Translations under genes and position numbers: made by a program | Source: Nocardioides cavernae | GTDB taxonomy: Bacteria; Actinomycetota; Actinomycetes; Propionibacteriales; Nocardioidaceae | Assembly: GCF_013410035.1 (NCBI RefSeq) | Contig: NZ_JACCBW010000001.1 | Span: forward strand, 868,001 to 932,000 | Length of the DNA: 64,000 nt | Direction of reading: 5' to 3' | Notes under the pieces: generated by a model | Seen by the model: the letters and a program-made list of their open reading frames with translations, nothing else | The model's database searches: none | What the model was told of the DNA's origin: nothing | Shown: positions 1-64,000 of the stretch, piece after piece | Numbering within the stretch: the stretch's first letter is position 1 | Layout of the letters: each line of letters begins with the position of its first letter

Positions 1-524
1 GAGCGGACCACGCCGCGGACGGTGATCGGCTGGTCCGACGGCAGCTGCTGCACCGTGAACCACGCCCCGAGGTCGTGCGGGATCGAGTCGAAGCCGCACG
101 CGTGGACGAGCCGGGCACCGGTGCGGACGGCGGTCTGGTGGTGCTCGAGGTAGGTCCGGTCGACGAACTCGGGCTCGCCGGTGAGGTCGAGGTAGTCGGT
201 GCCGGCCTCGGCGCAGGCGGCGACCAGCGGACCGCCGTGCGCGAGGTAGGGGCCGATCGTGGTGAGGACGACCCGGGTGCGCCGCGCGACGTCGGACAGC
301 GCCGCGTCGTCGGTGGAGTCGGCGACGAGGACCTCGACCCGCTCCCCCGCGGCGCCCAGGCGACGGCGTACGCCCTCGAGCTTGTCGGCGTTGCGTCCGG
401 CGATCCCCCACCGCAGCCCGTCGGGGGCGTGGGCCGCGAGGTAGTCCGCGGCGAGACCGCCCGTGAAGCCGGTGGCGCCGAACAGCACGATGTCGAGGTC
501 ACGCCCCGCGTCAGCTCCGCTCAT
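1..524 (-). CDS. Saccharopine dehydrogenase-like NADP-binding oxidoreductase (C-terminus off the edge)
   Basis: The minus-strand frame opens at ATG 524 and runs off the left edge after about 174 codons. The N-terminus is a Rossmann fold: a hydrophobic strand followed by GATGFTG (residues 16-22), then the AGRN turn after the second strand. The later motifs TIGPYLAHGG and HACGFDSIPHDLG are typical of the actinobacterial saccharopine-dehydrogenase/trans-acting enoyl reductase family, some members of which reduce polyketide-lipid intermediates. The ATG at 532 is excluded because it meets an in-frame TGA after three codons. The gene is divergent from the beta-propeller gene with 53 nt between them. 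The substrate cannot be told from this fragment. Confidence 0.85.
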   Translation of the reverse strand, partial: MSGADAGRDLDIVLFGATGFTGGLAADYLAAHAPDGLRWGIAGRNADKLEGVRRRLGAAGERVEVLVADSTDDAALSDVARRTRVVLTTIGPYLAHGGPLVAACAEAGTDYLDLTGEPEFVDRTYLEHHQTAVRTGARLVHACGFDSIPHDLGAWFTVQQLPSDQPITVRGVVR

Positions 525-577
525 CGCGCCATCGTGTCACGGCGGAACCACGGCCCCTCCGGTCGCGTCCGACGACC

Positions 578-2455
578 ATGAGGATCCGCACCATCACCAC
601 CGGCGTCGCCGCCGTCACCAGCCTCGCCGTCGCCGTGGGCGTCGGCTACGTCGTCGGCAACGGCCAGGGTGGCGGCCCGCCGGCATCGCCGCCGATCCGC
701 CTCGCCAACGCGGACCTCACCGTGGCAGCGAGCTGCGAGGACCTCCTCGCGTCCTACGTCGACCGGGCGCTCGAGCAGGTGGGTCCGTACGGCTGGGGCG
801 GCGTGATCGCCTACGGCGACGTCGGCGCGATGGACGCGGCGTCGCCGCAGGCTTCGGAGTCGGCGGCCGGGTCGATGTCCGCCCGGACGATGGTGAAGAC
901 CTCACGCTCGGAGAGCAACGAGTCCGGCACCAACGTGCAGGAGGTCGGCGTCGACGAGTCCGACGTCGTCAAGGTCGCGGGCAGCCTGCTGCTGCGGATG
1001 CGCGACGGCGTGCTGCTGGCCTACGACGTGGCGGGCGACGGGCCGCGACTGCTGTCCTCGACCCCGGTCGACGACGCCCGCGGCAGCTCCGTCTGGGTCG
1101 GCGACCCCGGCGGGGAGATGGTCGTCGTGGACGGGCGGGCGGTGGTCCTCGGCACCTCCGACGACGGGCGCTCCTCGACCATCACGACCGTCGACCTGTC
1201 CGACCCGACGTCACCCTCGGTCGTGGACGCCACCACGATCAGCGGCCGCGCGTCGGCCGTGCGCCTGCACGGCGACGTCGTCCGGGTGGTGGTGCAGAGC
1301 GCGCTGCCCGAGCTCGACTTCTCGGTCCCGAGCGGAGCCTTCGGCGAGCTCCGCGCCAGGCTGCGCAACCGCGGCCTGGTCCGCGACACCACGCTCGCCG
1401 ACTGGCTGCCGACGGTGGACGGCGCACCGGTGGTGGACTGCGGCGACGTCGCGGTCCCCGACGACGACCTCGCGCTCGGCACCACGACCGTGCTGGCGTT
1501 CGACCCCGCCGACCCCTCGTCGCGCTCGACCACCGCGGTCGCCACCGACTCCGACATCTCCTACTTCTCGACCGACCGCTTCTACCTGGCCGCCGCCCAG
1601 CCGCCGTGGGGCTGGGTGGACTGCATCGACTGCCGCCCCGCCCAGACCACGGGCCCGTCCGGCACCACGCCGGTCTTCGCGTTCGCCCTCGACGGTGCCG
1701 ACGCGACCTACGTCGCGTCGGGCGAGGTGGAGGGCACGGTCGCCGACCGCTGGTCGATGGACGCCGTCGGCTCCTCCCTGCGCGTCGCGGTCGGGCCGAG
1801 CAGCGAGACCGGCAACTACAACTCGGTGGTCACGCTGCGCGAGGACGGCTCGTCGCTGGTCGAGGACGGCCGCGTCGACCGGCTCGGCGTCGACGAGCAG
1901 CTCACGTCCGTGCGGTGGTTCGACGACCTCGCCATCGTGGTGACCTTCCGCCAGACCGACCCGCTCTACGCGATCGACCTGTCCGACCCGTCCGCGCCGC
2001 GGCTGCTCGGTGAGCTCGAGATCCCCGGCTTCTCGGAGTACCTCCACCCCCTGGGCGAGCACCGGCTCATCGGGATGGGCCAGGACGCGTCGCTGCAGGG
2101 CGTCACCCGCGGGGCGCAGGCGGCCCTCTTCGACGTCACCGACCTGACCCGGCCGCGCCAGCTCGACGTGGTCACCTACGGCGCGGAGACCCAGGCGGGC
2201 GCCGCCGCCGACCCGCGCCAGTTCACCTGGCTGCCCGACCAGCGGGTCGCGCTGACCGTGGTCTCGGAGGGCTGGACCGGGACGACGGGCTGGGTCTCGG
2301 TCCTCTCGCTCGCCGACGGCTCGATGACCAACCGGATGGTGGAGGTCGAGCACGGCACCGACGTCGAGGACGTACGCCTCGTCCCGCTGGCCAGCGGCGC
2401 GGTGGTGCTGGTGACCGGCGAGGACGTCACCTCCTTCGACGTCACCGCCGGCTGA
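578..2455 (+). CDS. Secreted beta-propeller domain protein
   Basis: This 625-residue protein starts with a basic residue pair and a hydrophobic segment (about residues 7-28) that should act as a signal peptide or membrane anchor. Residues 110-130 carry TNVQEVGVDESDVVK, the signature at the front of the bacterial secreted beta-propeller family (distant WD40 relatives, Pfam Beta_propel). The rest is repeated blades with DLSDPSAPRLLGELEIPG-like turns, such as VDLSDPTSPSVV and FDVTDLTRPRQLD. Four cysteines around residues 288 and 348-352 (CGD, CIDC) could form disulfides outside the cell. No catalytic motif is seen, so the role is unknown and may be extracellular binding. No good ribosome site precedes the ATG. 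Confidence 0.85.
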   Translation: MRIRTITTGVAAVTSLAVAVGVGYVVGNGQGGGPPASPPIRLANADLTVAASCEDLLASYVDRALEQVGPYGWGGVIAYGDVGAMDAASPQASESAAGSMSARTMVKTSRSESNESGTNVQEVGVDESDVVKVAGSLLLRMRDGVLLAYDVAGDGPRLLSSTPVDDARGSSVWVGDPGGEMVVVDGRAVVLGTSDDGRSSTITTVDLSDPTSPSVVDATTISGRASAVRLHGDVVRVVVQSALPELDFSVPSGAFGELRARLRNRGLVRDTTLADWLPTVDGAPVVDCGDVAVPDDDLALGTTTVLAFDPADPSSRSTTAVATDSDISYFSTDRFYLAAAQPPWGWVDCIDCRPAQTTGPSGTTPVFAFALDGADATYVASGEVEGTVADRWSMDAVGSSLRVAVGPSSETGNYNSVVTLREDGSSLVEDGRVDRLGVDEQLTSVRWFDDLAIVVTFRQTDPLYAIDLSDPSAPRLLGELEIPGFSEYLHPLGEHRLIGMGQDASLQGVTRGAQAALFDVTDLTRPRQLDVVTYGAETQAGAAADPRQFTWLPDQRVALTVVSEGWTGTTGWVSVLSLADGSMTNRMVEVEHGTDVEDVRLVPLASGAVVLVTGEDVTSFDVTAG

Positions 2456-2496
2456 GCGGGCGCGGCGACGCCGTGTCGAATCCCCGGCGCCCGACG

Positions 2497-2502
2497 TACG
2501 CT
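2497..2502 (+). promoter_or_regulatory. -10 box of a probable leaderless transcript (DUF2277-sirtuin)
   Basis: TACGCT ends 6 nt before ATG 2509, and there is no Shine-Dalgarno sequence. The distance fits transcription starting at the start codon. Confidence 0.5.
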
Positions 2503-2508
2503 CGCACC

Positions 2509-2775
2509 ATGTGCCGCAACATCCGACCGCTCAACAACTTCGAGCCGCCGGCGACGCGCGACGAGGTCACGGCCGCTGCCCTGCAGTACGTCCGCAAGGT
2601 GGCCGGCACGACCAAGCCGTCGCAGGCCAACGAGGAGGCCTTCTACGCCGCGGTGAAGGAGATCGCCCACATCACCGAGCACCTGCTGGACGACCTGGTG
2701 ACGACCGCACCGCCCAAGAACCGCGAGGTCGAGGCGGCCAAGGCCCGGGCCCGCGCGCAGGCGCGGTACGCGTGA
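2509..2775 (+). CDS. DUF2277 family protein
   Basis: This small 88-residue protein begins MCRNIRPLNNFEPPATRDEV, the hallmark start of DUF2277. The body carries AALQYVRKVAG, then ITEHLLDDLVTTAPPKNREVE, and ends in an alanine- and arginine-rich helix. The function of this family is unknown. An upstream in-frame GTG (2473) exists, but the conserved family start and the -10 box placed 6 nt upstream favour ATG 2509. The stop codon overlaps the GTG of the sirtuin gene (GTGA), so the two are translationally coupled. Confidence 0.88.
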   Translation: MCRNIRPLNNFEPPATRDEVTAAALQYVRKVAGTTKPSQANEEAFYAAVKEIAHITEHLLDDLVTTAPPKNREVEAAKARARAQARYA

Positions 2776-3593
2776 CGATCGCCGCGATCGAGGGCGAGGC
2801 CCTCGACCTGCTGGCCGGACGGCCCCTGGTCGTGCTGACCGGCGCCGGCCTGTCGACGGACTCGGGGATCCCGGACTACCGCGGCCCGGGCGCACCGTCG
2901 CGGATGCCGATGACCTACCAGGAGTTCGTCGGCTCGGCCGAGGCCCAGCAGCGCTACTGGGCGCGCAGCCACCTCGGCTGGCAGCGGATGGGTCGCGCCG
3001 TCCCCAACCACGGCCACCGCGCGCTGGCCGCGCTGGACCCGCAGCTGCTCATCACACAGAACGTCGACGGGCTGCACGAGGCGGCCGGGTCGCGGGCGCT
3101 CGTCGCGCTGCACGGCCGCGTCGCCGACGTCGTGTGCCTGACGTGTCGCACCACCTCCTCCCGCGCGGCGCTCGAGCGCGAGCTCGACGCGCTCAACCCG
3201 CAGTGGCTCGAGCGGCACGGCTGGGTCGAGTCGCGCCCCGACGGCGACGTCGACCTCGACGACACGCACGACTTCGTGGTCCCGCGCTGCCCGTGCGGCG
3301 GGCCCCTCAAGCCGGACGTCGTGTTCTTCGGCGAGAACGTCCCACCCGAGCGCGTGGCCCGCTGCTACGCCGCCGTCGAGGCGCTCGGCCCGTCCGGCGC
3401 GCTCCTCGTGGCCGGCTCGTCGCTGACCGTCATGAGCGGCCTGCGGTTCGTGAAGCGGGCGGCCGCGGGGGGCACGCCGATCGTGATCGTGAACCGCGGC
3501 GAGACCCGCGGCGACCCGCTGGCGGCGTACAAGCTCGAGGTGGGGTGCAGCGAGTTCCTGACCCGACTCTGCACCCGGGCTGCGGGCTCGTAA
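2772..3593 (+). CDS. Sir2-family NAD-dependent protein deacylase (sirtuin)
   Basis: This 273-residue sirtuin should remove acyl groups from lysines using NAD+, in the cytoplasm. The NAD-binding signature GAGLSTDSGIPDYRG is near residues 24-38, followed by TQNVDGLH near 95-102 and the catalytic histidine in LHGRV (about 114). The zinc ligands are CLTC (about 122-125) and CPCG (about 172-174), and FGENVP plus GSSLTV complete the fold. The spelling STDSGIPDYR and the long insert between the two CxC pairs resemble SIRT4-like (class II) sirtuins, so the acyl preference is uncertain. GTG 2772 is chosen because it overlaps the DUF2277 stop and lies just before the conserved core. Confidence 0.92.
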   Translation: MTIAAIEGEALDLLAGRPLVVLTGAGLSTDSGIPDYRGPGAPSRMPMTYQEFVGSAEAQQRYWARSHLGWQRMGRAVPNHGHRALAALDPQLLITQNVDGLHEAAGSRALVALHGRVADVVCLTCRTTSSRAALERELDALNPQWLERHGWVESRPDGDVDLDDTHDFVVPRCPCGGPLKPDVVFFGENVPPERVARCYAAVEALGPSGALLVAGSSLTVMSGLRFVKRAAAGGTPIVIVNRGETRGDPLAAYKLEVGCSEFLTRLCTRAAGS

Positions 3594-3628
3594 GTAGATG
3601 GCGGCAGCCGGGCTCCCCCCGGACCCCC

Positions 3629-4318
3629 TCAGCGGCGCACGAAGATGTGCTCGGCCGCCTCGACGACCAGCTCGGCGGTCTCGCCGCCGGAGCCGATGAG
3701 GATGCCGTCGTCCGTACGCGCGATGGTGACGGTCTTGCCCGGCAGGGCACCGACGCGGCGCAGGGCGCCCATCAGCTCCTCGTCCTTCTGCATCTCCTCG
3801 GAGATCCGCTTGACGTGCACACGCTGGTCCTCGCCGGCGGCGGCGTCGGAGAGCGGCTCGACGTTGTCCATGAAGTCCTCGCCGACCTGGTCACCGAGCT
3901 CGTCGAGGCCGGGGATCGGGTTGCCATAGGGCGACTCGGTCGGGTGGTCCAGCAGGTCGAGCAGGCGGCGCTCGACGGTCTCCGACATCACGTGCTCCCA
4001 CCGGCACGCCTCCGCGTGCACCAGCTCCCAGTCGAGCCCGATGACGTCGGTGAGCAGGCGCTCGGCGAGCCGGTGCTTGCGCATGACCCGCGTCGCGAGG
4101 CGCTGGCCCTCCTCGGTGAGCTCGAGGTGGCGGTCGCCCTGGACGGTCAGGAGGCCGTCGCGCTCCATCCGCGCCACGGTCTGCGAGACGGTCGGGCCGG
4201 ACTGGTGCAGCCGCTCCGCGATCCGGGCGCGCAGCGGGACGATGTCCTCCTCCACCAGCTCGTAGATCGTGCGGAGGTACATCTCGGTGGTGTCGATCAG
4301 GTCGCTCACGGTGGTCAT
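3629..4318 (-). CDS. ideR: Iron-dependent repressor IdeR/DtxR
   Basis: This 229-residue DNA-binding repressor uses ferrous iron as corepressor and normally controls siderophore and iron-storage genes. The winged helix spans residues 8-72 with the recognition region QSGPTVSQTVARMERDGL (39-56). All metal ligands of mycobacterial IdeR are present with a shift of +3: Met13, His82, Glu86, His101, Cys105, Glu108 and His109, the last three in EACRWEH. NPIPGL links to the C-terminal SH3-like domain, ending in AEHIFVRR. The manganese-type homologue MntR is less likely, as it lacks this third domain. The start is ATG 4318; the next gene is divergent 48 nt away, and I saw no clear iron box there. Confidence 0.95.
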   Translation of the reverse strand: MTTVSDLIDTTEMYLRTIYELVEEDIVPLRARIAERLHQSGPTVSQTVARMERDGLLTVQGDRHLELTEEGQRLATRVMRKHRLAERLLTDVIGLDWELVHAEACRWEHVMSETVERRLLDLLDHPTESPYGNPIPGLDELGDQVGEDFMDNVEPLSDAAAGEDQRVHVKRISEEMQKDEELMGALRRVGALPGKTVTIARTDDGILIGSGGETAELVVEAAEHIFVRR

Positions 4319-4366
4319 TGTGTCCCATCCCGCAACTGCCCCGCGCACGCCGGCCGTGGCACAGTG

Positions 4367-5188
4367 ATGCCGGTGAGCGAGCTGATCGTGCCGCGGCGCT
4401 TCTGCGGCCCTCCCGACTCCGGCAACGGCGGCTGGACCGCCGGCGCGCTGGCCGCGCTCGACCCGGCGGACGCGCCTGAGGACCACTGCCGGTCCTGGCC
4501 CGCGATCGAGGTCTCGCTGCGCCGGCCGCCGCCGCTGGACACGGCCCTGCCGGTGACGATCACGGACGGCGTCACGACGGCGTCGTACGACGGGGGTCCC
4601 GTCGCGACGGCGCAGCGGGTCGACCGCCCGCTCGCCGAGGTGGAGCCCGTCGACCCGGCCACCGCCGAGGCGGCACGAGCGGCGTACCCGGGTCACGACT
4701 TCCACCCGTTCCCGACCTGCTTCGCGTGCGGCACGGCACGCGAGGAGGGCGACGGCCTGCGGATCTTCCCCGGCAAGGTGGGCGCCGGCCCCGACGGGGA
4801 CCTGGTGGCCTCGTCGTGGACGCCGCACCCGAGCCTGCGCGAGGACTGGCACACCTACGTCGACGAGCACCCGCGCGCCTCGGTGGCCGCGACCTGGGCT
4901 GCGCTCGACTGCATCGGCGGCTGGGCCGGCGACCTCACCGAGCGGCTGATGGTGCTCGGCCGGATGACCGCGCGCGTCGACGCCCTCCCCGTGGTCGGCG
5001 AGCCCCACGTGGTCGTCGGCGAGGGCCGTGGCCAGGACGGCCGCAAGACCTTCACCGCGTCCACGCTGTACGACTCCGACGGCCGCGTCGTCGCGACGGC
5101 CGAGCACACGTGGATCGCCGTCGACCCGGCGATGTTCGGCGGACGGACGCCGGGCGACCACGACCGGCCCGGCCCCACCGCCCTCTGA
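4367..5188 (+). CDS. Hotdog-like protein, possible acyl-CoA thioesterase relative
   Basis: This 273-residue soluble protein is of uncertain function. It has a duplicated layout like double-hotdog proteins. The first half contains GPPDSGNGGWTAGALA, which resembles the substrate-cavity start of hotdog thioesterases. The middle has HPFPTCFACGTAREEGDGL (conserved Cys-Phe-Ala-Cys-Gly), and the second half has AATWAALDCIGGWA and a final TAEHTWIAVD strand. I recognise the general family of actinobacterial hotdog-fold hypotheticals but no specific reaction. The start at ATG 4367 gives the shortest sensible N-terminus. The frame extends far upstream without a stop, but that stretch is antisense to ideR. 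Confidence 0.75.
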   Translation: MPVSELIVPRRFCGPPDSGNGGWTAGALAALDPADAPEDHCRSWPAIEVSLRRPPPLDTALPVTITDGVTTASYDGGPVATAQRVDRPLAEVEPVDPATAEAARAAYPGHDFHPFPTCFACGTAREEGDGLRIFPGKVGAGPDGDLVASSWTPHPSLREDWHTYVDEHPRASVAATWAALDCIGGWAGDLTERLMVLGRMTARVDALPVVGEPHVVVGEGRGQDGRKTFTASTLYDSDGRVVATAEHTWIAVDPAMFGGRTPGDHDRPGPTAL

Positions 5189-5201
5189 GAGGATGCCGCG
5201 C

Positions 5202-6779
5202 ATGGCTGACGTGAACGAGCAGAGGACCGACTGGTGGCGCAACGCCGTCGTCTACCAGGTCTACGTGCGGAGCTTCGCCGACAGCGACGGCGACGGCGTC
5301 GGCGACCTGCCGGGCATCACTTCACGCCTGCCGCACCTCGCCGAGCTGGGCGTGGACGCGCTCTGGATCACGCCGTTCTACACCTCGCCGCAGCACGACC
5401 ACGGCTACGACGTCGCCGACTACTGCGACGTCGACCCGCTGTTCGGCTCGCTGTCCGACGCCGACGATCTGCTCGCCCGCGCCCACGAGCTGGGCCTCAA
5501 GGTCGTGGTGGACCTCGTCCCCAACCACACGTCCGACCAGCACGCGTGGTTCCAGGCCGCACTGGCCGCGGGTCCGGGCAGCCCGGAGCGCGCGCGCTAC
5601 CTGTTCCGCGACGCCCCCGAGGGCGAGCTGCCCAACAACTGGAGCTCGGTCTTCGGCGGCCCGGCCTGGACCCGGGTCGAGGACGGCCAGTACTACCTGC
5701 ACCTCTTCGACTCCACCCAGCCCGACCTCGACTGGCGCAACCCCGAGGTGCCCGAGATGTTCGAGGGCGTCCTGCGGTTCTGGCTCGACCGCGGCGTCGA
5801 CGGTTTCCGCGTCGACGTCGCCCACGGCCTGTTCAAGGAGGAGAGCCTGCGCGACCAGGTCGTCGAGGAGGGCGCCACCCCGGTGAGCGGTGCCGCCGAG
5901 ATGGTCGAGCGCCAGGTGACCGACGAGCCGATGTGGGACCAGCCCGAGGTGCACGACGTCTACCGCTCGTGGCACCGGATCCTCGACGAGGCCGGCCCGG
6001 ACCGGATGGCCGTCGCCGAGGCGTGGACGCAGACGGTGGAGTCGATGGCCGCCTTCGTGCGCCCCGACGAGCTCGACCAGACCTTCAACTTCGCCTGGCT
6101 GCTCGCCAGCTGGTCCGCCGAGTCGTTCGCCGGGGTCATCACCGACACGCTCGCCTCGGTCGGGCCCGTCGGCGCGTCGCCGACCTGGGTGCTCAGCAAC
6201 CACGACGTCGTCCGCCACACGACCCGCTACGGCGGCGGCGCCCGGGGCCTCGCGCGGGCCCGCGCCGCGACGCTCACCATGCTCGCGCTGCCCGGCTCCT
6301 GCTACCTCTACCAGGGCGAGGAGCTCGGCCTCGAGCAGGTCGACGTCGCCCCCGAGGACCGGCAGGACCCGTCGTGGTTCCGCACCGGCGAGGTCGGTCG
6401 CGACGGGTGCCGCGTCCCGATCCCGTGGGGCGGGGACGCTGCGCCGTACGCCTTCGGCCCCGGCACGGGCCAGCCGTGGATCCCGCAGCCGGCCGACTGG
6501 GCGCCGCTCACGGTCGAGGCGCAGACCGGCGACCCGGCCTCGACGTTGGAGTTCTACCGCGACGCCCTGCGCGTACGCCGCGAGTTCGCCTGGACGGCCG
6601 GCGACGAGGTGACCATGCGCCAGCTCGGTGACGACGTGCTCGCCTTCACCCGCGGCCCGCTCACCGTCGTGCTCAACTGCGGCGACACCCCGGTCGAGCT
6701 CCCCGCGGGCGAGCTGCTGCTGGCCAGCGGCCCGGTCGACGGGACGCTCCCGCCCGACACCGCCGCCTGGCTGCGCTGA
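5202..6779 (+). CDS. GH13 alpha-glucosidase
   Basis: This 525-residue cytoplasmic glycoside hydrolase of family 13 should release glucose from short alpha-glucosides such as maltose or isomaltose. The TIM barrel begins WWRNAVVYQVYVRSFADSDG. The four conserved regions are present: VDLVPNHTS, GFRVDVAHGL with the nucleophile Asp205, MAVAEAW with the acid/base Glu273, and LSNHDVVRH with Asp335. YQGEELGL and the short C-terminal beta domain follow. ATG 5202 is preferred over ATG 5193 because GAGAGG (5187-5192) is 9 nt away, while it touches the other. No sugar transporter or LacI regulator lies nearby, so the substrate cannot be narrowed from context. Confidence 0.93.
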   Translation: MADVNEQRTDWWRNAVVYQVYVRSFADSDGDGVGDLPGITSRLPHLAELGVDALWITPFYTSPQHDHGYDVADYCDVDPLFGSLSDADDLLARAHELGLKVVVDLVPNHTSDQHAWFQAALAAGPGSPERARYLFRDAPEGELPNNWSSVFGGPAWTRVEDGQYYLHLFDSTQPDLDWRNPEVPEMFEGVLRFWLDRGVDGFRVDVAHGLFKEESLRDQVVEEGATPVSGAAEMVERQVTDEPMWDQPEVHDVYRSWHRILDEAGPDRMAVAEAWTQTVESMAAFVRPDELDQTFNFAWLLASWSAESFAGVITDTLASVGPVGASPTWVLSNHDVVRHTTRYGGGARGLARARAATLTMLALPGSCYLYQGEELGLEQVDVAPEDRQDPSWFRTGEVGRDGCRVPIPWGGDAAPYAFGPGTGQPWIPQPADWAPLTVEAQTGDPASTLEFYRDALRVRREFAWTAGDEVTMRQLGDDVLAFTRGPLTVVLNCGDTPVELPAGELLLASGPVDGTLPPDTAAWLR

Positions 6780-6813
6780 CGTACGTCGTGGGCGAGCCCC
6801 ACGCCATCTCGAC

Positions 6814-6874
6814 GTAGTCCGCATCATTCGGCATGCTCCGAACGCCGTCCGGGATGACGAATGATGCGGACTAC
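6814..6874. repeat. Perfect 17-bp inverted repeat between convergent genes (REP-like or terminator)
   Basis: GTAGTCCGCATCATTCG at 6814-6830 is exactly repeated in inverted form at 6858-6874, with a 27-nt spacer. It lies between the convergent GH13 and marR genes, so it could end transcription from both sides, but no T-run follows on either strand. The GTAG at the foot of the stem recalls REP elements. A second palindrome at 9061 also starts GTAGTCC. Confidence 0.6.
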
Positions 6875-6887
6875 CGGGGGGCGGGGT

Positions 6888-7331
6888 TCAGTCGTCGGCC
6901 AGGAAGCGGTTGTACTCCGCGAGCTGGTCGGCGAAGCTCTCGATCTCGGTGTCGGTCCAGGCCGAGAGGCGCTCGTCGAAACGCGCGCTGCGGCTGCGGC
7001 GCATCACCTCGAGACGCTTGTGGCCCTCCTCGGTCGCGGCGAGCAGGATCGCGCGACGGTCCTCCGCGTCGGGCTGGCGCTCGACGAGGCCGAGGTCGAC
7101 CAGTGTCTGGACCTGCCGGCTGACGCCCCCCTTGTCCATCCCGAACGCGTCCGAGAGGTCGGCGGCCCGCATCGGGCCGTCCTTCGCGAGGTGGGTGAGG
7201 ATGAAGAAGGTCATCGGGTGCAGCTCGGGGTGGACCTCACGGGCACGCTCCCCCATGACCCGCTTGACCCGGCGGATCAGCGTGCCGACCTCGGTCTCGA
7301 TGCGGCGCAGGTCGTCGTACCTCGCGGTCAT
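6888..7331 (-). CDS. MarR-family transcriptional regulator
   Basis: This 147-residue winged-helix dimer is likely the repressor of the overlapping efflux gene. The N-terminal helix leads to HPMTFFILTHLAKDGPMRAADLSDAFGMDKGGVSRQVQ; the recognition helix is within DKGGVSRQVQTLVDLGLVE (about residues 69-87). The wing is RQPDAEDRRAILLAATEEG, followed by a dimerisation helix ending EYNRFLADD. The ATG overlaps the MFS stop (ATGA), so the two are one operon with the transporter first. The palindromes at 8934-8963 are candidate binding sites. The effector is unknown. Confidence 0.92.
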   Translation of the reverse strand: MTARYDDLRRIETEVGTLIRRVKRVMGERAREVHPELHPMTFFILTHLAKDGPMRAADLSDAFGMDKGGVSRQVQTLVDLGLVERQPDAEDRRAILLAATEEGHKRLEVMRRSRSARFDERLSAWTDTEIESFADQLAEYNRFLADD

Positions 7332-8914
7332 GCCTGCGGGCCCGCGTCGGCCAGGAGCTCGTCCTCACGCTTCACCGAGGTGCGCAGGGGGACCTCCTTG
7401 ATGAAGAGCACCGCGACCAGCGCGCCGATCGCGAACGGCAGGGCCACGAGGAAGATGTGACCGGTGGCGTCACCGTACGCGCTCTCGAAGATCGCGCGGA
7501 TCGGGGCGGGCAGGGTCGAGACGTCGGGCACGCCGCCGGTCTCGTGGCCGACCTGCGAGGCGAGCTCGGGGTGGTCGGCGACCAGCCTGCCGATGCCCGC
7601 CTTGACGGCGTCGGCGACCTGGTGGGCCAACACGGCGCCGAGGGCGGCGATGCCGACCGAGCCACCCAGCGAGCGGAAGAACGCCACGACGGACGACCCG
7701 GCGCCCATGTCGGAGAGCGCGATCGTGTTCTGCACGGCGAGCACGAGGTTCTGCATGGTGGCGCCGAGGCCGAGGCCGAGGACGGCCATGAAGAGGCCGG
7801 TACGCCACAGCGGGGTGTCGGCGTCGATGGTGGCGAGGAGGCCGATGCCGACGATCACGGCGACCATCCCGCCGACGAGCCACCGCTTCCAGATGCCGGT
7901 GTTGGAGATGATCCGGCCGCTGACGATGCTCGAGACGAGCAGTCCGCCGACCATGCAGATCGACATCAGGCCGGCCTCGGTCGGGCTCATGTCCTTGGCG
8001 CGCTGGAAGTAGAGGCTCAGGTAGACCGTGGAGCCGAACATCGCCAGGCCGATCAGGACCGACGCGATCGTCGCGAGGGTGAGGGTGCGGTCCTTGAAGA
8101 GCCGCAGCGGGATCACCGGGTCGATGGCGACGTTGGCCTCGACGTGGATGGCGCCCGCGATGACGGCGACGGCGGCGATGACGAGGGCGAGGCTGGTCCA
8201 GGAGACCCAGTCGAAGTTGATGCCGCCGAGCGAGACCCAGATGAGGAGGATCGAGACGCCGCCGACGAGCAGGAAGGCGCCGAGGTAGTCGATCGAGACC
8301 TCACGCTTGACGACCGGCAGGTGCAGGGTGCGCTGGAGCACGACGAAGGCGAGCGCGGCCACGGGGAGCCCGGCGAAGAAGCACCAGCGCCAGCCGACGG
8401 TGTCGACCAGGACGCCGCCGACGAGCGGGCCGCTGACGGTGGCCAGGGCGAAGACCGCGCCGATGTAGCCGCTGTAGCGGCCACGCTCACGCGGGGACAC
8501 CATCGTGGCGATGACGACCTGGACCAGCGCGGTGAGGCCGCCGACGCCGAGGCCCTGGACCACGCGGGCGCCGATCAGCACCTCCATCGACGGCGCGAAG
8601 CCGGCGATGAGGGAGCCGACGGAGAAGATCACCAGCGCGCTCTGCACCAGGGTCTTCTTGTTGAACATGTCGGCGAACTTGCCCCAGATCGGGGTGGTCG
8701 CCGTCATCGCGAGCATCGTCGCGACGACCACCCAGGTGTAGCCGGTCTGGCTGCCCTCGAGGTCGTCGACGATCGTCGGCAGGGCGTTGCTGACGATCGT
8801 GCTGGAGAGCATCGCGACGAACATCGCGAGGAGGAGTCCGCTGAGGGCCTCGAGCACCTCGCGGTGGGTCATCTGGCCGGCCTGCTCGGCGCTGGCGGGG
8901 GGAGCCTGGGTCAC
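7328..8914 (-). CDS. EmrB/QacA-type MFS drug exporter (14 TM)
   Basis: This 528-residue proton-coupled exporter belongs to the DHA2 family. It has 14 hydrophobic helices, with motif A as GKFADMFNKKTLVQSALVIF and motif C-like GPLVGGVLVDTVGWRW after helix 5, which marks drug:H+ antiporters. A longer loop near residues 420-465 precedes the last helix, and the basic tail ends TSVKREDELLADAGPQA. The start chosen is GTG 8914 (TQAPPASAEQ); an in-frame upstream extension to 9016 runs through the palindromic promoter region and looks non-coding. The downstream marR overlaps the stop. Substrates may be antibiotics or other hydrophobic compounds. Confidence 0.9.
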   Translation of the reverse strand: MTQAPPASAEQAGQMTHREVLEALSGLLLAMFVAMLSSTIVSNALPTIVDDLEGSQTGYTWVVVATMLAMTATTPIWGKFADMFNKKTLVQSALVIFSVGSLIAGFAPSMEVLIGARVVQGLGVGGLTALVQVVIATMVSPRERGRYSGYIGAVFALATVSGPLVGGVLVDTVGWRWCFFAGLPVAALAFVVLQRTLHLPVVKREVSIDYLGAFLLVGGVSILLIWVSLGGINFDWVSWTSLALVIAAVAVIAGAIHVEANVAIDPVIPLRLFKDRTLTLATIASVLIGLAMFGSTVYLSLYFQRAKDMSPTEAGLMSICMVGGLLVSSIVSGRIISNTGIWKRWLVGGMVAVIVGIGLLATIDADTPLWRTGLFMAVLGLGLGATMQNLVLAVQNTIALSDMGAGSSVVAFFRSLGGSVGIAALGAVLAHQVADAVKAGIGRLVADHPELASQVGHETGGVPDVSTLPAPIRAIFESAYGDATGHIFLVALPFAIGALVAVLFIKEVPLRTSVKREDELLADAGPQA

Positions 8915-8933
8915 TGCGTGCCTTCGATTCTGG

Positions 8934-8963
8934 TTGCGTACAGCAATAGTTGTTGAGCACAAC
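8934..8963 (-). promoter_or_regulatory. Two palindromes upstream of the MFS-marR operon (putative MarR operator)
   Basis: TTGC-GTACA-GCAA at 8934-8946 and GTTGT-TGAGC-ACAAC at 8949-8963 are adjacent perfect dyads, 20-49 nt upstream of GTG 8914. On the minus strand TTGTGC at the second dyad could serve as a -35 box. The position and size fit autoregulation by the MarR protein, but this is inference. Confidence 0.5.
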
Positions 8964-9060
8964 GATACGCGCGTCGTACGACGATCGCCAGCCGGCGGCG
9001 GGGAGACCTGGGCCACACCCGGGGCGGGCTCGCGGCCCGGACGCCGGCCTCACGCGTGCT

Positions 9061-9159
9061 GGGGTAGTCCAGTGAGTTCTGGCTGGCTTGCGGGCCCGGA
9101 GGCGACCACTTCCCACTGGACTACCCCGGCGGCGGAGCCAAAGCTCACTGGAGTACGCC
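9061..9159. repeat. Compound palindromic repeat with three copies of GTA(G/C)TCCAGTG
   Basis: GGGGTAGTCCAGTG (9061-9074) is perfectly inverted at 9114-9127. A longer but imperfect second arm is at 9136-9156 (about 17 of 20 bases match the inverse of 9064-9084). One left arm can thus pair with either of two right arms. The ends share GTAGTCC with the palindrome at 6814. No reading frame worth calling crosses it. It may be a REP/REPIN-like element or part of the leader RNA upstream of the MFS gene. Confidence 0.55.
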
Positions 9160-9190
9160 GTGGGGGCCGGCGGCGACCCCGGAAATGCAG

Positions 9191-9366
9191 CGACCCGCAG
9201 GCTGCTGCCCCTCGGAGAGGGGCCCCGGCGGATGAACTCCGGGAGCCTGCGGGTCGGGTGGCTGCAGTGGATTCGCCGGCAGCTGTCGGCGGACCGGGCT
9301 GCCTAGCGGGCAGCCACCTCACTCATCCGAAAAGAACTCATTCTTCGGATCACCTCCCTTCTGTGT
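9191..9366 (-). ncRNA. Structured leader RNA with mutually exclusive hairpins (putative attenuator)
   Basis: Expected transcription from 9373-9401 would give an RNA starting near 9366. After the small ORF, 9309-9315 can pair with 9297-9303 (7 bp) or, as 9310-9318, with 9257-9265 (9 bp), so the two stems exclude each other. Next comes a 13-bp perfect stem (9244-9256 with 9191-9203) that encloses CCGGG/CCCGG and a 6-bp GAGGGG/CCCCTC hairpin. A short T-run (on the minus strand, about 9184-9186) follows the big stem. The layout resembles ribosome-controlled attenuators. The target would be the MFS-marR operon 300 nt downstream, or the RNA may act by itself. Confidence 0.4.
9303..9341 (-). CDS. 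12-codon leader ORF (MSSFRMSEVAAR)
   Basis: This small minus-strand frame has ideal expression signals: GGAGGTGA (9350-9357) lies 8 nt before ATG 9341, and a consensus-like promoter lies just upstream. The peptide is MSSFRMSEVAAR, and its TAG stop falls in the loop of the 7-bp hairpin 9297-9315. A ribosome at the stop would cover one arm shared by two competing stems. It resembles the start of an HTH protein (FRMSEVAAR), so it could also be the remnant of a truncated regulator. Confidence 0.45.
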   Translation of the reverse strand: MSSFRMSEVAAR

Positions 9367-9372
9367 GCCTCG

Positions 9373-9401
9373 AGCGTACGTCGCGATCCGCGGCCGCTCA
9401 A
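9373..9401 (-). promoter_or_regulatory. Sigma-A-type promoter for the leader ORF
   Basis: On the minus strand TTGAGC (9401-9396) is followed after exactly 17 nt by TACGCT (9378-9373). Transcription would start near 9366, about 25 nt before the leader ORF start codon. Confidence 0.55.
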
Positions 9402-9435
9402 CGCGTTATCCACCCGGTCGGACTAGCGCCCGGGC

Positions 9436-9461
9436 TTGCACCTCCCGTGGCGTCATGTGGT
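9436..9461 (+). promoter_or_regulatory. Possible MerR-type promoter/operator
   Basis: TTGCAC (9436-9441) begins the degenerate dyad ACCTCCCGTGGCGTCATGTGGT (9440-9461), split by the central TGGCG. Elongated-spacer promoters with such dyads are typical for MerR autoregulation. No clear -10 box is visible, so this is weak. Confidence 0.3.
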
Positions 9462-9505
9462 CCGGTGGAGCCACGTCCACCCCATACACGGAACCAGGAG
9501 CACAG

Positions 9506-10402
9506 ATGAGCCTGCCGTTCGTCACCCCACGCGAGGTCAGGATCGGTGACGCGGCAGCGTTCGTCGGCACCACCCCTCGGGCGATCCGGCACTACCACGA
9601 GATCGGGCTGCTCCCCGAGCCCGAGCGGGGCAGCGACGACCGCCGTCGCTACGGGTACGACGACATGATCCGCCTGCTGTGGATCCGACGGATGGCCGAC
9701 GCGGGGATCGCCCTCGACGACATCCGCACGGCCGTCGCCGACCCGGACACCGGCGGCGCCGACGGCGACCGCGAGGTCGCGGCGATGCTCGAGCGGCTGG
9801 AGGGGACCCTCGCCGCCCAGGAGGCCGAGCTCCGGCGCCAGCGGGGCGCCGTGCAGCGCATGCGCCGCGCGGGCAGCAGGAGGGGGCTGCTCTCCGAGCT
9901 CGTGGCCACCCGCCTCGCGGACCTGCCCGAGGGGGCGCTGCGCCAGGCGGACCTGGACACCCTCCTGGTCACCGAACGGATCCTCGGCCCGCTCGGCGCG
10001 GCCGTGCAGGCCGGCCGGTTCATCGCACTCGCGGCCCACCCGGACCTGCAGGAGGAGTCCGACCGCGTGGACGCCGCCGAGGAGTCCCTCGACGACACGG
10101 TCGACGTCGACGACCCTCGCGTGGCAGAGGTGGCAGCGGTCCGGTACGCCTTCGAGCTGGCGCTGAACGCCGTCATCGAGGAGTCCGGTCAGGCGGGGGA
10201 CGAGGAGGCGTTCTTCGACGCGTGGGACGCCGCGCACCCCGACGACGGCGACGAGACCAATCCGCGCCCGGGACCGCAGCGCGGGTCGTCGGGGGCTCTG
10301 GAGGCGATCGCGAAGATGCCCTACGACTTCTCCCCCGCCCGCCTGCGGTGCCTCGAGCTGGTGGCGCAGATGCTCGGCACCGACGGGCGAGCCGTCACCT
10401 GA
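9506..10402 (+). CDS. MerR-family transcriptional regulator
   Basis: This 298-residue regulator has the N-terminal MerR winged helix RIGDAAAFVGTTPRAIRHYHEIGLLPEPERG (about residues 11-41), then the second wing region DDMIRLLWIRRMADAGIALDDIRTAV. A coiled coil rich in Glu, Arg and Gln (about residues 90-125) should form the dimer. The remaining 170 residues are an all-helical domain with no known ligand pocket. No metal-binding cysteines are present, so it is not a classical metal sensor. ATG 9506 is preceded by AGGAG at 5 nt. The neighbouring genes on the same strand do not suggest a target, so autoregulation is the safest guess. Confidence 0.88.
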   Translation: MSLPFVTPREVRIGDAAAFVGTTPRAIRHYHEIGLLPEPERGSDDRRRYGYDDMIRLLWIRRMADAGIALDDIRTAVADPDTGGADGDREVAAMLERLEGTLAAQEAELRRQRGAVQRMRRAGSRRGLLSELVATRLADLPEGALRQADLDTLLVTERILGPLGAAVQAGRFIALAAHPDLQEESDRVDAAEESLDDTVDVDDPRVAEVAAVRYAFELALNAVIEESGQAGDEEAFFDAWDAAHPDDGDETNPRPGPQRGSSGALEAIAKMPYDFSPARLRCLELVAQMLGTDGRAVT

Positions 10403-10421
10403 CCGCGGGACTGCGGATCGG

Positions 10422-12383
10422 TCAGCCGACCGCCCCTTCGACCGGCGACTCGAACTGCGAGCGGTAGAGGCGGGCGTACGCCCCGTCGGCCGCGAGCAGC
10501 TCGTCGTGCGAGCCCTGCTCGACGATCGACCCGTCCTCCATGACCAGGATCAGGTCGGCGTCGCGGATCGTCGAGAGCCGGTGCGCGATGACGAAGGACG
10601 TGCGGTCCGAGCGCAAGGCCGCCATCGCCTGCTGCAGCAGGAGCTCGGTGCGGGTGTCGACCGACGACGTGGCCTCGTCCAGGATCAGCAGGGCCGGATC
10701 GGACAGCGACGCACGCGCGATGGTGACCAGCTGCCGCTCGCCCGCGGACAGGTTGGACCCGTCCTCGTCGATCATCGTGTCGTAGCCGTCGGGGAGCGAG
10801 TGCACGAACCGGTCCACGAAGGTGGTCCGCGCCGCCTCGAGGATCTCCTCCTCGCTGGCGTCTGGGCGGCCGTAGGCGATGTTGTCGCGGATGGTGCCGG
10901 CGAAGAGCCAGGTGTCCTGCAGGACCATCCCGGTCCGTCCGCGCAGCACGCCGCGCGGGACCGAGGCGATGTCCACGCCGTCGACGAGGATCCGTCCCGA
11001 CTGGGGGTCGTAGAACCTCATCACCAGGTTGACCATCGTGGTCTTGCCCGCCCCGGTCGGGCCGACGATGGCGACGGTGCTGCCGGGCTCGGCGACCAGC
11101 GACAGGTGCTCGATGAGCGGTCGCTCCGGGTCGTAGGAGAACGACACGTCGTCGAAGCGCACCTCGCCGCGGGCGGTCGCGGCCGGGTGGCCGTCGGCGT
11201 CCGCGGACTCCTCCTCGGCGTCGAGGAGCTCGAAGACCCGCTCGGCGGAGGCCACGCCGGACTGGAGCAGGTTGAGCATCGAGGCGACCTGCGTCAGCGG
11301 CTGGGTGAACTGGCGGGTGTACTGGATGAACGCCTGCACGTCACCGAGCGACATCGTGCCGCTGGCGACCCGGAGGCCGCCGAGGACGGCGATCACGACG
11401 TAGTTGAGGTTCCCGACGAACATCATGATCGGCATGATCAGCCCGCTCACGAACTGGGCGCCGTAGGACGCCTGGTAGAGCTCGTCGTTCTGCTCGGCGA
11501 ACACCCGCTCCGACTCGGCCTGGCGCCCGAACACCTTGACGATCGCGTGCCCGGAGAAGGTCTCCTCGATGTGGGCGTTGAGGGTGCCCGTACGGCGCCA
11601 CTGCTGCACGAACATGCCCTGCGAGCGCTTCATCACCGCGCCCGTCACCACCATCGAGATCGGGACCGAGACGAGCGCGACGAGGGCGAGCAGCGGCGAG
11701 ATCCAGAACATCATCGCCAGCACCGCGAACACGGTCAGCAGCGAGTTGAGCATCTGGCTCATCGTCTGCTGGAGGGTCTGGCTGACGTTGTCGATGTCGT
11801 TGGTGGCGCGGCTCAGGAGCTCGCCGCGCGGCTGCTTGTCGAAGTAGCCCAGCGGGAGCCGGTGGACCTTGTCCTCGACCTCGGAGCGCATCCGCAGCAC
11901 CGTGTGCTGGACGACGTCGTTGAGCAGGTAGCCGCCGAGCCAGGCGAGCAGGGACGCGGCCACGTAGACCGCGAGCACGAGCAGCAGGACGTCGGCGACG
12001 GCCGAGAAGTCGACGCCGTCGGTGAGGTCCATCGAGGCGAGCATGTCCGCCTGGTTGGTCTCGCCCTGCGCCCGGAGCGACTCGACGGCCTGCTCCTGGC
12101 TCGCGCCGGAGGACAGCACGTCCTTGCCGATCAGGCCGGCGAAGACCAGGTCGGTGGCGCGGCCGAGGATCTTGGGCCCGATCGCGGTGGCGAGCACGCT
12201 GAGCAGCGTCAGCACGAGGACGGCGTACGCCTTGTGCCGCTCGGGGCGCAGCCGCGCCAGCAGCCGCTTGAGGGACGGCCAGAAGGTGTCGGCCTTCTGG
12301 CCGATCATCCCGCCGCCCATCGGGCCGCGGCCCGGGCCGCCGGGGCCCTGCTGGACCCGCTCGGTCTCCTTCATCTGGCTCAT
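10422..12383 (-). CDS. ABC exporter half-transporter (consensus ATPase subunit)
   Basis: This 653-residue type IV ABC exporter subunit has six transmembrane helices (about residues 50-380) and a C-terminal nucleotide-binding domain. Walker A is GPTGAGKTT, the signature is the atypical LSAGERQ, and Walker B is LLILDEATSSVD with the catalytic Glu. The N-terminus carries a Gly- and Met-rich tail (GPGGPGRGPMGGGM). The partner encoded just upstream has the opposite pattern, as in heterodimeric exporters of the TM287/288 type: the weak site would combine this signature with the partner's Walker B. ATG 12383 lies 1 nt after the partner's stop. Drugs or lipids are likely cargo. Confidence 0.93.
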   Translation of the reverse strand: MSQMKETERVQQGPGGPGRGPMGGGMIGQKADTFWPSLKRLLARLRPERHKAYAVLVLTLLSVLATAIGPKILGRATDLVFAGLIGKDVLSSGASQEQAVESLRAQGETNQADMLASMDLTDGVDFSAVADVLLLVLAVYVAASLLAWLGGYLLNDVVQHTVLRMRSEVEDKVHRLPLGYFDKQPRGELLSRATNDIDNVSQTLQQTMSQMLNSLLTVFAVLAMMFWISPLLALVALVSVPISMVVTGAVMKRSQGMFVQQWRRTGTLNAHIEETFSGHAIVKVFGRQAESERVFAEQNDELYQASYGAQFVSGLIMPIMMFVGNLNYVVIAVLGGLRVASGTMSLGDVQAFIQYTRQFTQPLTQVASMLNLLQSGVASAERVFELLDAEEESADADGHPAATARGEVRFDDVSFSYDPERPLIEHLSLVAEPGSTVAIVGPTGAGKTTMVNLVMRFYDPQSGRILVDGVDIASVPRGVLRGRTGMVLQDTWLFAGTIRDNIAYGRPDASEEEILEAARTTFVDRFVHSLPDGYDTMIDEDGSNLSAGERQLVTIARASLSDPALLILDEATSSVDTRTELLLQQAMAALRSDRTSFVIAHRLSTIRDADLILVMEDGSIVEQGSHDELLAADGAYARLYRSQFESPVEGAVG

Positions 12384-12384
12384 G

Positions 12385-14118
12385 TCATGCCACCTCCTCG
12401 GCGGTCAGCTGCGACCGGACGATCTCCTGGTAGGTCGCGCACGTCTCGAGGAGCGCGTCGTGCGTGCCGGTGCCGACGACCGCGCCGTCCTCCAGCACGA
12501 CGATGCGGTCGGCGTGCCGGATCGTGGCGACGCGCTGCGCCACGATCACCACCGTCGCGTCGCGGGTGACCGGCCTCAGCGCAGCGCGCAGCCTGGCGTC
12601 GGTGGTCAGGTCGAGCGCCGAGAACGAGTCGTCGAACAGGTAGATGTCGGGCCGACGGACCACCGCGCGGGCGATCGCCATCCGCTGGCGCTGTCCGCCG
12701 CTCAGGCTGGTGCCGCCCTGGGCGACCTCGGACGCGAGCCCGTCGGGCATCGCCTCGACGAACTCCCTGGCCTGGGCGATCTCGAGCGCCGCCCACATCT
12801 CCTCCTCGGTGGCGTCGGCCTTGCCGTAGCGGAGGTTGTCGGCGATGGTCCCGCGGAAGAGGAACGCCTTCTGCGGCACGAGGCCCAGTCGCGACCAGAG
12901 GGCCTCCGGCTCGAGGTCGCGCACGTCGACGCCGCCGACGCGCACCGCTCCCCCGGTGACGTCGAAGAGGCGCGGCACGAGGTTGACCAGCGTGGACTTG
13001 CCGGCGCCGGTGGACCCGACGACGGCGACGGTCTCGCCGGGACTCGCCCGCAGCGACACCTCGCGCAGCACCGGCTCGTCGGCCCCGGGGTAGGCGAAGG
13101 TGACGCCGTCGAGCTCGAGGGTGAGCGAGACGGGGAGGTCGGTCACCGGGTCCGCCGGGGGGACGACCGACGACTCGGTGTCGAGCACCTCGGAGATGCG
13201 GTCGGCGCACACGGCGGCCCGCGGCACCATCATCAGCATGAACATCGCCATCATCACCGACATGACGATCTGCATCAGGTAGGAGATGTAGGCCGTCAGC
13301 GCCCCGACCTCCATGTGCCCGTCCTCCACGCGGTGCCCGCCGAACCAGAGCACCCCGACGGTCGCGACGTTGGCCACGATCATGACGGTCGGGAACATCG
13401 CGGCCTGCCAGCGACCGGCGCGGATGGCGACCTCGGTGAGCTGGGTGTTCGCGTCACCGAAGCGCGCGGTCTCGTGCTCCTCGCGGACGAACGCCCGCAC
13501 CACGCGTACGCCCGTGATCTGCTCGCGCAGCAGCCGGTTCACCTCGTCGATGCGCTCCTGCATCAGCCGGAAGCTCGGCACCATCTGCCGCACGATGAGG
13601 CCGATGGAGACACCGAGGACCGGCACCACGGCGAGCACGAGCCACGACAGGCCGACGTCCTCGCGGGCCGCCATGATGATGCCGCCGACCATCATGATCG
13701 GCGCGGCCACCATCAGCGTGCCACCCATCAGCACCAGCATCTGCACCTGCTGGACGTCGTTGGTCTCGCGGGTGATCAGCGACGGCGCACCGAACTGCTG
13801 GACCTCGCGGGCCGAGAAGGACCCGACCCGGTGGAAGATCGCGGCGCGCAGGTCACGGCCGAAGCCCATGGCGTTGCGCGCCGAGAACCAGACGGCGGCG
13901 ATGGAGCAGACGACCTGGACGAGCGAGACGAGCAGCATCAGCCCGCCGTGGCGCACGATGTAGCCCGTGTCACCGGTGACGACGCCCCGGTCGATGATGT
14001 CGGCGTTGAGGCTCGGCAGGTAGAGCGCGGCCATCGTGCCGACGAACTGGAGCGCCACCACGGCGGCGAGGGGTGCGACGTAGGGCGCGAGGTAGGTGCG
14101 CACGAGTCGGAGCAGCAT
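12385..14118 (-). CDS. ABC exporter half-transporter (degenerate ATPase subunit)
   Basis: This 577-residue partner of the next gene begins MLLRLVRTYLAPYVAPLAAVV and has six transmembrane helices. The ATPase domain has Walker A GSTGAGKST and a consensus signature LSGGQRQR. Its Walker B reads IYLFDDSFSALD, where Asp replaces the catalytic Glu, which is the usual mark of the non-hydrolysing site in heterodimeric exporters. The ATG overlaps the TetR stop (TGATG), so the operon is tetR then the two subunits, and the TetR protein probably controls export of its own inducer. Confidence 0.93.
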   Translation of the reverse strand: MLLRLVRTYLAPYVAPLAAVVALQFVGTMAALYLPSLNADIIDRGVVTGDTGYIVRHGGLMLLVSLVQVVCSIAAVWFSARNAMGFGRDLRAAIFHRVGSFSAREVQQFGAPSLITRETNDVQQVQMLVLMGGTLMVAAPIMMVGGIIMAAREDVGLSWLVLAVVPVLGVSIGLIVRQMVPSFRLMQERIDEVNRLLREQITGVRVVRAFVREEHETARFGDANTQLTEVAIRAGRWQAAMFPTVMIVANVATVGVLWFGGHRVEDGHMEVGALTAYISYLMQIVMSVMMAMFMLMMVPRAAVCADRISEVLDTESSVVPPADPVTDLPVSLTLELDGVTFAYPGADEPVLREVSLRASPGETVAVVGSTGAGKSTLVNLVPRLFDVTGGAVRVGGVDVRDLEPEALWSRLGLVPQKAFLFRGTIADNLRYGKADATEEEMWAALEIAQAREFVEAMPDGLASEVAQGGTSLSGGQRQRMAIARAVVRRPDIYLFDDSFSALDLTTDARLRAALRPVTRDATVVIVAQRVATIRHADRIVVLEDGAVVGTGTHDALLETCATYQEIVRSQLTAEEVA

Positions 14119-14708
14119 CAGCGGTCCTCGGTGGTCGACGGGGTCTTCAGCACCCCGTGCAGGACGGTGTCGACGATCTCCTCGGCGGTCAACGGGTGCC
14201 CGTCGGAGATGTGGGGGTGGGTGCCGGAGAAGGTCAGCAGCCTGACCATGTGCATGAGCTGGGCCGGCGGGACGCGGAGCTGGTCGCGGTGCGGCTCGGC
14301 CAGCGCGGTGACGATCGCCGCCAGCCGCTCGCGCTCGGCCTCCATGTGCGCCTTGGCGCGGGGCGGTCCGACCATCCCCATCCGCGTCATCAGCGTGAAG
14401 ACGCGCTCGAAGCGACGCTGGAACAGCTCCACCACCTCGAGCAGCATCGGCGCGAGCGGCAGGTCGCGGTCGATGCCGTAGAGCTGGGCGATGAACGGCG
14501 CGAGGTCGAGCGCGTCCTCGAGCGCTGCCGTGACCAGGTCGTCCTTGGAGTCGAAGACCCGGAAGATCGTCCCCTCGGCCACGCCCGCGGCGTCGGCGAT
14601 CTGCCTGGTCGTCACTGACCGGCCGTGCTCGAGCAGCAGTGGCAGGGTCGCGGTGACCAGGGCCTGGCGCCGGTCGTCGGGAGCCATCGGGCGAGCGCGT
14701 GGGGACAC
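14118..14708 (-). CDS. TetR-family transcriptional regulator
   Basis: This 196-residue repressor leads the ABC exporter operon. The HTH is DDRRQALVTATLPLLLEHG, then TTRQIADAAGVAEGTIFRVFDSKDDL (about residues 30-60), followed by a variable ligand-binding helical domain. GTG 14708 is chosen because the -10 box TATCGT ends 6 nt upstream, which suits a leaderless message; ATG 14687 is the alternative (189 residues), but neither has a ribosome site. A 9+9-bp dyad sits right over the promoter, so the protein probably represses itself and the exporter. Confidence 0.9.
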   Translation of the reverse strand: MSPRARPMAPDDRRQALVTATLPLLLEHGRSVTTRQIADAAGVAEGTIFRVFDSKDDLVTAALEDALDLAPFIAQLYGIDRDLPLAPMLLEVVELFQRRFERVFTLMTRMGMVGPPRAKAHMEAERERLAAIVTALAEPHRDQLRVPPAQLMHMVRLLTFSGTHPHISDGHPLTAEEIVDTVLHGVLKTPSTTEDR

Positions 14709-14714
14709 GCCGCC

Positions 14715-14743
14715 ACGATAAGTGAGTGAGCACTCACTCACAA
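14715..14743 (-). promoter_or_regulatory. TetR promoter with overlapping operator
   Basis: On the minus strand TTGTGA (14743-14738), a 17-nt spacer and TATCGT (14720-14715) form a promoter. The arms GTGAGTGAG (14722-14730) and CTCACTCAC (14733-14741) form a perfect dyad with a 2-nt centre inside the spacer, the classic place for a TetR operator. Confidence 0.7.
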
Positions 14744-14814
14744 GCGCTGGAACCTGGGGGCCTGCCGTTTCCGGGGATGCCGCGAGCTCCGTCGGACATG
14801 GTCGACTCGGAGCC

Positions 14815-15219
14815 ATGAGCCGCATGGACAGCTTCCTCAACTCCAAGCTGGTCGACACGTACGGCGCCGCGCTGGCGCCGTCGTTCGACTTCGTCAACAC
14901 CGGTGCGGGCGCCGAGCTCGACCTGCCGATCCCGCCGCCGGCGGTGAGCGAAGGGATCCAGCAGCTGGTCGCCGACCTCGGCCACACCCTGGCCGGCGTG
15001 AGCCCGGACGGGCTCGAGATCGCGGTGATCACGAAGAAGACGATGCTGAGCTGGGAGACCGCGACCGGCATCCAGGTCACGCCGACCCCGACCGGCTCGC
15101 ACGTCACGATCTTCATGCAGAACATGCCCGGTCGCCCCAAGGCGCTGCTCGACGGCAAGAAGAACAAGAAGTCGGCCCAGAAGCTCGCCGAGCAGATCAG
15201 GGCCAGCGCGCTGGGCTGA
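14815..15219 (+). CDS. Conserved hypothetical protein
   Basis: I do not recognise this 134-residue protein. It begins MSRMDSFLNSKLVDTYGAAL and has alternating hydrophobic strands (ITKKTMLSWETATGIQVTPT, GSHVTIFMQNMP), which suggests a small alpha/beta fold. It ends in a lysine-rich helix (DGKKNKKSAQKLAEQ). No signal peptide or membrane helix is seen, and no catalytic motif. GGAG lies 2 nt before ATG 14815 and 11 nt before ATG 14824, so the first three residues are uncertain. Confidence 0.7.
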   Translation: MSRMDSFLNSKLVDTYGAALAPSFDFVNTGAGAELDLPIPPPAVSEGIQQLVADLGHTLAGVSPDGLEIAVITKKTMLSWETATGIQVTPTPTGSHVTIFMQNMPGRPKALLDGKKNKKSAQKLAEQIRASALG

Positions 15220-15227
15220 TGCGTTTG

Positions 15228-15233
15228 TAGGGT
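15228..15233 (+). promoter_or_regulatory. -10 box of a probable leaderless transcript
   Basis: TAGGGT ends 7 nt before GTG 15241, in the gap after the stop of the preceding gene, with no ribosome site. Confidence 0.45.
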
Positions 15234-15240
15234 GCGACGC

Positions 15241-18201
15241 GTGCGGACCACACGCGGGCTCCAGGTCGCCACGGTCCTGCTCGTGCTCGGGCTCCTCGGC
15301 GTCGGCCTCGCGACCGGCATCTCCGGCGCGCTCGGCATCCGCGTCGAGCCCAAGGTGGTGCCGGTCGAGGAGCTCGTGGCCGCTCCCCCGCGCGAGGCCG
15401 TGGCGCCGCCGCGCTTCACCCGCGTCGACGCGCCGGGGGGCGTACGCCTCGACACCGCCCTCGACGAGCTCCGGGACGCGACGTCCGGCGACACCCGGGG
15501 TCGCGCGACCCTGCGGGTGCGGGTCCTCGGCCCTGCCGGTGACGACCGGGCCGACGACTCGTACCGCCTGGCCGGCACCGCGACCCGCCTGCGCATCACC
15601 GCGACGAGCGAGACCGGCGCCGTCCGTGGCGTGTACGACCTCGCGCAGGCCGCGCGCGCCCACCGCCCGCTCATCGACGCGGCCGGGACGACGGCCAGGT
15701 CGCGGCTCCCCTTCCGGATGGTCGACCTCGGCGCGGCCGGCGTCGACCCGGACCCGGAGCAGTGGCGCGGCGGCACCGACTACTCCCACTACTCGCGCGC
15801 CTTCGAGGACGTCTTCCTCGACGAGGCGCCGTGGGTCGACCGGGCCGAGCTCGCGGAGGCGCGGGAGAGCGTGCTCGCGTACGCCCGCCACGTCCTCGCC
15901 CAGGGCCACAACGCGGTCGCCGTGCCCGGCTTCCTCGAGTACGTCACCTTCTGGGCGATCCCGGAGGTCTACGCCGACGACCCTGCGTACGTCGAGCGCG
16001 CCGAGGCCGTGCGCGAGGCCTTCGGACCGATCTGGGCCGAGCTCGACGGGCTCGGGCTCGACGTGCTGCTGCGCACGGACATGCTCGTCCTCAGCGGCCC
16101 CCTCGAGCGCTACCTGCGCGACGAGCACGGCCTCGACACGGAGGACCCGGCGCTGTGGGACGTCTACGAGGCGGCGATCGACGAGCTCTGGACCGAGATG
16201 CCGCAGCTCGCCGGCGTGGTGCTCCGCATCGGCGAGGGCGGCGGCATCTACAACACGCCCGGCATCGACTACTACTCCGAGATCACCGTGACGACCCCGG
16301 AAGCCGTCCGCGCGATGCTGGACGCCTTCACCACGTCGGCCGAGGGCGCGGACAAGGACGTCGTCTTCCGGACGTGGAGCGTGGGCGTCGGCGCCGTCGG
16401 TGACATGCACACCGACGCGGAGTCGTACGACGAGGTGCTGGCCGGCGTGGACTCGCCGAGCCTCGTCGTGTCGACGAAGTACAGCCTCGGCGACTTCTAC
16501 TCCTGGCTGCCGCTCAACGACACCCTGGAGCAGGGCGATCAGCGACGCATCGTCGAGCTGCAGAGCCGCCGGGAGTTCGAGGGGTTCGGCGCGGTCCCCA
16601 ACGACCTCGGCGTCCTGCACCAGCTCGCCCTGCAGCGCTTCATCGCCGCGAACCCGCGGGTCGAGGGCATCTGGACGTGGACCCAGGACGGTGGACCGTG
16701 GCGCGCCGGCCCGATGTCGCTGCTGCTGACCACCGGGTTCTGGCAGCTCTACGACCTCAACTCCGAGGTCGCCGCGCGGCTCGCGCGCGACCCGGGCACC
16801 GACCCGGCGGAGGCGACGGCCGACTGGGTGCGGCGGTGGTTCTCCACCGACCCCGACACCGTCGCCGCGATCACCCGGGCGATGGCGCTGTCCCGCGAGG
16901 CGGTGACGCACGGGCAGTACGTCCCCCAGTTCGCCGAGGTGCGGGCCCTCGCGCTGGGGCTCGAGCCGCCGCCGCAGATGCTGCTCTTCGAGTGGGACAT
17001 CCTCACCGGCGACAGCGCGGTCCTCGACGTGCTCCACGCGATCGCCCGCGACTCCGGACCGGACGGCGTGAGCGCCGCGATCGACGACGGCCAGCACGCC
17101 GTCGACGTCGCGACGACGATGCGTGACCTGGTCGCGGGCACCGACCCGACGACGTACGCCGACCCGGCCCTGCGCGAACAGCTGCTCGCCTCGCTCGACT
17201 ACCAGGTCGACCTCCATGGACTGCTCGGCGCCTACCGGGAGATGACGCTGCGGCACACCCTGTGGCTCGACACCGGCGAGGGCCGCCACGTGTGGGAGGC
17301 CGCCCGCGAGCGCTTCGACGTGGCGGCGGCCGAGCACGAGGCGACGTACGGCGACGACCTGGCGCTGCCGGCGTACAACCTCACCGCGGCGAGGATCGGC
17401 GAGCAGCGGGCGGCGCGGGACCTGCCGATGGCGTGGCTCGCGCGCGGCGGCCTGGTCGCACTCGTCCTCGTGCTGGCGCTGACCCGTACGGGCCGGGTGC
17501 TGGTGCGGACGGCGGTGACGCCGTGGCGTGCGCCGGGACCGGTGGCACGCGGGCTGGTCGTCGCGGTGCCGGTGCTGGCGGTCGCCTGGAGCCGGCTCGT
17601 CCTCACGTGGTTCCTCGCCCCCAGCCACCTCCTGCTCGCCGGCCTCGGCTGGGCCGTGCTCGCCGCGGTCGTCGTGGCGCTCACCCTGCGGACCCGGTCG
17701 TGGCACGTCGCGACGGCCGTCGGTGGCGCGGTGACGATCCGTTCGCTGCTCCTCCTCGCGGTGCTGGCGTGGCGTGGCCCGGGCGGCTACTGGTTCTCCT
17801 TCTGGACCGAGCCGGGCGTGCGGTCGGCGTACGTCGTCGTCGCCGTCGTCCTCGCCGGGTGGGTCCTGGCCGCGCTGCTCTGGTCGCTCGCGGCCCACGT
17901 CGGGCGTCGTCGCGCGACGGCGACCGTCGTCGGGACGGTCGGCGTCGCGCTGCTGGCCCTCGCGGCGCTGCTCCTGGCCGTCGGCCTCGAGGACGCCCTC
18001 ACGGTGTGGAACGACCAGATGGCACTGCTGCCGTGGGGGATGGCGCGGATCCTGGGGATCGCGACCTTCCTCGGGATCCCGACGGCGCTGCCCACGTGGA
18101 TCCTCGTGACCGGTGCCGCGCTCACCGCTGCGGCGCTCGCGCTGGGCCTGCCCTACGGAGCCAGCCGCTCGACCGACCAGCCCTCGCCGGCCCGGCGATA
18201 G
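15241..18201 (+). CDS. Membrane protein with GH67/GH20-like extracytoplasmic domain and polytopic C-terminus
   Basis: This very long protein (about 986 residues) has an N-terminal membrane helix (about residues 8-30), then a roughly 700-residue outer part and seven predicted helices in the last 250 residues. The outer part starts with a small alpha/beta domain as in GH67 and GH20 enzymes ([20 protein letters not shown]). It continues as a TIM-barrel-like region with [21 protein letters not shown] and [11 protein letters not shown], which recall alpha-glucuronidases. A glucuronidase reaction is not proven; Glu in RIGEGG is a candidate acid. GTG 15232 is an alternative start. The 3' end overlaps pdxH on the other strand by 49 bp. 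Confidence 0.75.
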
Positions 18202-18809
18202 ACGAGGCGGTCGTGCATGCGGCTCGGCCGTCCCTGCCAGAACTCGACGACCTCCGGCGCGACGCGATAGCCGCCCCACTCCGGTGGGACCGGCACGTCG
18301 GTCTCCCCGTCGCCGTCGCCCTCGGAGCCGAAGCGCTCCTGCACCCGGGCGTACGACTCCGCGAGCTCGGCGCGCGAGGCAACGGGACGCGACTGCGCGG
18401 ACGCCCAGGCGCCGAGCTGCGCGCCGCGCGGACGGGAGTGGAAGTAGGCCGCGACCTCGGCGTCGGTGAGCTCGGTCGCGGCGCCCTCGACGCGGACCTG
18501 TCGCTCGAGCGGGTGCCACGGGAAGAGCAGGGCGCAGTGCGGGTTGGCGGCGAGCTCGGCGCCCTTGCGCGACGCCTGGTTGGTGAAGAACACGAAGCCG
18601 TCCGCGCTCACCCCCTTGAGCAGGACCATCCGGCTCGACGGCCGGCCGTCGGGCGTGGAGGTGGCCAGCACCATGGCGTTCGGCTCGTGCACCCCCGCGT
18701 CGATCGCTTGCTGCAGCCAGCGCTCGAACATCTCCACGGGGTCGTCGGCCAGGTCCGGGAGGTCGAGGCCACCGCGGCCGTACTCCTCGCGCAGCGCACT
18801 CAGGTCCAT
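18153..18809 (-). CDS. pdxH: Pyridoxamine 5'-phosphate oxidase
   Basis: This 218-residue FMN enzyme oxidises pyridoxine or pyridoxamine 5'-phosphate to the cofactor pyridoxal phosphate, with hydrogen peroxide as by-product. It begins [20 protein letters not shown]. The FMN and substrate motifs are [42 protein letters not shown] and [16 protein letters not shown]. The C-terminal motif [13 protein letters not shown] and the final WSVERLAP are canonical. A -10 box (TACCCT) lies 7 nt before the ATG, suggesting a leaderless mRNA. The last codons overlap the convergent upstream gene. Confidence 0.96.
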
Positions 18810-18816
18810 TCGGTCG

Positions 18817-18822
18817 AGGGTA
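18817..18822 (-). promoter_or_regulatory. -10 box of pdxH (leaderless)
   Basis: TACCCT on the minus strand ends 7 nt before ATG 18809; no Shine-Dalgarno is present. Confidence 0.45.
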
Positions 18823-18846
18823 GACGGGAGGTGCAGAATGCGGGAC

Positions 18847-19953
18847 ATGACCGAGATCCAGCACGGCCTCGAGGGCGTCGTCGCGTTCGAGACGCAGATC
18901 GCCGAGCCCGACAAGGAGGGGTCCGCGCTGCGCTACCGCGGCGTCGACATCGAGGACCTCGTCGGCCGCGTCCCCTTCGAGAACGTCTGGGGCCTGCTGG
19001 TCGACGGCTCCTACACGCCCGGGCTGCCCCCGGCCGAGCCCTACAACATCTCCATCCACACCGGGGACGTCCGCGCGGACGTCCAGGCGGCCGTGGCGAT
19101 GCTGGCGCCGATGCTGGGCATGGGACAGACCTACGACATCTCCGACGAGCAGGCGCGGCTCGACCTGTCGCGGGTCGCCGTGATGGTGCTGTCGTACGCC
19201 GCCCAGTCCGCGCGCGGCCTCGGCAAGCCGGTCGTCACCCAGGCCGAGGTCGACCAGGGCCGGACCCTCGCCGAGCGGTTCCTCATCCGCTGGCGCGGCG
19301 AGGCGGACCCGAGGCACGCCCACGCGATCGACGCCTACTGGTCCTCGGCGGCCGAGCACGGCATGAACGCCTCCACCTTCACCGCCCGGGTCATCACCTC
19401 GACCGGCGCGGACGTGGCGGCCGCCTTCTCCGGCGCGATCGGGGCGATGTCCGGGCCGCTCCACGGCGGCGCGCCCTCCCGGGTCCTCGGGATGATCGAG
19501 GAGGTCGAGAAGCGCGACGGCGACGCCTCGTCCTACGTCAAGGAGCTGCTCGACGACGGCGAGCGCCTGATGGGCTTCGGCCACCGCGTCTACCGCGCCG
19601 AGGACCCGCGCGCCCGGGTGCTGCGGCGCACCGCCAAGGAGCTCGACGCCCCGCGCTACGAGGTCGCCGAGGCACTCGAGAAGGCCGCGCTCGCCGAGCT
19701 CCGCGAGCGTCGCCCCGACCGCGTGCTGGAGACCAACGTCGAGTTCTGGGCCGCGATCGTGCTCGACTTCGCCGAGGTGCCGGCGCACATGTTCACCTCG
19801 ATGTTCACGTGCGCGCGCACCGGCGGCTGGTCGGCCCACATCCTCGAGCAGAAGACGACGGGACGGCTGATCCGTCCGTCCGCGGTGTACGCCGGGCCGA
19901 GCACGCGCCCGGCCGACGAGGTCGAGGGCTGGGACGCCGCCTGGGGCGCCTGA
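18847..19953 (+). CDS. citA: Citrate synthase 2 (type I, short)
   Basis: This 368-residue enzyme condenses acetyl-CoA and oxaloacetate, or possibly propionyl-CoA in a methylcitrate role. It begins [20 protein letters not shown], as in the actinobacterial second citrate synthase. The catalytic residues are visible: His in [10 protein letters not shown], His in [14 protein letters not shown] and Asp in [11 protein letters not shown], with the CoA-binding [12 protein letters not shown] following. It is divergent from pdxH with 37 nt between them. No prp genes are nearby, so a plain citrate synthase role is more likely. ATG 18838, three codons upstream, is an alternative start. Confidence 0.93.
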
Positions 19954-19966
19954 CCCGGTCGCGGCG

Positions 19967-20611
19967 TCAGCCGACCGGTGGGACGAGTCCCTGGGCGTAG
20001 TACCAGGACGTCTTGCCGCGGGCACCCTTGCGCGTCAGCGAGATGTGCATGTGGTCGCGGTGTCGCAGGGTCGTCGAGCACTTCCTTCGCGTGCGGCAGC
20101 CCGAGCTGAGGTAGCGCTTGGCGACGAACCCGTCGTAGGAGGCGTACATCGTGTCGTCCCAGATGATGTACATGATCCCCATCCGGCGCGCGAGCGCGTG
20201 CGGCTGGCCGAGGTCGTCGGGGGCCAGCACCTCGTCCAGGAGGGCCGCGGCGAGCGCCTGGTCGACGGGATCCGTGGCGTCGAGGAGCCAGTCGAAGGCA
20301 CGCGCCTCCTTGTGCTCGCTGGTGCTCGACCCGGAGCAGGCGCGGGCGATCGGGCCGTACCCGCCGCCGCGGGCGACGAGCCAGTCGGCGAGCATGAGCA
20401 CCCCCGGCTTGGGCGTCTGCTGGCACGTCGTCTGGGGCTGATAGCCGGCGTAGGGCTCCATCGGCATGAGGTACGGCGCCGAGGACGTGACCGTGCCGCG
20501 GGCGTCGACGGGCTCGTCCGCGGACGCTGCAGGGAGGCTGGTGCCCACCAGTCCCAGCACCAGCGCGCAGGCACCTGCGGCCAGTGCGGCCACACGCGGC
20601 GACGTTCGCAC
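19967..20611 (-). CDS. Secreted ARB_07466-like (M15-related fold) protein
   Basis: This 214-residue exported protein has a signal peptide (RVAALAAGACALVLGLVGTS, cleavage after ASA). The mature part contains SSTSEHKEARAFDWLLDA, MGIMYIIWDDTMYASY and HRDHMHISLTRKGARGKTSWY, the pattern of a family related to D-Ala-D-Ala peptidases in fold but of unproven activity. His, Asp and His residues are spaced as in M15-type zinc sites (SEHKEARAFDW and RDHMHI). Four further cysteines suggest disulfides. GTG 20611 is chosen because GGGAGAGG lies just upstream and it gives a normal signal peptide. Confidence 0.82.
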   Translation of the reverse strand: MRTSPRVAALAAGACALVLGLVGTSLPAASADEPVDARGTVTSSAPYLMPMEPYAGYQPQTTCQQTPKPGVLMLADWLVARGGGYGPIARACSGSSTSEHKEARAFDWLLDATDPVDQALAAALLDEVLAPDDLGQPHALARRMGIMYIIWDDTMYASYDGFVAKRYLSSGCRTRRKCSTTLRHRDHMHISLTRKGARGKTSWYYAQGLVPPVG

Positions 20612-20698
20612 GACGACGTCCCACCTCTCCCTCGGATCACTCCTGACCCGGAGACCGTAGGTGGCCCCACGAGGCACCTGCAGGGGAACGTCAGAACA

Positions 20699-21064
20699 TC
20701 AACGCTGTAGTTCGCAGGCGGGTGTCCCACCCGGCAACCGGTGCCGGTTGTGGGCGACCCAGCGGTAGGCGGAGGCCGCCACGGGATCGATCGGCCAGAG
20801 GGTCATCAGCCGTCCGGCGACGCGCCAGGGCAGCGGGCCGGTGCGCAGGATCGCGGCGAAGGCACGGTGGCCGTAGTCCACCCGGCCGTCCGGGTGGACG
20901 TACGGCATCTCGACCACGGCCCGCTCCGCGTCGACCCCGAGCGCGACGAGGTCGGCGGCCTGCACGGTCGAGCTGTCGACGTCCACCCCGAGCCGGGGCA
21001 CGAGGCGCGCGGTGCGCATGCAGAAGCCGCAGTCGGCGTCGTTGAGCATGAGTCCGCGGTCCAC
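20699..21064 (-). CDS. DCC-family thiol-disulfide oxidoreductase-like protein (DUF393)
   Basis: This 121-residue protein has the DUF393 hallmark DADCGFCMRTARLVPRL near the N-terminus, with a CxxC pair. The rest includes DYGHRAFAAILRTGPLPWRV and a final AYRWVAHNRHRLPGG, as usual for the family. A redox role is assumed from the CxxC but not shown. The -10 box TAGCCT (21071-21076) ends 6 nt upstream of GTG 21064, so a leaderless start there is preferred; ATG 21049 is the alternative. Confidence 0.85.
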   Translation of the reverse strand: MDRGLMLNDADCGFCMRTARLVPRLGVDVDSSTVQAADLVALGVDAERAVVEMPYVHPDGRVDYGHRAFAAILRTGPLPWRVAGRLMTLWPIDPVAASAYRWVAHNRHRLPGGTPACELQR

Positions 21065-21070
21065 ACCCTC

Positions 21071-21076
21071 AGGCTA
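21071..21076 (-). promoter_or_regulatory. -10 box of the DUF393 gene (leaderless)
   Basis: TAGCCT on the minus strand ends 6 nt before GTG 21064. Confidence 0.45.
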
Positions 21077-21099
21077 CGTCGCGAGGTCAGGGGCTCGCG

Positions 21100-21582
21100 T
21101 CAGATGCGTCGGGCGAAGCAGCGGCTCAGCTCGGAGTCGGCGTAGTAGCCGAAGCCGGGGATCGGCTCGTAGCCCGACGAGAGGTAGAGCTCGATCGCCT
21201 CCGGCTGCTTCATGCCGGTCTCGAGGACCAGCGCCTGGATCCCCGCGTCCGCTGCCGTGGCCTCGAGGTGGGCGAGCATCCGACGAGCCAGTCCGCGGCG
21301 CTGGGCGGCCGGGACGACGTACATCCGCTTCACCTCCGCGGTGACGTCCGCGCCGAGCGCCGACACGCTGCTGCGTCGCCACGCACCGGTCGCCACTGGC
21401 TCGCCGTCGAGGTAGCCGACGAAGAAGCTGCCGAGCGGGTCCTCGAAGTCGGCGGGGTCGATGGGCGACTCGTCGCGCCCGCCGTAGCGCAGGACGTACT
21501 CCTCCTGCACGGCCTCGACCAGGAGCATCGCGTCGGGGTGCGTGATGGGCAGCCGCTCGATGCGGAGCGCGATGTCGGGCAA
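21100..21582 (-). CDS. GNAT-family N-acetyltransferase
   Basis: This 160-residue acetyltransferase transfers acetyl from acetyl-CoA to an unknown amine. The acetyl-CoA loop is AEVKRMYVVPAAQRRGLARRML, with the R/Q-x-x-G-x-A signature as QRRGLA, followed by ATAADAGIQALVLETGMKQPEAIELYLSSGYEPI. The start is uncertain: the promoter CTGACG-17-TATTGT around 21619-21647 would begin transcription near 21613, which excludes the upstream GTG (21624). TTG 21582 has GAGG 9 nt upstream and is preferred. The gene is divergent from serC. Confidence 0.85.
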   Translation of the reverse strand: MPDIALRIERLPITHPDAMLLVEAVQEEYVLRYGGRDESPIDPADFEDPLGSFFVGYLDGEPVATGAWRRSSVSALGADVTAEVKRMYVVPAAQRRGLARRMLAHLEATAADAGIQALVLETGMKQPEAIELYLSSGYEPIPGFGYYADSELSRCFARRI

Positions 21583-21629
21583 CAGTCGGGTCCTCGATGT
21601 GAGACGTGGTCGAACAGGTGCCACAATAG

Positions 21630-22808
<1,179 letters not shown>

Positions 22809-22829
22809 GGTTTCACGGGCAGGTCGTGC

Positions 22830-23825
22830 TCAGGCCCTCAACAGCTTGAGCACGGCCCGCTCGAGCGCCGCCTGGCGGGCGTCGTCGGTCTCGAACGTTC
22901 CGCGGACCTTGACGGTCCGGCCGCGCTCGTAGGCCTCCACGACCCGAGGGTCGACGTAGGACGAGCGGGCGAGGGTCGGGGTGTTGCCGAGGAACTCCGA
23001 CACCTCCTTCATCGCACCCGAGACGGCCCTCTTGCGTGAGGCCTTGGTCTGGCCGGGCTCGTCGCTCTCGGCCAGCGCCGAGGCGGCGATGACGGTGGCG
23101 TGCCAGGTGCGGAAGTCCTTGGCCGTGGCCTCGATGCCGAAGCACGTGCGGATGTAGTCGTTGACGTCGGAGGACGACAGGTCCTTCCAGGTCCGGCCGT
23201 CCTTCCACGCCAGCAGCCGGTCGCCACCGCCCCGGCGCCGGCGCATCACGTCGAGCGCCTGGATCGCGGACGGGTCGTCGATGGTGATGTCGTGCTCGAC
23301 GCCGGACTTGCCGACGAACACGAACCGCATCCCGTCCCGGGTCCGGGAGACGTGCTCGCGCAGCATCGTCGTCAGGCCGAACGACCCGTTGGTGTCGGTG
23401 TAGACGTCGTTGCCGATGCGGAAGTAGCCGAGGTCCAGGAGCCGGACGGCGGCCGCGCACGCGCGCTCCTGCGTCATGCCCTCGGCGCCGATGTCGGCGA
23501 GCACCCGCTCGCGGGCCTTGGACAGCGCCTTGCCGAACCCGAGGATCCGGTCGAACTTCGCGGCGTCGCGGCTGGAGCGCCACTGCGGGTGGTAGAGGTA
23601 CTGCTTGCGACCGGCGTCGTCGGTGCCGACGGCCTGGAGGTGGCCGTTGGCGTACGGGGTGATCCACACGTCCTTCCACGCCGGCGGGATCACGAGGTCC
23701 TTGCACCGCTGCACCTGCTCGGCGTCGAGCTTCTGGCCGGCCTCGTCGAGGTAGGTGAAGCCCTTGCCGGACCGGCGTCGGGTCCAGCCGGGCTGGTCGG
23801 GGAACGTGCGCCTCAGTCGCGGCAT
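22830..23825 (-). CDS. DNA topoisomerase IB (poxvirus type)
   Basis: This 331-residue type IB topoisomerase relaxes supercoils through a 3'-phosphotyrosyl intermediate. The N-terminal domain has GKGFTYLDEAGQKL and IPPAWKDVWI; the catalytic domain has FRIGNDVYTDTNGSFGLTTM, KSGVEHDITIDD, DFRTWHATVIAA and ARSSYVDPRV, with Tyr290 as the nucleophile. Such enzymes are common in actinobacteria beside the usual TopA. The -10 box TAGGTT ends 6 nt before ATG 23825. Confidence 0.95.
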   Translation of the reverse strand: MPRLRRTFPDQPGWTRRRSGKGFTYLDEAGQKLDAEQVQRCKDLVIPPAWKDVWITPYANGHLQAVGTDDAGRKQYLYHPQWRSSRDAAKFDRILGFGKALSKARERVLADIGAEGMTQERACAAAVRLLDLGYFRIGNDVYTDTNGSFGLTTMLREHVSRTRDGMRFVFVGKSGVEHDITIDDPSAIQALDVMRRRRGGGDRLLAWKDGRTWKDLSSSDVNDYIRTCFGIEATAKDFRTWHATVIAASALAESDEPGQTKASRKRAVSGAMKEVSEFLGNTPTLARSSYVDPRVVEAYERGRTVKVRGTFETDDARQAALERAVLKLLRA

Positions 23826-23831
23826 GCCGCG

Positions 23832-23837
23832 AACCTA
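23832..23837 (-). promoter_or_regulatory. -10 box of the topoisomerase IB gene (leaderless)
   Basis: TAGGTT on the minus strand ends 6 nt before ATG 23825; no ribosome site. Confidence 0.45.
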
Positions 23838-23876
23838 CTGGTGCCACGCGACCCGCCGGACACCCAGAGGGAGGGG

Positions 23877-24374
23877 TCAGTCGCCGAGCGCGGACGCGAC
23901 CTCGTCGAGGGCCGACCGGCCGTAGGCGACGATGCGCGCCTCCTCGACTCCCGTCGGCGTCGCGCGGAGCGTGTCGATGGCGGCGCGGATCGCGTCTTCG
24001 CGCGGCCACCCGTAGACGCCGGCGCTGACGAGGGGGAACGCCACGCTGCGGGCGCCGAGCTCGTCGGCGACGGCGAGCGCTCCGGTGTAGCAGGAGACGA
24101 GCAGCGACCGGTCGCGCTCACCCCTGTTCCAGTTGGGGCCGACCACGTGGATCACCCAGCGCGCCGGCATCCGCCCGGCCGTGGTCCAGCCGGCCGCGCC
24201 GGTCGCGAGCCCGTCGGGGAAGCGACGGCGGCAGTCCTCGAGCACCTCCGGCCCGCCCGCGGCATGGATGGCGCCGTCCACCCCGCCGCCACCGCGCATC
24301 CTGCGGTTGGCCGCGTTGACGACCGCGTCGACGTCCTGGACCGTGATGTCGCCCTGCACGACGGTGACCTGCAC
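23877..24374 (-). CDS. Macro-domain protein, O-acetyl-ADP-ribose deacetylase type
   Basis: This 165-residue macro domain should bind ADP-ribose and may hydrolyse O-acetyl-ADP-ribose (a sirtuin product) or reverse ADP-ribosylation. The marks are VVQGDITVQDVDAVVNAAN, RRMRGGGGVDGAIHAAGG with the catalytic loop, and SVAFPLVSAGVYGWPREDA. GTG 24374 follows the stop of the M4 protease gene by 3 nt, so the two are cotranscribed and possibly coupled. A functional link to the protease is not obvious; the sirtuin at 2772 is far away. Confidence 0.93.
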   Translation of the reverse strand: MQVTVVQGDITVQDVDAVVNAANRRMRGGGGVDGAIHAAGGPEVLEDCRRRFPDGLATGAAGWTTAGRMPARWVIHVVGPNWNRGERDRSLLVSCYTGALAVADELGARSVAFPLVSAGVYGWPREDAIRAAIDTLRATPTGVEEARIVAYGRSALDEVASALGD

Positions 24375-24377
24375 GCC

Positions 24378-25673
24378 TCAGACCTCCGAGCCCGGCTGCA
24401 GCACCCGGCGCGCGAGCTCGGCCTGGCTGGCCGAGAGCAGGTGCTCGGGGACCCGCACGGGAGCGCCGCCGTCGACCGAGAACGAGTAGACGAACATGTC
24501 CGGCCGCGGCGGCACGTCCCTGAGGTCCGACCCGCCGAGCGCCTGGCGCACCAGGTCGCCGAGACCCGGGTCGCCCGGGTCGAGGTCGACCTCGGCAGCC
24601 TCGCTGCGACCGACGAACCCTCCGCTGCGCTCGACGCGCAGGCGGCCCTGGGAAGCGGGTGCGGGGACGCCGCCGGGCGCGGCGGGCTGGACACCCACCT
24701 GCGCCCAGGCCTCGCGCACCGCGTCGGCCTGCTCCCCGGCGGCCGCGACCGTGGCGGCGGCGAAGGTCGCGAAGTCGGCGTCCGACGGGACGTCGCCGCC
24801 CGTCAGCGCGGCGTACCAGATGCGTCCCGCACCCTCGAGCGCCGTGCTGCCGACGGCGACCGCCGCCAGCTGGAACGCCCTGTTGGGGATGCCGGAGTTG
24901 AGGTGCACGCCGCCGTTGTCGTCGGCGGTGTCGATGAAGTCGTCCATGTGGCCGACCTGCGGGTCCGCGCCGAGCTGGGGGTCGTCGTACGCCGTGCCGG
25001 GCGCCGCCATGTCGCGCAGCGCCCGCGCCTGGATCCCGGCGACGAAGAGCCCCTCCCCGATCAGCCAGTCGCCGTCGGCGGCCTGCTGACCGAGGAGTCG
25101 CTGCTTGAGGCAGGCTGCGAAGACGTCGGCGACCGACTCGTTGAGGGCCCCCGACTGGTCGCGGTAGGCAAGGTCGGCGGTCCGCTCCACGACGGCGTGG
25201 GAGAACTCGTGCGCCAGCACGTCCACCGGCTTGGTGAAGCGCTCGAAGACGCGGCCGTCACCGTCGCCGAAGACGAGCTGGGTGCCGTCCCAGAACGCGT
25301 TGTTGTAGCCCGAGCCGTAGTGGACCGTCAGGCTGACCGGCGCGCCGGCGTCGTCGTAGGAGTCGCGGGAGAACGCCTCGGCGAACATCTGCAGCGTCGA
25401 CTCGATGCCCACCGCGGCCTCGTCGACGGCGACGTCACCGGTCTCCGGCTCGCCGGCGCTGCGCGCGGGGGTCCCGGGCAGGGAGGTCGTGGAGCCGGCG
25501 TCGTGCACGGTCCAGGCGGTCGCGGCGGGTGCCACCGCACGCGGGGAGCCCGTCGTGGCGCGACGCTGCGCGCGCAACGCCTCGTCGCGCGCCACGGCGT
25601 CCGGACCGTCGACCCGCTCGGCGAGCCAGGGCGGGATGAAGGTGCAGTGCGGCGTGGTGTCCCGAGTCCTCAT
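24378..25673 (-). CDS. Protealysin-like M4 metallopeptidase fused to an emfourin-type inhibitor domain
   Basis: This 431-residue zinc protease has no signal peptide. Residues 9-22 (HCTFIPPWLAERV) match the PPYL-like start of a protealysin short propeptide. The peptidase has HEFSH at 155-159 (zinc His155/His159, catalytic Glu156), the third ligand Glu179 in NESVAD, and His257 in GGVHLNSGI. Residues 345-431 (RLRVERSGGFVGRSEA to VRVPEHLLSASQAELARRVL) resemble emfourin, a small protein that inhibits protealysin and is usually encoded as a separate gene. Here the inhibitor is fused in cis. The macro-domain gene follows 3 nt later. Confidence 0.9.
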   Translation of the reverse strand: MRTRDTTPHCTFIPPWLAERVDGPDAVARDEALRAQRRATTGSPRAVAPAATAWTVHDAGSTTSLPGTPARSAGEPETGDVAVDEAAVGIESTLQMFAEAFSRDSYDDAGAPVSLTVHYGSGYNNAFWDGTQLVFGDGDGRVFERFTKPVDVLAHEFSHAVVERTADLAYRDQSGALNESVADVFAACLKQRLLGQQAADGDWLIGEGLFVAGIQARALRDMAAPGTAYDDPQLGADPQVGHMDDFIDTADDNGGVHLNSGIPNRAFQLAAVAVGSTALEGAGRIWYAALTGGDVPSDADFATFAAATVAAAGEQADAVREAWAQVGVQPAAPGGVPAPASQGRLRVERSGGFVGRSEAAEVDLDPGDPGLGDLVRQALGGSDLRDVPPRPDMFVYSFSVDGGAPVRVPEHLLSASQAELARRVLQPGSEV

Positions 25674-25724
25674 GGGACAGGTCTACCTCGCGGCACCGAC
25701 AGCCGGAAGGGCTCCTCCGGACGA

Positions 25725-26540
25725 TCAGCAGGGCTTGTAGTCGAACGAGAGGCCCGACAGGAAGACCTTCTGGTCGCCGTCGGCCGACGAGCCGGTGCTG
25801 GACAGGTTCCAGTAGTGGAACTCGAACGACGTCACGGTGGGCATGGTGATCGCCACGTTGCCGTCGGTGCTGCCGTCGCCCACGCCCAGGTTGTTCGAGC
25901 TCGACCGGAAGGGGTCCGTCAGCGCTCCTGTGCCGGACACGTAGCTGGCGTTGGCCCTGCTGCTGGTGAACGCGGCGCCAGCGAGGGCGATGCCGTCCCA
26001 GAAGTCGCGGAAGGCCGAGTCGATGTCGCGGATGGTGAAGGTCAGCCCCGTCACCTCGCGGCTGAAGGTGAACGTGGTGATCGACTTGTTGGACGTGGTG
26101 GTCCACGTGTCGACCTTGTCCCCGTCGCGCCTCGGCGACTGGTGCAGCTGCAGGCTCGTGGCACCCGCTCCGGATCCACCCACGCCCGTGGTCGTCCGGA
26201 GGTTGTCGTTGATCCTGACGCCGTTCCCGCTGTTGTAGCCCTGGTCGCCGAGCTGGGTGTTGGACCCCAGGAACGTGGTGCTGATGGTGAGCGTCAGCGC
26301 CTCGCCGGGACCCGACCCGTCGGGGTCCGGGATCGTGTAGGTCGCGCTCGACGCGCTCGCCCGGCTGAACCGACTGCCGTTGGCCCAGTCCACGGTGCCG
26401 GCTCGCGAGTCGCACGGCGAGGCGGCGTAGGCCGGCGCGGTCGCCGCCACCGCCACCACCGGCACCGTCCAGGCCGCGGCCCGGGTGACGGAACGGCGTG
26501 ACGGACGCTGGGTGCTGCTCGGGTCGATCAAGGTGCTCAT
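25725..26540 (-). CDS. Tat-exported protein A of a two-cysteine family
   Basis: This 271-residue exported protein has the twin-arginine signal SRRSVTRAAAWTVPVVAVAA and a cleavage site near AYA-ASPC. The mature chain has exactly two cysteines: one in ASPC at its start and one as the last residue (FDYKPC). The body is rich in Ser, Thr and Asn and likely a beta sandwich, with motifs LTFTIRDIDS, TGALTDPFR and FEFHYWN. I know no described function. The closest relatives in this window are at 31457 and 32416. A CGGTAAC element lies 77 nt upstream, and the M4 protease gene follows 51 nt downstream on the same strand. Confidence 0.8.
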   Translation of the reverse strand: MSTLIDPSSTQRPSRRSVTRAAAWTVPVVAVAATAPAYAASPCDSRAGTVDWANGSRFSRASASSATYTIPDPDGSGPGEALTLTISTTFLGSNTQLGDQGYNSGNGVRINDNLRTTTGVGGSGAGATSLQLHQSPRRDGDKVDTWTTTSNKSITTFTFSREVTGLTFTIRDIDSAFRDFWDGIALAGAAFTSSRANASYVSGTGALTDPFRSSSNNLGVGDGSTDGNVAITMPTVTSFEFHYWNLSSTGSSADGDQKVFLSGLSFDYKPC

Positions 26541-26616
26541 GACGTGCTACCCCCCACCGCAAGGTCCCCCACGGACCCTGCTTTCCACCGAAACTACGGC
26601 CGACAAGGCAACGAAT

Positions 26617-26623
26617 CGGTAAC
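26617..26623 (-). promoter_or_regulatory. CGGTAAC element upstream of protein A
   Basis: CGGTAAC on the plus strand, followed by ATGC after a short gap, lies 77 nt before the start of protein A. The same element is found before proteins B and C at 84 and 71 nt. Confidence 0.4.
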
Positions 26624-26700
26624 GCCCGATGCCCGATTCAGTGATTTCCGCGGTACGCCCGCGCCAGCCGGGTCCGTACGCGATGCGGCCCCGCCGCTGA

Positions 26701-26731
26701 TTGAGGCCGTACGCCGGTCCCCCGGTAACCT
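26701..26731 (+). promoter_or_regulatory. Putative typA promoter
   Basis: TTGAGG (26701-26706) and TAACCT (26726-26731) are separated by 19 nt, slightly long for sigma-A. Transcription would start about 40 nt before typA. Confidence 0.35.
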
Positions 26732-26779
26732 TGAGCGGCGCCTCTCGCGCCCCTCGCCTCCTCGAAGAGAGTCTTTCGC

Positions 26780-28669
<1,890 letters not shown>

Positions 28670-28674
28670 GTCTG

Positions 28675-29319
28675 GTGGCGCCCGGCTCATCCGAGGACAC
28701 CGGCGAGCGGTTGGCGGACTGGCTGGAGGCCCTCGGGCTCTCCGACCAGCTGGCCGCCGCCGGGCTGCCGACGTACGACCGCGTGGACGGCGTCGTGCGC
28801 TGGCGGGAGCCCGGGACGTCGGAGCCGCTGGACGCGGACCGGCTGGCGGACCTCGACCGTCAGCTGCGGGCCCAGGGCGACGACCCTGCCCACGCCGTTC
28901 CGGTCGCCCTCGTGCGACTGCGCCGGGAGGCGAGGGTGCGCGCGGAGCTGCTCGACGGAGGATGGCTGGACTACGCCGGCGTCGCCGCCCTCCGCGGTGT
29001 CTCGCTCAACGCCGCCCGCTTCGCGGTGCACAAGGCGGCTGAGCGTCGGACCATGCTGCTGGTGCAGCACGAGGGCACGATCCTCGTCCCCACCTTCCAG
29101 CTCGACGCGGTCGGCGAGGTGCGCGCCGAGCTGCTCACGGTGCTCGAGCCGTTGTTGGCCTCGGTCGACCCGTGGCGCGCATGGATCTGGCTGACCACGC
29201 CGGCCGGCCTGCTGGGCGGGGAGGTGCCGCACGAGGCCGCCCGGGACGCGGACGAGCTGCCTGTCGTCCAGCGAGCCGCGATGGCGCTCGCGGAGCGGGC
29301 ACAGGCCTCGCGCGGATAA
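28675..29319 (+). CDS. DUF2384-like (MbcA/ParS/Xre antitoxin-type) protein without toxin partner
   Basis: This 214-residue protein follows typA by 6 nt with GTG 28675. The middle holds a helix-turn-helix-like stretch DYAGVAALRGVSLNAARFAVH (about residues 100-120). The C-terminal part FQLDAVGEVRAELLTVLEPL and DPWRAWIWLTTPAGLLGGEVPHEAARD resembles the MbcA/ParS/Xre toxin-binding domain. Antitoxins of this type sit next to RES-domain NAD-phosphorylase toxins, but none is present here. It may be an orphan relative with another role. Confidence 0.7.
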   Translation: MAPGSSEDTGERLADWLEALGLSDQLAAAGLPTYDRVDGVVRWREPGTSEPLDADRLADLDRQLRAQGDDPAHAVPVALVRLRREARVRAELLDGGWLDYAGVAALRGVSLNAARFAVHKAAERRTMLLVQHEGTILVPTFQLDAVGEVRAELLTVLEPLLASVDPWRAWIWLTTPAGLLGGEVPHEAARDADELPVVQRAAMALAERAQASRG

Positions 29320-29379
29320 GGCCGTGCCCACTGGATCAGTACGCTCGAACCGTCGACGACGTCGAAACATGGAGATGAC

Positions 29380-30063
29380 ATGACGCTCGATCGCCGCACC
29401 GTGGTGCGGGGTGCCGCCTGGACCGTGCCCGCGATCGCAGTGGCGGCTCAGGCACCTGCCTTCGCCGCGTCGCCGTGCGCGCCCGTCCCCTTCCAAGCCA
29501 ACTGGCGGGTCACGAGCACGGGGACGTTCAACGCAGACCGACGAGGCTTCCTCACGGGCTACCCCGATGGCGTGGAGCGCTACCTCAGCGAGGCCGACAA
29601 CAGCCGCACCACGTCGGAGACCGTGGCGACAAACAGCTCCACGATCACGCTCGAGCGCGACCTGACGCTGGTAGCAGGGCGCGAGTACACGTTCTCCTTC
29701 ACGATCGCGTCGCGATTCTCGGGCGACAACTCCACGAACTCGCAGAACCAGCACCTGCAGATCCAGACCGTCGTGGGAGGAAGCGCAACCGACCGCCTCA
29801 AGCTGGTCAAGGGCGGCCGGGACACCACCCACTTCGGCAACCTGGCCGCGAACGGATGGTCTCGGCTGCTTCCGCTGACGACACCTCCGGGTGGCGTCCA
29901 GGTCGAGACCCGCTCGTTCACGTACACACCCCCGGCCGGGACGAGCGCCGTGGTCCTCCGCTACCAGTACACGCTCCCGGCCCGCGGCTACACCGGGGGG
30001 ACATTCCCAGGACAGGCGGACATCGCAGTCAGCGCTCCCGCGATCAGCGGCGAGGGGTGCTGA
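29380..30063 (+). CDS. Tat-exported protein D of the two-cysteine group
   Basis: This 227-residue exported protein has the same signal as its neighbours (DRRTVVRGAAWTVPAIAVAA, cleavage near AFA-ASPC) and again only two mature cysteines, in ASPC and as the very last residue (SGEGC). The body differs from proteins A-C and has long beta strands (EYTFSFTIASRFSG, LQIQTVVGG, SAVVLRYQYTLPARG), suggesting a jelly-roll fold. The function is unknown. GGAGATGAC precedes the ATG. The perfect dyad TCGACG-A-CGTCGA at 29353-29365 sits in the 5' leader. The end overlaps the convergent MFS gene by 20 bp. Confidence 0.75.
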   Translation: MTLDRRTVVRGAAWTVPAIAVAAQAPAFAASPCAPVPFQANWRVTSTGTFNADRRGFLTGYPDGVERYLSEADNSRTTSETVATNSSTITLERDLTLVAGREYTFSFTIASRFSGDNSTNSQNQHLQIQTVVGGSATDRLKLVKGGRDTTHFGNLAANGWSRLLPLTTPPGGVQVETRSFTYTPPAGTSAVVLRYQYTLPARGYTGGTFPGQADIAVSAPAISGEGC

Positions 30064-31411
30064 CCGACTCCTCGGCGTGCCGCAAGGTCGGCGCGAGGAC
30101 GACAAGGCCCAGCAGCGGGAGCACGGCCAGGACCAGCAGTGCGACCGGCATGCCGAGCGGTCCGCCGATCCCGCCGACCACGGCGGAGCCGATGCTGCCG
30201 CCGACGAGGAACAGCAGCGTGGACACGCCGAGCGCCACGCCCCGTACGTCCTCGCGGACGGAGTCGCCGACGACCGCGCTGAGCGCGGGCTGACCGAGGC
30301 CGAAGGCGAAGGTCACCAGGATGATCGCCACGACGAGCACGGGGGCGTTGACCCACCACGCGCCGAGCGTCGCGACCACCAGTGCGACCGAGGCGACGAG
30401 CCCGGCCATGGCGAGAGCACGGTTCGGACCGATGCGGTTGAGGGTCGGACCCGTCACCTGCGGGACCAGCAGCGCGACGACGGCGCTCGGCACCATCGCG
30501 AGCCCGACCTGCCACGCCTCCCAGCCCTCGGCGAGCAGCACGGCGGGCAGCGCGATGAGCATGGCGAACCACGACGCCGGCACGGCTGACGCCGCGACGG
30601 CGCTCCGCACGACGGCCGCGTTGCGGATCACCTCGACGGGCAGGAAGCCGTCGGGGCGCCGGCGTACGGTCGCCCGCACGGCCGGGACGCCGACGACGAG
30701 CAGTGCGGCGCCGATGCCCGCCACCACCAGGCCCGCGGACGGCGACTGGACGAGCAGGACCATGCCCGCGGCGGTGCCGGCGACCAGCACGGCGCCGATG
30801 ACGTCGAGGCGGGCGCCGCTGCCGCCGGTCGGGAGCGCCCGCCAGAGCAGCGGGACGACGAGCGCGCCCAGGATCGGCAGCGCCATGACCGCGCGCCAGC
30901 CGTACGCCGCCTCGACGACCCCGCCGATCAGCGGGCCGAGGCAGCTGATCGCCGCGGCGACGCCGGCGAGGCGTCCGAAGGCGAGCCCGCGGACCTCGCC
31001 GGTGTACTTCGCGGAGAGGATCGTGACCCCGAGCGTCGGCACGGCCGCGGCGCCGGCCCCCTGTACGAGCCTCGCACCGAGGAGCACCTCGAACGTCGGC
31101 GCCACGGCCGCCACCAGCGCGCCGACCGACATGAGGACGAGCCCGGCGAGCAACGGCCCGCGCACACCCACGAGGTCGGAGATGCGGCCGTAGAGGGCCG
31201 TCGTGACGGCCAGCATCAGGACGTAGAGGCTGATCACCCACGCGGCGATGCCCGCGCTGACGCCGAGGTCGTCGGCCAGCAGCGCGAGGGCGACCGCTGC
31301 ACTCGACGACCCCATCCCGGCCAGTCCGAAGAGGAGGCCGAGGAGGTACGGCACGCGCCGCGAGTCGTCAGGCTCGGTCGCCGGGGTCGTGGTCTCGCGC
31401 GCGGAGGTCAT
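30044..31411 (-). CDS. MFS transporter (DHA-type drug efflux-like)
   Basis: This 455-residue permease has about 14 hydrophobic helices. Motif A is GRISDLVGVRGPLL, and the helix-5 signature region is CLGPLIGGVVEAAYGWR, typical of multidrug exporters. The helices after residue 200 are rich in Val and Ala. ATG 31411 is chosen (MTSARETTTPATEPDD); an in-frame GTG at 31432 is the alternative and neither has a clear ribosome site. The gene lies 45 nt downstream of protein B on the same strand, and no regulator is adjacent. Substrate unknown. Confidence 0.85.
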   Translation of the reverse strand: MTSARETTTPATEPDDSRRVPYLLGLLFGLAGMGSSSAAVALALLADDLGVSAGIAAWVISLYVLMLAVTTALYGRISDLVGVRGPLLAGLVLMSVGALVAAVAPTFEVLLGARLVQGAGAAAVPTLGVTILSAKYTGEVRGLAFGRLAGVAAAISCLGPLIGGVVEAAYGWRAVMALPILGALVVPLLWRALPTGGSGARLDVIGAVLVAGTAAGMVLLVQSPSAGLVVAGIGAALLVVGVPAVRATVRRRPDGFLPVEVIRNAAVVRSAVAASAVPASWFAMLIALPAVLLAEGWEAWQVGLAMVPSAVVALLVPQVTGPTLNRIGPNRALAMAGLVASVALVVATLGAWWVNAPVLVVAIILVTFAFGLGQPALSAVVGDSVREDVRGVALGVSTLLFLVGGSIGSAVVGGIGGPLGMPVALLVLAVLPLLGLVVLAPTLRHAEESVSTPRR

Positions 31412-31456
31412 CGAGAGGCGACAACGACGCACGGCAGCACGTCATTCCCGCGAGAC

Positions 31457-32248
31457 TCAGCAGGGGTCGTAGTCGAACGTGAGGTTGCTGAGGAAGATCG
31501 CCTGCTGGTTGTTCAGCGCGCCGGACGTGTTGCCCAGGTTGGCGGAACGGTTCCAGTACGTGATGGAGAACGAAGAGATCTCGTTCGCGTAGGAGACCCG
31601 GACATTGCCGCTCTGGCTGGTGAAGTCGTCCACCGGCGCCGTGGCGGACGAGGCGCGGTAGGGGTCGGTGTCCGTGCCGGCACCGGTCAGTGCGGTCGCC
31701 CGGAACTGCTGGGTGAAACCCGGGGTCAGTGAGACGGCGTCGTAGTACTGGCTGCCGTTGGAGTCGATGTCGGTGACCGTGAACGTCAGGTTCTTGACGG
31801 GCCTCGAGAACTGGAAGGTGTAGGTGCCGCGGTCGTTGAACGTTCCGGCCCCCGTCGAGGTCGTCGACTGGTACATGACGAGTCCCGCACCCAGGTTGCC
31901 GACGTTGCTCTGAAGCAGGAGGCTGTCGTTGACCGCGTTGCCGAACTCGGTGCCGGACTTCATGTTGCCCGAGTAGACCGCGGTCGTGGTGAGGGTGAGG
32001 ACCGGGACCGGGCCGTTCCCGTCCGGGTCGTACTTCGTCGTGGCACCGAGGATGCTGGTGCGCTGGTGCGTCGTCGTCGCGGTGTTGTCCCAGTCGATGA
32101 CGGCTCCGGTGCGCGGGTCGCACGGGGAGGCAGCGAAGGCCGGGGCAGCCGTGGCGGCCGCGATCACCGGCACGGACCACGCCGCGCCGCGCACGACCGT
32201 GCGGCGAGAGGTGCGCGTCATGTCGAGCACGTCGGTGTCCAGCTTCAT
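31457..32248 (-). CDS. Tat-exported protein B of the two-cysteine family
   Basis: This 263-residue exported protein has a twin-arginine signal SRRTVVRGAAWSVPVIAAAT with cleavage near AFA-ASPC. The mature chain has two cysteines only, ASPC at the start and FDYDPC at the end. Motifs shared with proteins A and C are LTFTVTDIDS, TDTDPYR, FSITYWNRSA and the final QAIFLSNLTFDYDPC. The sequence is low in charged residues and rich in Ser, Thr and Asn, as expected for a surface beta sandwich. Function unknown. A CGGTAAC element lies 84 nt upstream. The MFS gene is directly downstream. Confidence 0.8.
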   Translation of the reverse strand: MKLDTDVLDMTRTSRRTVVRGAAWSVPVIAAATAAPAFAASPCDPRTGAVIDWDNTATTTHQRTSILGATTKYDPDGNGPVPVLTLTTTAVYSGNMKSGTEFGNAVNDSLLLQSNVGNLGAGLVMYQSTTSTGAGTFNDRGTYTFQFSRPVKNLTFTVTDIDSNGSQYYDAVSLTPGFTQQFRATALTGAGTDTDPYRASSATAPVDDFTSQSGNVRVSYANEISSFSITYWNRSANLGNTSGALNNQQAIFLSNLTFDYDPC

Positions 32249-32331
32249 GGTGCGAGTCCCTGCGTCTAAGAGCGAGAACCCCCACGGCTCCCAGTTGATG
32301 ACTCAACGCTAGGGAGCGGGCGAGAACGGGA

Positions 32332-32338
32332 CGGTAAC
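32332..32338 (-). promoter_or_regulatory. CGGTAAC element upstream of protein B
   Basis: The element sits between gene B and the end of gene C, 84 nt before the start of B, and is followed by AATGCC. Confidence 0.4.
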
Positions 32339-32415
32339 AATGCCTCTCGGCAGGGACATAGTTGAAGAACGACGGACCTTGTGGCCCCCGTCACACGGGA
32401 GCATAGAGCCGATGA

Positions 32416-33171
32416 TCAGCAGCCGACGGCGGTCCACGTCAGGTCGCCGATCCAGATGGCCTGCTGGCTCGAACCGCCCCGGTTCCAGTAGCGGATCTCG
32501 AAGTCGGTCACCGGCGAGAGGAACTTGACCGCGACGTTGCCGCGGTTGTCGGCCGTGTCCGGGATGTTGGCCGGCGTCGGATTGCTGGCGGGGGGTCGCC
32601 AGGGGTCGGTGTAGGTGCCGGTGCCGATCACGTACGAGCTGGCGGGGATGCCGGTGCGGTTCCCCGAGACGGCCACGCGGTCGGAGAAGTTGCCGGACTG
32701 GAAGTCGATGTCGGTGATGGTGAAGGCGAGGTCGGACACTGACCGGTCGAAGCGGACGACGACGGTCTGGTAGACGTTGTCGGAGTTGGCGCTGGAAGAG
32801 TGCCACAGCTCGAGGCCCTGCTCACCGGCGCCGAGCGCACCGATGTTGCCCATCCCGGCCTCGATGTCGAGGTTGGTCTGGTGACGCGTGATGCTGCTGA
32901 ACAACGTGTTCGTCACCGAGCTGTTGAAGGTGACGGTGATTGGGTAGGTCCCTGCGACGTTGTTGACCGTGGCCGTGCCGAGGTTCGCCGTGTTCTTCGT
33001 GTAGCTCGTGGTGCCCCAGTCGAGCTTCCAGCTGTACGTCGACCCGCAGGGCGAGGCCGCGAAGGCGGGCGCGGTCGTGGCGGCGGCGACGACGGGGACG
33101 CTCCAGGCCGCACCGCGCACCAGCGTGCGCCGCGTGGTCCCCAGGGGCACCCCCGAGCTGGTCTCCGTCAC
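32416..33171 (-). CDS. Tat-exported protein C of the two-cysteine family
   Basis: This 251-residue exported protein has the twin-arginine signal TRRTLVRGAAWSVPVVAAAT and cleavage near AFA-ASPC. Again there are only two mature cysteines, in ASPC and as the C-terminal residue (TAVGC). Shared motifs are LAFTITDIDF, GTYTDPWR, FEIRYWNRGG and QAIWIGDLTW. GTG 33171 is chosen because GGAGGA lies 6 nt upstream. The longer frame to 33309 would put 46 residues before the signal. Function unknown; a role in the cell envelope is likely. Confidence 0.8.
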   Translation of the reverse strand: MTETSSGVPLGTTRRTLVRGAAWSVPVVAAATTAPAFAASPCGSTYSWKLDWGTTSYTKNTANLGTATVNNVAGTYPITVTFNSSVTNTLFSSITRHQTNLDIEAGMGNIGALGAGEQGLELWHSSSANSDNVYQTVVVRFDRSVSDLAFTITDIDFQSGNFSDRVAVSGNRTGIPASSYVIGTGTYTDPWRPPASNPTPANIPDTADNRGNVAVKFLSPVTDFEIRYWNRGGSSQQAIWIGDLTWTAVGC

Positions 33172-33241
33172 GAACGATCCTCCGCGTCCGACCGGCCCGT
33201 GGCGTGCCTCCTTCGCAGCCATCTGTTGCCGATCCACACCA

Positions 33242-33248
33242 CGGTAAC
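33242..33248 (-). promoter_or_regulatory. CGGTAAC element upstream of protein C
   Basis: The element lies 71 nt before GTG 33171 and is followed by GAAATGC, like the copies before A and B. Confidence 0.4.
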
Positions 33249-33321
33249 GAAATGCACGCCCGCGCACTGCCGAACACTCGAATCGACGGCTCCGCGGCGG
33301 CGGCCGCACCTGATCCGGGGG

Positions 33322-34368
33322 TCAGCGCCGGGACGGATCGAGCGCCCGCGGGAGCCCGAAGACCCACGTCCAGCGCAGCCTGTCGGCGACCACCGCGACC
33401 AGCAGTGGCACCGCGACGCCCAGCGTGGTGCCGGCCACGAGGTGCATCCACGGGTCACCCACGCCCGCCCGGTCGAGCAGGATCCGGGTGCCCGAGGCCA
33501 CCACGATGTGCGCGAGGAAGATCTCGAGCGACCGGCGGCCCAGCAGGGCGACGACGCCCGCCACGGGCGTACGGGCGACCAGCGCGGCAACCGCGAGCGC
33601 GGCGACGGTCCCGGCGAGGCATCCCAGCACCCCCAGCGCCACCGTCGGGACGGTCCGCTCGTCGCCTCCGGTGGTCGGCGTCGTGGCGGTCGTGCCCAGG
33701 CCGACCCACAGCCACACCGCAGTTCCCACGACGGCCGCCACGGCGACGACCGTGGTCCTGCGCGCCGCTACCGCGTGCCCGGATTGCGTGACGACGCAGC
33801 CGATGAGGAACGGCAGGAGCAGGGCCCAGCCCCGGGTGAAGGCGTACAGCGGGTCGTAGCCCCAGACGGCGAGTGCGAGCACCGCCGCCAGGGCGAGGAG
33901 GACCGCTCCGCGGGCGCGGCTGCGCCACGGCTGCGTCAGGGCCGCGACGACCGAGACGCCGATCAGCCAGGGCAGGAACCACAGCTGGCCCTCCGGGACC
34001 CAGATCCTCGCGACGTCGGCCACGGTCACCGGGGTGTTCGCGACGGACGAGGCCGCGACCCGAACGGTGCCCTGGACGACGGTCCAGAGCAGGTAGAGCC
34101 AGACGAACAGGGTGATGCGCCGCGACAGCATCGCGCGAGGACCGTCACGCTCGACGGCTCGTCGCACGAACAGGCCGGACAGGTAGGCGAAGGTCGCGAG
34201 GTGGAACAGGTAGAGCAGCCGGTCGAGCGTCAGCGCGGTGTCGTAGGGCAGCAAGGAGGAAGACGCCAGGCCACGCTCGACATGACCGAGCACGATCGCG
34301 ACGATCGCGATCCCGCGGGCGACGTCGACCGACCGGTCGCGCGCGCTCGTCCCGGGACTGGCCTCCAC
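33322..34368 (-). CDS. Acyltransferase family 3 membrane protein (OafA-like)
   Basis: This 348-residue integral membrane protein has about ten helices and belongs to the acyltransferase-3 group that acetylates or succinylates surface sugars. It opens with RDRSVDVARGIAIVAIVLGHVERG, with the conserved Arg and His of the active site, and has LFHLATFAYLSGLFVRR. A later LEIFLAHI matches the usual FLxH helix near the end. Its place at the left edge of the polysaccharide region suggests it modifies surface glycans. GTG 34368 lies 8 nt after CATAGT, a leaderless-type -10 on the minus strand. Confidence 0.85.
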   Translation of the reverse strand: MEASPGTSARDRSVDVARGIAIVAIVLGHVERGLASSSLLPYDTALTLDRLLYLFHLATFAYLSGLFVRRAVERDGPRAMLSRRITLFVWLYLLWTVVQGTVRVAASSVANTPVTVADVARIWVPEGQLWFLPWLIGVSVVAALTQPWRSRARGAVLLALAAVLALAVWGYDPLYAFTRGWALLLPFLIGCVVTQSGHAVAARRTTVVAVAAVVGTAVWLWVGLGTTATTPTTGGDERTVPTVALGVLGCLAGTVAALAVAALVARTPVAGVVALLGRRSLEIFLAHIVVASGTRILLDRAGVGDPWMHLVAGTTLGVAVPLLVAVVADRLRWTWVFGLPRALDPSRR

Positions 34369-34395
34369 GGGGCACCACTATGCGGCACGGACGCC

Positions 34396-34401
34396 TACGA
34401 T
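34396..34401 (+). promoter_or_regulatory. -10 box of the MauE-thioredoxin gene (leaderless)
   Basis: TACGAT ends 7 nt before ATG 34409. It overlaps ATG 34400, which is therefore a poor start. Confidence 0.45.
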
Positions 34402-34408
34402 GCGGGCC

Positions 34409-35392
34409 ATGTCGTCGGCACCGGTCGCACTGCTCGTCGTCGTGCTGACCCTCGCCGTGGTGCTGCTGACCAGCGGCCTCGCCAAGCTGCGTGACCGGCA
34501 GGCGACCCGGGACGCCTTCGACGCCCTGCGCGTGCCGGACGTCGTGCCGGCCGGCCCGGCCGCCACGGCCCTGCCGTGGGTCGAGGTCGCGCTCGCCGCC
34601 CTCCTCCTGGTGGCTCCGGCACCGTGGCTGGTGCCGGTCGCGGTCGTGGTCCTGCTGCTCATGCTGGCGTACGCCGCCCTCGTGGTCCGTGCCCTCGGGT
34701 TCGACGAGCCGGTCGCCTGCGCGTGCTTCGGCAGCCTCGGCCGCCACGAGGTGGGCCGCACCACCGTCGCCCGCAACGTGCTGCTGTCGCTCCTGTCGGC
34801 CGTGACGCTGTGGTGGGCCGCCACCGGGGGCTCCGCGCCCGGCGCGGCGGGCGGACTCGACGTCCGGGGCTGGGCGACCCTGCTCGCCTGCGCCGCCGCG
34901 GTGACGGTGGCGGTGCTGGTCGCCGGCCGCGGGGCGGACAGCGCGGACGACGCCGAGCCGCTCGACTACGAACGCCAGCCCACGCCGTACGGCGTCGTGG
35001 AGCGGGCGGACGGCCGCACCGTGACGCTCGCCGAGCTGACCGCCACCCAGGCCCGCCTGCTGGTCGTCCTCAAGCCCGGCTGCGGCCCGTGCGTCCGTAC
35101 CGCCGAGAAGCTCGACGGCTGGGCCGCCCGGCTGGGGCCGGCCGTCGGGGTCGTCGCGGTCTACCCCGACCAGCCGTCGGCCGTGGGACAGACCCAGCAC
35201 GACGCCGACCTGGCCGTCGTCGAGCCGGAGCTCAACATCCGGCGGGTCTTCTCGGTCGGACAGCCGGCGGCGGTGCTGCTCGGGGCGGACGGATACCTCG
35301 CCGGCGGGCCGGTCGCAGGCGAGGGCTCGGTCGCCCGCTTCGTCGACGACGTGCTCGAGGCCGTGTCGGAGCAGCCGAGTCCGTCCGATTGA
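34409..35392 (+). CDS. MauE/DoxX-like redox membrane protein fused to a thioredoxin-like domain
   Basis: This 327-residue membrane protein has four or five helices in the first 170 residues, in the pattern of MauE (LTSGLAKLRDRQATRDAFDAL, CACFGSLGRHEVGRTTVARN). A thioredoxin-like domain follows from about residue 190 with the redox pair in LKPGCGPCVRTAEKL. MauE proteins help form disulfides in periplasmic partners, and the fused thioredoxin domain would serve as redox partner. The two-cysteine exported proteins nearby may be clients, but that is speculation. ATG 34409 is chosen from the -10 box position. Confidence 0.82.
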   Translation: MSSAPVALLVVVLTLAVVLLTSGLAKLRDRQATRDAFDALRVPDVVPAGPAATALPWVEVALAALLLVAPAPWLVPVAVVVLLLMLAYAALVVRALGFDEPVACACFGSLGRHEVGRTTVARNVLLSLLSAVTLWWAATGGSAPGAAGGLDVRGWATLLACAAAVTVAVLVAGRGADSADDAEPLDYERQPTPYGVVERADGRTVTLAELTATQARLLVVLKPGCGPCVRTAEKLDGWAARLGPAVGVVAVYPDQPSAVGQTQHDADLAVVEPELNIRRVFSVGQPAAVLLGADGYLAGGPVAGEGSVARFVDDVLEAVSEQPSPSD

Positions 35393-35417
35393 CGTCCGCG
35401 TGACCGGGGCCGGCTCC

Positions 35418-35423
35418 TAGGAT
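35418..35423 (+). promoter_or_regulatory. -10 box of the double glycosyltransferase gene (leaderless)
   Basis: TAGGAT ends exactly 6 nt before GTG 35430, without a ribosome site. Confidence 0.45.
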
Positions 35424-35429
35424 CGTCGC

Positions 35430-37274
35430 GTGCCCGCTCCCCTCGTCTCGGTCGTCGTGCCCACGCGCGGCGGTGCCGGCCGGCTGCCCGTGCTGCTCGG
35501 CGCACTGGCGGCGCAGACCCTCGCCGAGCCGTGGGAGGTCGTGCTGGTGCTCGACGGCGACGTCGACGGGAGCCGGGCCGTCGCCGAGGCGTACGCCGAC
35601 CGGGTCCCACTGCGCATCGTCGAGCGCCGCGGTGGCGACGGCGTGGGTGCGGCGCTCGCGGAAGGGTACGCCGCGGCCACCGGCGACATCGTGCTCCGGT
35701 GTGACGACGACCTGACGCCGGCCCCCGGCTTCCTCGCCGGCCACCTGGCCCGGCACCGGGATCGGCCGGTCGGCGCCCCGCCGCTGGGGGTCGTCTCGAT
35801 GACCCGCGACGTCTTCGCGGACACGCCGTACGCCAGTGCGTACGGCCGGCCCGCCAACGAGCGGCTGCTCGCCGAGGCCTACGCCCGACCCGCCGGCGAG
35901 CGCTGGCGGCACTGGGCGGCGTGCAACTCCGTGCCCCGCGCCGCCTACGAGGCGGTCGGCGGGTTCGACCCCACGATGGGCTACCGCGAGGACTCCGAGC
36001 TCGGCCTGCGGCTCGCGCAGGCGGGGGTCGAGATCGTCATCGACCCCGCCCTCGAGATCGAGCACCGGGGGCCGGCACCCGACACGTCCACCCGTGCTGC
36101 ACGCGCCTTCACCTCGGGGGCCTCCACGGTGGCGTTCGACGAGCGCCACCCGGGCCGGCACGGTGACGCGCCGCGGGCGACGGACCCGTGGGGGCGCGCG
36201 GTCGCGTCAGCCGCCCGGCGGATCCGTTCCCGCCCGGACGCCGCCGCGCTCGGTCGTCGGATCGACACCCTCCTCCCACACCTGCCCGCGCGGGCCCGGG
36301 CCAAGGCGGTCGCTCTGGCGGTCGAGGCCGCAGCCGTCGCCGGGCGACGTGCCGGGGACGACGCGTGGGTCCGCGACGTGCCGGACGGAGAGGTGACCAC
36401 CGTCAGCGTCGTCATCCCCCACCACGGCGATCCCGCCCCGACGCTGGCCCTGCTCGAGCAGCTCGCCGCGCAGACCCACCGCGTCGAGGTGGTCGTCGCG
36501 GACGACGCCTCGCCCACGCCGTTCCCCGACGTCGACGGCGTGACGGTGGTCCGTCGCCCGCGCAACGGCGGCTTCGGCGCCAACGTGAACTCCGGCGCCG
36601 CGGCGGCGACCGGCGAGGCACTCCTCGTCCTCAACAGCGACCTGGACGTCGAGCCGACGTTCGTCGCCGACATGGTCGCGGCCGCCCGGGCGCACCCCCG
36701 CGCGGTGCTCGCCCCGCGGATGGTCGACGAGCACGGCACCGAGGCGTGGGTGGGGCGTGACTTCCCGCGCGTGCGGCACGCGGCGGCGGCCTGGCTGACG
36801 CCGCTCGCGCGCTTCCGGGGCTCCGATGCCTGGCACCGCGCGGTCGGCCACGACGTGCGCGCCCACCGGGCCGAGGCCGAGGTGGACTGGGTCGTCGGGG
36901 CTGCGATGTGGATCCCTCTCGCCGACTTCCGCGCGGTCGGCGGATTCGACGAGCGGTTCTTCATGAACTCCGAGGAGGTCGACCTCCAGCGCCGTCTCCG
37001 CGAGCGCGGGCTGTCGGTGGTCTCGCTGCGCTCCCCGACCGTCGTCCACGAGGGCGGGGGCTCCTCGCCGTCGGACTCCCGGCGTCGCTGGCTGGTCGAG
37101 GGACAGCTGCTGTACGCCGACAAGTGGGGGTCGAAGCGGGGCCTGCAGGCCGCGCTGACCACGGCGACCGGCGTGAACCTCTTCGTGAACGCGACCCGTC
37201 GCGCGGCCGGTCGCGACATCCGGCCGCTCGAGGTCGCCCGCACCGAGCTGTCGATGATCCGAGGCCCCCGATGA
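35430..37274 (+). CDS. Two-domain GT2 glycosyltransferase
   Basis: This 614-residue cytoplasmic enzyme has two GT-A domains. The first (about 1-210) has VSVVVPTRGG, the metal-binding RCDDDL and YREDSELGLRLAQAG. A helical linker leads to the second (about 325-600) with VSVVIPHHGDPAPTLAL, GGFGANVNSGAAAA, VLNSDLDVEP and FMNSEEVDLQRRLRERGL, the pattern of rhamnosyl- and galactofuranosyl-like transferases. Each domain may add a different sugar, as in dual-activity chain builders. The next gene overlaps by ATGA, so they form a pair. Sugars cannot be assigned. Confidence 0.9.
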   Translation: MPAPLVSVVVPTRGGAGRLPVLLGALAAQTLAEPWEVVLVLDGDVDGSRAVAEAYADRVPLRIVERRGGDGVGAALAEGYAAATGDIVLRCDDDLTPAPGFLAGHLARHRDRPVGAPPLGVVSMTRDVFADTPYASAYGRPANERLLAEAYARPAGERWRHWAACNSVPRAAYEAVGGFDPTMGYREDSELGLRLAQAGVEIVIDPALEIEHRGPAPDTSTRAARAFTSGASTVAFDERHPGRHGDAPRATDPWGRAVASAARRIRSRPDAAALGRRIDTLLPHLPARARAKAVALAVEAAAVAGRRAGDDAWVRDVPDGEVTTVSVVIPHHGDPAPTLALLEQLAAQTHRVEVVVADDASPTPFPDVDGVTVVRRPRNGGFGANVNSGAAAATGEALLVLNSDLDVEPTFVADMVAAARAHPRAVLAPRMVDEHGTEAWVGRDFPRVRHAAAAWLTPLARFRGSDAWHRAVGHDVRAHRAEAEVDWVVGAAMWIPLADFRAVGGFDERFFMNSEEVDLQRRLRERGLSVVSLRSPTVVHEGGGSSPSDSRRRWLVEGQLLYADKWGSKRGLQAALTTATGVNLFVNATRRAAGRDIRPLEVARTELSMIRGPR

Positions 37275-38338
37275 CCCGCGCGCTGATCCTGTCCGAGCAC
37301 GACCTCGACGGGTGGGGCGAGCGCTACCGCCGCGGGGAGGTGCCGGCTCCGCTGCCCTACGGCGTCGACGCGCTGGCCGACGACCTCGGCTGGGCCCTCT
37401 CCGGTTCGCGTCGTGCGGTCGACCCGCGGTGGAGCCGGCTGCGCGACGTCGTCGAGCACCGCGCGGGCTTCCCGGTCGAGCAGACGATCCGCGGGGCCGG
37501 TGAGGTCCGGCGCAGCGATGTCGTCCTCGCCCTGCTCGAGCGGCAGGGGGCGGCGGCCGCGACGCTGCGGCGGCGCCGGGTGCCGCCGTACGGCTCGACA
37601 CCACTCGTCGTCTGGTCGTGCTGGCTCGCCGACGACCTCCGCTCGGCGGCCCCGGCGGAGCGGGCGCGGCTCAAGCACCGCTTCGACGGGGCCGACCTGA
37701 TCACGCACCTGTCGCGGCACGAGACCGAGATCTTCACCGACCTCGGCATCAGCGAGGACCGGCTCTTCCCGGTGACCTACGGGGTGAGCCACGACTACTA
37801 CGTCCCGGGTGACGGACCACGCGACATCGAGCTGCTCGCGGTCGGCCAGGACCGCGGACGTGACTACCGGACGCTGTTCGACGCCGTGCGGGGCACCGAC
37901 CTCGTGCTCGACGTCGTCTGCAAGCCGGAGAACCTCGCCGACCTCGACGTGCCCGACAACGTGCGGCTCCACGGCGTCGTCCCCCTCACGGAGTACCGCC
38001 GGATGCTCCAGCGCGCCCAGGTGGTCGTCGTGCCGACCCGTGACCTCGCCTACCCCACCGGCTCGAGCGTCGCGCTGGAGTCGGCGTCGTCCGGCGCCTG
38101 CGTCGCGGTCACCGGCACGCGCGCGATGCGCGACTACTTCACCGACGGCGTGGACTCGCGGCTCGTCGACGAGGGTGATGCCGAGGGCTGGCGCGCGGTG
38201 CTCGCCGAGCTGCGCGACGACGCCGCCCAGCGCGTACGGCTCGGCGCGGCCGCGCGGGCGAGCGTGGAGGCGCGCTTCAACGCGCGCCACATGTGGACCG
38301 AGCTCGCCGGCGTGATGCGGGAGCGCGGGCTGGTCTGA
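37271..38338 (+). CDS. GT4-like glycosyltransferase
   Basis: This 355-residue GT-B type enzyme has a short N-terminal domain and a C-terminal donor-binding domain. The latter contains DIELLAVGQDRGRDYRTLFDAV, VRLHGVVPLTEYRRMLQRAQVVVVPT and SGSSVALESASSGACVAVT-like sequence with the usual Glu. It matches GT4-like enzymes from exopolysaccharide loci. The ATG overlaps the preceding stop, so both are cotranslated. The opposite-strand gene begins 14 nt beyond the stop. Confidence 0.88.
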   Translation: MTRALILSEHDLDGWGERYRRGEVPAPLPYGVDALADDLGWALSGSRRAVDPRWSRLRDVVEHRAGFPVEQTIRGAGEVRRSDVVLALLERQGAAAATLRRRRVPPYGSTPLVVWSCWLADDLRSAAPAERARLKHRFDGADLITHLSRHETEIFTDLGISEDRLFPVTYGVSHDYYVPGDGPRDIELLAVGQDRGRDYRTLFDAVRGTDLVLDVVCKPENLADLDVPDNVRLHGVVPLTEYRRMLQRAQVVVVPTRDLAYPTGSSVALESASSGACVAVTGTRAMRDYFTDGVDSRLVDEGDAEGWRAVLAELRDDAAQRVRLGAAARASVEARFNARHMWTELAGVMRERGLV

Positions 38339-38352
38339 GAGCAGCCCGACCG

Positions 38353-40272
38353 TCAGGACGTCGGCGCGCAGGCGGGCGGCACCGCCCAGAGCTCGTAGTC
38401 ACCCGCCTCGGCGACCATGCTGAAGCCGGCGCTGCCCGGCACCGCCTCGATCCCCTCGTAGGTCGGCTCGAGCCAGGAGTAGTACATGACCTCGTCGCCG
38501 CCGGTCAGCACGTGCGTGATGCCGAGGTCCGCGACGGCGGCGCAGACGTCGTCGTCCGACGCCGCCTCGTCGAGCCGTGCATCCACCAGGTCCGTCTCCG
38601 GGGTGCCCTCGTAGAACGGACCGATGGGGACGGTCCGGGGTCCCATGAGGTTGAGGAAGCCACCACCACCGAACGGGTCCATGGCGACGATGCTGCCCGG
38701 CTCGAGCTCGTCGGCGAGCGTGCGCAGGTCGACCAGCTCGTCCGCGGTCGCGTAGTAGAAACGCGTGTCGCGCGGGAAGTAGCTGTCGCGGATGCTGTCC
38801 TGCACCGAGGTGGTGGCCGGGACCGCGACGACGGCCACGATCGCGAGGCCCAGGACGCCGCCCCCGACGCTCGCCCACCGAGGGACGCGCTCGAGCTGGC
38901 GGACGATCGTGGCCACCGTGACGCACCCCGCGAGCACGACGGCGACCCCAAGCATGTTGGCGATCCGGGCGTAGCCCGACCACCAGGGCCACGTCAGGTA
39001 CGTGACCGGCAGCCGGTCCCCGAACTGAAGGAGCAGGGCGAAGGCGAAGGTGACGGCCCAGGCCACGGCGACCCCCCGCCACGCCCGGGAGACGAGTGCG
39101 ATGCCGACGCCCGCGAGCGTGAGGAGAGCGAGGACCCCGCCCGCCCAGAGCGGGACGTCCCCGTTCTTGAGCAGCAGGAGCACCGCACGGCGCGTGGACA
39201 GGTCGGGCACCACGGGGACGTCGAACATCGCAGGCTGGCGCGGCACGATCCAGGCGGCGACGACGACCACCAGGACGCCGACGAAGCCGAGCACCCACCA
39301 CCGACCCCACGTCAGCACGGTGGGCGCGGTCAGCCCGAGCGCGAGCACTGCGATCGTGTACGCCGCGTTCGGCTGTGCCAGCGCGGCTGCGAGCGCCGCG
39401 GCACCGAAGGCCAGCGCAGCGGCCACGACGACGCGAGCCGGTGGCCGTGTCGGACGCATCGTCGCGAGCGCGAGGGGGATCAGGGCACCCGGGACGAGCG
39501 AGGCCGCCACGAGGTTGGCCCACGCCCCGCCGAGGGAGAGCAGGGCGACCGGCGCGTAGAACAGCGACAGCGAGATCAGGCCAGCCGCGGCGAGCACCCA
39601 GCCGTTCGGCGAGACGACGCGGCGGACGAGCGCCACCATGCCGAGCGGCCACACCAACGCGGCGCAGACCAGGAGCACCGTCTGCGACGCGACGACGACC
39701 TCGGCCCCGGTCCACGACGCGACCGTGGCAGCCAGGCTGTGGAGTCCCCCGGGATAGCTGATCGGGTCGTAGAACCACACGTCGCCGGACTTCAGCGGGC
39801 TGGCGGAGTCCTGCTGCACGAGCTGGTCGACTGCTTGGAGGTGGAACTGGATGTCCGGCATCTGGGAGACCGCGTCGGCGCGCGTGGTGCCGTGCACCAC
39901 CTTCCATCCGGTGGCGACGGTCGCCGCCGCGACGCCGCCGGCGAAGCCCCAGGCCGTCCAGTGACTGCTTCCCGCGGGAGCGGGCTCGGGATCGCGGCGC
40001 GTCAGCAGGCGCGCGAGGACGGCTCCCACGGCGGTGACGACGAGAAGGACGAGCACCCCGCCGACCATGGACCAGCCCAGGCCCACGAGGTCGGCAGCGG
40101 TACCGCCGACGAGCAGGACGGCGAGGCCCAGCGGTGCGGCCACGCCCAGGGCGTCGAACAGGTCGAGTCCGAGTGCCTTGGCGACGACCAGTCCAGGGGC
40201 GAGCAGCACGACAGCGGCGACGAGCACCGGAACGAGCGCCCCGGACCAGTCCACGGTGGTCGAGGGATCCAT
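38353..40272 (-). CDS. Large polytopic membrane protein, DUF6541-like (GT-C-like)
   Basis: This 639-residue protein has about 12 helices and a C-terminal outer domain (about 520-639) with RFYYATADELVDLRTLADEL and PFGGGGFLNLMGP. It resembles actinobacterial DUF6541 proteins, which are thought to be lipid-linked-sugar (GT-C) transferases. Residues near 130-160 (RADAVSQMPDIQFHLQAVDQL) contain Asp and His suited to such a role. The enzymatic activity is inferred only. It is followed on the same strand by the terminal part of a GT4-like gene further upstream. The start is ATG 40272. Confidence 0.75.
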   Translation of the reverse strand: MDPSTTVDWSGALVPVLVAAVVLLAPGLVVAKALGLDLFDALGVAAPLGLAVLLVGGTAADLVGLGWSMVGGVLVLLVVTAVGAVLARLLTRRDPEPAPAGSSHWTAWGFAGGVAAATVATGWKVVHGTTRADAVSQMPDIQFHLQAVDQLVQQDSASPLKSGDVWFYDPISYPGGLHSLAATVASWTGAEVVVASQTVLLVCAALVWPLGMVALVRRVVSPNGWVLAAAGLISLSLFYAPVALLSLGGAWANLVAASLVPGALIPLALATMRPTRPPARVVVAAALAFGAAALAAALAQPNAAYTIAVLALGLTAPTVLTWGRWWVLGFVGVLVVVVAAWIVPRQPAMFDVPVVPDLSTRRAVLLLLKNGDVPLWAGGVLALLTLAGVGIALVSRAWRGVAVAWAVTFAFALLLQFGDRLPVTYLTWPWWSGYARIANMLGVAVVLAGCVTVATIVRQLERVPRWASVGGGVLGLAIVAVVAVPATTSVQDSIRDSYFPRDTRFYYATADELVDLRTLADELEPGSIVAMDPFGGGGFLNLMGPRTVPIGPFYEGTPETDLVDARLDEAASDDDVCAAVADLGITHVLTGGDEVMYYSWLEPTYEGIEAVPGSAGFSMVAEAGDYELWAVPPACAPTS

Positions 40273-40347
40273 GCGCCACAGGGTGTCAGGTCAAAGCATC
40301 GCTTGCCGCACGAACGGTCACGGAGCGACCACTGCGACATGGTGCCT

Positions 40348-41556
40348 TCAGGCCCAGGTCGACCGGATCGTCTCCTCGAAGCGCGCCCGACCGTAGGTCT
40401 CCTGCGCCCAGCCCTGCACCCGGTCCGACCGCTCCTGGGCGGCCTGCGTGTCGGTCAGGACCGCCACCAGCGCGTCCGCCACGCCGGTCGGGTCGTCGGC
40501 CAGACCGGCGTAGAGGTCGTCGCCGTCGATGCCCTCGGCACCGACGGTCGTGGTCACGACGGGCACACCGTGGCAGAGCGCCTCGACGGTCTTGAACTTC
40601 ACGCCCGCGCCCTGGAGCACCGGCACCAGCGCGACCGCCGCCGCCTCGTACTCCGCCCCGAGGTCGTCGACGAAGCCGGCCAGCTCCACGCCGCTGCTGG
40701 CCGGCAGGCATCCAACTCGGTCCCGCAGCTCCTCGCTCGCACCGCCGCCGACGAACCGCAGGCGCGCGCCCGGGTGCTGCGCGACCACGGCGGGCCAGAC
40801 GTGCTCGATCGCCCAGAGGGCGGCCTTGTTGTTCTCGTCGCGAGCCAGGTAGGAGACCACCACGACGACCGGTTCCGTGGCCGGAGGGTGCCGTGGCTCC
40901 GTCCCGTCCGAGAGCGGAGGGTGTACGACGGTGTGGGGCGGGTTCCCGAGCAGCTCGGCGTCCTTGTCGCTGAAGACCAGCACCTCGTCGAGCCTGGCGA
41001 CCATCGCCTTCTCGTGCCCTCGCGAGCGCCTCGCGACGCCCTGCCAGTAGCGCTCCTCCTCCGGGGAGTCCTGCGGCTCGCGGGAGAAGGACTGGCTCAT
41101 CACGTCGTGGAAGGTGCCGGTGATCCGCGCGGTGGGGTTGAGCCGCCGCAGGAGCCGGACGAGGCGGATCGACTCGGAGTACTGCAGGTCGATCACGTCG
41201 GCCTCACGGACGGCGGCGCGGGCCTCGCGCGACCTGAGCAGGCCCACGATGAACGGGACGAACGGCATGCCGGGATCCCTGCGGTGCCGCCAGGCTCCCT
41301 CGACCGTCATCGCCAACCGGTTCTGCACCTTGCCCGCCAGGCCGAGACCCTGCTCGTGGCCCAGCAGCAGGAGGCGTCCCGGCACACCCGGCTTGTTGGC
41401 CGACTCGTGATTGAGGCGGTTCCCCACGGTGAGCATGGTCAGCTCGGTCTCGCGCTCGAGGAGGCGTTGGAGCTCCAGCAGGTAGCGGCCACCCGCGTGG
41501 GGCACGCCCTCGTGGCCGACGTACATGCTGATCAGCACCACGCGCGGTCGGGTCAC
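40348..41556 (-). CDS. GT4 glycosyltransferase
   Basis: This 402-residue GT-B enzyme begins TRPRVVLISMYVGHEGVPHAGGR, with the Gly-rich acceptor loop (VPHAGGRYLLEL) of family 4. The C-terminal half has VVVVVSYLARDENNKAALW, the strand LRFVGGG, then VELAGFVDDLGAEYEAAAVALVPVLQGAGVKFKTVEAL with the conserved Glu, and GVPVVTTTVGAEGI. GTG 41556 is preferred over ATG 41565 because GGGAGG lies 9 nt upstream of it but touches the ATG. It is divergent from the PIG-L cassette by 63 nt. Confidence 0.9.
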   Translation of the reverse strand: MTRPRVVLISMYVGHEGVPHAGGRYLLELQRLLERETELTMLTVGNRLNHESANKPGVPGRLLLLGHEQGLGLAGKVQNRLAMTVEGAWRHRRDPGMPFVPFIVGLLRSREARAAVREADVIDLQYSESIRLVRLLRRLNPTARITGTFHDVMSQSFSREPQDSPEEERYWQGVARRSRGHEKAMVARLDEVLVFSDKDAELLGNPPHTVVHPPLSDGTEPRHPPATEPVVVVVSYLARDENNKAALWAIEHVWPAVVAQHPGARLRFVGGGASEELRDRVGCLPASSGVELAGFVDDLGAEYEAAAVALVPVLQGAGVKFKTVEALCHGVPVVTTTVGAEGIDGDDLYAGLADDPTGVADALVAVLTDTQAAQERSDRVQGWAQETYGRARFEETIRSTWA

Positions 41557-41619
41557 GTTCGGCATCCTCCCAGACCTCGCGGCACCTAGACTCTCGATTC
41601 GTCCCGACCTAGGAGTGCG

Positions 41620-42240
41620 ATGAAGCGGCTGATCCTGGCCCCCCACATGGACGACGAGGCCATGGGATGCGGCGGCCTCATGGCGAAGCACCCCGACGAG
41701 TGCACGGTCGTCGTGATGACCGACAGCGGCGAGGTCCGCGCGCAGGAGCACGCCGAGGCGATGAGGATCCTCGGGGTCACCGAGTCACGGGTCCTCGGCT
41801 TCCCCGACGGCCAGACGCCACAGCACATGACCGAGATGGTCGGCGCGATCGACGCGATCATGGCCGAGCTCAGGCCCGAGGAGCTCTACCTCCCCTACCC
41901 GTCGCTGCACCAGGACCACATCGCGGTCTACGAGGCGGGCATGCGCTCGTGCCGCGTGTCGATGTCGCTCGACCACTGGTACCCCCCGAGCGTCTACGTC
42001 TACGACATCGCCGTCTACGACGTGAACCTCTATCCGACCGACCTCCGCTGGAACGTCTTCGAGGCGCTGACCGAGGAGCAGATCACCGCCAAGGAGGCGG
42101 CCTGCCAGGCCTACCAGTCGGAGATCCCCACCGACGTCCACCCGATCAACAGCGTGCGCCAGATCGCGGGCGCCCTCGGACAGGTACGGCTCGTGCCGTA
42201 CGCCGAGCAGTACGCCCTGGTGCGGACGGTCCGCCGGTGA
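41620..42240 (+). CDS. PIG-L/LmbE-type zinc N-deacetylase
   Basis: This 206-residue zinc hydrolase should remove an N-acetyl group from a sugar. The zinc ligands are in LILAPHMDDEAMGCGG (His9, Asp12-like pattern PHMDDE) and the later HQDH. The fold is a small Rossmann-like alpha/beta with VVVMTDSGE. AGGAG lies 5 nt upstream of the ATG. The GTG of the WbqC gene overlaps its stop (GTGA), so it is the first gene of a coupled three-gene set. A GlcNAc-type or bacillosamine-type sugar is a plausible substrate. Confidence 0.9.
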   Translation: MKRLILAPHMDDEAMGCGGLMAKHPDECTVVVMTDSGEVRAQEHAEAMRILGVTESRVLGFPDGQTPQHMTEMVGAIDAIMAELRPEELYLPYPSLHQDHIAVYEAGMRSCRVSMSLDHWYPPSVYVYDIAVYDVNLYPTDLRWNVFEALTEEQITAKEAACQAYQSEIPTDVHPINSVRQIAGALGQVRLVPYAEQYALVRTVRR

Positions 42241-42887
42241 AGGTCGCCATCCACCAGCCGGACCTCCTGCCCTGGCCGGGGTTCTGGTTCAAGATGCTCA
42301 ACTGCGACCGCTTCGTGCTGGCGGTGCACGACCAGCTGCAGAAGCACTGGGTCCAGCGCCGGGTGATGATGCGCGAGACGTGGGTGACCCTCCCGCTGGA
42401 GACCAAGCCGCACCTGATCCCCATCAACGAGACCATCGTCAAGCCCGGGTGGCAGGACCACCTCGAGAGCTCCATCACGGGTCGCTACCGCGGCGCGCGG
42501 CACTGGAGGGAGCGGAGCGGTGACGTCCTCTCGATGATCCACGCGGTCGACTCCCACAACCTCGCGGACATCAACCACCAGCTGATCCTGGCGATGCGCG
42601 ACTACCTCGGGATCACCACCGAGGTCGTCGTGACTGACCCGCCGCAGGAGAAGGCAGCCGACCGGGTGCTCGAGCAGCTGCAGATGGTCGGCGCGACGTC
42701 CTACCTCTCCGGCACCGGCGCGAAGGACTACCTCGGTGAGGAGGAGCAGGCGAAGTTCGCCGCGCTGGGCATCGGCCTCGAGTTCTCCGACCACCAGAAG
42801 ACGACCGGCGACTCGATCGTCACGGTGCTCATGGACCACGACGACCCGATGGAGATCGTGGCGAAGGCTGCTGTGGGCCACGCATGA
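42237..42887 (+). CDS. WbqC-family protein
   Basis: This 216-residue protein belongs to the WbqC family found in O-antigen and glycan gene sets. It begins VKVAIHQPDLLPWPGFWFKML, the usual IHQPxYLPW-like start. The rest includes FVLAVHDQLQKHWVQRRVMM, LETKPHLIPINETIVKP, and TSYLSGTGAKDYL near the end. Its biochemistry is not settled; a role in aminosugar acylation is often suggested. The GTG overlaps the preceding stop and the last codon region meets the next ATG. Confidence 0.92.
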   Translation: MKVAIHQPDLLPWPGFWFKMLNCDRFVLAVHDQLQKHWVQRRVMMRETWVTLPLETKPHLIPINETIVKPGWQDHLESSITGRYRGARHWRERSGDVLSMIHAVDSHNLADINHQLILAMRDYLGITTEVVVTDPPQEKAADRVLEQLQMVGATSYLSGTGAKDYLGEEEQAKFAALGIGLEFSDHQKTTGDSIVTVLMDHDDPMEIVAKAAVGHA

Positions 42888-43792
42888 CCAGGCCCCGGCG
42901 GCTCACGCCGCTCTCGCTCGCACGCTCTGCAGCAGGCCGGATCCGCGACGGCGTACGGCTCACGCGGGCGGACGTGCGCCTGCGCGGCGTCGTGAGGGCA
43001 GTGGCCGGCGCCACCCGATCGTCCGACACCGCTGCGGTCGTGCACCTGCACTACCCCGAGGTGTGGGCGGCCGTCGCGGACCGCCTGGACCTGCTCCCCG
43101 ACGACGTCGATGTCTACGTCACGATGACCGACGCGGCCTGGTCGGAGCGTGGAGCCGTCCTCGCACGGTGCCCGCGCGCCCGCGTGATCCGTACGCCCAA
43201 CGTCGGTCGTGACGTGCTGCCCTTCATCCGCGTGGCCGCCGGCCTCCGTCGAGCGGGCTACTCGGCGGTGCTCAAGCTGCACGGCAAGCGGAGCGTGCAC
43301 GCCGATGACGGCGCCGAGTTCCTGGACGCCTGCCTGACCGAGCTGCTGCCGTCGCGCGACGGTGCGGCCGAGTGCCGCCGGCTGGTCACCTCGGGCGAGC
43401 TGGCGCTGGTCGGACCCGAGTCGCGGCTCTACCCGCTCGCGATCCACGTGTGGTGGAACATCGACGACCTGCGGTGGTTCTTCCGGAGGTGGCGCCCGGA
43501 CCACGTCGGCAGGCTGGACAAGCCCACGGAGCTGAGCTTCTTCGCCGGAACCATGTTCTGGGCGCGGCTCGACGCGATCGCGGACTGCCTGGACGTCCCC
43601 ACCCACCGCTTCGCTGTCGAGAACGCACAGATCGACGGCACCATGGCCCATGCCCTGGAGCGGCTCTTCGGGATCGTTCCCGAGGTCGACGGCGAGGCCA
43701 TCGGCGTCTCCGGACCGGTCGGCCAGCGCCGTGTGGCCCACGACGAGTTCCAGTGGCCGGAGTGGGCGCTGCGCAAGCCCGAGTGGGAGTGA
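42884..43792 (+). CDS. RgpF-like rhamnan synthesis protein F
   Basis: This 302-residue protein resembles rhamnan-synthesis protein F, a glycosyltransferase of rhamnose-glucose polysaccharides. The marks are VVHLHYPEVWAAVADRL, VIRTPNVGRDVLPFIRVAAGL, VLKLHGKRSVHADDG and LSFFAGTMFWARLDAI. It lies at the end of the PIG-L/WbqC set. Rhamnose synthesis genes are not in this window. The stop is 4 nt from the convergent GT2 gene. Confidence 0.88.
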   Translation: MTRPRRLTPLSLARSAAGRIRDGVRLTRADVRLRGVVRAVAGATRSSDTAAVVHLHYPEVWAAVADRLDLLPDDVDVYVTMTDAAWSERGAVLARCPRARVIRTPNVGRDVLPFIRVAAGLRRAGYSAVLKLHGKRSVHADDGAEFLDACLTELLPSRDGAAECRRLVTSGELALVGPESRLYPLAIHVWWNIDDLRWFFRRWRPDHVGRLDKPTELSFFAGTMFWARLDAIADCLDVPTHRFAVENAQIDGTMAHALERLFGIVPEVDGEAIGVSGPVGQRRVAHDEFQWPEWALRKPEWE

Positions 43793-43796
43793 GGGG

Positions 43797-44729
43797 TCAG
43801 CGGAGCTCGCCCGAGGGGTCCCACGTGGGCCACCGGCCCGGCGCGTCGACCCGTACGCGCGCGCGGCGCTCGCGCTCACCGAAGTCCTCTCGACTTCCCG
43901 ACACCAGCTCGGACCAGCGCTGCTGCTGCTGGTCCTCGTCCATCGCCGCCTGCTCCACCCAGTGGCTCCCCACGTCGGCCGACAGCCCGGTGGTGCGGCT
44001 CAGGCCCTCCACGCCGCGGCGGTTCTTCGCGCGGAACTGGGCGATCGACCGATACTGGTAGTGCAGGATCCGCAGGTCGGCCACCCGGTCACCGCTCCAG
44101 CCCCTGATCGTGTGGTTGCCCTCCCCGACCCAGACCCACGGCCGTGCCCGGAACGCCACCTTCGCGACCGCGCCGTGTTCGGTCTCGACCTGGACCGCGG
44201 CGTCCGGGCGGGCGGTCCCGTCCGCGGTCGCGGGGAACACCTCGTGCATGTCGGCCCACACCACGTCAGCGGTCTGGGCACCGAAGTACGTCGCCAGGTC
44301 GTCGTCCACCGCGTACCAGTGCTCGTCGGCGTCGACGGGAACCACCCAGTCAGCCCCTGCCAGGAAGGCCCTCCTCGCGAGGTAGGACGTCTTGGCACCC
44401 TGGTAGAAGCCGGGCTCCGCGTCCCTCAGGACGTGGACCCGACCGTCCCGCGTCGCGGCCTGACGCAGGACCCGCCACGTGTCGTCGGTGGAGCCGTGGT
44501 CGGCGACGATGATCCCGGCCACGCCCTGGGCCAGCAGGTGGTCGAGCGTGGAGCCGACGATGTCCTCCTCGTCCCGCACGAGCATCACCGCCCACACCGA
44601 CCCGGGGACCGTCGCGGAGCGGGGCAGGTCGAGGTCGCCGAACCCCCGGCGGGCGAGGCTGACCTCCCTGGACCTGAGGGCACGGGCGAGCTGCACGCGG
44701 GCGCGCAGCGCGCCGACGAGGTCCACCAT
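43797..44729 (-). CDS. GT2 glycosyltransferase
   Basis: This 310-residue enzyme has a GT-A core starting near residue 47: WAVMLVRDEEDIVGSTLDHL, GIIVADHGSTDDTWRVL, and the metal site VVPVDADEHWYAVD. A C-terminal helical part (QFRAKNRRGVEGLSRTTGLS) follows. It matches GT2 proteins that transfer sugars in cell-surface glycan gene sets. The ATG overlaps the stop of the fucosyltransferase-like gene (ATGA), so three minus-strand genes are cotranslated. Confidence 0.9.
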   Translation of the reverse strand: MVDLVGALRARVQLARALRSREVSLARRGFGDLDLPRSATVPGSVWAVMLVRDEEDIVGSTLDHLLAQGVAGIIVADHGSTDDTWRVLRQAATRDGRVHVLRDAEPGFYQGAKTSYLARRAFLAGADWVVPVDADEHWYAVDDDLATYFGAQTADVVWADMHEVFPATADGTARPDAAVQVETEHGAVAKVAFRARPWVWVGEGNHTIRGWSGDRVADLRILHYQYRSIAQFRAKNRRGVEGLSRTTGLSADVGSHWVEQAAMDEDQQQQRWSELVSGSREDFGERERRARVRVDAPGRWPTWDPSGELR

Positions 44730-45640
44730 CAGGCGTCCCTCTCCGCGCCAGCCAGCACCCATTCCGGTTGCCAGCCGCCGGGCAGCTCGTCCACGAAGCT
44801 CCAGTGCTGGTCGTACTCGTAGCACCGGCCCGGGCCGTAGCGGCGCTGGAAGAACGCCGGCGCCCAGACCCGGGTGTCGCCGAGCGCGACGCGAGCCACG
44901 GCGGCGCCCCAGATCGAGAACGTCGAGTTCGAGATGACCAGTCGGCGTGCTGAGCAGATGTCGCGGAAGTTGTCGATCGGCCCGTCGTCCGGGCCTGGGT
45001 AGGTCACCTCCGGCGCCACGTCGTGGAGCCACGGCAGCTCGCGCCGGCACCAGTCGGTGTCGTCGGACACGACGTGGACCCGCCGCACGGCACCGTCGGC
45101 CGACACGGCCGACTCGACAGCGGTCCTCAGGTAGGTCGCGAGGTCGATCGCGAACTCCGGGCGGTGGACCGGGTTGCTGTAGTAGTCGCCGCGCCGGACG
45201 TTGAGGGTGAGCACGTCGTCCGCCGCGAGGTCGGAGGCGTCGAGCCCGGCCAGCGCAGGTGAGGTCAGCAGCCAGTCCCGCACGAACGCGGCCCGGGACT
45301 CGTCGGTGTAGCCGCGGGGGTCGCCGGAGTGGGCCTCGGGGTCGGCCCAGAAGTGCGCGCGCTGGTAGAGCACGCCGACGTCGGCCACCTCGACGAGCCA
45401 CGGCTGCACCGCAGGGAAGTACGGGATCCAGTAGCGCATCTTGTCGATGACGAGCACGCGCGGCTCCGGCTTGTCCTCCCGGTGCGCGTGGGCCCAGGCC
45501 CAGAGGTAGAGCTGGTTGCCGAACCCCATGAACTCCGGGGTCCAGTTGACCACCCGACGCCCCAGTCCGCGGCGTACGGCGGTGAGCCCGGGCGTGAGGG
45601 CCCTGCGGGCCGCGTCCTTGACGCCGTCGACGGCGCTCAT
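44729..45640 (-). CDS. GT11 alpha-1,2-fucosyltransferase-like protein
   Basis: This 303-residue protein matches family GT11, whose members transfer L-fucose from GDP-fucose with an alpha-1,2 link. The GT11 motifs are FMGFGNQLYLWAWAHAH, the nucleotide motif VRRGDYYSNPV (HxRRGDY type), VVSDDTDW and SNSTFSIWGAAVA. The order is right and the length is normal for the family. No GDP-fucose synthesis genes are in the window, so fucose must be made elsewhere, or a related sugar is used. ATG 45640 overlaps the preceding stop. Confidence 0.88.
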   Translation of the reverse strand: MSAVDGVKDAARRALTPGLTAVRRGLGRRVVNWTPEFMGFGNQLYLWAWAHAHREDKPEPRVLVIDKMRYWIPYFPAVQPWLVEVADVGVLYQRAHFWADPEAHSGDPRGYTDESRAAFVRDWLLTSPALAGLDASDLAADDVLTLNVRRGDYYSNPVHRPEFAIDLATYLRTAVESAVSADGAVRRVHVVSDDTDWCRRELPWLHDVAPEVTYPGPDDGPIDNFRDICSARRLVISNSTFSIWGAAVARVALGDTRVWAPAFFQRRYGPGRCYEYDQHWSFVDELPGGWQPEWVLAGAERDA

Positions 45641-46722
45641 CCGCGTCGCTCCTCGATGCGGTCGAGCACACGCCGACCCGCGCTGCGCACGGCCACCCGG
45701 GCACGGTTGTAGGCGTCCGTCGCCGGCGCATGGGCCTGGTAGTGGGCCAGTGTCACGGCCTCGGGGAGCAGGGAGGGCGAGCCGGGAGCCGTGATCGCCG
45801 CGAAGGCTGCGTCGAGGCGCTCGCGCACCAGGTCCGCGCTGTGCCGCGAGCGGACCCAGTCGCGTCCGCGCGAGGCGCGCGCGTCGAAGCGGTCGCGGTC
45901 GTGGTCGAACCAGTGCATCGCCTCGAGCGTCCGGTCGCACATGTCCACCACGTCGGAGTCGGCGATGACCGAGGCGTGCTCGGGGAGCATGTACTCCTTG
46001 GCGCCGTCGCCGGTGAAGCCGACGACGTAGCAGCCCGACGCCATCGCCTCCGCCCCCGGGAGGCCCACCCCTTCGCGCTCGGCGCCGAAGAGGAAGATCG
46101 CCGCCCGGCCCAGCTCCTCGGCCACCTGCTGCTGCGTCATGCCGTCGATGAGCACGATCTCCCAGCCGTCGAGCCGTCCCGAGCGGCGTACGAGCTGAAC
46201 AGCGCCGAGCAGGTCCTCGCGTCGACGCCGCGGCATCAGCGCGATACGCCTCTCCTTCGCCGCGGGCTGGAACCAGTCCTCGATCTGCACGGGCACGTCG
46301 TGCAGCGGGAAGCCGTCGTGGCAGGCACGGTCGAGGAAGGTGTGGATCGCGTCGGACACGGCGATGGCCGCGGTGGCCTGCGGCCAGCCCGGGTAGGCGC
46401 CCGGCTCGTCGGTGAAGAAGTCGGAGCTCGAGAAGACGAAGTCCATGCCCTGGCACAGCATCACGACCGGCCGACCCTGCGACAGGAAGCTCCACCTGGA
46501 GCCACCCGTCTCGGGCATCACCAGGACGTCACCGGCGTCGAAGGGCAGCTCCACGCCTGTGTCCACGGGCGCGGTGGAGCCCCAGGAGTCGTAGGCGAAA
46601 CCCGGGGTCCCGTGCCACACACGAGCGTCGTGTCCGAGGGCGCACAGGTGCTCCACGTAGCGGTAGATCACCTTGATGCCACCACTCGGCGTCGGCAGGT
46701 CGGGCGCCATGAAGCGGATCAC
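45637..46722 (-). CDS. GT4-like glycosyltransferase
   Basis: This 361-residue GT-B type transferase begins VIRFMAPDLPTPSGGIKVIYRYVEHLCALGHDARVW, with a GGI acceptor loop. The donor half has WEIVLIDGMTQQQVAEELGRAAIFLFGAEREGVGLPGAEAMASGCYVVGF with the conserved Glu. GTG 46722 has GAGG 8 nt upstream; ATG 46710 is the alternative. It is first in a minus-strand trio with the GT11 and GT2 genes and is divergent from the ABC gene with 57 nt between them. Confidence 0.88.
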   Translation of the reverse strand: MIRFMAPDLPTPSGGIKVIYRYVEHLCALGHDARVWHGTPGFAYDSWGSTAPVDTGVELPFDAGDVLVMPETGGSRWSFLSQGRPVVMLCQGMDFVFSSSDFFTDEPGAYPGWPQATAAIAVSDAIHTFLDRACHDGFPLHDVPVQIEDWFQPAAKERRIALMPRRRREDLLGAVQLVRRSGRLDGWEIVLIDGMTQQQVAEELGRAAIFLFGAEREGVGLPGAEAMASGCYVVGFTGDGAKEYMLPEHASVIADSDVVDMCDRTLEAMHWFDHDRDRFDARASRGRDWVRSRHSADLVRERLDAAFAAITAPGSPSLLPEAVTLAHYQAHAPATDAYNRARVAVRSAGRRVLDRIEERRG

Positions 46723-46779
46723 TCGTCCATCCTCGCATCGCGCCTCCGCCCCCGCGGACGATGAGGCAGACTGGACCGC

Positions 46780-48624
46780 GTGCCGCGCATGACTGGGTCT
46801 GTCTTCCGTCGCGCCGCGGGCCTCGTCGGCTTCCCGCCCGGCACCGGCGAGCTGCTCGACCAACCCACCCGGGCCCGTCTCGTCGCGTCGCTGGGCCTCT
46901 CCGCGCTGCTCGCCCTGATCGACATGGCCGGTGTGGTGGCGATGCTGCCGATGATGCAGTACGTCACCGGGCAGCCGGTCGACGCCGGCGCCCTCGGCAT
47001 CGTCAACCGGGCACTCGGCGAGCCGCCGCTGCGGGCGCTCGTCGCGACGCTCGGCCTGCTCATCTTCGGTGCCTTCATCCTGAAGGACGTCGCAGCGCTC
47101 CTGGTGCGTCGGTGGCAGCTCAGCTTCATGGCGAAGCAGCAGGTCGAGCTGTCGACCGACCTCCTCGACGGCTACCTCACGAGCCCGTACTCCTGGCACC
47201 TGCGCCAGAACACCGCGGACAAGCTCTGGACGGTCCACGGGGCGGTGGGGATGGGCTACTCCGGGGGACTGGCCTCCGCCCTCTCTGCCTTCACCGAGGT
47301 GCTGACGATCCTGTTCATCTTCGGGTCCCTCCTCGTCCTGGCGCCGTTGGTGGCCGTCGCAGCCGCCGTCTACTTCGGTCTTGCGGCACTCGTGGTGCAA
47401 CGCTTCATCCGTCCCCGCGTGCAGGCCGCCGGGCAGAAGGCACGGGCCGCCTCGGAAGAGGTGTCGAGGGCTTCGCTCCAGCCGCTCACCGCGGTCAAGG
47501 AGATCAAGCTGCGGCGCGCGCACCCTCCGTTCGTGCAGTCGTTCCGGGAGGCGAGCATGCGCGGCGCGGAGGCTGAGGTGACCACCAGCCTGCTGGCCGA
47601 CGTCCCGAAGTACTTCCTGGAGATCGTCTTCGTCCTCGGGGTCGGCATCCTGGCGGTCGTCGCCACCACCGGTGCCTCGGCCGTGGAGGGGCTCGTCCTG
47701 CTCGGTCTCTTCGTTGCCGCCGGCACCCGGATCCTGCCGAGCTCGGTCCGCCTCATCAACGCGCTGTCGGGTGTGCGCTTCGCCCGTGCCCCCCTCGAGC
47801 ACATCGTCATGGTCCACCGGCTGATGCGGCAGAACAGGTCGGAGGAGCTGTCCCGCGTCGTCACCGACGAGGTGCCTGCCGGTGACGTGTCGATCCGCGG
47901 GCTCCGCTTCGCCTACGGCGACCAGTCCGACATCGAGGTGCTGCGCGGCGTCGACGTCGAGATCCCGATGGGGTCGTCGCTGGCGATCGTCGGCTCGAGC
48001 GGTGCGGGCAAGAGCACCCTGGTCGACATCCTGCTGGGCCTGCAGCTCCCGACCGGCGGCAGCGTGAGCGCCGGCGGCACGTCGATCTTCGACAACCTGC
48101 CGGGCTGGCAGCGCCGCATCGCGGTGGTGCCGCAGGAGGTCACGCTCCTCGACGCGTCGATCGGGGAGAACATCGCCTTCGACGAGGCCGTCGACGAGAC
48201 CCGACTCGCCGAGGCGGTCCAGCGGGCCCAGCTCGCCGATCTCGTCCGCGGCCTGCCGGAAGGGCTCGACACCATGGCGGGCGAGCGCGGGTCACGACTC
48301 TCCGGCGGCCAACGGCAGCGCATCGGCATCGCTCGTGCGCTCTACCGCGACCCCGCGCTACTCGTGCTGGACGAGGCGACGTCCGCGCTGGACAACGAGA
48401 CGGAGCGCCGTCTCACCGACACGATCGAGGGACTCCACGGCTCGGTGACCGTCGTCGTCGTCGCGCACCGGCTCTCGACGGTGCGCCACTGCGACCAGCT
48501 CATCTTCATGGAGGAGGGGCGGGTGACGGCGTCCGGCACGTTCGACGAGGTGCGCGGCGCCAACGCGACCTTCGCGCGGCTCGTGGCGCTGGGCTCGCTG
48601 GATCCGCAGCAACCGGCGATGTGA
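46780..48624 (+). CDS. PglK/MsbA-like ABC flippase
   Basis: This 614-residue ABC half-transporter has six membrane helices (about 40-330) and a C-terminal ATPase. The Walker A is GSSGAGKSTLV, the signature LSGGQRQRIGIA, and Walker B LLVLDEATSALD, all consensus, so it works as a homodimer. PglK-type proteins move lipid-linked oligosaccharide across the membrane, and its location among glycosyltransferases supports that role. The start is GTG 46780; the -10-like CAGACT ends 7 nt upstream. Export of another lipid-linked precursor is possible. Confidence 0.9.
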   Translation: MPRMTGSVFRRAAGLVGFPPGTGELLDQPTRARLVASLGLSALLALIDMAGVVAMLPMMQYVTGQPVDAGALGIVNRALGEPPLRALVATLGLLIFGAFILKDVAALLVRRWQLSFMAKQQVELSTDLLDGYLTSPYSWHLRQNTADKLWTVHGAVGMGYSGGLASALSAFTEVLTILFIFGSLLVLAPLVAVAAAVYFGLAALVVQRFIRPRVQAAGQKARAASEEVSRASLQPLTAVKEIKLRRAHPPFVQSFREASMRGAEAEVTTSLLADVPKYFLEIVFVLGVGILAVVATTGASAVEGLVLLGLFVAAGTRILPSSVRLINALSGVRFARAPLEHIVMVHRLMRQNRSEELSRVVTDEVPAGDVSIRGLRFAYGDQSDIEVLRGVDVEIPMGSSLAIVGSSGAGKSTLVDILLGLQLPTGGSVSAGGTSIFDNLPGWQRRIAVVPQEVTLLDASIGENIAFDEAVDETRLAEAVQRAQLADLVRGLPEGLDTMAGERGSRLSGGQRQRIGIARALYRDPALLVLDEATSALDNETERRLTDTIEGLHGSVTVVVVAHRLSTVRHCDQLIFMEEGRVTASGTFDEVRGANATFARLVALGSLDPQQPAM

Positions 48625-48628
48625 CCGC

Positions 48629-49492
48629 TCAGCGGTAGTCCTCGAACCTCAGCAGCATGCGGTCGTCGTACCTCACGTGCTCGTGGTGCTTCAGCGTCAG
48701 CGGGTCGAGCACCCGGCCCAGCAGGTCGGTCCAGGAGACCGGGTAACGGTGGTCGTCGCCGAAGACTCCGCCCGGGTGGCGCGCCAGCTCGTCCTCCCGC
48801 TCGCTGAGCAGCTGATCCATCCGCGCCATCCAGGCGGCCGTGAGCGGAGTGTGGGAGCGCATCATGAAACCGCTCTTGCCGAACATCAGCCGGTAGCGCA
48901 CCAGGATGTCGCGGCCCAGGGGTCCCCGCAGCTTGCCGATCCAGTTCGCGTCACTCGTGCGGTAGCTCGTCACCCACGCGTCGGGGTCGACCGCCATCTG
49001 CTCGTGGCTGGGGCGCCACGAGCCGAGCGGCTCCTTCACGTCGACGTACGCGCCACCGTGATGGTGCATCAGGTAGCCACGCAGGTAGTCGGAGCGGTGG
49101 ATGAGCGAGAGGTGCTCGTACGCCGGTGGCAGCGGGTGGCCGGGCACGAGCCACCGGTCGAGGTCGGCCGGCGTCACCAGCTCGACGGGGAGCCCGATCC
49201 GGCGCTCGACGGCCTCGAGGTTGCGCCGCCGGTTGGGCGACATCTCGTTGTCGCCCGTCCAGACGACGAACACGCGCTCCGGGAAGGCGCTCTGGCCGAT
49301 CGGGGTCACGTCGTCGGCGAGGAACGTGCCGGCATGACGCGCCGGCCGGTAGACGTAGGGCCGCACCTTCTCCGCGTCGCGGAACACCCGCGTGGCCAGC
49401 GCGAACTTCGTCGTCTTGAGCCGGCGGCGTGACCGCTTCCCCGCGACGAACACGAGGTGCTTCGCCCTGCGGACCGGATCGAGCAGCGCCAT
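48629..49492 (-). CDS. GT32-like capsular polysaccharide synthesis protein
   Basis: This 287-residue protein has the GT32 core: RVFVVWTGDNEMSPNRRRNLE, LIHRSDYLRGYLMHHHGGAYVDVKEP with the DxD-like YVDVK, and a final HHEHVRYDDRMLLRFEDYR. Such enzymes transfer alpha-linked sugars in capsule gene sets. ATG 49492 has GAGAGG at 8 nt. It is convergent with the ABC flippase 4 nt away and divergent from the large operon. Confidence 0.85.
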   Translation of the reverse strand: MALLDPVRRAKHLVFVAGKRSRRRLKTTKFALATRVFRDAEKVRPYVYRPARHAGTFLADDVTPIGQSAFPERVFVVWTGDNEMSPNRRRNLEAVERRIGLPVELVTPADLDRWLVPGHPLPPAYEHLSLIHRSDYLRGYLMHHHGGAYVDVKEPLGSWRPSHEQMAVDPDAWVTSYRTSDANWIGKLRGPLGRDILVRYRLMFGKSGFMMRSHTPLTAAWMARMDQLLSEREDELARHPGGVFGDDHRYPVSWTDLLGRVLDPLTLKHHEHVRYDDRMLLRFEDYR

Positions 49493-49515
49493 GCCCCCAT
49501 CCTCTCCGAGATCAA

Positions 49516-49521
49516 TACAGT
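49516..49521 (+). promoter_or_regulatory. -10 box of the 49.5-61.8 kb operon (leaderless)
   Basis: TACAGT ends 7 nt before ATG 49529, and there is no ribosome site. It would start the longest operon of the window. Confidence 0.45.
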
Positions 49522-49528
49522 GGGCGAC

Positions 49529-50404
49529 ATGCCACCCGACGACGCGGTCTGCTCCGTGGTGATCCCGGCCTACAACGCCGCCCACGTCATCGGCGACCAG
49601 CTGCTCGCGCTGAGCGAGCAGGAGGAGGCGCCGGCGTTCGAGGTCGTCGTCGCCGACAACGGCTCGACGGACGACCTGGCGTCGGTGGTCGGGTCGTGGA
49701 CCGACCGGCTGCCGAGGCTCCGCGTGGTCGACGCGTCGCGCGGTCGCGGCGTGTCGGTGGCCCGCAACGTCGGCATCGATCACGCCTCCACCGATCGCAT
49801 CCTGATCTGTGACGCCGACGACGTGGTGGCGCCCACCTGGGTGCGGGCGTTCGCCGACGCGCTGGTGGAGCACCCCCTCGCAAGCGGTCCGGCCGAGACG
49901 CGGCGCCTCTCCGGACCCTCGGCGGGCTGGGTGCCCATCGAGGAGAGGAGCACCGGCCTCTACGAGACCTGGGGCGGCCGGACGTACGGCCTGGGCGGCA
50001 ACACCGCGATGCGCCGCGAGGTGTGGGAGACCGTCGGCGGCTACGACGAGGACTTCCCGGCCGGCGCCGAGGAGATCGACTTCGCCTGGCGCGCGTGGGA
50101 CCTCGGCTACCGCTTCACCTACGTCGAGGACGCGTTGCTGCACTACCGCATCCGCACCGACCTGCGTGGCGTGCTCCGTCAGCAGTACAACTCGGGACGG
50201 GGCACGGCGACGCTCTACGACAAGTTCCGCCCTGCCGAGGTGGTGCCCAAGTCGCTGGCCCGCAGGGTCCACCACGAGCTCCTGCTGCTCAGGCGGTTCC
50301 CGTGGCGACTCGACGGCGGTGCGCGTCGGCGCTGGCTGACGCTCGTCGCCTTCGAGGCCGGCAAGCTCGTCGAGGCGCGGCGTCTCGGGAGTCCGGCTCC
50401 CTGA
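49529..50404 (+). CDS. GT2 glycosyltransferase
   Basis: This 291-residue GT-A enzyme has the nucleotide-binding start VCSVVIPAYNAAHVIGDQLL, then VVADNGSTDDL, GVSVARNVGIDHA and the metal site LICDADDVV. The acceptor region has GGYDEDFPAGAEEIDFAWRAWDLGYRF, with the usual Glu-Asp. Helix-rich residues close the chain. It is the first gene of the long operon. ATG 49529 is chosen over GTG 49457 because of the -10 box position and the family start. Confidence 0.9.
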   Translation: MPPDDAVCSVVIPAYNAAHVIGDQLLALSEQEEAPAFEVVVADNGSTDDLASVVGSWTDRLPRLRVVDASRGRGVSVARNVGIDHASTDRILICDADDVVAPTWVRAFADALVEHPLASGPAETRRLSGPSAGWVPIEERSTGLYETWGGRTYGLGGNTAMRREVWETVGGYDEDFPAGAEEIDFAWRAWDLGYRFTYVEDALLHYRIRTDLRGVLRQQYNSGRGTATLYDKFRPAEVVPKSLARRVHHELLLLRRFPWRLDGGARRRWLTLVAFEAGKLVEARRLGSPAP

Positions 50405-50419
50405 GCCTGCCGACCTCAC

Positions 50420-50425
50420 TAGGGT
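50420..50425 (+). promoter_or_regulatory. -10 box of the hexapeptide acyltransferase gene (leaderless)
   Basis: TAGGGT ends 6 nt before GTG 50432. It suggests an internal promoter inside the large operon. Confidence 0.45.
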
Positions 50426-50431
50426 GGTTGC

Positions 50432-50974
50432 GTGACATTCATGCGACGTCTGGTGGAAGCACCTCCGGCCCTTCGATGGCACCGGAGCGCACTGACGTCG
50501 CGACTCCTCTACACACGCACGTTCGGTGCGTTCGGAGACGGCACCGTCATCGTTCGCCCGCACATCATCCGTCGCCCGGGACAAATGTTCATTGGCGCCG
50601 GAGGCGCCATCTTCGAGGACGTCTGGCTGCAGTGCGAGAACGAGGACAGCAGGATCACGATCGGCGACCGGGCCAACTTCGGCAGATGCGTGGCCATCAG
50701 CTCCACGGATCCGGTGACCCTGGGGGACGACGTCCTCGTCGGGTTCGGCAGCCTCATCACGTCTGGCGACCACGACCGCGTCGACCGCCACCTGACCAAG
50801 GCGACCGGGCCGATCACCATCGGAAACTCCGTGTTCATCGGGCAAGGCGCCATCGTGCTCGGCGGTGTCACGATCGGCGATGGGGCGTCCGTCGGCGCCA
50901 ATGCGGTCGTCACCCGCGACGTCGCGCCCGGTCAGACGGTCGTCGGCATCCCCGCCCGCCCCGTCGGGGAGTGA
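50432..50974 (+). CDS. Hexapeptide-repeat (LbH) acyltransferase
   Basis: This 180-residue protein has the left-handed beta-helix repeats of the acetyltransferases: DGTVIVRPHII, ITIGDRANFGRCVAIS, VTLGDDVLVGFGSLI, ITIGNSVFIGQGAIVLGGVTIGDGASVGANAVVTRDVAPG. The final VVGIPARPV is typical of the CoA-dependent group. The likely role is O- or N-acylation of a surface sugar. GTG 50432 follows a -10 box by 6 nt. The base composition looks slightly lower in GC than the neighbours. Confidence 0.9.
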   Translation: MTFMRRLVEAPPALRWHRSALTSRLLYTRTFGAFGDGTVIVRPHIIRRPGQMFIGAGGAIFEDVWLQCENEDSRITIGDRANFGRCVAISSTDPVTLGDDVLVGFGSLITSGDHDRVDRHLTKATGPITIGNSVFIGQGAIVLGGVTIGDGASVGANAVVTRDVAPGQTVVGIPARPVGE

Positions 50975-50978
50975 CGAC

Positions 50979-51983
50979 GTGAGGGTGTTGCTGGTCAGTC
51001 CGCGGTTCCACGGCTACCACGTCGCGATCGCCGCGGCCCTGTCCGCGCGCGGGCACGACGTCTCCACCCACGCGTACGACGACCACGGCACCGTCGCCGG
51101 CCGCGCCTGGCACCAGCTGCGCCACCAGCTCCCCCACAAGATCGGTGCCGGGTCGCACCGGCGCCTGGCCCGCGAGCAGACCGCCCGCGCCGCCGAGGTG
51201 GTCGCGCAGGCACGCCCGCAGGCCGTCGTGGTGGTGAAGGGCGACACCCTCGGACGCCAGTTCTGGGAGGGGCTCGACGGGCTGCCGCGCGTGACCTGGC
51301 TCTACGACGAGGTGCGGCGCACCCGCTGGACGCACGAGCGACTGGCCGGGCTGGGCCCGCTCGCGACGTACTCGGCGCTGGACGACGTCGACCTCGAGGC
51401 CGCGGGGCTCGACACCCGTCACCTGCCGCTGGCGTACGACCACCGTCTCGTCCCGGAGCCGCGCCGCCCGCGCACGCCCGACGTCAGCTTCGTCGGGGCC
51501 CGCTACCCGACGCGCGAGCAGGTGCTCACCGTGCTCCACGAGGACGGCGTGCCGGTCCGCGCCTACGGCCGCGACTGGTCCTCGCACCCGGTCGACCGGC
51601 TCCGCACGTGGCGCCTCGGCACGCCGACGCTCCCGGCGGCACGCGACGTGACCCGCTCCGAGGCGTACGAGGTGATGGCGGCGTCCGCGGCGACGCTCAA
51701 CCTGCACGGAGACCAGGACGGCTTCACGATGCGCACCTTCGAGGCGGCGGGCGTCGGTGCCGTCGAGCTCGTCGACCGGACCGACGTCGGGGCGCTCTAC
51801 GAGTCCGGTGCGGAGGTGCTCACCTTCGCAGACCTCGACGAGCTCACCGCCCTGTGCGAACGCATCGTCGCCGACCCCGCGTGGACGGAGCCGATCAGGC
51901 AGGCCGCCCGGGCCCGCACCCTCGCCGAGCACACCTTCGACCACCGCGCCGCCGTCCTGGAGGACGCATGGGACACGGCCTGA
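50979..51983 (+). CDS. CgeB-like glycosyltransferase
   Basis: This 334-residue GT-B type protein resembles the CgeB/spore-maturation group. Its start is VRVLLVSPRFHGYHVAIAAAL, and the donor domain has DVSFVGARYPTREQVLTVL, VRAYGRDW and the region LNLHGDQDGFTMRTFEAAGVGAVELV with the conserved Glu. GTG 50979 lies 4 nt after the acyltransferase stop. The next gene begins inside its last codons (16 nt overlap). Confidence 0.85.
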   Translation: MRVLLVSPRFHGYHVAIAAALSARGHDVSTHAYDDHGTVAGRAWHQLRHQLPHKIGAGSHRRLAREQTARAAEVVAQARPQAVVVVKGDTLGRQFWEGLDGLPRVTWLYDEVRRTRWTHERLAGLGPLATYSALDDVDLEAAGLDTRHLPLAYDHRLVPEPRRPRTPDVSFVGARYPTREQVLTVLHEDGVPVRAYGRDWSSHPVDRLRTWRLGTPTLPAARDVTRSEAYEVMAASAATLNLHGDQDGFTMRTFEAAGVGAVELVDRTDVGALYESGAEVLTFADLDELTALCERIVADPAWTEPIRQAARARTLAEHTFDHRAAVLEDAWDTA

Positions 51984-53071
51984 ACCACCCCGCCGACCTC
52001 GTCGCGTGGCGCCGCTGGCACGAGTCGCGCCATCCCGTGCGCGCGACGGCACGAGCCCTGCGGGCACGGCTGCGACCAGCCGCACCCGGCCTCGCCGACC
52101 TCCTCAGTGCCGGCCCGGACGCCGACCTCCTGGTCGCCGTCGAGGCGACCCACGCCAGCGTCTCCCACGCCGTGGTCGCACCGCTCGCGCACCTGGACCC
52201 CGCCCGCACCACGATCCTCGTGCCGGTCGGCTGGCAGCCGCCGGAGCCGTACGCCGCCCACGGGAGGATGACGGTGGCGCTCGGCGAGCTGCCCGCCGTG
52301 ACCGGCGTGGCCGGACTCCGCGCCGTGCTCGCCGCGGGCCACTACACCGAGATCGGTGCGGCCGCCTTCGCCCTGGCCGAGGCGCACGACCTCACCTACT
52401 TCGTCTCCCAGCACGGAGCGCTCACGCCCTACGCGCCGCCGCTCCCCCGCGCCGCGCACCTGCTGGCGTGGAGCGAGGCCGACGGCGCCTTCTGGACCGC
52501 CGGACGCCACGACGTCGAGGTCTCGGTCGCGGGGAGCCAGCTCCTGTGGAGCGCGGGTCGGGGTCTCGACACGGGCGCGGGGCGCCCTGCTCGACCAGCG
52601 ACCTCAGCGGACAGCCCTGCTCGACCAGCGGCACCCCAGCCCCTGCCCCTGACCTACCTCGGGCAGGGCCATGCCGCGGAGATCTCCCGGGCCCGCCTCG
52701 TCCACGCCGCCCTCACGACCTGCCGCGGGCACGGGGCCGTCTACCGGCCGCACCCGTCCGAGCGCGACGTCACCTCCCGGGCGGTGCTCGCCGCCTTTGA
52801 GCGTTCCGGTGTCACGATCGAGCGGTCCGGAGCACCGCTGGTCGACCTGCAGGCTCCGATCGTCAGCGTGTTCTCGACCGGTGTGCTCGAGGCGGCGGCC
52901 CGCGGGCGCGACGCGTGGGTCGACTTCCCCCGACCTCCCGCCTGGCTGGGGGAGTTCTGGGAGCGTTACGGCATGCACCGTCTCGGAAGCTCCCCCACCC
53001 CGGCTCCTGCCCGCGACGACCTCGAGCCCGCGCGTCGCGTCGCGGAGCTCGTCGCGGGGGCCGCGTCATGA
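51968..53071 (+). CDS. GT-B-like protein, candidate nonulosonate transferase
   Basis: I do not recognise this 367-residue protein at family level. Its fold looks like two Rossmann domains: LLVAVEATHASVSHAVVAPL early, and YRPHPSERD (His262-Pro263) with SVFSTGVLEAA (Phe302 to Ala310) late. An HP motif followed by a Ser/Thr motif is a trait of bacterial sialyltransferases and related capsule transferases. Its stop overlaps the neuA start (ATGA), and neuB follows, which supports a sialic-acid-like transfer role. A Pro/Ala linker at about 206-222 carries a 16-bp DNA repeat spaced 30 bp. Confidence 0.6.
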   Translation: MGHGLNHPADLVAWRRWHESRHPVRATARALRARLRPAAPGLADLLSAGPDADLLVAVEATHASVSHAVVAPLAHLDPARTTILVPVGWQPPEPYAAHGRMTVALGELPAVTGVAGLRAVLAAGHYTEIGAAAFALAEAHDLTYFVSQHGALTPYAPPLPRAAHLLAWSEADGAFWTAGRHDVEVSVAGSQLLWSAGRGLDTGAGRPARPATSADSPARPAAPQPLPLTYLGQGHAAEISRARLVHAALTTCRGHGAVYRPHPSERDVTSRAVLAAFERSGVTIERSGAPLVDLQAPIVSVFSTGVLEAAARGRDAWVDFPRPPAWLGEFWERYGMHRLGSSPTPAPARDDLEPARRVAELVAGAAS

Positions 53072-53739
53072 CCCTCTGCGTGATCCCCGCGCGCGGCGGG
53101 TCCAAGGGCGTACCCCGCAAGAACCTCCTCGACGTCGACGGCAAGCCGCTGATCGTGTGGACGATCGAGCAGGCGCTGGCCGTCCCCGACCTCGACGTGC
53201 TCGTGTCCACCGACGACGAGGAGATCGCCGAGGTCGCGCGTGCCGCCGGCGCCCGGGTGCCGTGGCTGCGGCCCGCCGATCTGGCGCAGGACACCACCCC
53301 CACCGAGCCCGTCGTCCGGCACGCCATCGAGCAGGTGAGCGCCGAGCGGGGCCGGCCCGACGCCGTGATGCTGCTCCAGGCGACCTCGCCGGTGCGGCAC
53401 GACGACACGCTCGCGCGTGCGCTGGCGGAGTTCTCCGATTCGGGGGTGGACTCGATGGTCGGCGTCGTCGAGCAACCACCCTTCATCTGGCAGGCGGGCG
53501 ACCCGCCCACCGCGGCGTACGACGTCACCGCCCGCCCGCGGCGCCAGGACCTCACGCCCGAGGGCCGGCGCTACCGCGAGACCGGTTCGCTCTACGTCAC
53601 CCGCACCGAGGTCTACGAGCAGCACGACAACCGGCTCGGGGGGCGCATCGGCCTGTTCGTCATGCACGAGGACGAGGGGATCGACATCGACACCGAGCTC
53701 GACGTCGCCCTGGCGGTGCGCCTGCTGACGGCTCGTTGA
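53068..53739 (+). CDS. neuA: CMP-nonulosonic acid synthetase (NeuA type)
   Basis: This 223-residue cytidylyltransferase activates a sialic-acid-like sugar with CTP. The motif CVIPARGGSKGVPRKNLLDVDGKPLI is the classic NeuA start, followed by VSTDDEEIAEVA and MLLQATSPVRHDDTL, then RRYRETGSLYVTR and DIDTELDVALA. It is the smallest of the nucleotide-sugar enzymes in the operon. ATG 53068 overlaps the upstream stop. The sugar may be Neu5Ac, legionaminic, pseudaminic or a related acid; sequence alone does not tell. Confidence 0.93.
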   Translation: MTLCVIPARGGSKGVPRKNLLDVDGKPLIVWTIEQALAVPDLDVLVSTDDEEIAEVARAAGARVPWLRPADLAQDTTPTEPVVRHAIEQVSAERGRPDAVMLLQATSPVRHDDTLARALAEFSDSGVDSMVGVVEQPPFIWQAGDPPTAAYDVTARPRRQDLTPEGRRYRETGSLYVTRTEVYEQHDNRLGGRIGLFVMHEDEGIDIDTELDVALAVRLLTAR

Positions 53740-53811
53740 GCCGACTACGCCCGCCGCGCCGCTCCGCTGGATACGGTGGTGCGGTACGCACTCCGACGGA
53801 AGGCCTCCGCC

Positions 53812-56085
53812 TTGATCATCGAGCGTGATCTCACGCCGTACGTCGTCTACTCGGGCGACCCGGTCCTGCGCGCCCTGGAGAAGATCACCGCCAACAAGGC
53901 GCGCGTGATCTTCCTCGTCGACTCGCACGGCCACCTCGACGGCGTGCTGTCCGACGGCGACTTCCGGCGCTGGGTCAGCAGCGCCGCGAGCCTGAGCACG
54001 GACGTGCCGGCGCTCGACGCCGCGAACACGTCGCCGCGCAGCCTGCCGATCGGCAGCAGCCCGGCCGAGATCGCGCACGCCTTCGGGTCCGGGATCGACC
54101 ACGTGGCGCTCGTCGACGACCGGGGCCACCTCGTCGCGATCGCGATCAACCGCGCCGACGAGCTCCGCATCGGTCGGCACGTCATCGCCCCGGACGCACC
54201 GGCGCTGATGATCAGCGAGATCGGCATCAACCACCAGGGCGAGGTGGGGCTCGCCAAGCAGCTCGTCGACCTGTCGGTCGAGGCCGGGGCCGACGTCGTG
54301 AAGTTCCAGCTCCGCGACATGGAGTCGCTCTACCGCCAGGGGTCCTCGGGCTCCGGGGGCGAGGACCTCGGCCCGCAGTACACCCTCGACCTGCTCGCCA
54401 AGTACAACCTCGGCGCCGACGGCCTCTTCGAGGTCTTCGACCACTGCAGGGACGTCGGCATCGACGTCATGTGCACCGCGTGGGACCCCGTCAGCGTGGA
54501 CCGCCTCGTCGACTACGGCATCACCTCGCTCAAGGTCGCGTCGGCCGACATGACCAACCACGCCCTGCTGCGCCACATGGCCGCCAGCGGCACCCCGATG
54601 GTGATCTCGACGGGCATGTCGACCGAGGGCGAGATCCGCGAGACCGTCGACCTGGTCCGCGGCACCGGGGTCGCGCACGCCTTTCTGCACTGCCAGTCGA
54701 CCTACCCGGCGCCGTTCAAGGACGTCAACCTCGCCTACCTCACCCGGCTCGCCGAGCTGACCCAGGCTCCCGTCGGCTACTCCGGCCACGAGCGCGGCTT
54801 CCACGTCGTGCTGGCCGCGGTCGCGCTGGGGGCGCGCATCATCGAGAAGCACTTCACCGTCGACCGCGACCTCGAGGGCAACGACCACAAGGTGAGCCTG
54901 CTGCCCGGCGAGTTCGCCGAGATGGTGCAGCGGGTCCGCGAGGTCGAGGAGGCGCTCGGCACCTCCGCGCCCCGCGCGGTGTCCACCGGCGAGATGATGA
55001 ACCGGGTCAACCTCGCCAAGTCGCTCGTCGCGGCCCGGCGCATCGAGGTCGGCGAGGTGCTCACCGACGCCGACATCGACATCAAGAGCCCCGGCCGGGG
55101 CCTGCAGCCCAACCGCTTCGACCGGCTCGTCGGGCGTACGACCACCCGCGCCCTCGACGCCGGCGACTTCTTCTACGCCACCGACCTCGGCGACGCCGCG
55201 CCGAAGGGGCGGGCGTACGACTTCGACCGGCCGTGGGGCCTGGCCGTCCGCTACCACGACATCGACGCGATGACGAAGGACACGACGCCCGACTTCCTCG
55301 AGTTCCACTTCTCCTACAAGGACCTCGACCTGCCGGTGGCGGAGGTCTTCGCGAAGTACCCCGACGGCCTGCCGATGGGCTTCACCACGCACTCCCCCGA
55401 CCTCTTCGCCGGCGACTTCCTGCTCAACCTCGCCTCGGAGGACGACGCCCACTGGGAGCGGTCGATCCGCGAGCTCCAGCGCGTCGTCGACACCACCCGC
55501 GAGATGCAGCAGCACTTCACCCGCGGAGCGGACGCGAAGGCGGATGCCGAGGGACCGGTCATCGTCGCCAGCCTCGGCGGCTTCACCACCGACGCCTTCG
55601 TCGCACCGGCCGACCGCGAGCGGATGTACGCCCGCGTCGCCGAGGGCCTGGCCCGGGTCGACGACTCCGGGGTCCGGCTGTGCGCGCAGACGCTCCCGCC
55701 CTACCCGTGGTACATGGGCGGCCAGCTCTACTGCAACCTCTTCGTCGACCCGCGCGACACCGCGGAGTTCGCGGCCCGATACGACCGCCGGCTCTGCTTC
55801 GACGTGTCCCACTCCAAGCTCTCGGCCAACTACCTCGGCATGTCGTTCGCCGAGGCCACGGACCTCCTCGCCCCGCACACCGAGCACCTGCACCTCGTCG
55901 ACGCGACCGGCGTCGACGGCGAGGGCGTGCAGGTCGGCGACGGCGAGATCGACTGGCCCGTGCTCGCGCAGCAGCTCGAGGCGATGGCCCCGGGCGTGAG
56001 CTTCATCCCGGAAATCTGGCAGGGCCACGTCAACGACGGGGAAGGCTTCTGGATCGCTCTCGAGCGGCTGGAGCAATGGTTCTGA
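53812..56085 (+). CDS. neuB: Three-part NeuB fusion: CBS pair, nonulosonate synthase with SAF, TIM barrel
   Basis: This 757-residue protein joins three modules. Residues 1-122 form a CBS pair (VVYSGDPVLRALEKI, VDSHGHLDGVLSDGDFRRW). Residues 133-385 form a NeuB synthase that joins phosphoenolpyruvate to an aldose: ISEIGINHQGEVGLAKQLVD, VVKFQLRDMESLY, STYPAPFKDVNL, GYSGHERG, IIEKHFTVDRDLEGNDHKVS. The SAF lid is 405-460. Residues 470-757 resemble a xylose-isomerase-like TIM barrel (FIPEIWQGHVNDGEGFW) of unknown job. TTG 53812 has GGAAGG 8 nt upstream; GTG 53776 is the alternative. Confidence 0.9.
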   Translation: MIIERDLTPYVVYSGDPVLRALEKITANKARVIFLVDSHGHLDGVLSDGDFRRWVSSAASLSTDVPALDAANTSPRSLPIGSSPAEIAHAFGSGIDHVALVDDRGHLVAIAINRADELRIGRHVIAPDAPALMISEIGINHQGEVGLAKQLVDLSVEAGADVVKFQLRDMESLYRQGSSGSGGEDLGPQYTLDLLAKYNLGADGLFEVFDHCRDVGIDVMCTAWDPVSVDRLVDYGITSLKVASADMTNHALLRHMAASGTPMVISTGMSTEGEIRETVDLVRGTGVAHAFLHCQSTYPAPFKDVNLAYLTRLAELTQAPVGYSGHERGFHVVLAAVALGARIIEKHFTVDRDLEGNDHKVSLLPGEFAEMVQRVREVEEALGTSAPRAVSTGEMMNRVNLAKSLVAARRIEVGEVLTDADIDIKSPGRGLQPNRFDRLVGRTTTRALDAGDFFYATDLGDAAPKGRAYDFDRPWGLAVRYHDIDAMTKDTTPDFLEFHFSYKDLDLPVAEVFAKYPDGLPMGFTTHSPDLFAGDFLLNLASEDDAHWERSIRELQRVVDTTREMQQHFTRGADAKADAEGPVIVASLGGFTTDAFVAPADRERMYARVAEGLARVDDSGVRLCAQTLPPYPWYMGGQLYCNLFVDPRDTAEFAARYDRRLCFDVSHSKLSANYLGMSFAEATDLLAPHTEHLHLVDATGVDGEGVQVGDGEIDWPVLAQQLEAMAPGVSFIPEIWQGHVNDGEGFWIALERLEQWF

Positions 56086-57131
56086 ACCCTCCCACCACGC
56101 TCTGGGTGGTCCCGGTGAGCGACCTCGCCGGGGTGGCGCGGCACGTCCTCGACGTCGCCCGGGCCGGCATCCCGGGCTGGCGGCTCGTCGTCGTCGCTCC
56201 GCCCGGCGCGCTGCCGACCCGGCTGCGCGAGGTCGGCGCGGAGGTGCGCGAGGCCCCGCTCGGCCCCGACCACGGCCTGCGGTCGTCGGTCGCGGCGCTC
56301 CGCGAGGCCGTACGCGACGTGCGGCCCGCCGTCGTGCACAGCCACCTCGCCCACGCCGACATCGTCGCCGCCCTCGCCGTCGGCCGCGGACCCCGGCTCG
56401 TGACGACCGAGCACGGCATCGCGCGCGACGACCTCGTCTACCACCGGTCCTCCACCAGGACGCGCGTGATGGCGGCCGCCCACACCGCCCGGTTGCGGCG
56501 CTTCCACGCCGCCATCGCGGTCAGCCGTGCGACGGCGGAGGCCATGGCCGACAAGTGGCGCACGCGACGTGAGGTCGTCGTCGTCCCCAACGGCGTCGAC
56601 CCCGTCACCGCGCCCCCGCGGGCGCCCGGGCTGCGCATCCTCTCGCTCGCCCGGCTGTCGCCCGAGAAGCGGCTGCCGGCCCTCCTCGACGGCTTCGCCG
56701 CACTGCACGCCACGCACCCGGACGCGCGGCTGACGCTCGCGGGCGTCGGCCCCGAGGAGCCCGTGCTGCGCGCCCGGGTCGAGCGGCTCGGACTAGGTGC
56801 CGCTGTCTCCCTCCCCGGCTTCGTCGACCCCGAGCCGGCGATGGCCGAGCACGACGTGCTGGCGATGCTGTCGGTGTGGGAGAACTGCTCCTACGCCCTG
56901 CTGGACGCCGCCACCCGCGGGATGGGCGTCGTCGCCAGCGCCGTCGGCGGCAACCCGGAGATCCTGCCCCCGACGTCGCTCGTCGACGCCGAGGAGCCCG
57001 ACGCCGTCGCGGCCGCGCTGGCCGGCCAGGGTCTAGACCTCACCACCCGCCCGGCGCTGGAGGGCTGGCCGAGCGTGGCCGACATGTGCGAGCGGATCGC
57101 GGCGACGTACGCCTCCACGGGGGTGCGCTGA
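56076..57131 (+). CDS. GT4 glycosyltransferase
   Basis: This 351-residue GT4 enzyme starts MVLNPPTTLWVVPVSDLAGVARHV inside the last codons of the NeuB fusion. The acceptor domain has VVHSHLAHADIVAAL and VTTEHGIARDD; the donor domain has RILSLARLSPEKRLPALLDGF, LTLAGVGPEEPVLR and VSLPGFVDPEPAMAEHDVLAML with EX7E residues. It likely adds a hexose to the lipid-linked unit. The next gene overlaps by one base (TGATG). Confidence 0.92.
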   Translation: MVLNPPTTLWVVPVSDLAGVARHVLDVARAGIPGWRLVVVAPPGALPTRLREVGAEVREAPLGPDHGLRSSVAALREAVRDVRPAVVHSHLAHADIVAALAVGRGPRLVTTEHGIARDDLVYHRSSTRTRVMAAAHTARLRRFHAAIAVSRATAEAMADKWRTRREVVVVPNGVDPVTAPPRAPGLRILSLARLSPEKRLPALLDGFAALHATHPDARLTLAGVGPEEPVLRARVERLGLGAAVSLPGFVDPEPAMAEHDVLAMLSVWENCSYALLDAATRGMGVVASAVGGNPEILPPTSLVDAEEPDAVAAALAGQGLDLTTRPALEGWPSVADMCERIAATYASTGVR

Positions 57132-58282
57132 TGGCACGCATCGAGTCGCCGTGGAACCTCCCCGACAAGACCGTGATCCGCGCCGACGAGGTCGACCGGG
57201 AGATCCGGATCACCGACTTCGCGCTGATCGCGACGCTGCTGCTGCGCACCGAGACGGCCGGCCCCGTCCCCCTCAACGAGCTGACCATGGCCCTCCTCGT
57301 CGGCCTCGCGGCGATGCGGCCGGCCCGCGGCGGCGCACGGCTGCCGGCGGTCCCCGTGCTCCTCGTCGGTGCGCTCCTCGCCCTGCTGACCTACTCGGGC
57401 ATCGCCAACGACGTCGAGTGGACCCGGCGCATCGGGCACGTCGTGATCATGGCCGGACTGGTCTGGGCGTTCGGCACCGGTCGCATCTCCCTGCGCTCGG
57501 CCGGGCTCGGGCTGGCGACCGGGCTCGTCGTGGTCATGGGTCTCGCCGTGGTGAAGGTCGGCGGCGACTACTACCCCGGCCGGATCACCGGCTTCCTCGG
57601 CGACCCCAACGCCGGCGCCTACTTCATCGCGGTCCTCGGCATCCTCGCCGTCTTCTTCTGCGACGAGCGGTGGAAGGTGCGGCTCGCCGTCGCCGTCCCG
57701 ATCGTCGCCGGGCTCGTGCTCACCTACTCCCGCACCGGGCTCCTCGCCGGCGCGTTCGCCGTCGTCTGGGTGCTGCTCGGCCGCCGGCTGGGGGTCGTCG
57801 GCGGCGCGGCGATGGCGTTCGGCCTGGTCTGGATCGTCGACAACATCCCCAAGAGCCTGACGACCTTCGGCCCGTTCTCCGACCGGTCCGGCAGCGACGC
57901 GCTGCGCGAGCGGATCATCGCCCAGGAGCAGGTCGAGATCGCCGCCGCGCCCTGGTACGGCAACGGCCCCGGCACCGCGACGGTCAACATCCGCGACCTG
58001 GAGTTCTTCTTCCACAACAGCTATCTCGCGACCCGGCAGGAGGGTGGCTGGGGCGCCCTGCTCCTGGTGCTCGGGCTCCTCGTCTACACCTTCGTGAGGC
58101 TGTCGCCCCGGTCCCGCAGGGGAGACCTCGCCGCTGCGGGGGTGCAGGCCTCCGTCATCGCCGTCGCCGTCATGGCGACCACCCTCGGCGAGGTCCTGCT
58201 CGACACCCCGGTGGCCCTGGTCGTCGGCTTCGGCCTCGGCCAGGCGCTGCGGCCCGCACCCGAGGATCCGCCCGATGGCTGA
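57131..58282 (+). CDS. O-antigen ligase/polymerase-like membrane protein (Wzy-type)
   Basis: This 383-residue protein has about ten helices and a conserved outer loop between helices, with LGDPNAGAYFIAVLG, LTYSRTGLLAGAFAVVW and NGPGTATVNIRDLEFFFHNSYL, the pattern of the O-antigen ligase/Wzy superfamily. The Arg and His residues (YSRTG, FFHNSY) are those used for sugar-lipid handling in this family. It should join repeat units at the outer membrane face. The end overlaps the next gene by 8 nt. Confidence 0.88.
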   Translation: MARIESPWNLPDKTVIRADEVDREIRITDFALIATLLLRTETAGPVPLNELTMALLVGLAAMRPARGGARLPAVPVLLVGALLALLTYSGIANDVEWTRRIGHVVIMAGLVWAFGTGRISLRSAGLGLATGLVVVMGLAVVKVGGDYYPGRITGFLGDPNAGAYFIAVLGILAVFFCDERWKVRLAVAVPIVAGLVLTYSRTGLLAGAFAVVWVLLGRRLGVVGGAAMAFGLVWIVDNIPKSLTTFGPFSDRSGSDALRERIIAQEQVEIAAAPWYGNGPGTATVNIRDLEFFFHNSYLATRQEGGWGALLLVLGLLVYTFVRLSPRSRRGDLAAAGVQASVIAVAVMATTLGEVLLDTPVALVVGFGLGQALRPAPEDPPDG

Positions 58283-59291
58283 GCGGGTCCACCTCGCGGC
58301 CAACAACGCCGACCTCGGCGGCGGGGAGCAGGTCCTGGTGCGTACGGCGGCTGCGCTCCTGGCGCTCGGCCGCCCGGTGACGGTCGTCGCGCCCGACCGG
58401 CCCACCGACGTCCTCGACGCCGCGAGCGCCGTCGGCGCCGAGGTCGTCGCCATCCGCGCGGACGGCCGGAGGGACCACCTCCGCCGCCTCCGGGCGTGGG
58501 ACCGTGCCCGCCGCGACGGGCTGCTGTGGTGCCACGGGCTGGTCCCGTCGCTCGCGACGGCCGGCCACCGCCGGCGGGTGGTCCACCTCCACCAGCTCCC
58601 CCGCAGCCGTGCCCAGTGGGCCGCCCTCGCCGTCGCGCGCCGCGGGAGCGAGCGCGTCCTCACGCCGTCGGCGTACCTCGCCGGGAAGGTCCGCGGCGCG
58701 CAGGTCCTCGCCAACTGGACCGACGACGTGGCCCCCGTGGCCCGACCGGCCGCGCGGGGACGGGTCGGCTTCATGGGCCGGTTCGCCACCGACAAGGGGC
58801 TCGACCTCGTCGCCACCGCCGTCGCGGGGAGCCCGACCACCTCGCTCGTCGTCGCCGGCGACGACCGCTGGGTGCCGGCCGAGCAGCTCGCACCGGTGGA
58901 CAGCGCGCTGGCCGTCCTGGGCGACCGCGTGCGCCGCCTCGGCCGGGTCGACCCGCGCGCTTTCTTCGACGAGGTCGACCTCGCGGTCTTCCCGAGCCGG
59001 GTCGCGGAGTCGTTCGGCCTCGTCGTGGCCGAGGCCATGGCCGCGGAGGTCCCGTTCGTCGTCTCCGACGCCGGCGCCCTCCCCGAGGTCGCCGGCCCCG
59101 GACACCCGTGGGTCGCCCGGTCCGGCGACGCGGACGACCTCGCGCGCGTGGTCCGGGAGGCGCTCGCCGCCACCCCGGAGGAGGTGCGCGACGTGACCGA
59201 TCGCGCCCGCGCCCGTTGGCAGGAGCACTACTCCCCGCAGGCCGGACGCCTGCGGGTGGACCGGCTGCTGAGCGACCTGGGGGTGACGTGA
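58275..59291 (+). CDS. GT4 glycosyltransferase
   Basis: This 338-residue enzyme begins MAERVHLAANNADLGGGEQVLVRTAAALLALG with a GGGEQ acceptor loop. The donor domain has RGRVGFMGRFATDKGLDLV, VVAGDDRW, and VDLAVFPSRVAESFGLVVAEAMAAEVPFVVSDAGALPEV with the conserved Glu. The C-terminus ends in the usual helix. It overlaps the next gene by GTGA. A mannosyl or glucosyl role is possible. Confidence 0.92.
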   Translation: MAERVHLAANNADLGGGEQVLVRTAAALLALGRPVTVVAPDRPTDVLDAASAVGAEVVAIRADGRRDHLRRLRAWDRARRDGLLWCHGLVPSLATAGHRRRVVHLHQLPRSRAQWAALAVARRGSERVLTPSAYLAGKVRGAQVLANWTDDVAPVARPAARGRVGFMGRFATDKGLDLVATAVAGSPTTSLVVAGDDRWVPAEQLAPVDSALAVLGDRVRRLGRVDPRAFFDEVDLAVFPSRVAESFGLVVAEAMAAEVPFVVSDAGALPEVAGPGHPWVARSGDADDLARVVREALAATPEEVRDVTDRARARWQEHYSPQAGRLRVDRLLSDLGVT

Positions 59292-60403
59292 AGAGGGCCC
59301 CGGTCGCGATCGCGCACGACTACCTCACCCAGCGCGGCGGCGCCGAGCGCGTCGTCCTCACCCTCACCCGGGCGTTCCCCGGCGCGACGCTGCACACCAC
59401 GCTCTACGACCCCGAGGGCACCTACCCCGACTTCGCGTCGATCGACGTCCGGACGTCGCCGATCAACCGGATCGGACCGCTGCGGCGCGACCACCGCCTC
59501 GCGCTCCCCCTGCTGGCCCCCGCGTCGTCGCGGCTGCGCATCGACGCGGACGTCGTGGTGGCCTCCAGCAGCGGCTGGGCCCACGGCTTCGACACCGCTG
59601 CCGGAACCCGCACGATCGTCTACTGCCACAACCCGGCGCGCTGGCTCTACCAGACCGACGAGTACCTCGGTGGCACGGCGTGGCGCTCCCCCATCGGTCC
59701 GCCGCTCATGGCGATGCGGCCCTTCCTGAAGAGGTGGGACCGCTCCCGCGCCGACCGCGTCGACGTCTACCTCGCCAACAGTCGCGTCGTGCAGCAACGG
59801 ATCCGCCGGACGTACGGTCGCGACGCCGAGCTGCTCCCGCCGCCGCACGGCATGGACGCCTCCGCCCCGCGCGAGCCGGCGCCCGAGCTCGCGGACTGGG
59901 ACCCCGGCTACGCGCTGGTCGTCTCGAGGCTGCTGCCCTACAAGAACGTCGACGCCGTCATCGAGGCCGTACGCGGCACCGGGCGCCGGCTCGTGGTCGT
60001 GGGCCGCGGCCCCGAGGAGGCGCGGCTGCGGGCCACGCTGCCGGACAACGTGCGACTCCTCGGCGGGCTGAGCGACGCCCAGCTGCGGGGGGTGTACGCC
60101 GGTGCCGGCGTCCTCGTCGCGGCCAGCCACGAGGACTTCGGCCTCGCTCCCCTGGAGGCCGCGGCCTTCGGCGTGCCGGCGGTCGCGCTGCGCGGGGGCG
60201 GCTTCCTCGAGACGGTGCTGGAGGGCGAGACGGGCCTGTTCTTCGACGAGCCCGAGCCCGACCAGATCGCCACGGCGCTGGCCGGGTCCGATGGCCGGGA
60301 CTGGGACCCTGCCAGACTGCGAGCGCGGGCCGAGGAGTTCGGCGAGGCCCGGTTCATCAGCAGGATCCGTGCGATCGCGGCAGACGAGGGGAGGTCGGAC
60401 TGA
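59288..60403 (+). CDS. GT4 glycosyltransferase
   Basis: This 371-residue enzyme starts VKRAPVAIAHDYLTQRGGAERVVLTL, the WbaZ/mannosyltransferase-like start with HDYL and RGGAE. It has RTIVYCHNPARWLYQTDEYL, then LVVSRLLPYKNVDAVIEAV, RLVVVGRGPEEARLRAT and VLVAASHEDFGLAPLEAAAFGVPAVALRGGGF. This type often transfers mannose to lipid-linked intermediates. GTG 59288 overlaps the upstream stop. The gene for the priming enzyme follows 1 nt later. Confidence 0.92.
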   Translation: MKRAPVAIAHDYLTQRGGAERVVLTLTRAFPGATLHTTLYDPEGTYPDFASIDVRTSPINRIGPLRRDHRLALPLLAPASSRLRIDADVVVASSSGWAHGFDTAAGTRTIVYCHNPARWLYQTDEYLGGTAWRSPIGPPLMAMRPFLKRWDRSRADRVDVYLANSRVVQQRIRRTYGRDAELLPPPHGMDASAPREPAPELADWDPGYALVVSRLLPYKNVDAVIEAVRGTGRRLVVVGRGPEEARLRATLPDNVRLLGGLSDAQLRGVYAGAGVLVAASHEDFGLAPLEAAAFGVPAVALRGGGFLETVLEGETGLFFDEPEPDQIATALAGSDGRDWDPARLRARAEEFGEARFISRIRAIAADEGRSD

Positions 60404-60404
60404 G

Positions 60405-61817
60405 GTGCGTCCCGAAGGCATCCGGCTGCTCCCGTGGCTGATCGGCGCCGTCGACCTCGTCATGATCGCCGTGGCGACCGCGCTCGCGCTGCGCTTCCGC
60501 GTCACGCTCCCGATCTTCGACACCGCGGTCGACGTGCTGGAGAACACCGGGGTCGCGAGCGTCTTCTTCGGCGCCACGTGGGTCGTCCTGCTCGCGTTCT
60601 TCGGGACCTACGAGCGGCACGTCTTCGGCGCCGGCACCGAGGAGTTCAAGCTCGTCGTCAACGCGTCCTTCTTCACCGGTGCGCTCGTCGCGACCATGGC
60701 CTACCTCATGCAGTACCCGCTGTCCCGGGGCTTCTTCGTCCTCTACTTCCCCATCGGCGTGCTGCTGCTGCTCGTCGGCCGGCTGCTGTCGCGGCGCACC
60801 ATCCAGCGCCTGCGCGCCGCGGGCCACTTCACCGAGAAGGTGCTGCTCGTCGGCACGCCGGGCTACATCGGCGAGATCCACACCGTCCTCAACCGGGAGA
60901 AGTGGCTCGGCTACGAGGTCATGGGGTGCCTCGTGCCCAGTGACTACGCCGGCCTCCAGGTCACCTCCGCGGGGGTCCCGGTCCTCGGCCTCAGCGAGGA
61001 CGTGCGCTCGGTCGTGGACGAGGTGTCCCCCGACATCGTCTTCTTCACCGCCGGTGCCGTGAGCTCCTCCACCGCGCTCCGGCGCCTGGCCTGGGACCTC
61101 GAGGACCACGCCCACGTCCAGATCATCGTGGCCCCCAACGTCACCGACGTGTCGAGCGAACGCGTCCGCATCCGGCCCGTGGCCGGCCTCCCGCTGATGC
61201 ATCTGGGACGGTCACGCTCCCAGCTGGCCACCAACGACGCCAAGCGCGCGTTCGACCTGGTCGGGTCGCTCCTGATCCTCGCCCTCACGTGGCCGCTGCT
61301 GGCGTTCCTGATGATCTGGATCAAGCGCCACGACGGCGGACCCGCGCTGTTCCGACAGGTCCGGGTGGGGCGCGAGGGCAAGGAGTTCACCTGCCTCAAG
61401 CTGCGGTCTATGTCGGTCGACGCGGAGTCGCGCCTGGCCGAGCTCAAGGCCCGCGACCACGTGCTGTTCAAGAGCGCCGAGGACCCCCGGATCACCAAGC
61501 CCGGGAAGCTGATCCGCCGCTTCTCCCTCGACGAGCTCCCCCAGCTCTGGAACGTCGTGCGCGGCGAGATGAGCCTCGTCGGCCCGCGGCCCCCGCTGCC
61601 GACCGAGGTCGCTCAGTACGAGGACGACATGCTGCGCCGGCTCAACGTGATGCCGGGCATGACCGGCCTGTGGCAGGTCTCCGGCCGGTCGGACCTGTCC
61701 TGGGAGGACACGGTCCGCCTCGACCTCTACTACGTCGACAACTGGTCGATGGTGCAGGACCTGCTGATCCTGGCGCGCACCGTCACCGCCGTGCTCGCCA
61801 GCCGCGGGGCGTACTGA
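60405..61817 (+). CDS. Polyprenyl-phosphate sugar-phosphate transferase (priming enzyme)
   Basis: This 470-residue protein starts glycan assembly by moving a sugar phosphate from UDP-sugar to undecaprenyl phosphate. The first 120 residues hold four or five membrane helices, then a CoA-binding-like Rossmann region (KVLLVGTPGYIGEIHTVLN). The C-terminal catalytic domain (about 275-470) has a further helix, VRVGREGKEFTCLKLRSMSV, RRFSLDELPQLWNVVRGEMSLVGPRPPLP and MPGMTGLWQVSGRSDLSWED. It matches the WbaP/CpsE group. GTG 60405 lies 1 nt after the previous stop and this gene ends the operon. Confidence 0.94.
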   Translation: MRPEGIRLLPWLIGAVDLVMIAVATALALRFRVTLPIFDTAVDVLENTGVASVFFGATWVVLLAFFGTYERHVFGAGTEEFKLVVNASFFTGALVATMAYLMQYPLSRGFFVLYFPIGVLLLLVGRLLSRRTIQRLRAAGHFTEKVLLVGTPGYIGEIHTVLNREKWLGYEVMGCLVPSDYAGLQVTSAGVPVLGLSEDVRSVVDEVSPDIVFFTAGAVSSSTALRRLAWDLEDHAHVQIIVAPNVTDVSSERVRIRPVAGLPLMHLGRSRSQLATNDAKRAFDLVGSLLILALTWPLLAFLMIWIKRHDGGPALFRQVRVGREGKEFTCLKLRSMSVDAESRLAELKARDHVLFKSAEDPRITKPGKLIRRFSLDELPQLWNVVRGEMSLVGPRPPLPTEVAQYEDDMLRRLNVMPGMTGLWQVSGRSDLSWEDTVRLDLYYVDNWSMVQDLLILARTVTAVLASRGAY

Positions 61818-61832
61818 CGCACGCCCGGTCGG

Positions 61833-63281
61833 TCAGGACTTGTTGGACTTGAGCAGCTTGCGCCGGCCCTTGCCCGCGGTGCTGTACGCCTCGCGCGAGG
61901 CGTACTCGGCCTTGTAGGCGCCGTAGCCGCCGTAGCCCTCGTAGCCGCCGCCGTAGGCGATCGCCGCGGCCCCCTTGATGGGCGCCTTGTTGAGCACCAC
62001 GCCCAGCAGGCGGCTGCCGACCTGGTCGAGGATCCGGCGGCAGTGCTGGCTCTGCTCGATCTGCGTCTTGCCGGCGGCCTGCACCAGCAGCGCGCCGTCG
62101 CAGAACGCCGACAGCAGCCCGGCGTCGGTGACCGGGAGCAGCGGCGGGGCGTCGAGGATGACGAAGTAGTCGTGGGACAGGTCGTCGATGAACTGCTTCA
62201 TCCGCAGGGAGCCGAGGAGCTCGCTGGGGTTGGGCGGGATGCGGCCCGCGGGCAGCAGGCTGAGGTTGGCCATCGTGCTCTCGATGATGACCTCGCGGAC
62301 GTTGACGTCGCCGGCCAGCGCCTGGGTGAGGCCGACGGCGCCGTCGACCTCGAAGGTGGCGGCGATCTGCGGGCGCCGGAGGTCGGCGTCGATCAGCAGG
62401 ACCGGCGTGCCCGCCTGCGCCATGAGGCGGGCGATGTTGGCCGAGACCGTCGACTTGCCCTCGCCGGCGAGCGCCGAGGTGACGACGATGCGGCGTGGCT
62501 CGTTGTCGACGTCGACGAAGCGCAGGTTGGTGCGCAGCTGGCGGAACGCCTCCGCTGCCCGGCCGAGGTCGCCCTGGACGCCGCGGTGGGCGCGGTCGAG
62601 GGCGTCCTCCTTGGGGATGATCCCCAGGACGGCGGCACCGGTGGCCTCCTCGACCGCCTTGGCCGAGCGGATCCGGCGGTCGATCAGGCGCCGTGCGACG
62701 AGGACGGCGTAGGCCAGCCCGAGGCCGCCGATCGCGCCCTTCATCGCCGCACTCCGGTAGTTCGGCGTGAACGGCGCCCCCGGCAGCTCCGCGGGCTCGA
62801 GGGGGATGATCCGCGTCAGCGGCGCTTCCTTGGGGTTCTCCTCGCCCGTCTCGATCTGCTGCGCGACCACCACGACCGCGCCGACGACGGCGTTCGCGAG
62901 GTCGCGGGCCTCCTCGGGGGTGGTGCCGGTGGCGGACACCGTCAGCGCGTTGACGCTGGCGTCGACCGAGCCGCTGAAGCGACCCGCGATCGCGCTCGGG
63001 GGCACGTCGAGGCCGAGGTCCTCCACGACCTGCTCGGCCACGGGCGTGGTCGAGACCAGGAACGCGTAGAGCGTGGCCTTGTCCTCGGCGAGCTGGGAGT
63101 TGCCCTGCTCCTCGCCCGCGGTCGTGGCCTGGCCGACGCGCACGAGCCCCGACGAGGTGGCCGAGTAGAGCACCGGCTCACGCGTCGTCTTGGCGACCAT
63201 GAGGAGGGCGCCGAGGATCGTGCAGCCGATCAGCACCCAGACGTAGGCCCGAGTGAGGCGTACGAAGTCCCCGAACGTCAT
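61833..63281 (-). CDS. Wzz-domain BY-kinase (polysaccharide tyrosine autokinase)
   Basis: This 482-residue protein joins a Wzz-like chain-length part and a bacterial tyrosine kinase. Residues 1-35 hold the first helix (TRAYVWVLIGCTILGALLMVA); the extracellular part runs to about 180 and a second helix follows. The kinase has Walker A GEGKSTVS (272-279), Walker A' LLIDADLRRP (295-304) and Walker B FVILDAPP (373-380). The tail has seven Tyr between 443 and 466 (GGGYEGYGGYGAYKAEY), the autophosphorylation cluster, then lysines. The -10 box TAGAGT ends 7 nt upstream of ATG 63281. It is convergent with the priming enzyme gene. Confidence 0.94.
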   Translation of the reverse strand: MTFGDFVRLTRAYVWVLIGCTILGALLMVAKTTREPVLYSATSSGLVRVGQATTAGEEQGNSQLAEDKATLYAFLVSTTPVAEQVVEDLGLDVPPSAIAGRFSGSVDASVNALTVSATGTTPEEARDLANAVVGAVVVVAQQIETGEENPKEAPLTRIIPLEPAELPGAPFTPNYRSAAMKGAIGGLGLAYAVLVARRLIDRRIRSAKAVEEATGAAVLGIIPKEDALDRAHRGVQGDLGRAAEAFRQLRTNLRFVDVDNEPRRIVVTSALAGEGKSTVSANIARLMAQAGTPVLLIDADLRRPQIAATFEVDGAVGLTQALAGDVNVREVIIESTMANLSLLPAGRIPPNPSELLGSLRMKQFIDDLSHDYFVILDAPPLLPVTDAGLLSAFCDGALLVQAAGKTQIEQSQHCRRILDQVGSRLLGVVLNKAPIKGAAAIAYGGGYEGYGGYGAYKAEYASREAYSTAGKGRRKLLKSNKS

Positions 63282-63288
63282 GACCGCC

Positions 63289-63294
63289 ACTCTA
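63289..63294 (-). promoter_or_regulatory. -10 box of the BY-kinase gene (leaderless)
   Basis: TAGAGT on the minus strand ends 7 nt before ATG 63281. Confidence 0.45.
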
Positions 63295-63353
63295 GAGCGT
63301 CGACGCGGGCCGACCGGGCGAAAGCGGAACACCGCGGCTGGCACGATGGACTC

Positions 63354-64000
63354 GTGAGCGAGCACGAGGAGGGGCGTACGGCGCCGATCGCCGCGCGTGT
63401 CCACCTCGCGCACGCCGTGGTGCAGAAGCTCGCCGACGACCGCTCGATCGACGTCCTCCACCTGAAGGGGCCCGCGGTCCTGCCGGGCCTGCGCGCCGAG
63501 GGGCGGCAGTCCAGCGACGTCGACGTCCTGGTCCGGCCCAGCCACCTCGAACGCCTCGTGGAGGCGCTGGAGTCGATCGGCTTCGAGCAGCGCACCGACT
63601 TCTCGACCGGCTCGGTCTTCGCGCACGCGGCCAACTGGTGGCACGACGACTGGGGCTGGGTGGACGTGCACACCCACTGGCCGGGTGTCTCGATCGACGC
63701 CGAGCAGGCCTTCGACGTCCTCGCCCGCACGAGCGCCCCGCGCCAGATCGCCCACTGGGACTGCCCGGTGCCCGACCGCACGGCGCAGCGGCTCATCCTC
63801 GTCCTGCACTCGGCGCGGTCCGGCGGCACGACGGACCTCGACCACGCCTGGCTCGGTGCGGACCCCGAGGAGCAGGCCGAGGTGCGCGCGCTCGCCAAGG
63901 AACTCGACGCCGAGGTCGCCCTCGCCGCCGGGATCGGCGAGCTGGAGCTCCACCGCGGCGCGCCGACCTACCTCCTGTGGCGCTACTTCGCCGAGGGCGG
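63354..64000 (+). CDS. Nucleotidyltransferase-family protein (C-terminus off the edge)
   Basis: The frame opens at GTG 63354 and runs off the right edge after about 215 codons. It has a short helical start, then VLHLKGPAVLPGLRAEGRQSSDVDVLV, whose Asp-x-Asp (SSDVDVLV) fits the uncharacterised nucleotidyltransferase family NTP_transf_5. WWHDDWGWVDVHTHWPG adds a third acid region. Such proteins are common next to capsule and serine-kinase genes. The -10-like CACGAT ends 6 nt before the start. It is divergent from the BY-kinase gene. Confidence 0.82.
   Translation, partial: MSEHEEGRTAPIAARVHLAHAVVQKLADDRSIDVLHLKGPAVLPGLRAEGRQSSDVDVLVRPSHLERLVEALESIGFEQRTDFSTGSVFAHAANWWHDDWGWVDVHTHWPGVSIDAEQAFDVLARTSAPRQIAHWDCPVPDRTAQRLILVLHSARSGGTTDLDHAWLGADPEEQAEVRALAKELDAEVALAAGIGELELHRGAPTYLLWRYFAEG

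Follow-up and report, generated by a model that had tools for sequence, protein, structure and literature searches.

Predicted Tat-exported proteins with a cysteine near each end, and a neighboring MauE-thioredoxin fusion, in Nocardioides cavernae

Four predicted Tat substrates with two terminal cysteines

We analyzed a 64,000-nucleotide stretch of the genome of Nocardioides cavernae ("the window"). It contains four genes, A to D (Table 1), whose products share an N-terminal pattern, RR[ST][VL].R[GA]AAW[ST]VP, followed by ASPC. Each protein has exactly two cysteines, one near the predicted mature start and the other as the last residue. An initial annotation of this DNA had described the Tat-type signal, the ASPC, and the "bookend" cysteines, and by sequence this description holds for all four. 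As read from the sequence, the predicted N-termini have the twin-arginine motif, the hydrophobic stretch, and the A-x-A site of Tat signals, and we predict that A-D are exported by Tat.

Table 1. Genes and features at the locus.
Feature	Position in the window	Strand	Details
M4 (thermolysin-type) peptidase gene	24378..25673	-	Directly downstream of A; borders second cargo site in relatives
Protein A	25725-26540	-	271 aa; Cys 43 and 271
GTPase gene	26780..28669	+	Landmark separating the two cargo sites
Protein D	29380-30063	+	227 aa; Cys 33 and 227
Transporter gene	30044..31432	-	Directly downstream of B; borders one variable cargo site in relatives
Protein B	31457-32248	-	263 aa; Cys 43 and 263
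Protein C	32416-33171	-	251 aa; Cys 42 and 251; GTG start
Acyltransferase-3 family membrane protein	33322..34368	-	Between C and the MauE-thioredoxin fusion; retained in some relatives
MauE-thioredoxin fusion	34400 or 34409 to 35392	+	Candidate staple-forming oxidoreductase

The motifs [IV].DID, TDP.R, and YWN are found in A, B, and C and are absent from D (by pattern and by alignment), as had been claimed. A and B align with 43% identity. Scanning all six reading frames of the window for RR[ST]..R[GA]AA[WA] gives hits only at A-D. Genome-wide, a profile search found one extra match (L005), which was limited to the signal part; this glycine-rich protein of about 356 amino acids has one cysteine and no bookends. 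Upstream of the start of C there is a second in-frame GTG, at 33309.

As for the neighbors, gene A is followed, 51 bp downstream, by the M4 peptidase gene. We take the transporter to be of the MFS type, and the GTPase is presumably of the TypA/BipA type. (ARAGORN reported a tRNA-Ser inside the GTPase gene, which we took to be a chance match.)

We rejected three other roles for the ends of these proteins. In a lipobox, the cysteine that becomes the first mature residue is immediately preceded by Gly, Ala, or Ser; in all four of A-D, it is proline that immediately precedes the cysteine of ASPC, so they have no lipobox. Sortase anchoring requires a C-terminal LPXTG-type motif, a hydrophobic helix, and a charged tail; all four chains terminate at the cysteine, and the sorting signal is absent. 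Head-to-tail ligation was set aside because the cysteine is the fourth predicted mature residue, not the first.

Conservation of the terminal cysteines

The bookend pattern is general and goes beyond chance. We aligned 170 relatives of A, B, and C, of which 163 had a readable signal and could be judged. Both end cysteines are kept in 158 of these. The initial annotation had called for a check for homologues with only one of the two cysteines, and none of the five exceptions is a genuine case. Two of them (L170 and L174) are artefacts of the search pattern and actually have both cysteines, the reading frame of P0047 is altered at its end, the final cysteine of L087 lies at -7, and P0103 has neither. 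Both cysteines are also present in all nine judged relatives of D, and in all 118 judged members of a short, Herbiconiux-type family that is unrelated but has the same type of signal. More broadly, across 72 loci, we found 56 proteins that have this type of signal and exactly two cysteines. In 49 of the 56, the cysteines lie at the two ends, while uniform placement of cysteines would give an expectation of 0.3.

Most of the cysteine-bearing proteins with this signal type have an even number of cysteines (68/81, and 11/11 in a small second set). A caveat is that, according to PMC9974433, about 60% of exported actinobacterial proteins carry even numbers anyway, so a comparison to 50% overstates the result. 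Another 30 of the 111 signal-type proteins have no cysteine at all.

Could the end cysteines be free thiols, or ligands of a metal or cofactor? Two invariant cysteines would by themselves be able to ligate a metal, although nothing direct points to this. But the pattern spans exported proteins whose cores are unrelated in sequence, and the cysteine numbers are mostly even, and we consider this explanation very improbable.

Predicted folds and covariation

We modelled B, as a member of the A/B/C family (pLDDT 87.5, pTM 0.82), and D (pLDDT 80.4, pTM 0.78). The core of A/B/C is predicted to be an adhesin-like beta-sandwich. The core of D is predicted to be a jelly-roll beta-sandwich of the CBM/MAM type, which in the model spans the whole mature chain. 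D had been said to have a different core: it does lack the motifs of A/B/C, but in the model its core, too, is a jelly-roll beta-sandwich. The accompanying suggestion of a closed domain for adhesion fits these predicted sandwiches as far as the closure goes, while adhesion comes from fold resemblance only.

In structural alignments, CBM27 matches B across residues 43-262 and the MAM domain of meprin matches D across residues 31-226. Because these alignments span nearly the whole mature chains, the cysteines of B and D lie at the ends of the domains. In both models, the C-terminal cysteine is three residues past the last strand.

We also compared the first strand (46-51) with the last (256-260). 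The best of the registers tried was i+j=307. It ranks in the top 0.56% of background windows by mutual information (14 registers, with several starts each) and in the top 0.19% by mean-field coupling (13 registers, with the best start of each). The first and last strands thus seem to covary, modestly, in a register that would bring the end cysteines together, although several registers and starts were tried in selecting this signal. The C43-C263 pair itself has no signal (it ranks 6547 of 23436 by mean-field coupling) because it hardly varies.

For A/B/C, a profile search against solved structures found nothing useful (the sole match had E = 0.13), Foldseek had zero matches at E <= 0.001, none of 98 members matched a Pfam family at E <= 0.01, and a Pfam scan of ten distant members gave zero families over their cut-offs. 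For D, the comparison to PF22825 scored 17.9 bits, under the Pfam cut-off of 27, and among 13 members of its family there was one match to CBM_4_9 (E = 0.003) and one that is HpiC1-like (0.0035). The profile of D also matched titin (E = 4.5e-4 and 0.0088), but weakly, and we took this to be a generic match.

The models bear on whether the end cysteines might instead join different chains, as dimers or as head-to-tail chains on the cell surface. A single cysteine at each end would suit such linking. Also, the long relatives (with mature lengths of up to about 660 amino acids and, by eye, an Ig-like start and repeats) have the same two-end pattern, and their ends are not obviously adjacent. For the single-domain cores, however, the models and the covariation suggest that the ends are neighbors, which favors an internal bond, and we think that intermolecular bonds are quite unlikely. 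The one loss of both cysteines (P0103) and the even cysteine numbers are compatible with either kind of bond.

A MauE-thioredoxin fusion that co-occurs with bookend proteins

The MauE part of the fusion protein scores 76.7 bits against Pfam's MauE family (PF07291; the cut-off is 27), while the thioredoxin-like part scores under Pfam's cut-offs. The MauE part contains CACFG (a CxCFG motif) and the thioredoxin-like part contains CGPC. This gene is the only match to MauE in the genome, and we noticed no mau cluster among the open reading frames of positions 22000-38000.

Several observations link the fusion to the bookend proteins. First, it is present in 35 of 215 genomes from the genus, and all 35 are among the 69 genomes with a match to the A/B/C family or to the signal; it is found in 0 of the other 146. 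(Many of the 69 match the signal part only, and these counts ignore phylogeny.) In a family-level sample, which overlaps the genus sample, the fusion is present in 14 of 149 genomes, every one of them among the 29 with an A/B/C or signal match.

Second, the genes tend to be near each other. The fusion lies within 3 kb of 18/49 proteins with both bookends, versus 1/62 of the other proteins with this type of signal (Fisher test, 6e-7). Conversely, a bookend gene lies within 3 kb of 20/30 fusion genes that bear CxxC, versus 0/8 where CxxC was not seen. The other 10 of the 30 have no bookend gene within that distance, and in G192 and G267, the nearest signal-type protein to the fusion has zero cysteines.

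Third, the pairing recurs with other cores. In Herbiconiux and Microbacterium, homologues of the fusion adjoin other two-cysteine proteins whose cores are unrelated by sequence, and the same is true in three Nocardioides genomes (G044, G155, and G306). In two genomes, the fusion and its partner genes are both present even though they are 2.2 Mb apart (G043) or on separate contigs (G028). In other families of the class, homologues of the fusion had no bookend-type neighbor within about 1.5 kb.

The link between the fusion and these proteins, which the initial annotation had raised from proximity at this locus, is thus strengthened by the co-occurrence and by the finding of the pairing in other genera. 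The fusion is not strictly required, however, as 11 of the 34 congeners that match A/B/C at full length have no match to it.

The bond could, then, be real but made by an ordinary pathway of the VKOR/DsbA type, with the fusion being a neighbor by shared locus ancestry that has another role. The genome encodes VKOR and two DsbA-like proteins, no fusion gene lies within 3 kb of 31/49 bookend proteins, and the same 11 congeners have no match to it. Also, PMC9974433 describes MdbA as a general oxidase in many Actinobacteria. On the other hand, shared ancestry of a locus does not sit easily with the recurrence of the pairing around unrelated cores, or with genomes that have both genes at distant sites. 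We view this explanation as somewhat unlikely.

A proposed disulfide staple

We favor an intramolecular disulfide between the end cysteines of A-D, probably formed with help from the MauE-thioredoxin fusion. The terminal disulfide was already part of the initial annotation, and the support for it is indirect: the co-conservation of the cysteines across unrelated cores, their mostly even numbers, and the apparent covariation between the chain's first strand and its last.

Tat transports folded proteins and refuses badly folded ones. Each chain would fold in the cytoplasm and then cross by Tat, and signal peptidase would cleave ahead of A-S-P-C. The only two cysteines would form one bond, holding the first and last strands together like a staple. 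In the fusion, disulfides would be swapped between the end cysteines and the CGPC motif of the thioredoxin-like domain, for which a topology count leaves either side of the membrane. Electrons may be transferred onward by the CxCFG of the MauE part, which would share a side with the CGPC in a five-helix topology. Where the fusion is absent, VKOR and DsbA-like proteins presumably form the staple.

As stapled domains, these proteins probably act in binding outside the cell and differ from one species to another at fixed chromosomal sites. A bolder proposal is that Actinobacteria have a dedicated staple line, in which the fusion bonds diverse Tat cargo with the WSVP signal (beta-sandwiches and repeat proteins) head to tail, perhaps as a check of folding at the inner face before export, with the cargo being exchanged at fixed sites as a variable surface repertoire. 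We consider this full version rather unlikely.

If the staple is real, then A/B/C, an exported class without a Pfam family, would gain a common architecture. It would also become possible to test how Tat copes with cargo that needs a disulfide between its ends, and whether that bond forms on the inner or the outer side of the membrane. And the fusion would gain a substrate, whereas in PMC7794033 the role of MauE is a matter of speculation.

Relationship to known systems

The adhesins GbpC, PrgB, and the V-region of antigen I/II have a stalk and a wall anchor. A/B/C differ from them in being small and terminated by cysteine, and they lack a Pfam signature (0 families for 98 members). As for D, its single predicted disulfide would link both ends of the chain, unlike in carbohydrate-binding modules or MAM domains. 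Among the matches listed in literature searches on the signal motif, on Tat and disulfides in Nocardioides, on MauE with thioredoxin or MauD, and on MauE, DoxX, and Tat, this system is undescribed.

The fusion resembles MauE and MauD, which act in the maturation of methylamine dehydrogenase in Paracoccus, in having a MauE domain and a thioredoxin-like part. Here, though, they form a single protein, which adjoins unrelated two-cysteine cargo. PMC7794033 reports speculation that MauE aids disulfide formation in the beta-subunit of methylamine dehydrogenase, and calls the exact function of MauD unclear.

In actinobacterial exported proteins, disulfides are formed by CxxC thiol-disulfide oxidoreductases, MdbA/TsdA with VKOR (PMC9974433). 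By analogy, the fusion would also act on disulfides of exported proteins. It is distinguished from these oxidoreductases by its own MauE membrane domain, its CxCFG pair, and its patchy distribution.

End cysteines in the four proteins and their relatives

The initial annotation had described four genes (here A to D) with a common Tat-type signal, RR[ST][VL].R[GA]AAW[ST]VP, ending in ...AASPC, and we confirmed this from the sequence. In a six-frame search of the window, RR[ST]..R[GA]AA[WA] was found in four places only, which are A to D. As also stated there, each protein has exactly two cysteines, at residue 4 of the predicted mature protein and as the last residue. The alignment of A, B, and C spans the proteins from end to end, with 43% identity to A for B and 35% for C, and all three contain the inner motifs [IV].DID, TDP.R, and YWN; D has the signal and the ends in common with them. 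When we searched the complete genome with a profile, there was one further match, to the signal part of a glycine-rich, one-cysteine protein without bookends (that is, without the two end cysteines).

Coordinates of the features discussed (positions in the window unless a locus or contig is named)
Feature	Position	Strand	Remark
A	25725-26540	-	
B	31457-32248	-	
C	32416-33171	-	
D	29380-30063	+	other core
MauE-Trx (MauE-thioredoxin fusion)	34400 or 34409 to 35392	+	
M4 peptidase	24378-25673		
tRNA-Ser(CGA) call	27365-27443	-	inside TypA gene
Conserved backbone	21672-38338		
Fifth protein with this signal type in the genome (L005)	G000:C1:378604-378723		Gly-rich, no end cysteines
Cysteine-free protein, locus L034	8884-9483		same signal type
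Cysteine-free protein, locus L040	10296-10895		same signal type
Cysteine-free protein, locus L044	11975-12550		same signal type

A protein search with B as query gave 118 relatives, most of which have the two-end pattern (judged by reading the list); 95 of these, with A, B, and C, make up the alignment A2. With a profile, we gathered 170 distinct A/B/C-family sequences and left unjudged the 7 without a readable signal in frame. Both end cysteines are present in 158 of the 163 judged. Two of the five exceptions (L170 and L174) are artefacts of the pattern and do have both; the frame of P0047 is altered at its end, the last cysteine of L087 is at -7, and P0103 has neither. Thus, the cysteine count in homologues that the initial annotation had suggested turned up no genuine single-cysteine member among these 163. 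A strict count in two alignment columns is lower (127 with both, 29 and 11 with one, and 3 with neither; n = 170) because many relatives have their cysteines a few residues away from these columns.

Both end cysteines are also present in 9/9 relatives of D and in 118/118 judged members of an unrelated short family that we found beside MauE-Trx in Herbiconiux. (We listed 120 of the 278 found; one of the 118 has a third cysteine, and the two beyond the script's judgement have two cysteines each as well.)

One signal on many cores

Scanning genome contigs, we obtained at least 72 loci, a sample that is biased because the query was the bookended family. Among the loci listed, 111 proteins have this signal type: 49 have exactly two end cysteines, 12 have end cysteines and more, 30 have none, and 20 are of other kinds. 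Their mature parts fall into 41 sequence clusters. In 5 of these, two end cysteines are the most frequent arrangement; in 21, the most frequent is to have no cysteine. The five are A/B/C, long proteins, a family of 122-176 amino acids, a two-member cluster that is D-like by eye, and one singleton. Where there are exactly two cysteines, they are at the ends in 49 of 56 proteins (0.3 expected under uniform placement). The number of cysteines is even in 68 of the 81 cysteine-bearing proteins of this signal type, and in 11/11 of a small second set. Disulfides would give this outcome; according to PMC9974433, about 60% of exported proteins in Actinobacteria have even numbers anyway.

The long proteins (L105, L092, L124, L125, L127, L112, L109, and L132) have, by eye, an Ig-like start and then repeats of about 50 amino acids. 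Most have exactly two cysteines, with up to about 645 residues between them, and some have more.

Association with MauE-Trx

The fusion protein's MauE domain scores 76.7 bits (Pfam cut-off 27), and it is the sole MauE match in the genome, which also has one VKOR match and two DsbA-like matches. In 45 aligned rows, which overlap between loci, CxCFG is present in all and the CxxC of the thioredoxin-like part in about 40.

Among the loci listed, MauE-Trx lies within 3 kb of 18 of the 49 two-bookend proteins (and not of the other 31), compared with 1 of the 62 others of this signal type. In that lone case (L114), the MauE-Trx also adjoins a bookend gene. The pairing recurs with cores that are unrelated in sequence to A/B/C in Herbiconiux (L095, L098, L114, L132) and Microbacterium (L102, L111), and in three Nocardioides genomes (G044, G155, G306) the partner is a Herbiconiux-type protein.

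We viewed the surroundings of MauE-Trx in 38 of 39 genomes (G222 was left out). If MauE-Trx has the CxxC, a bookend gene is within 3 kb in 20/30 genomes, with none in 10/30. If no CxxC was seen, the count is 0/8; among these eight, L151 and L169 are truncated at the thioredoxin part and L150 at the start, and the flanks are short in L148, L153, and L156. Five genomes (G131, G282, G283, G095, and G119; loci L144, L148, L149, L153, and L156) have a MauE-Trx with CxCFG and no CxxC, and no signal-type gene was seen in the stretch around it. Four genomes with a CxxC-bearing MauE-Trx (G161, G184, G195, G267) have no bookend gene nearby, and seven signal-type proteins elsewhere in them have 4, 6, or 10 cysteines. 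The signal-type protein nearest to MauE-Trx is cysteine-free in G192 and G267.

MauE-Trx was found in 14 of 149 genomes sampled from the family, all within the 29 with an A2 match. In an overlapping genus sample, it was found in 35 of 215, all within the 69 with an A2 match (many of these matches are to the signal alone), and in 0/146 of those without (Fisher 2.5e-21, with genomes counted as independent of phylogeny). Full-length A/B/C matches are present in 34 genomes of the genus, and in 11 of these no MauE-Trx match was found. The A/B/C-family match and MauE-Trx are 2.2 Mb apart in G043 and on different contigs in G028, so the co-occurrence cannot be put down to linkage alone. In a class-wide sample, homologues of the Microbacterium MauE-Trx occur in 11/394 genomes, and outside Nocardioides we saw no bookend gene within about 1.5 kb of these homologues. 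Elsewhere, other proteins may therefore be the partners of MauE-Trx.

A proposed disulfide staple

We favour an intramolecular N-to-C disulfide that staples predicted Tat-exported beta-sandwich proteins and is formed with help from MauE-Trx. The signal, the cysteines, their co-conservation, the fold class, and the co-occurrence are the steps that our data show. A to D would be transported by Tat, their signals would be cleaved, and the end cysteines would be joined, either before or after export, with MauE-Trx presumed to act in the direction of bond formation. PMC9995818 describes Tat proofreading as making difficulties for disulfide-bonded cargo. From the resemblance of the folds, A to D might bind sugars or surfaces.

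MauE is a speculated disulfide former in methylamine dehydrogenase, and in Streptomyces, homologues of MauE/MauD have been reported close to predicted peptides rich in cysteine (both in PMC7794033). General oxidative folding in Actinobacteria is known from MdbA (PMC9974433). Among the papers listed in our literature searches, we found no description of the signal family, the end-cysteine pattern, or the MauE-Trx pairing.

A conserved backbone with variable exported proteins

In relatives, the gene order is glycosyltransferases, MauE-Trx, an acyltransferase (in some), 0-4 signal-type proteins, MFS, a small gene, TypA, 0-2 signal-type proteins, M4 peptidase, topoisomerase, and SerC. (Apart from the Pfam-scanned genes, these names are our presumed assignments.) The order is largely conserved; which exported proteins are present, and how many, differs. 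We saw this backbone in 8 of the first 20 regions, and the other 12 had been chosen for matches elsewhere in their genomes. Besides the window, it is present in L034-L038, L040, L043, L044, and most of L157-L179, with fixed sites at which the secreted signal-type proteins vary between species in number and kind. In G315, G218, G316, G261, and G168 (L157 and L159-L162), which have no MauE-Trx match, the sole signal-type protein in the stretch fetched is beside the M4 peptidase.

A cysteine-free protein of the same signal type (..TxFTGVxGTAEKWSN...HPA) sits between the small gene and TypA in L034, L040, and L044; the window has none there. The M4 peptidase is beside A, a position repeated in relatives. 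It has no obvious signal peptide, Pfam matches the peptidase only, and its C-terminal extension presumably resembles the protealysin inhibitor emfourin. The tRNA-Ser(CGA) that ARAGORN called inside the TypA gene is probably a chance match.
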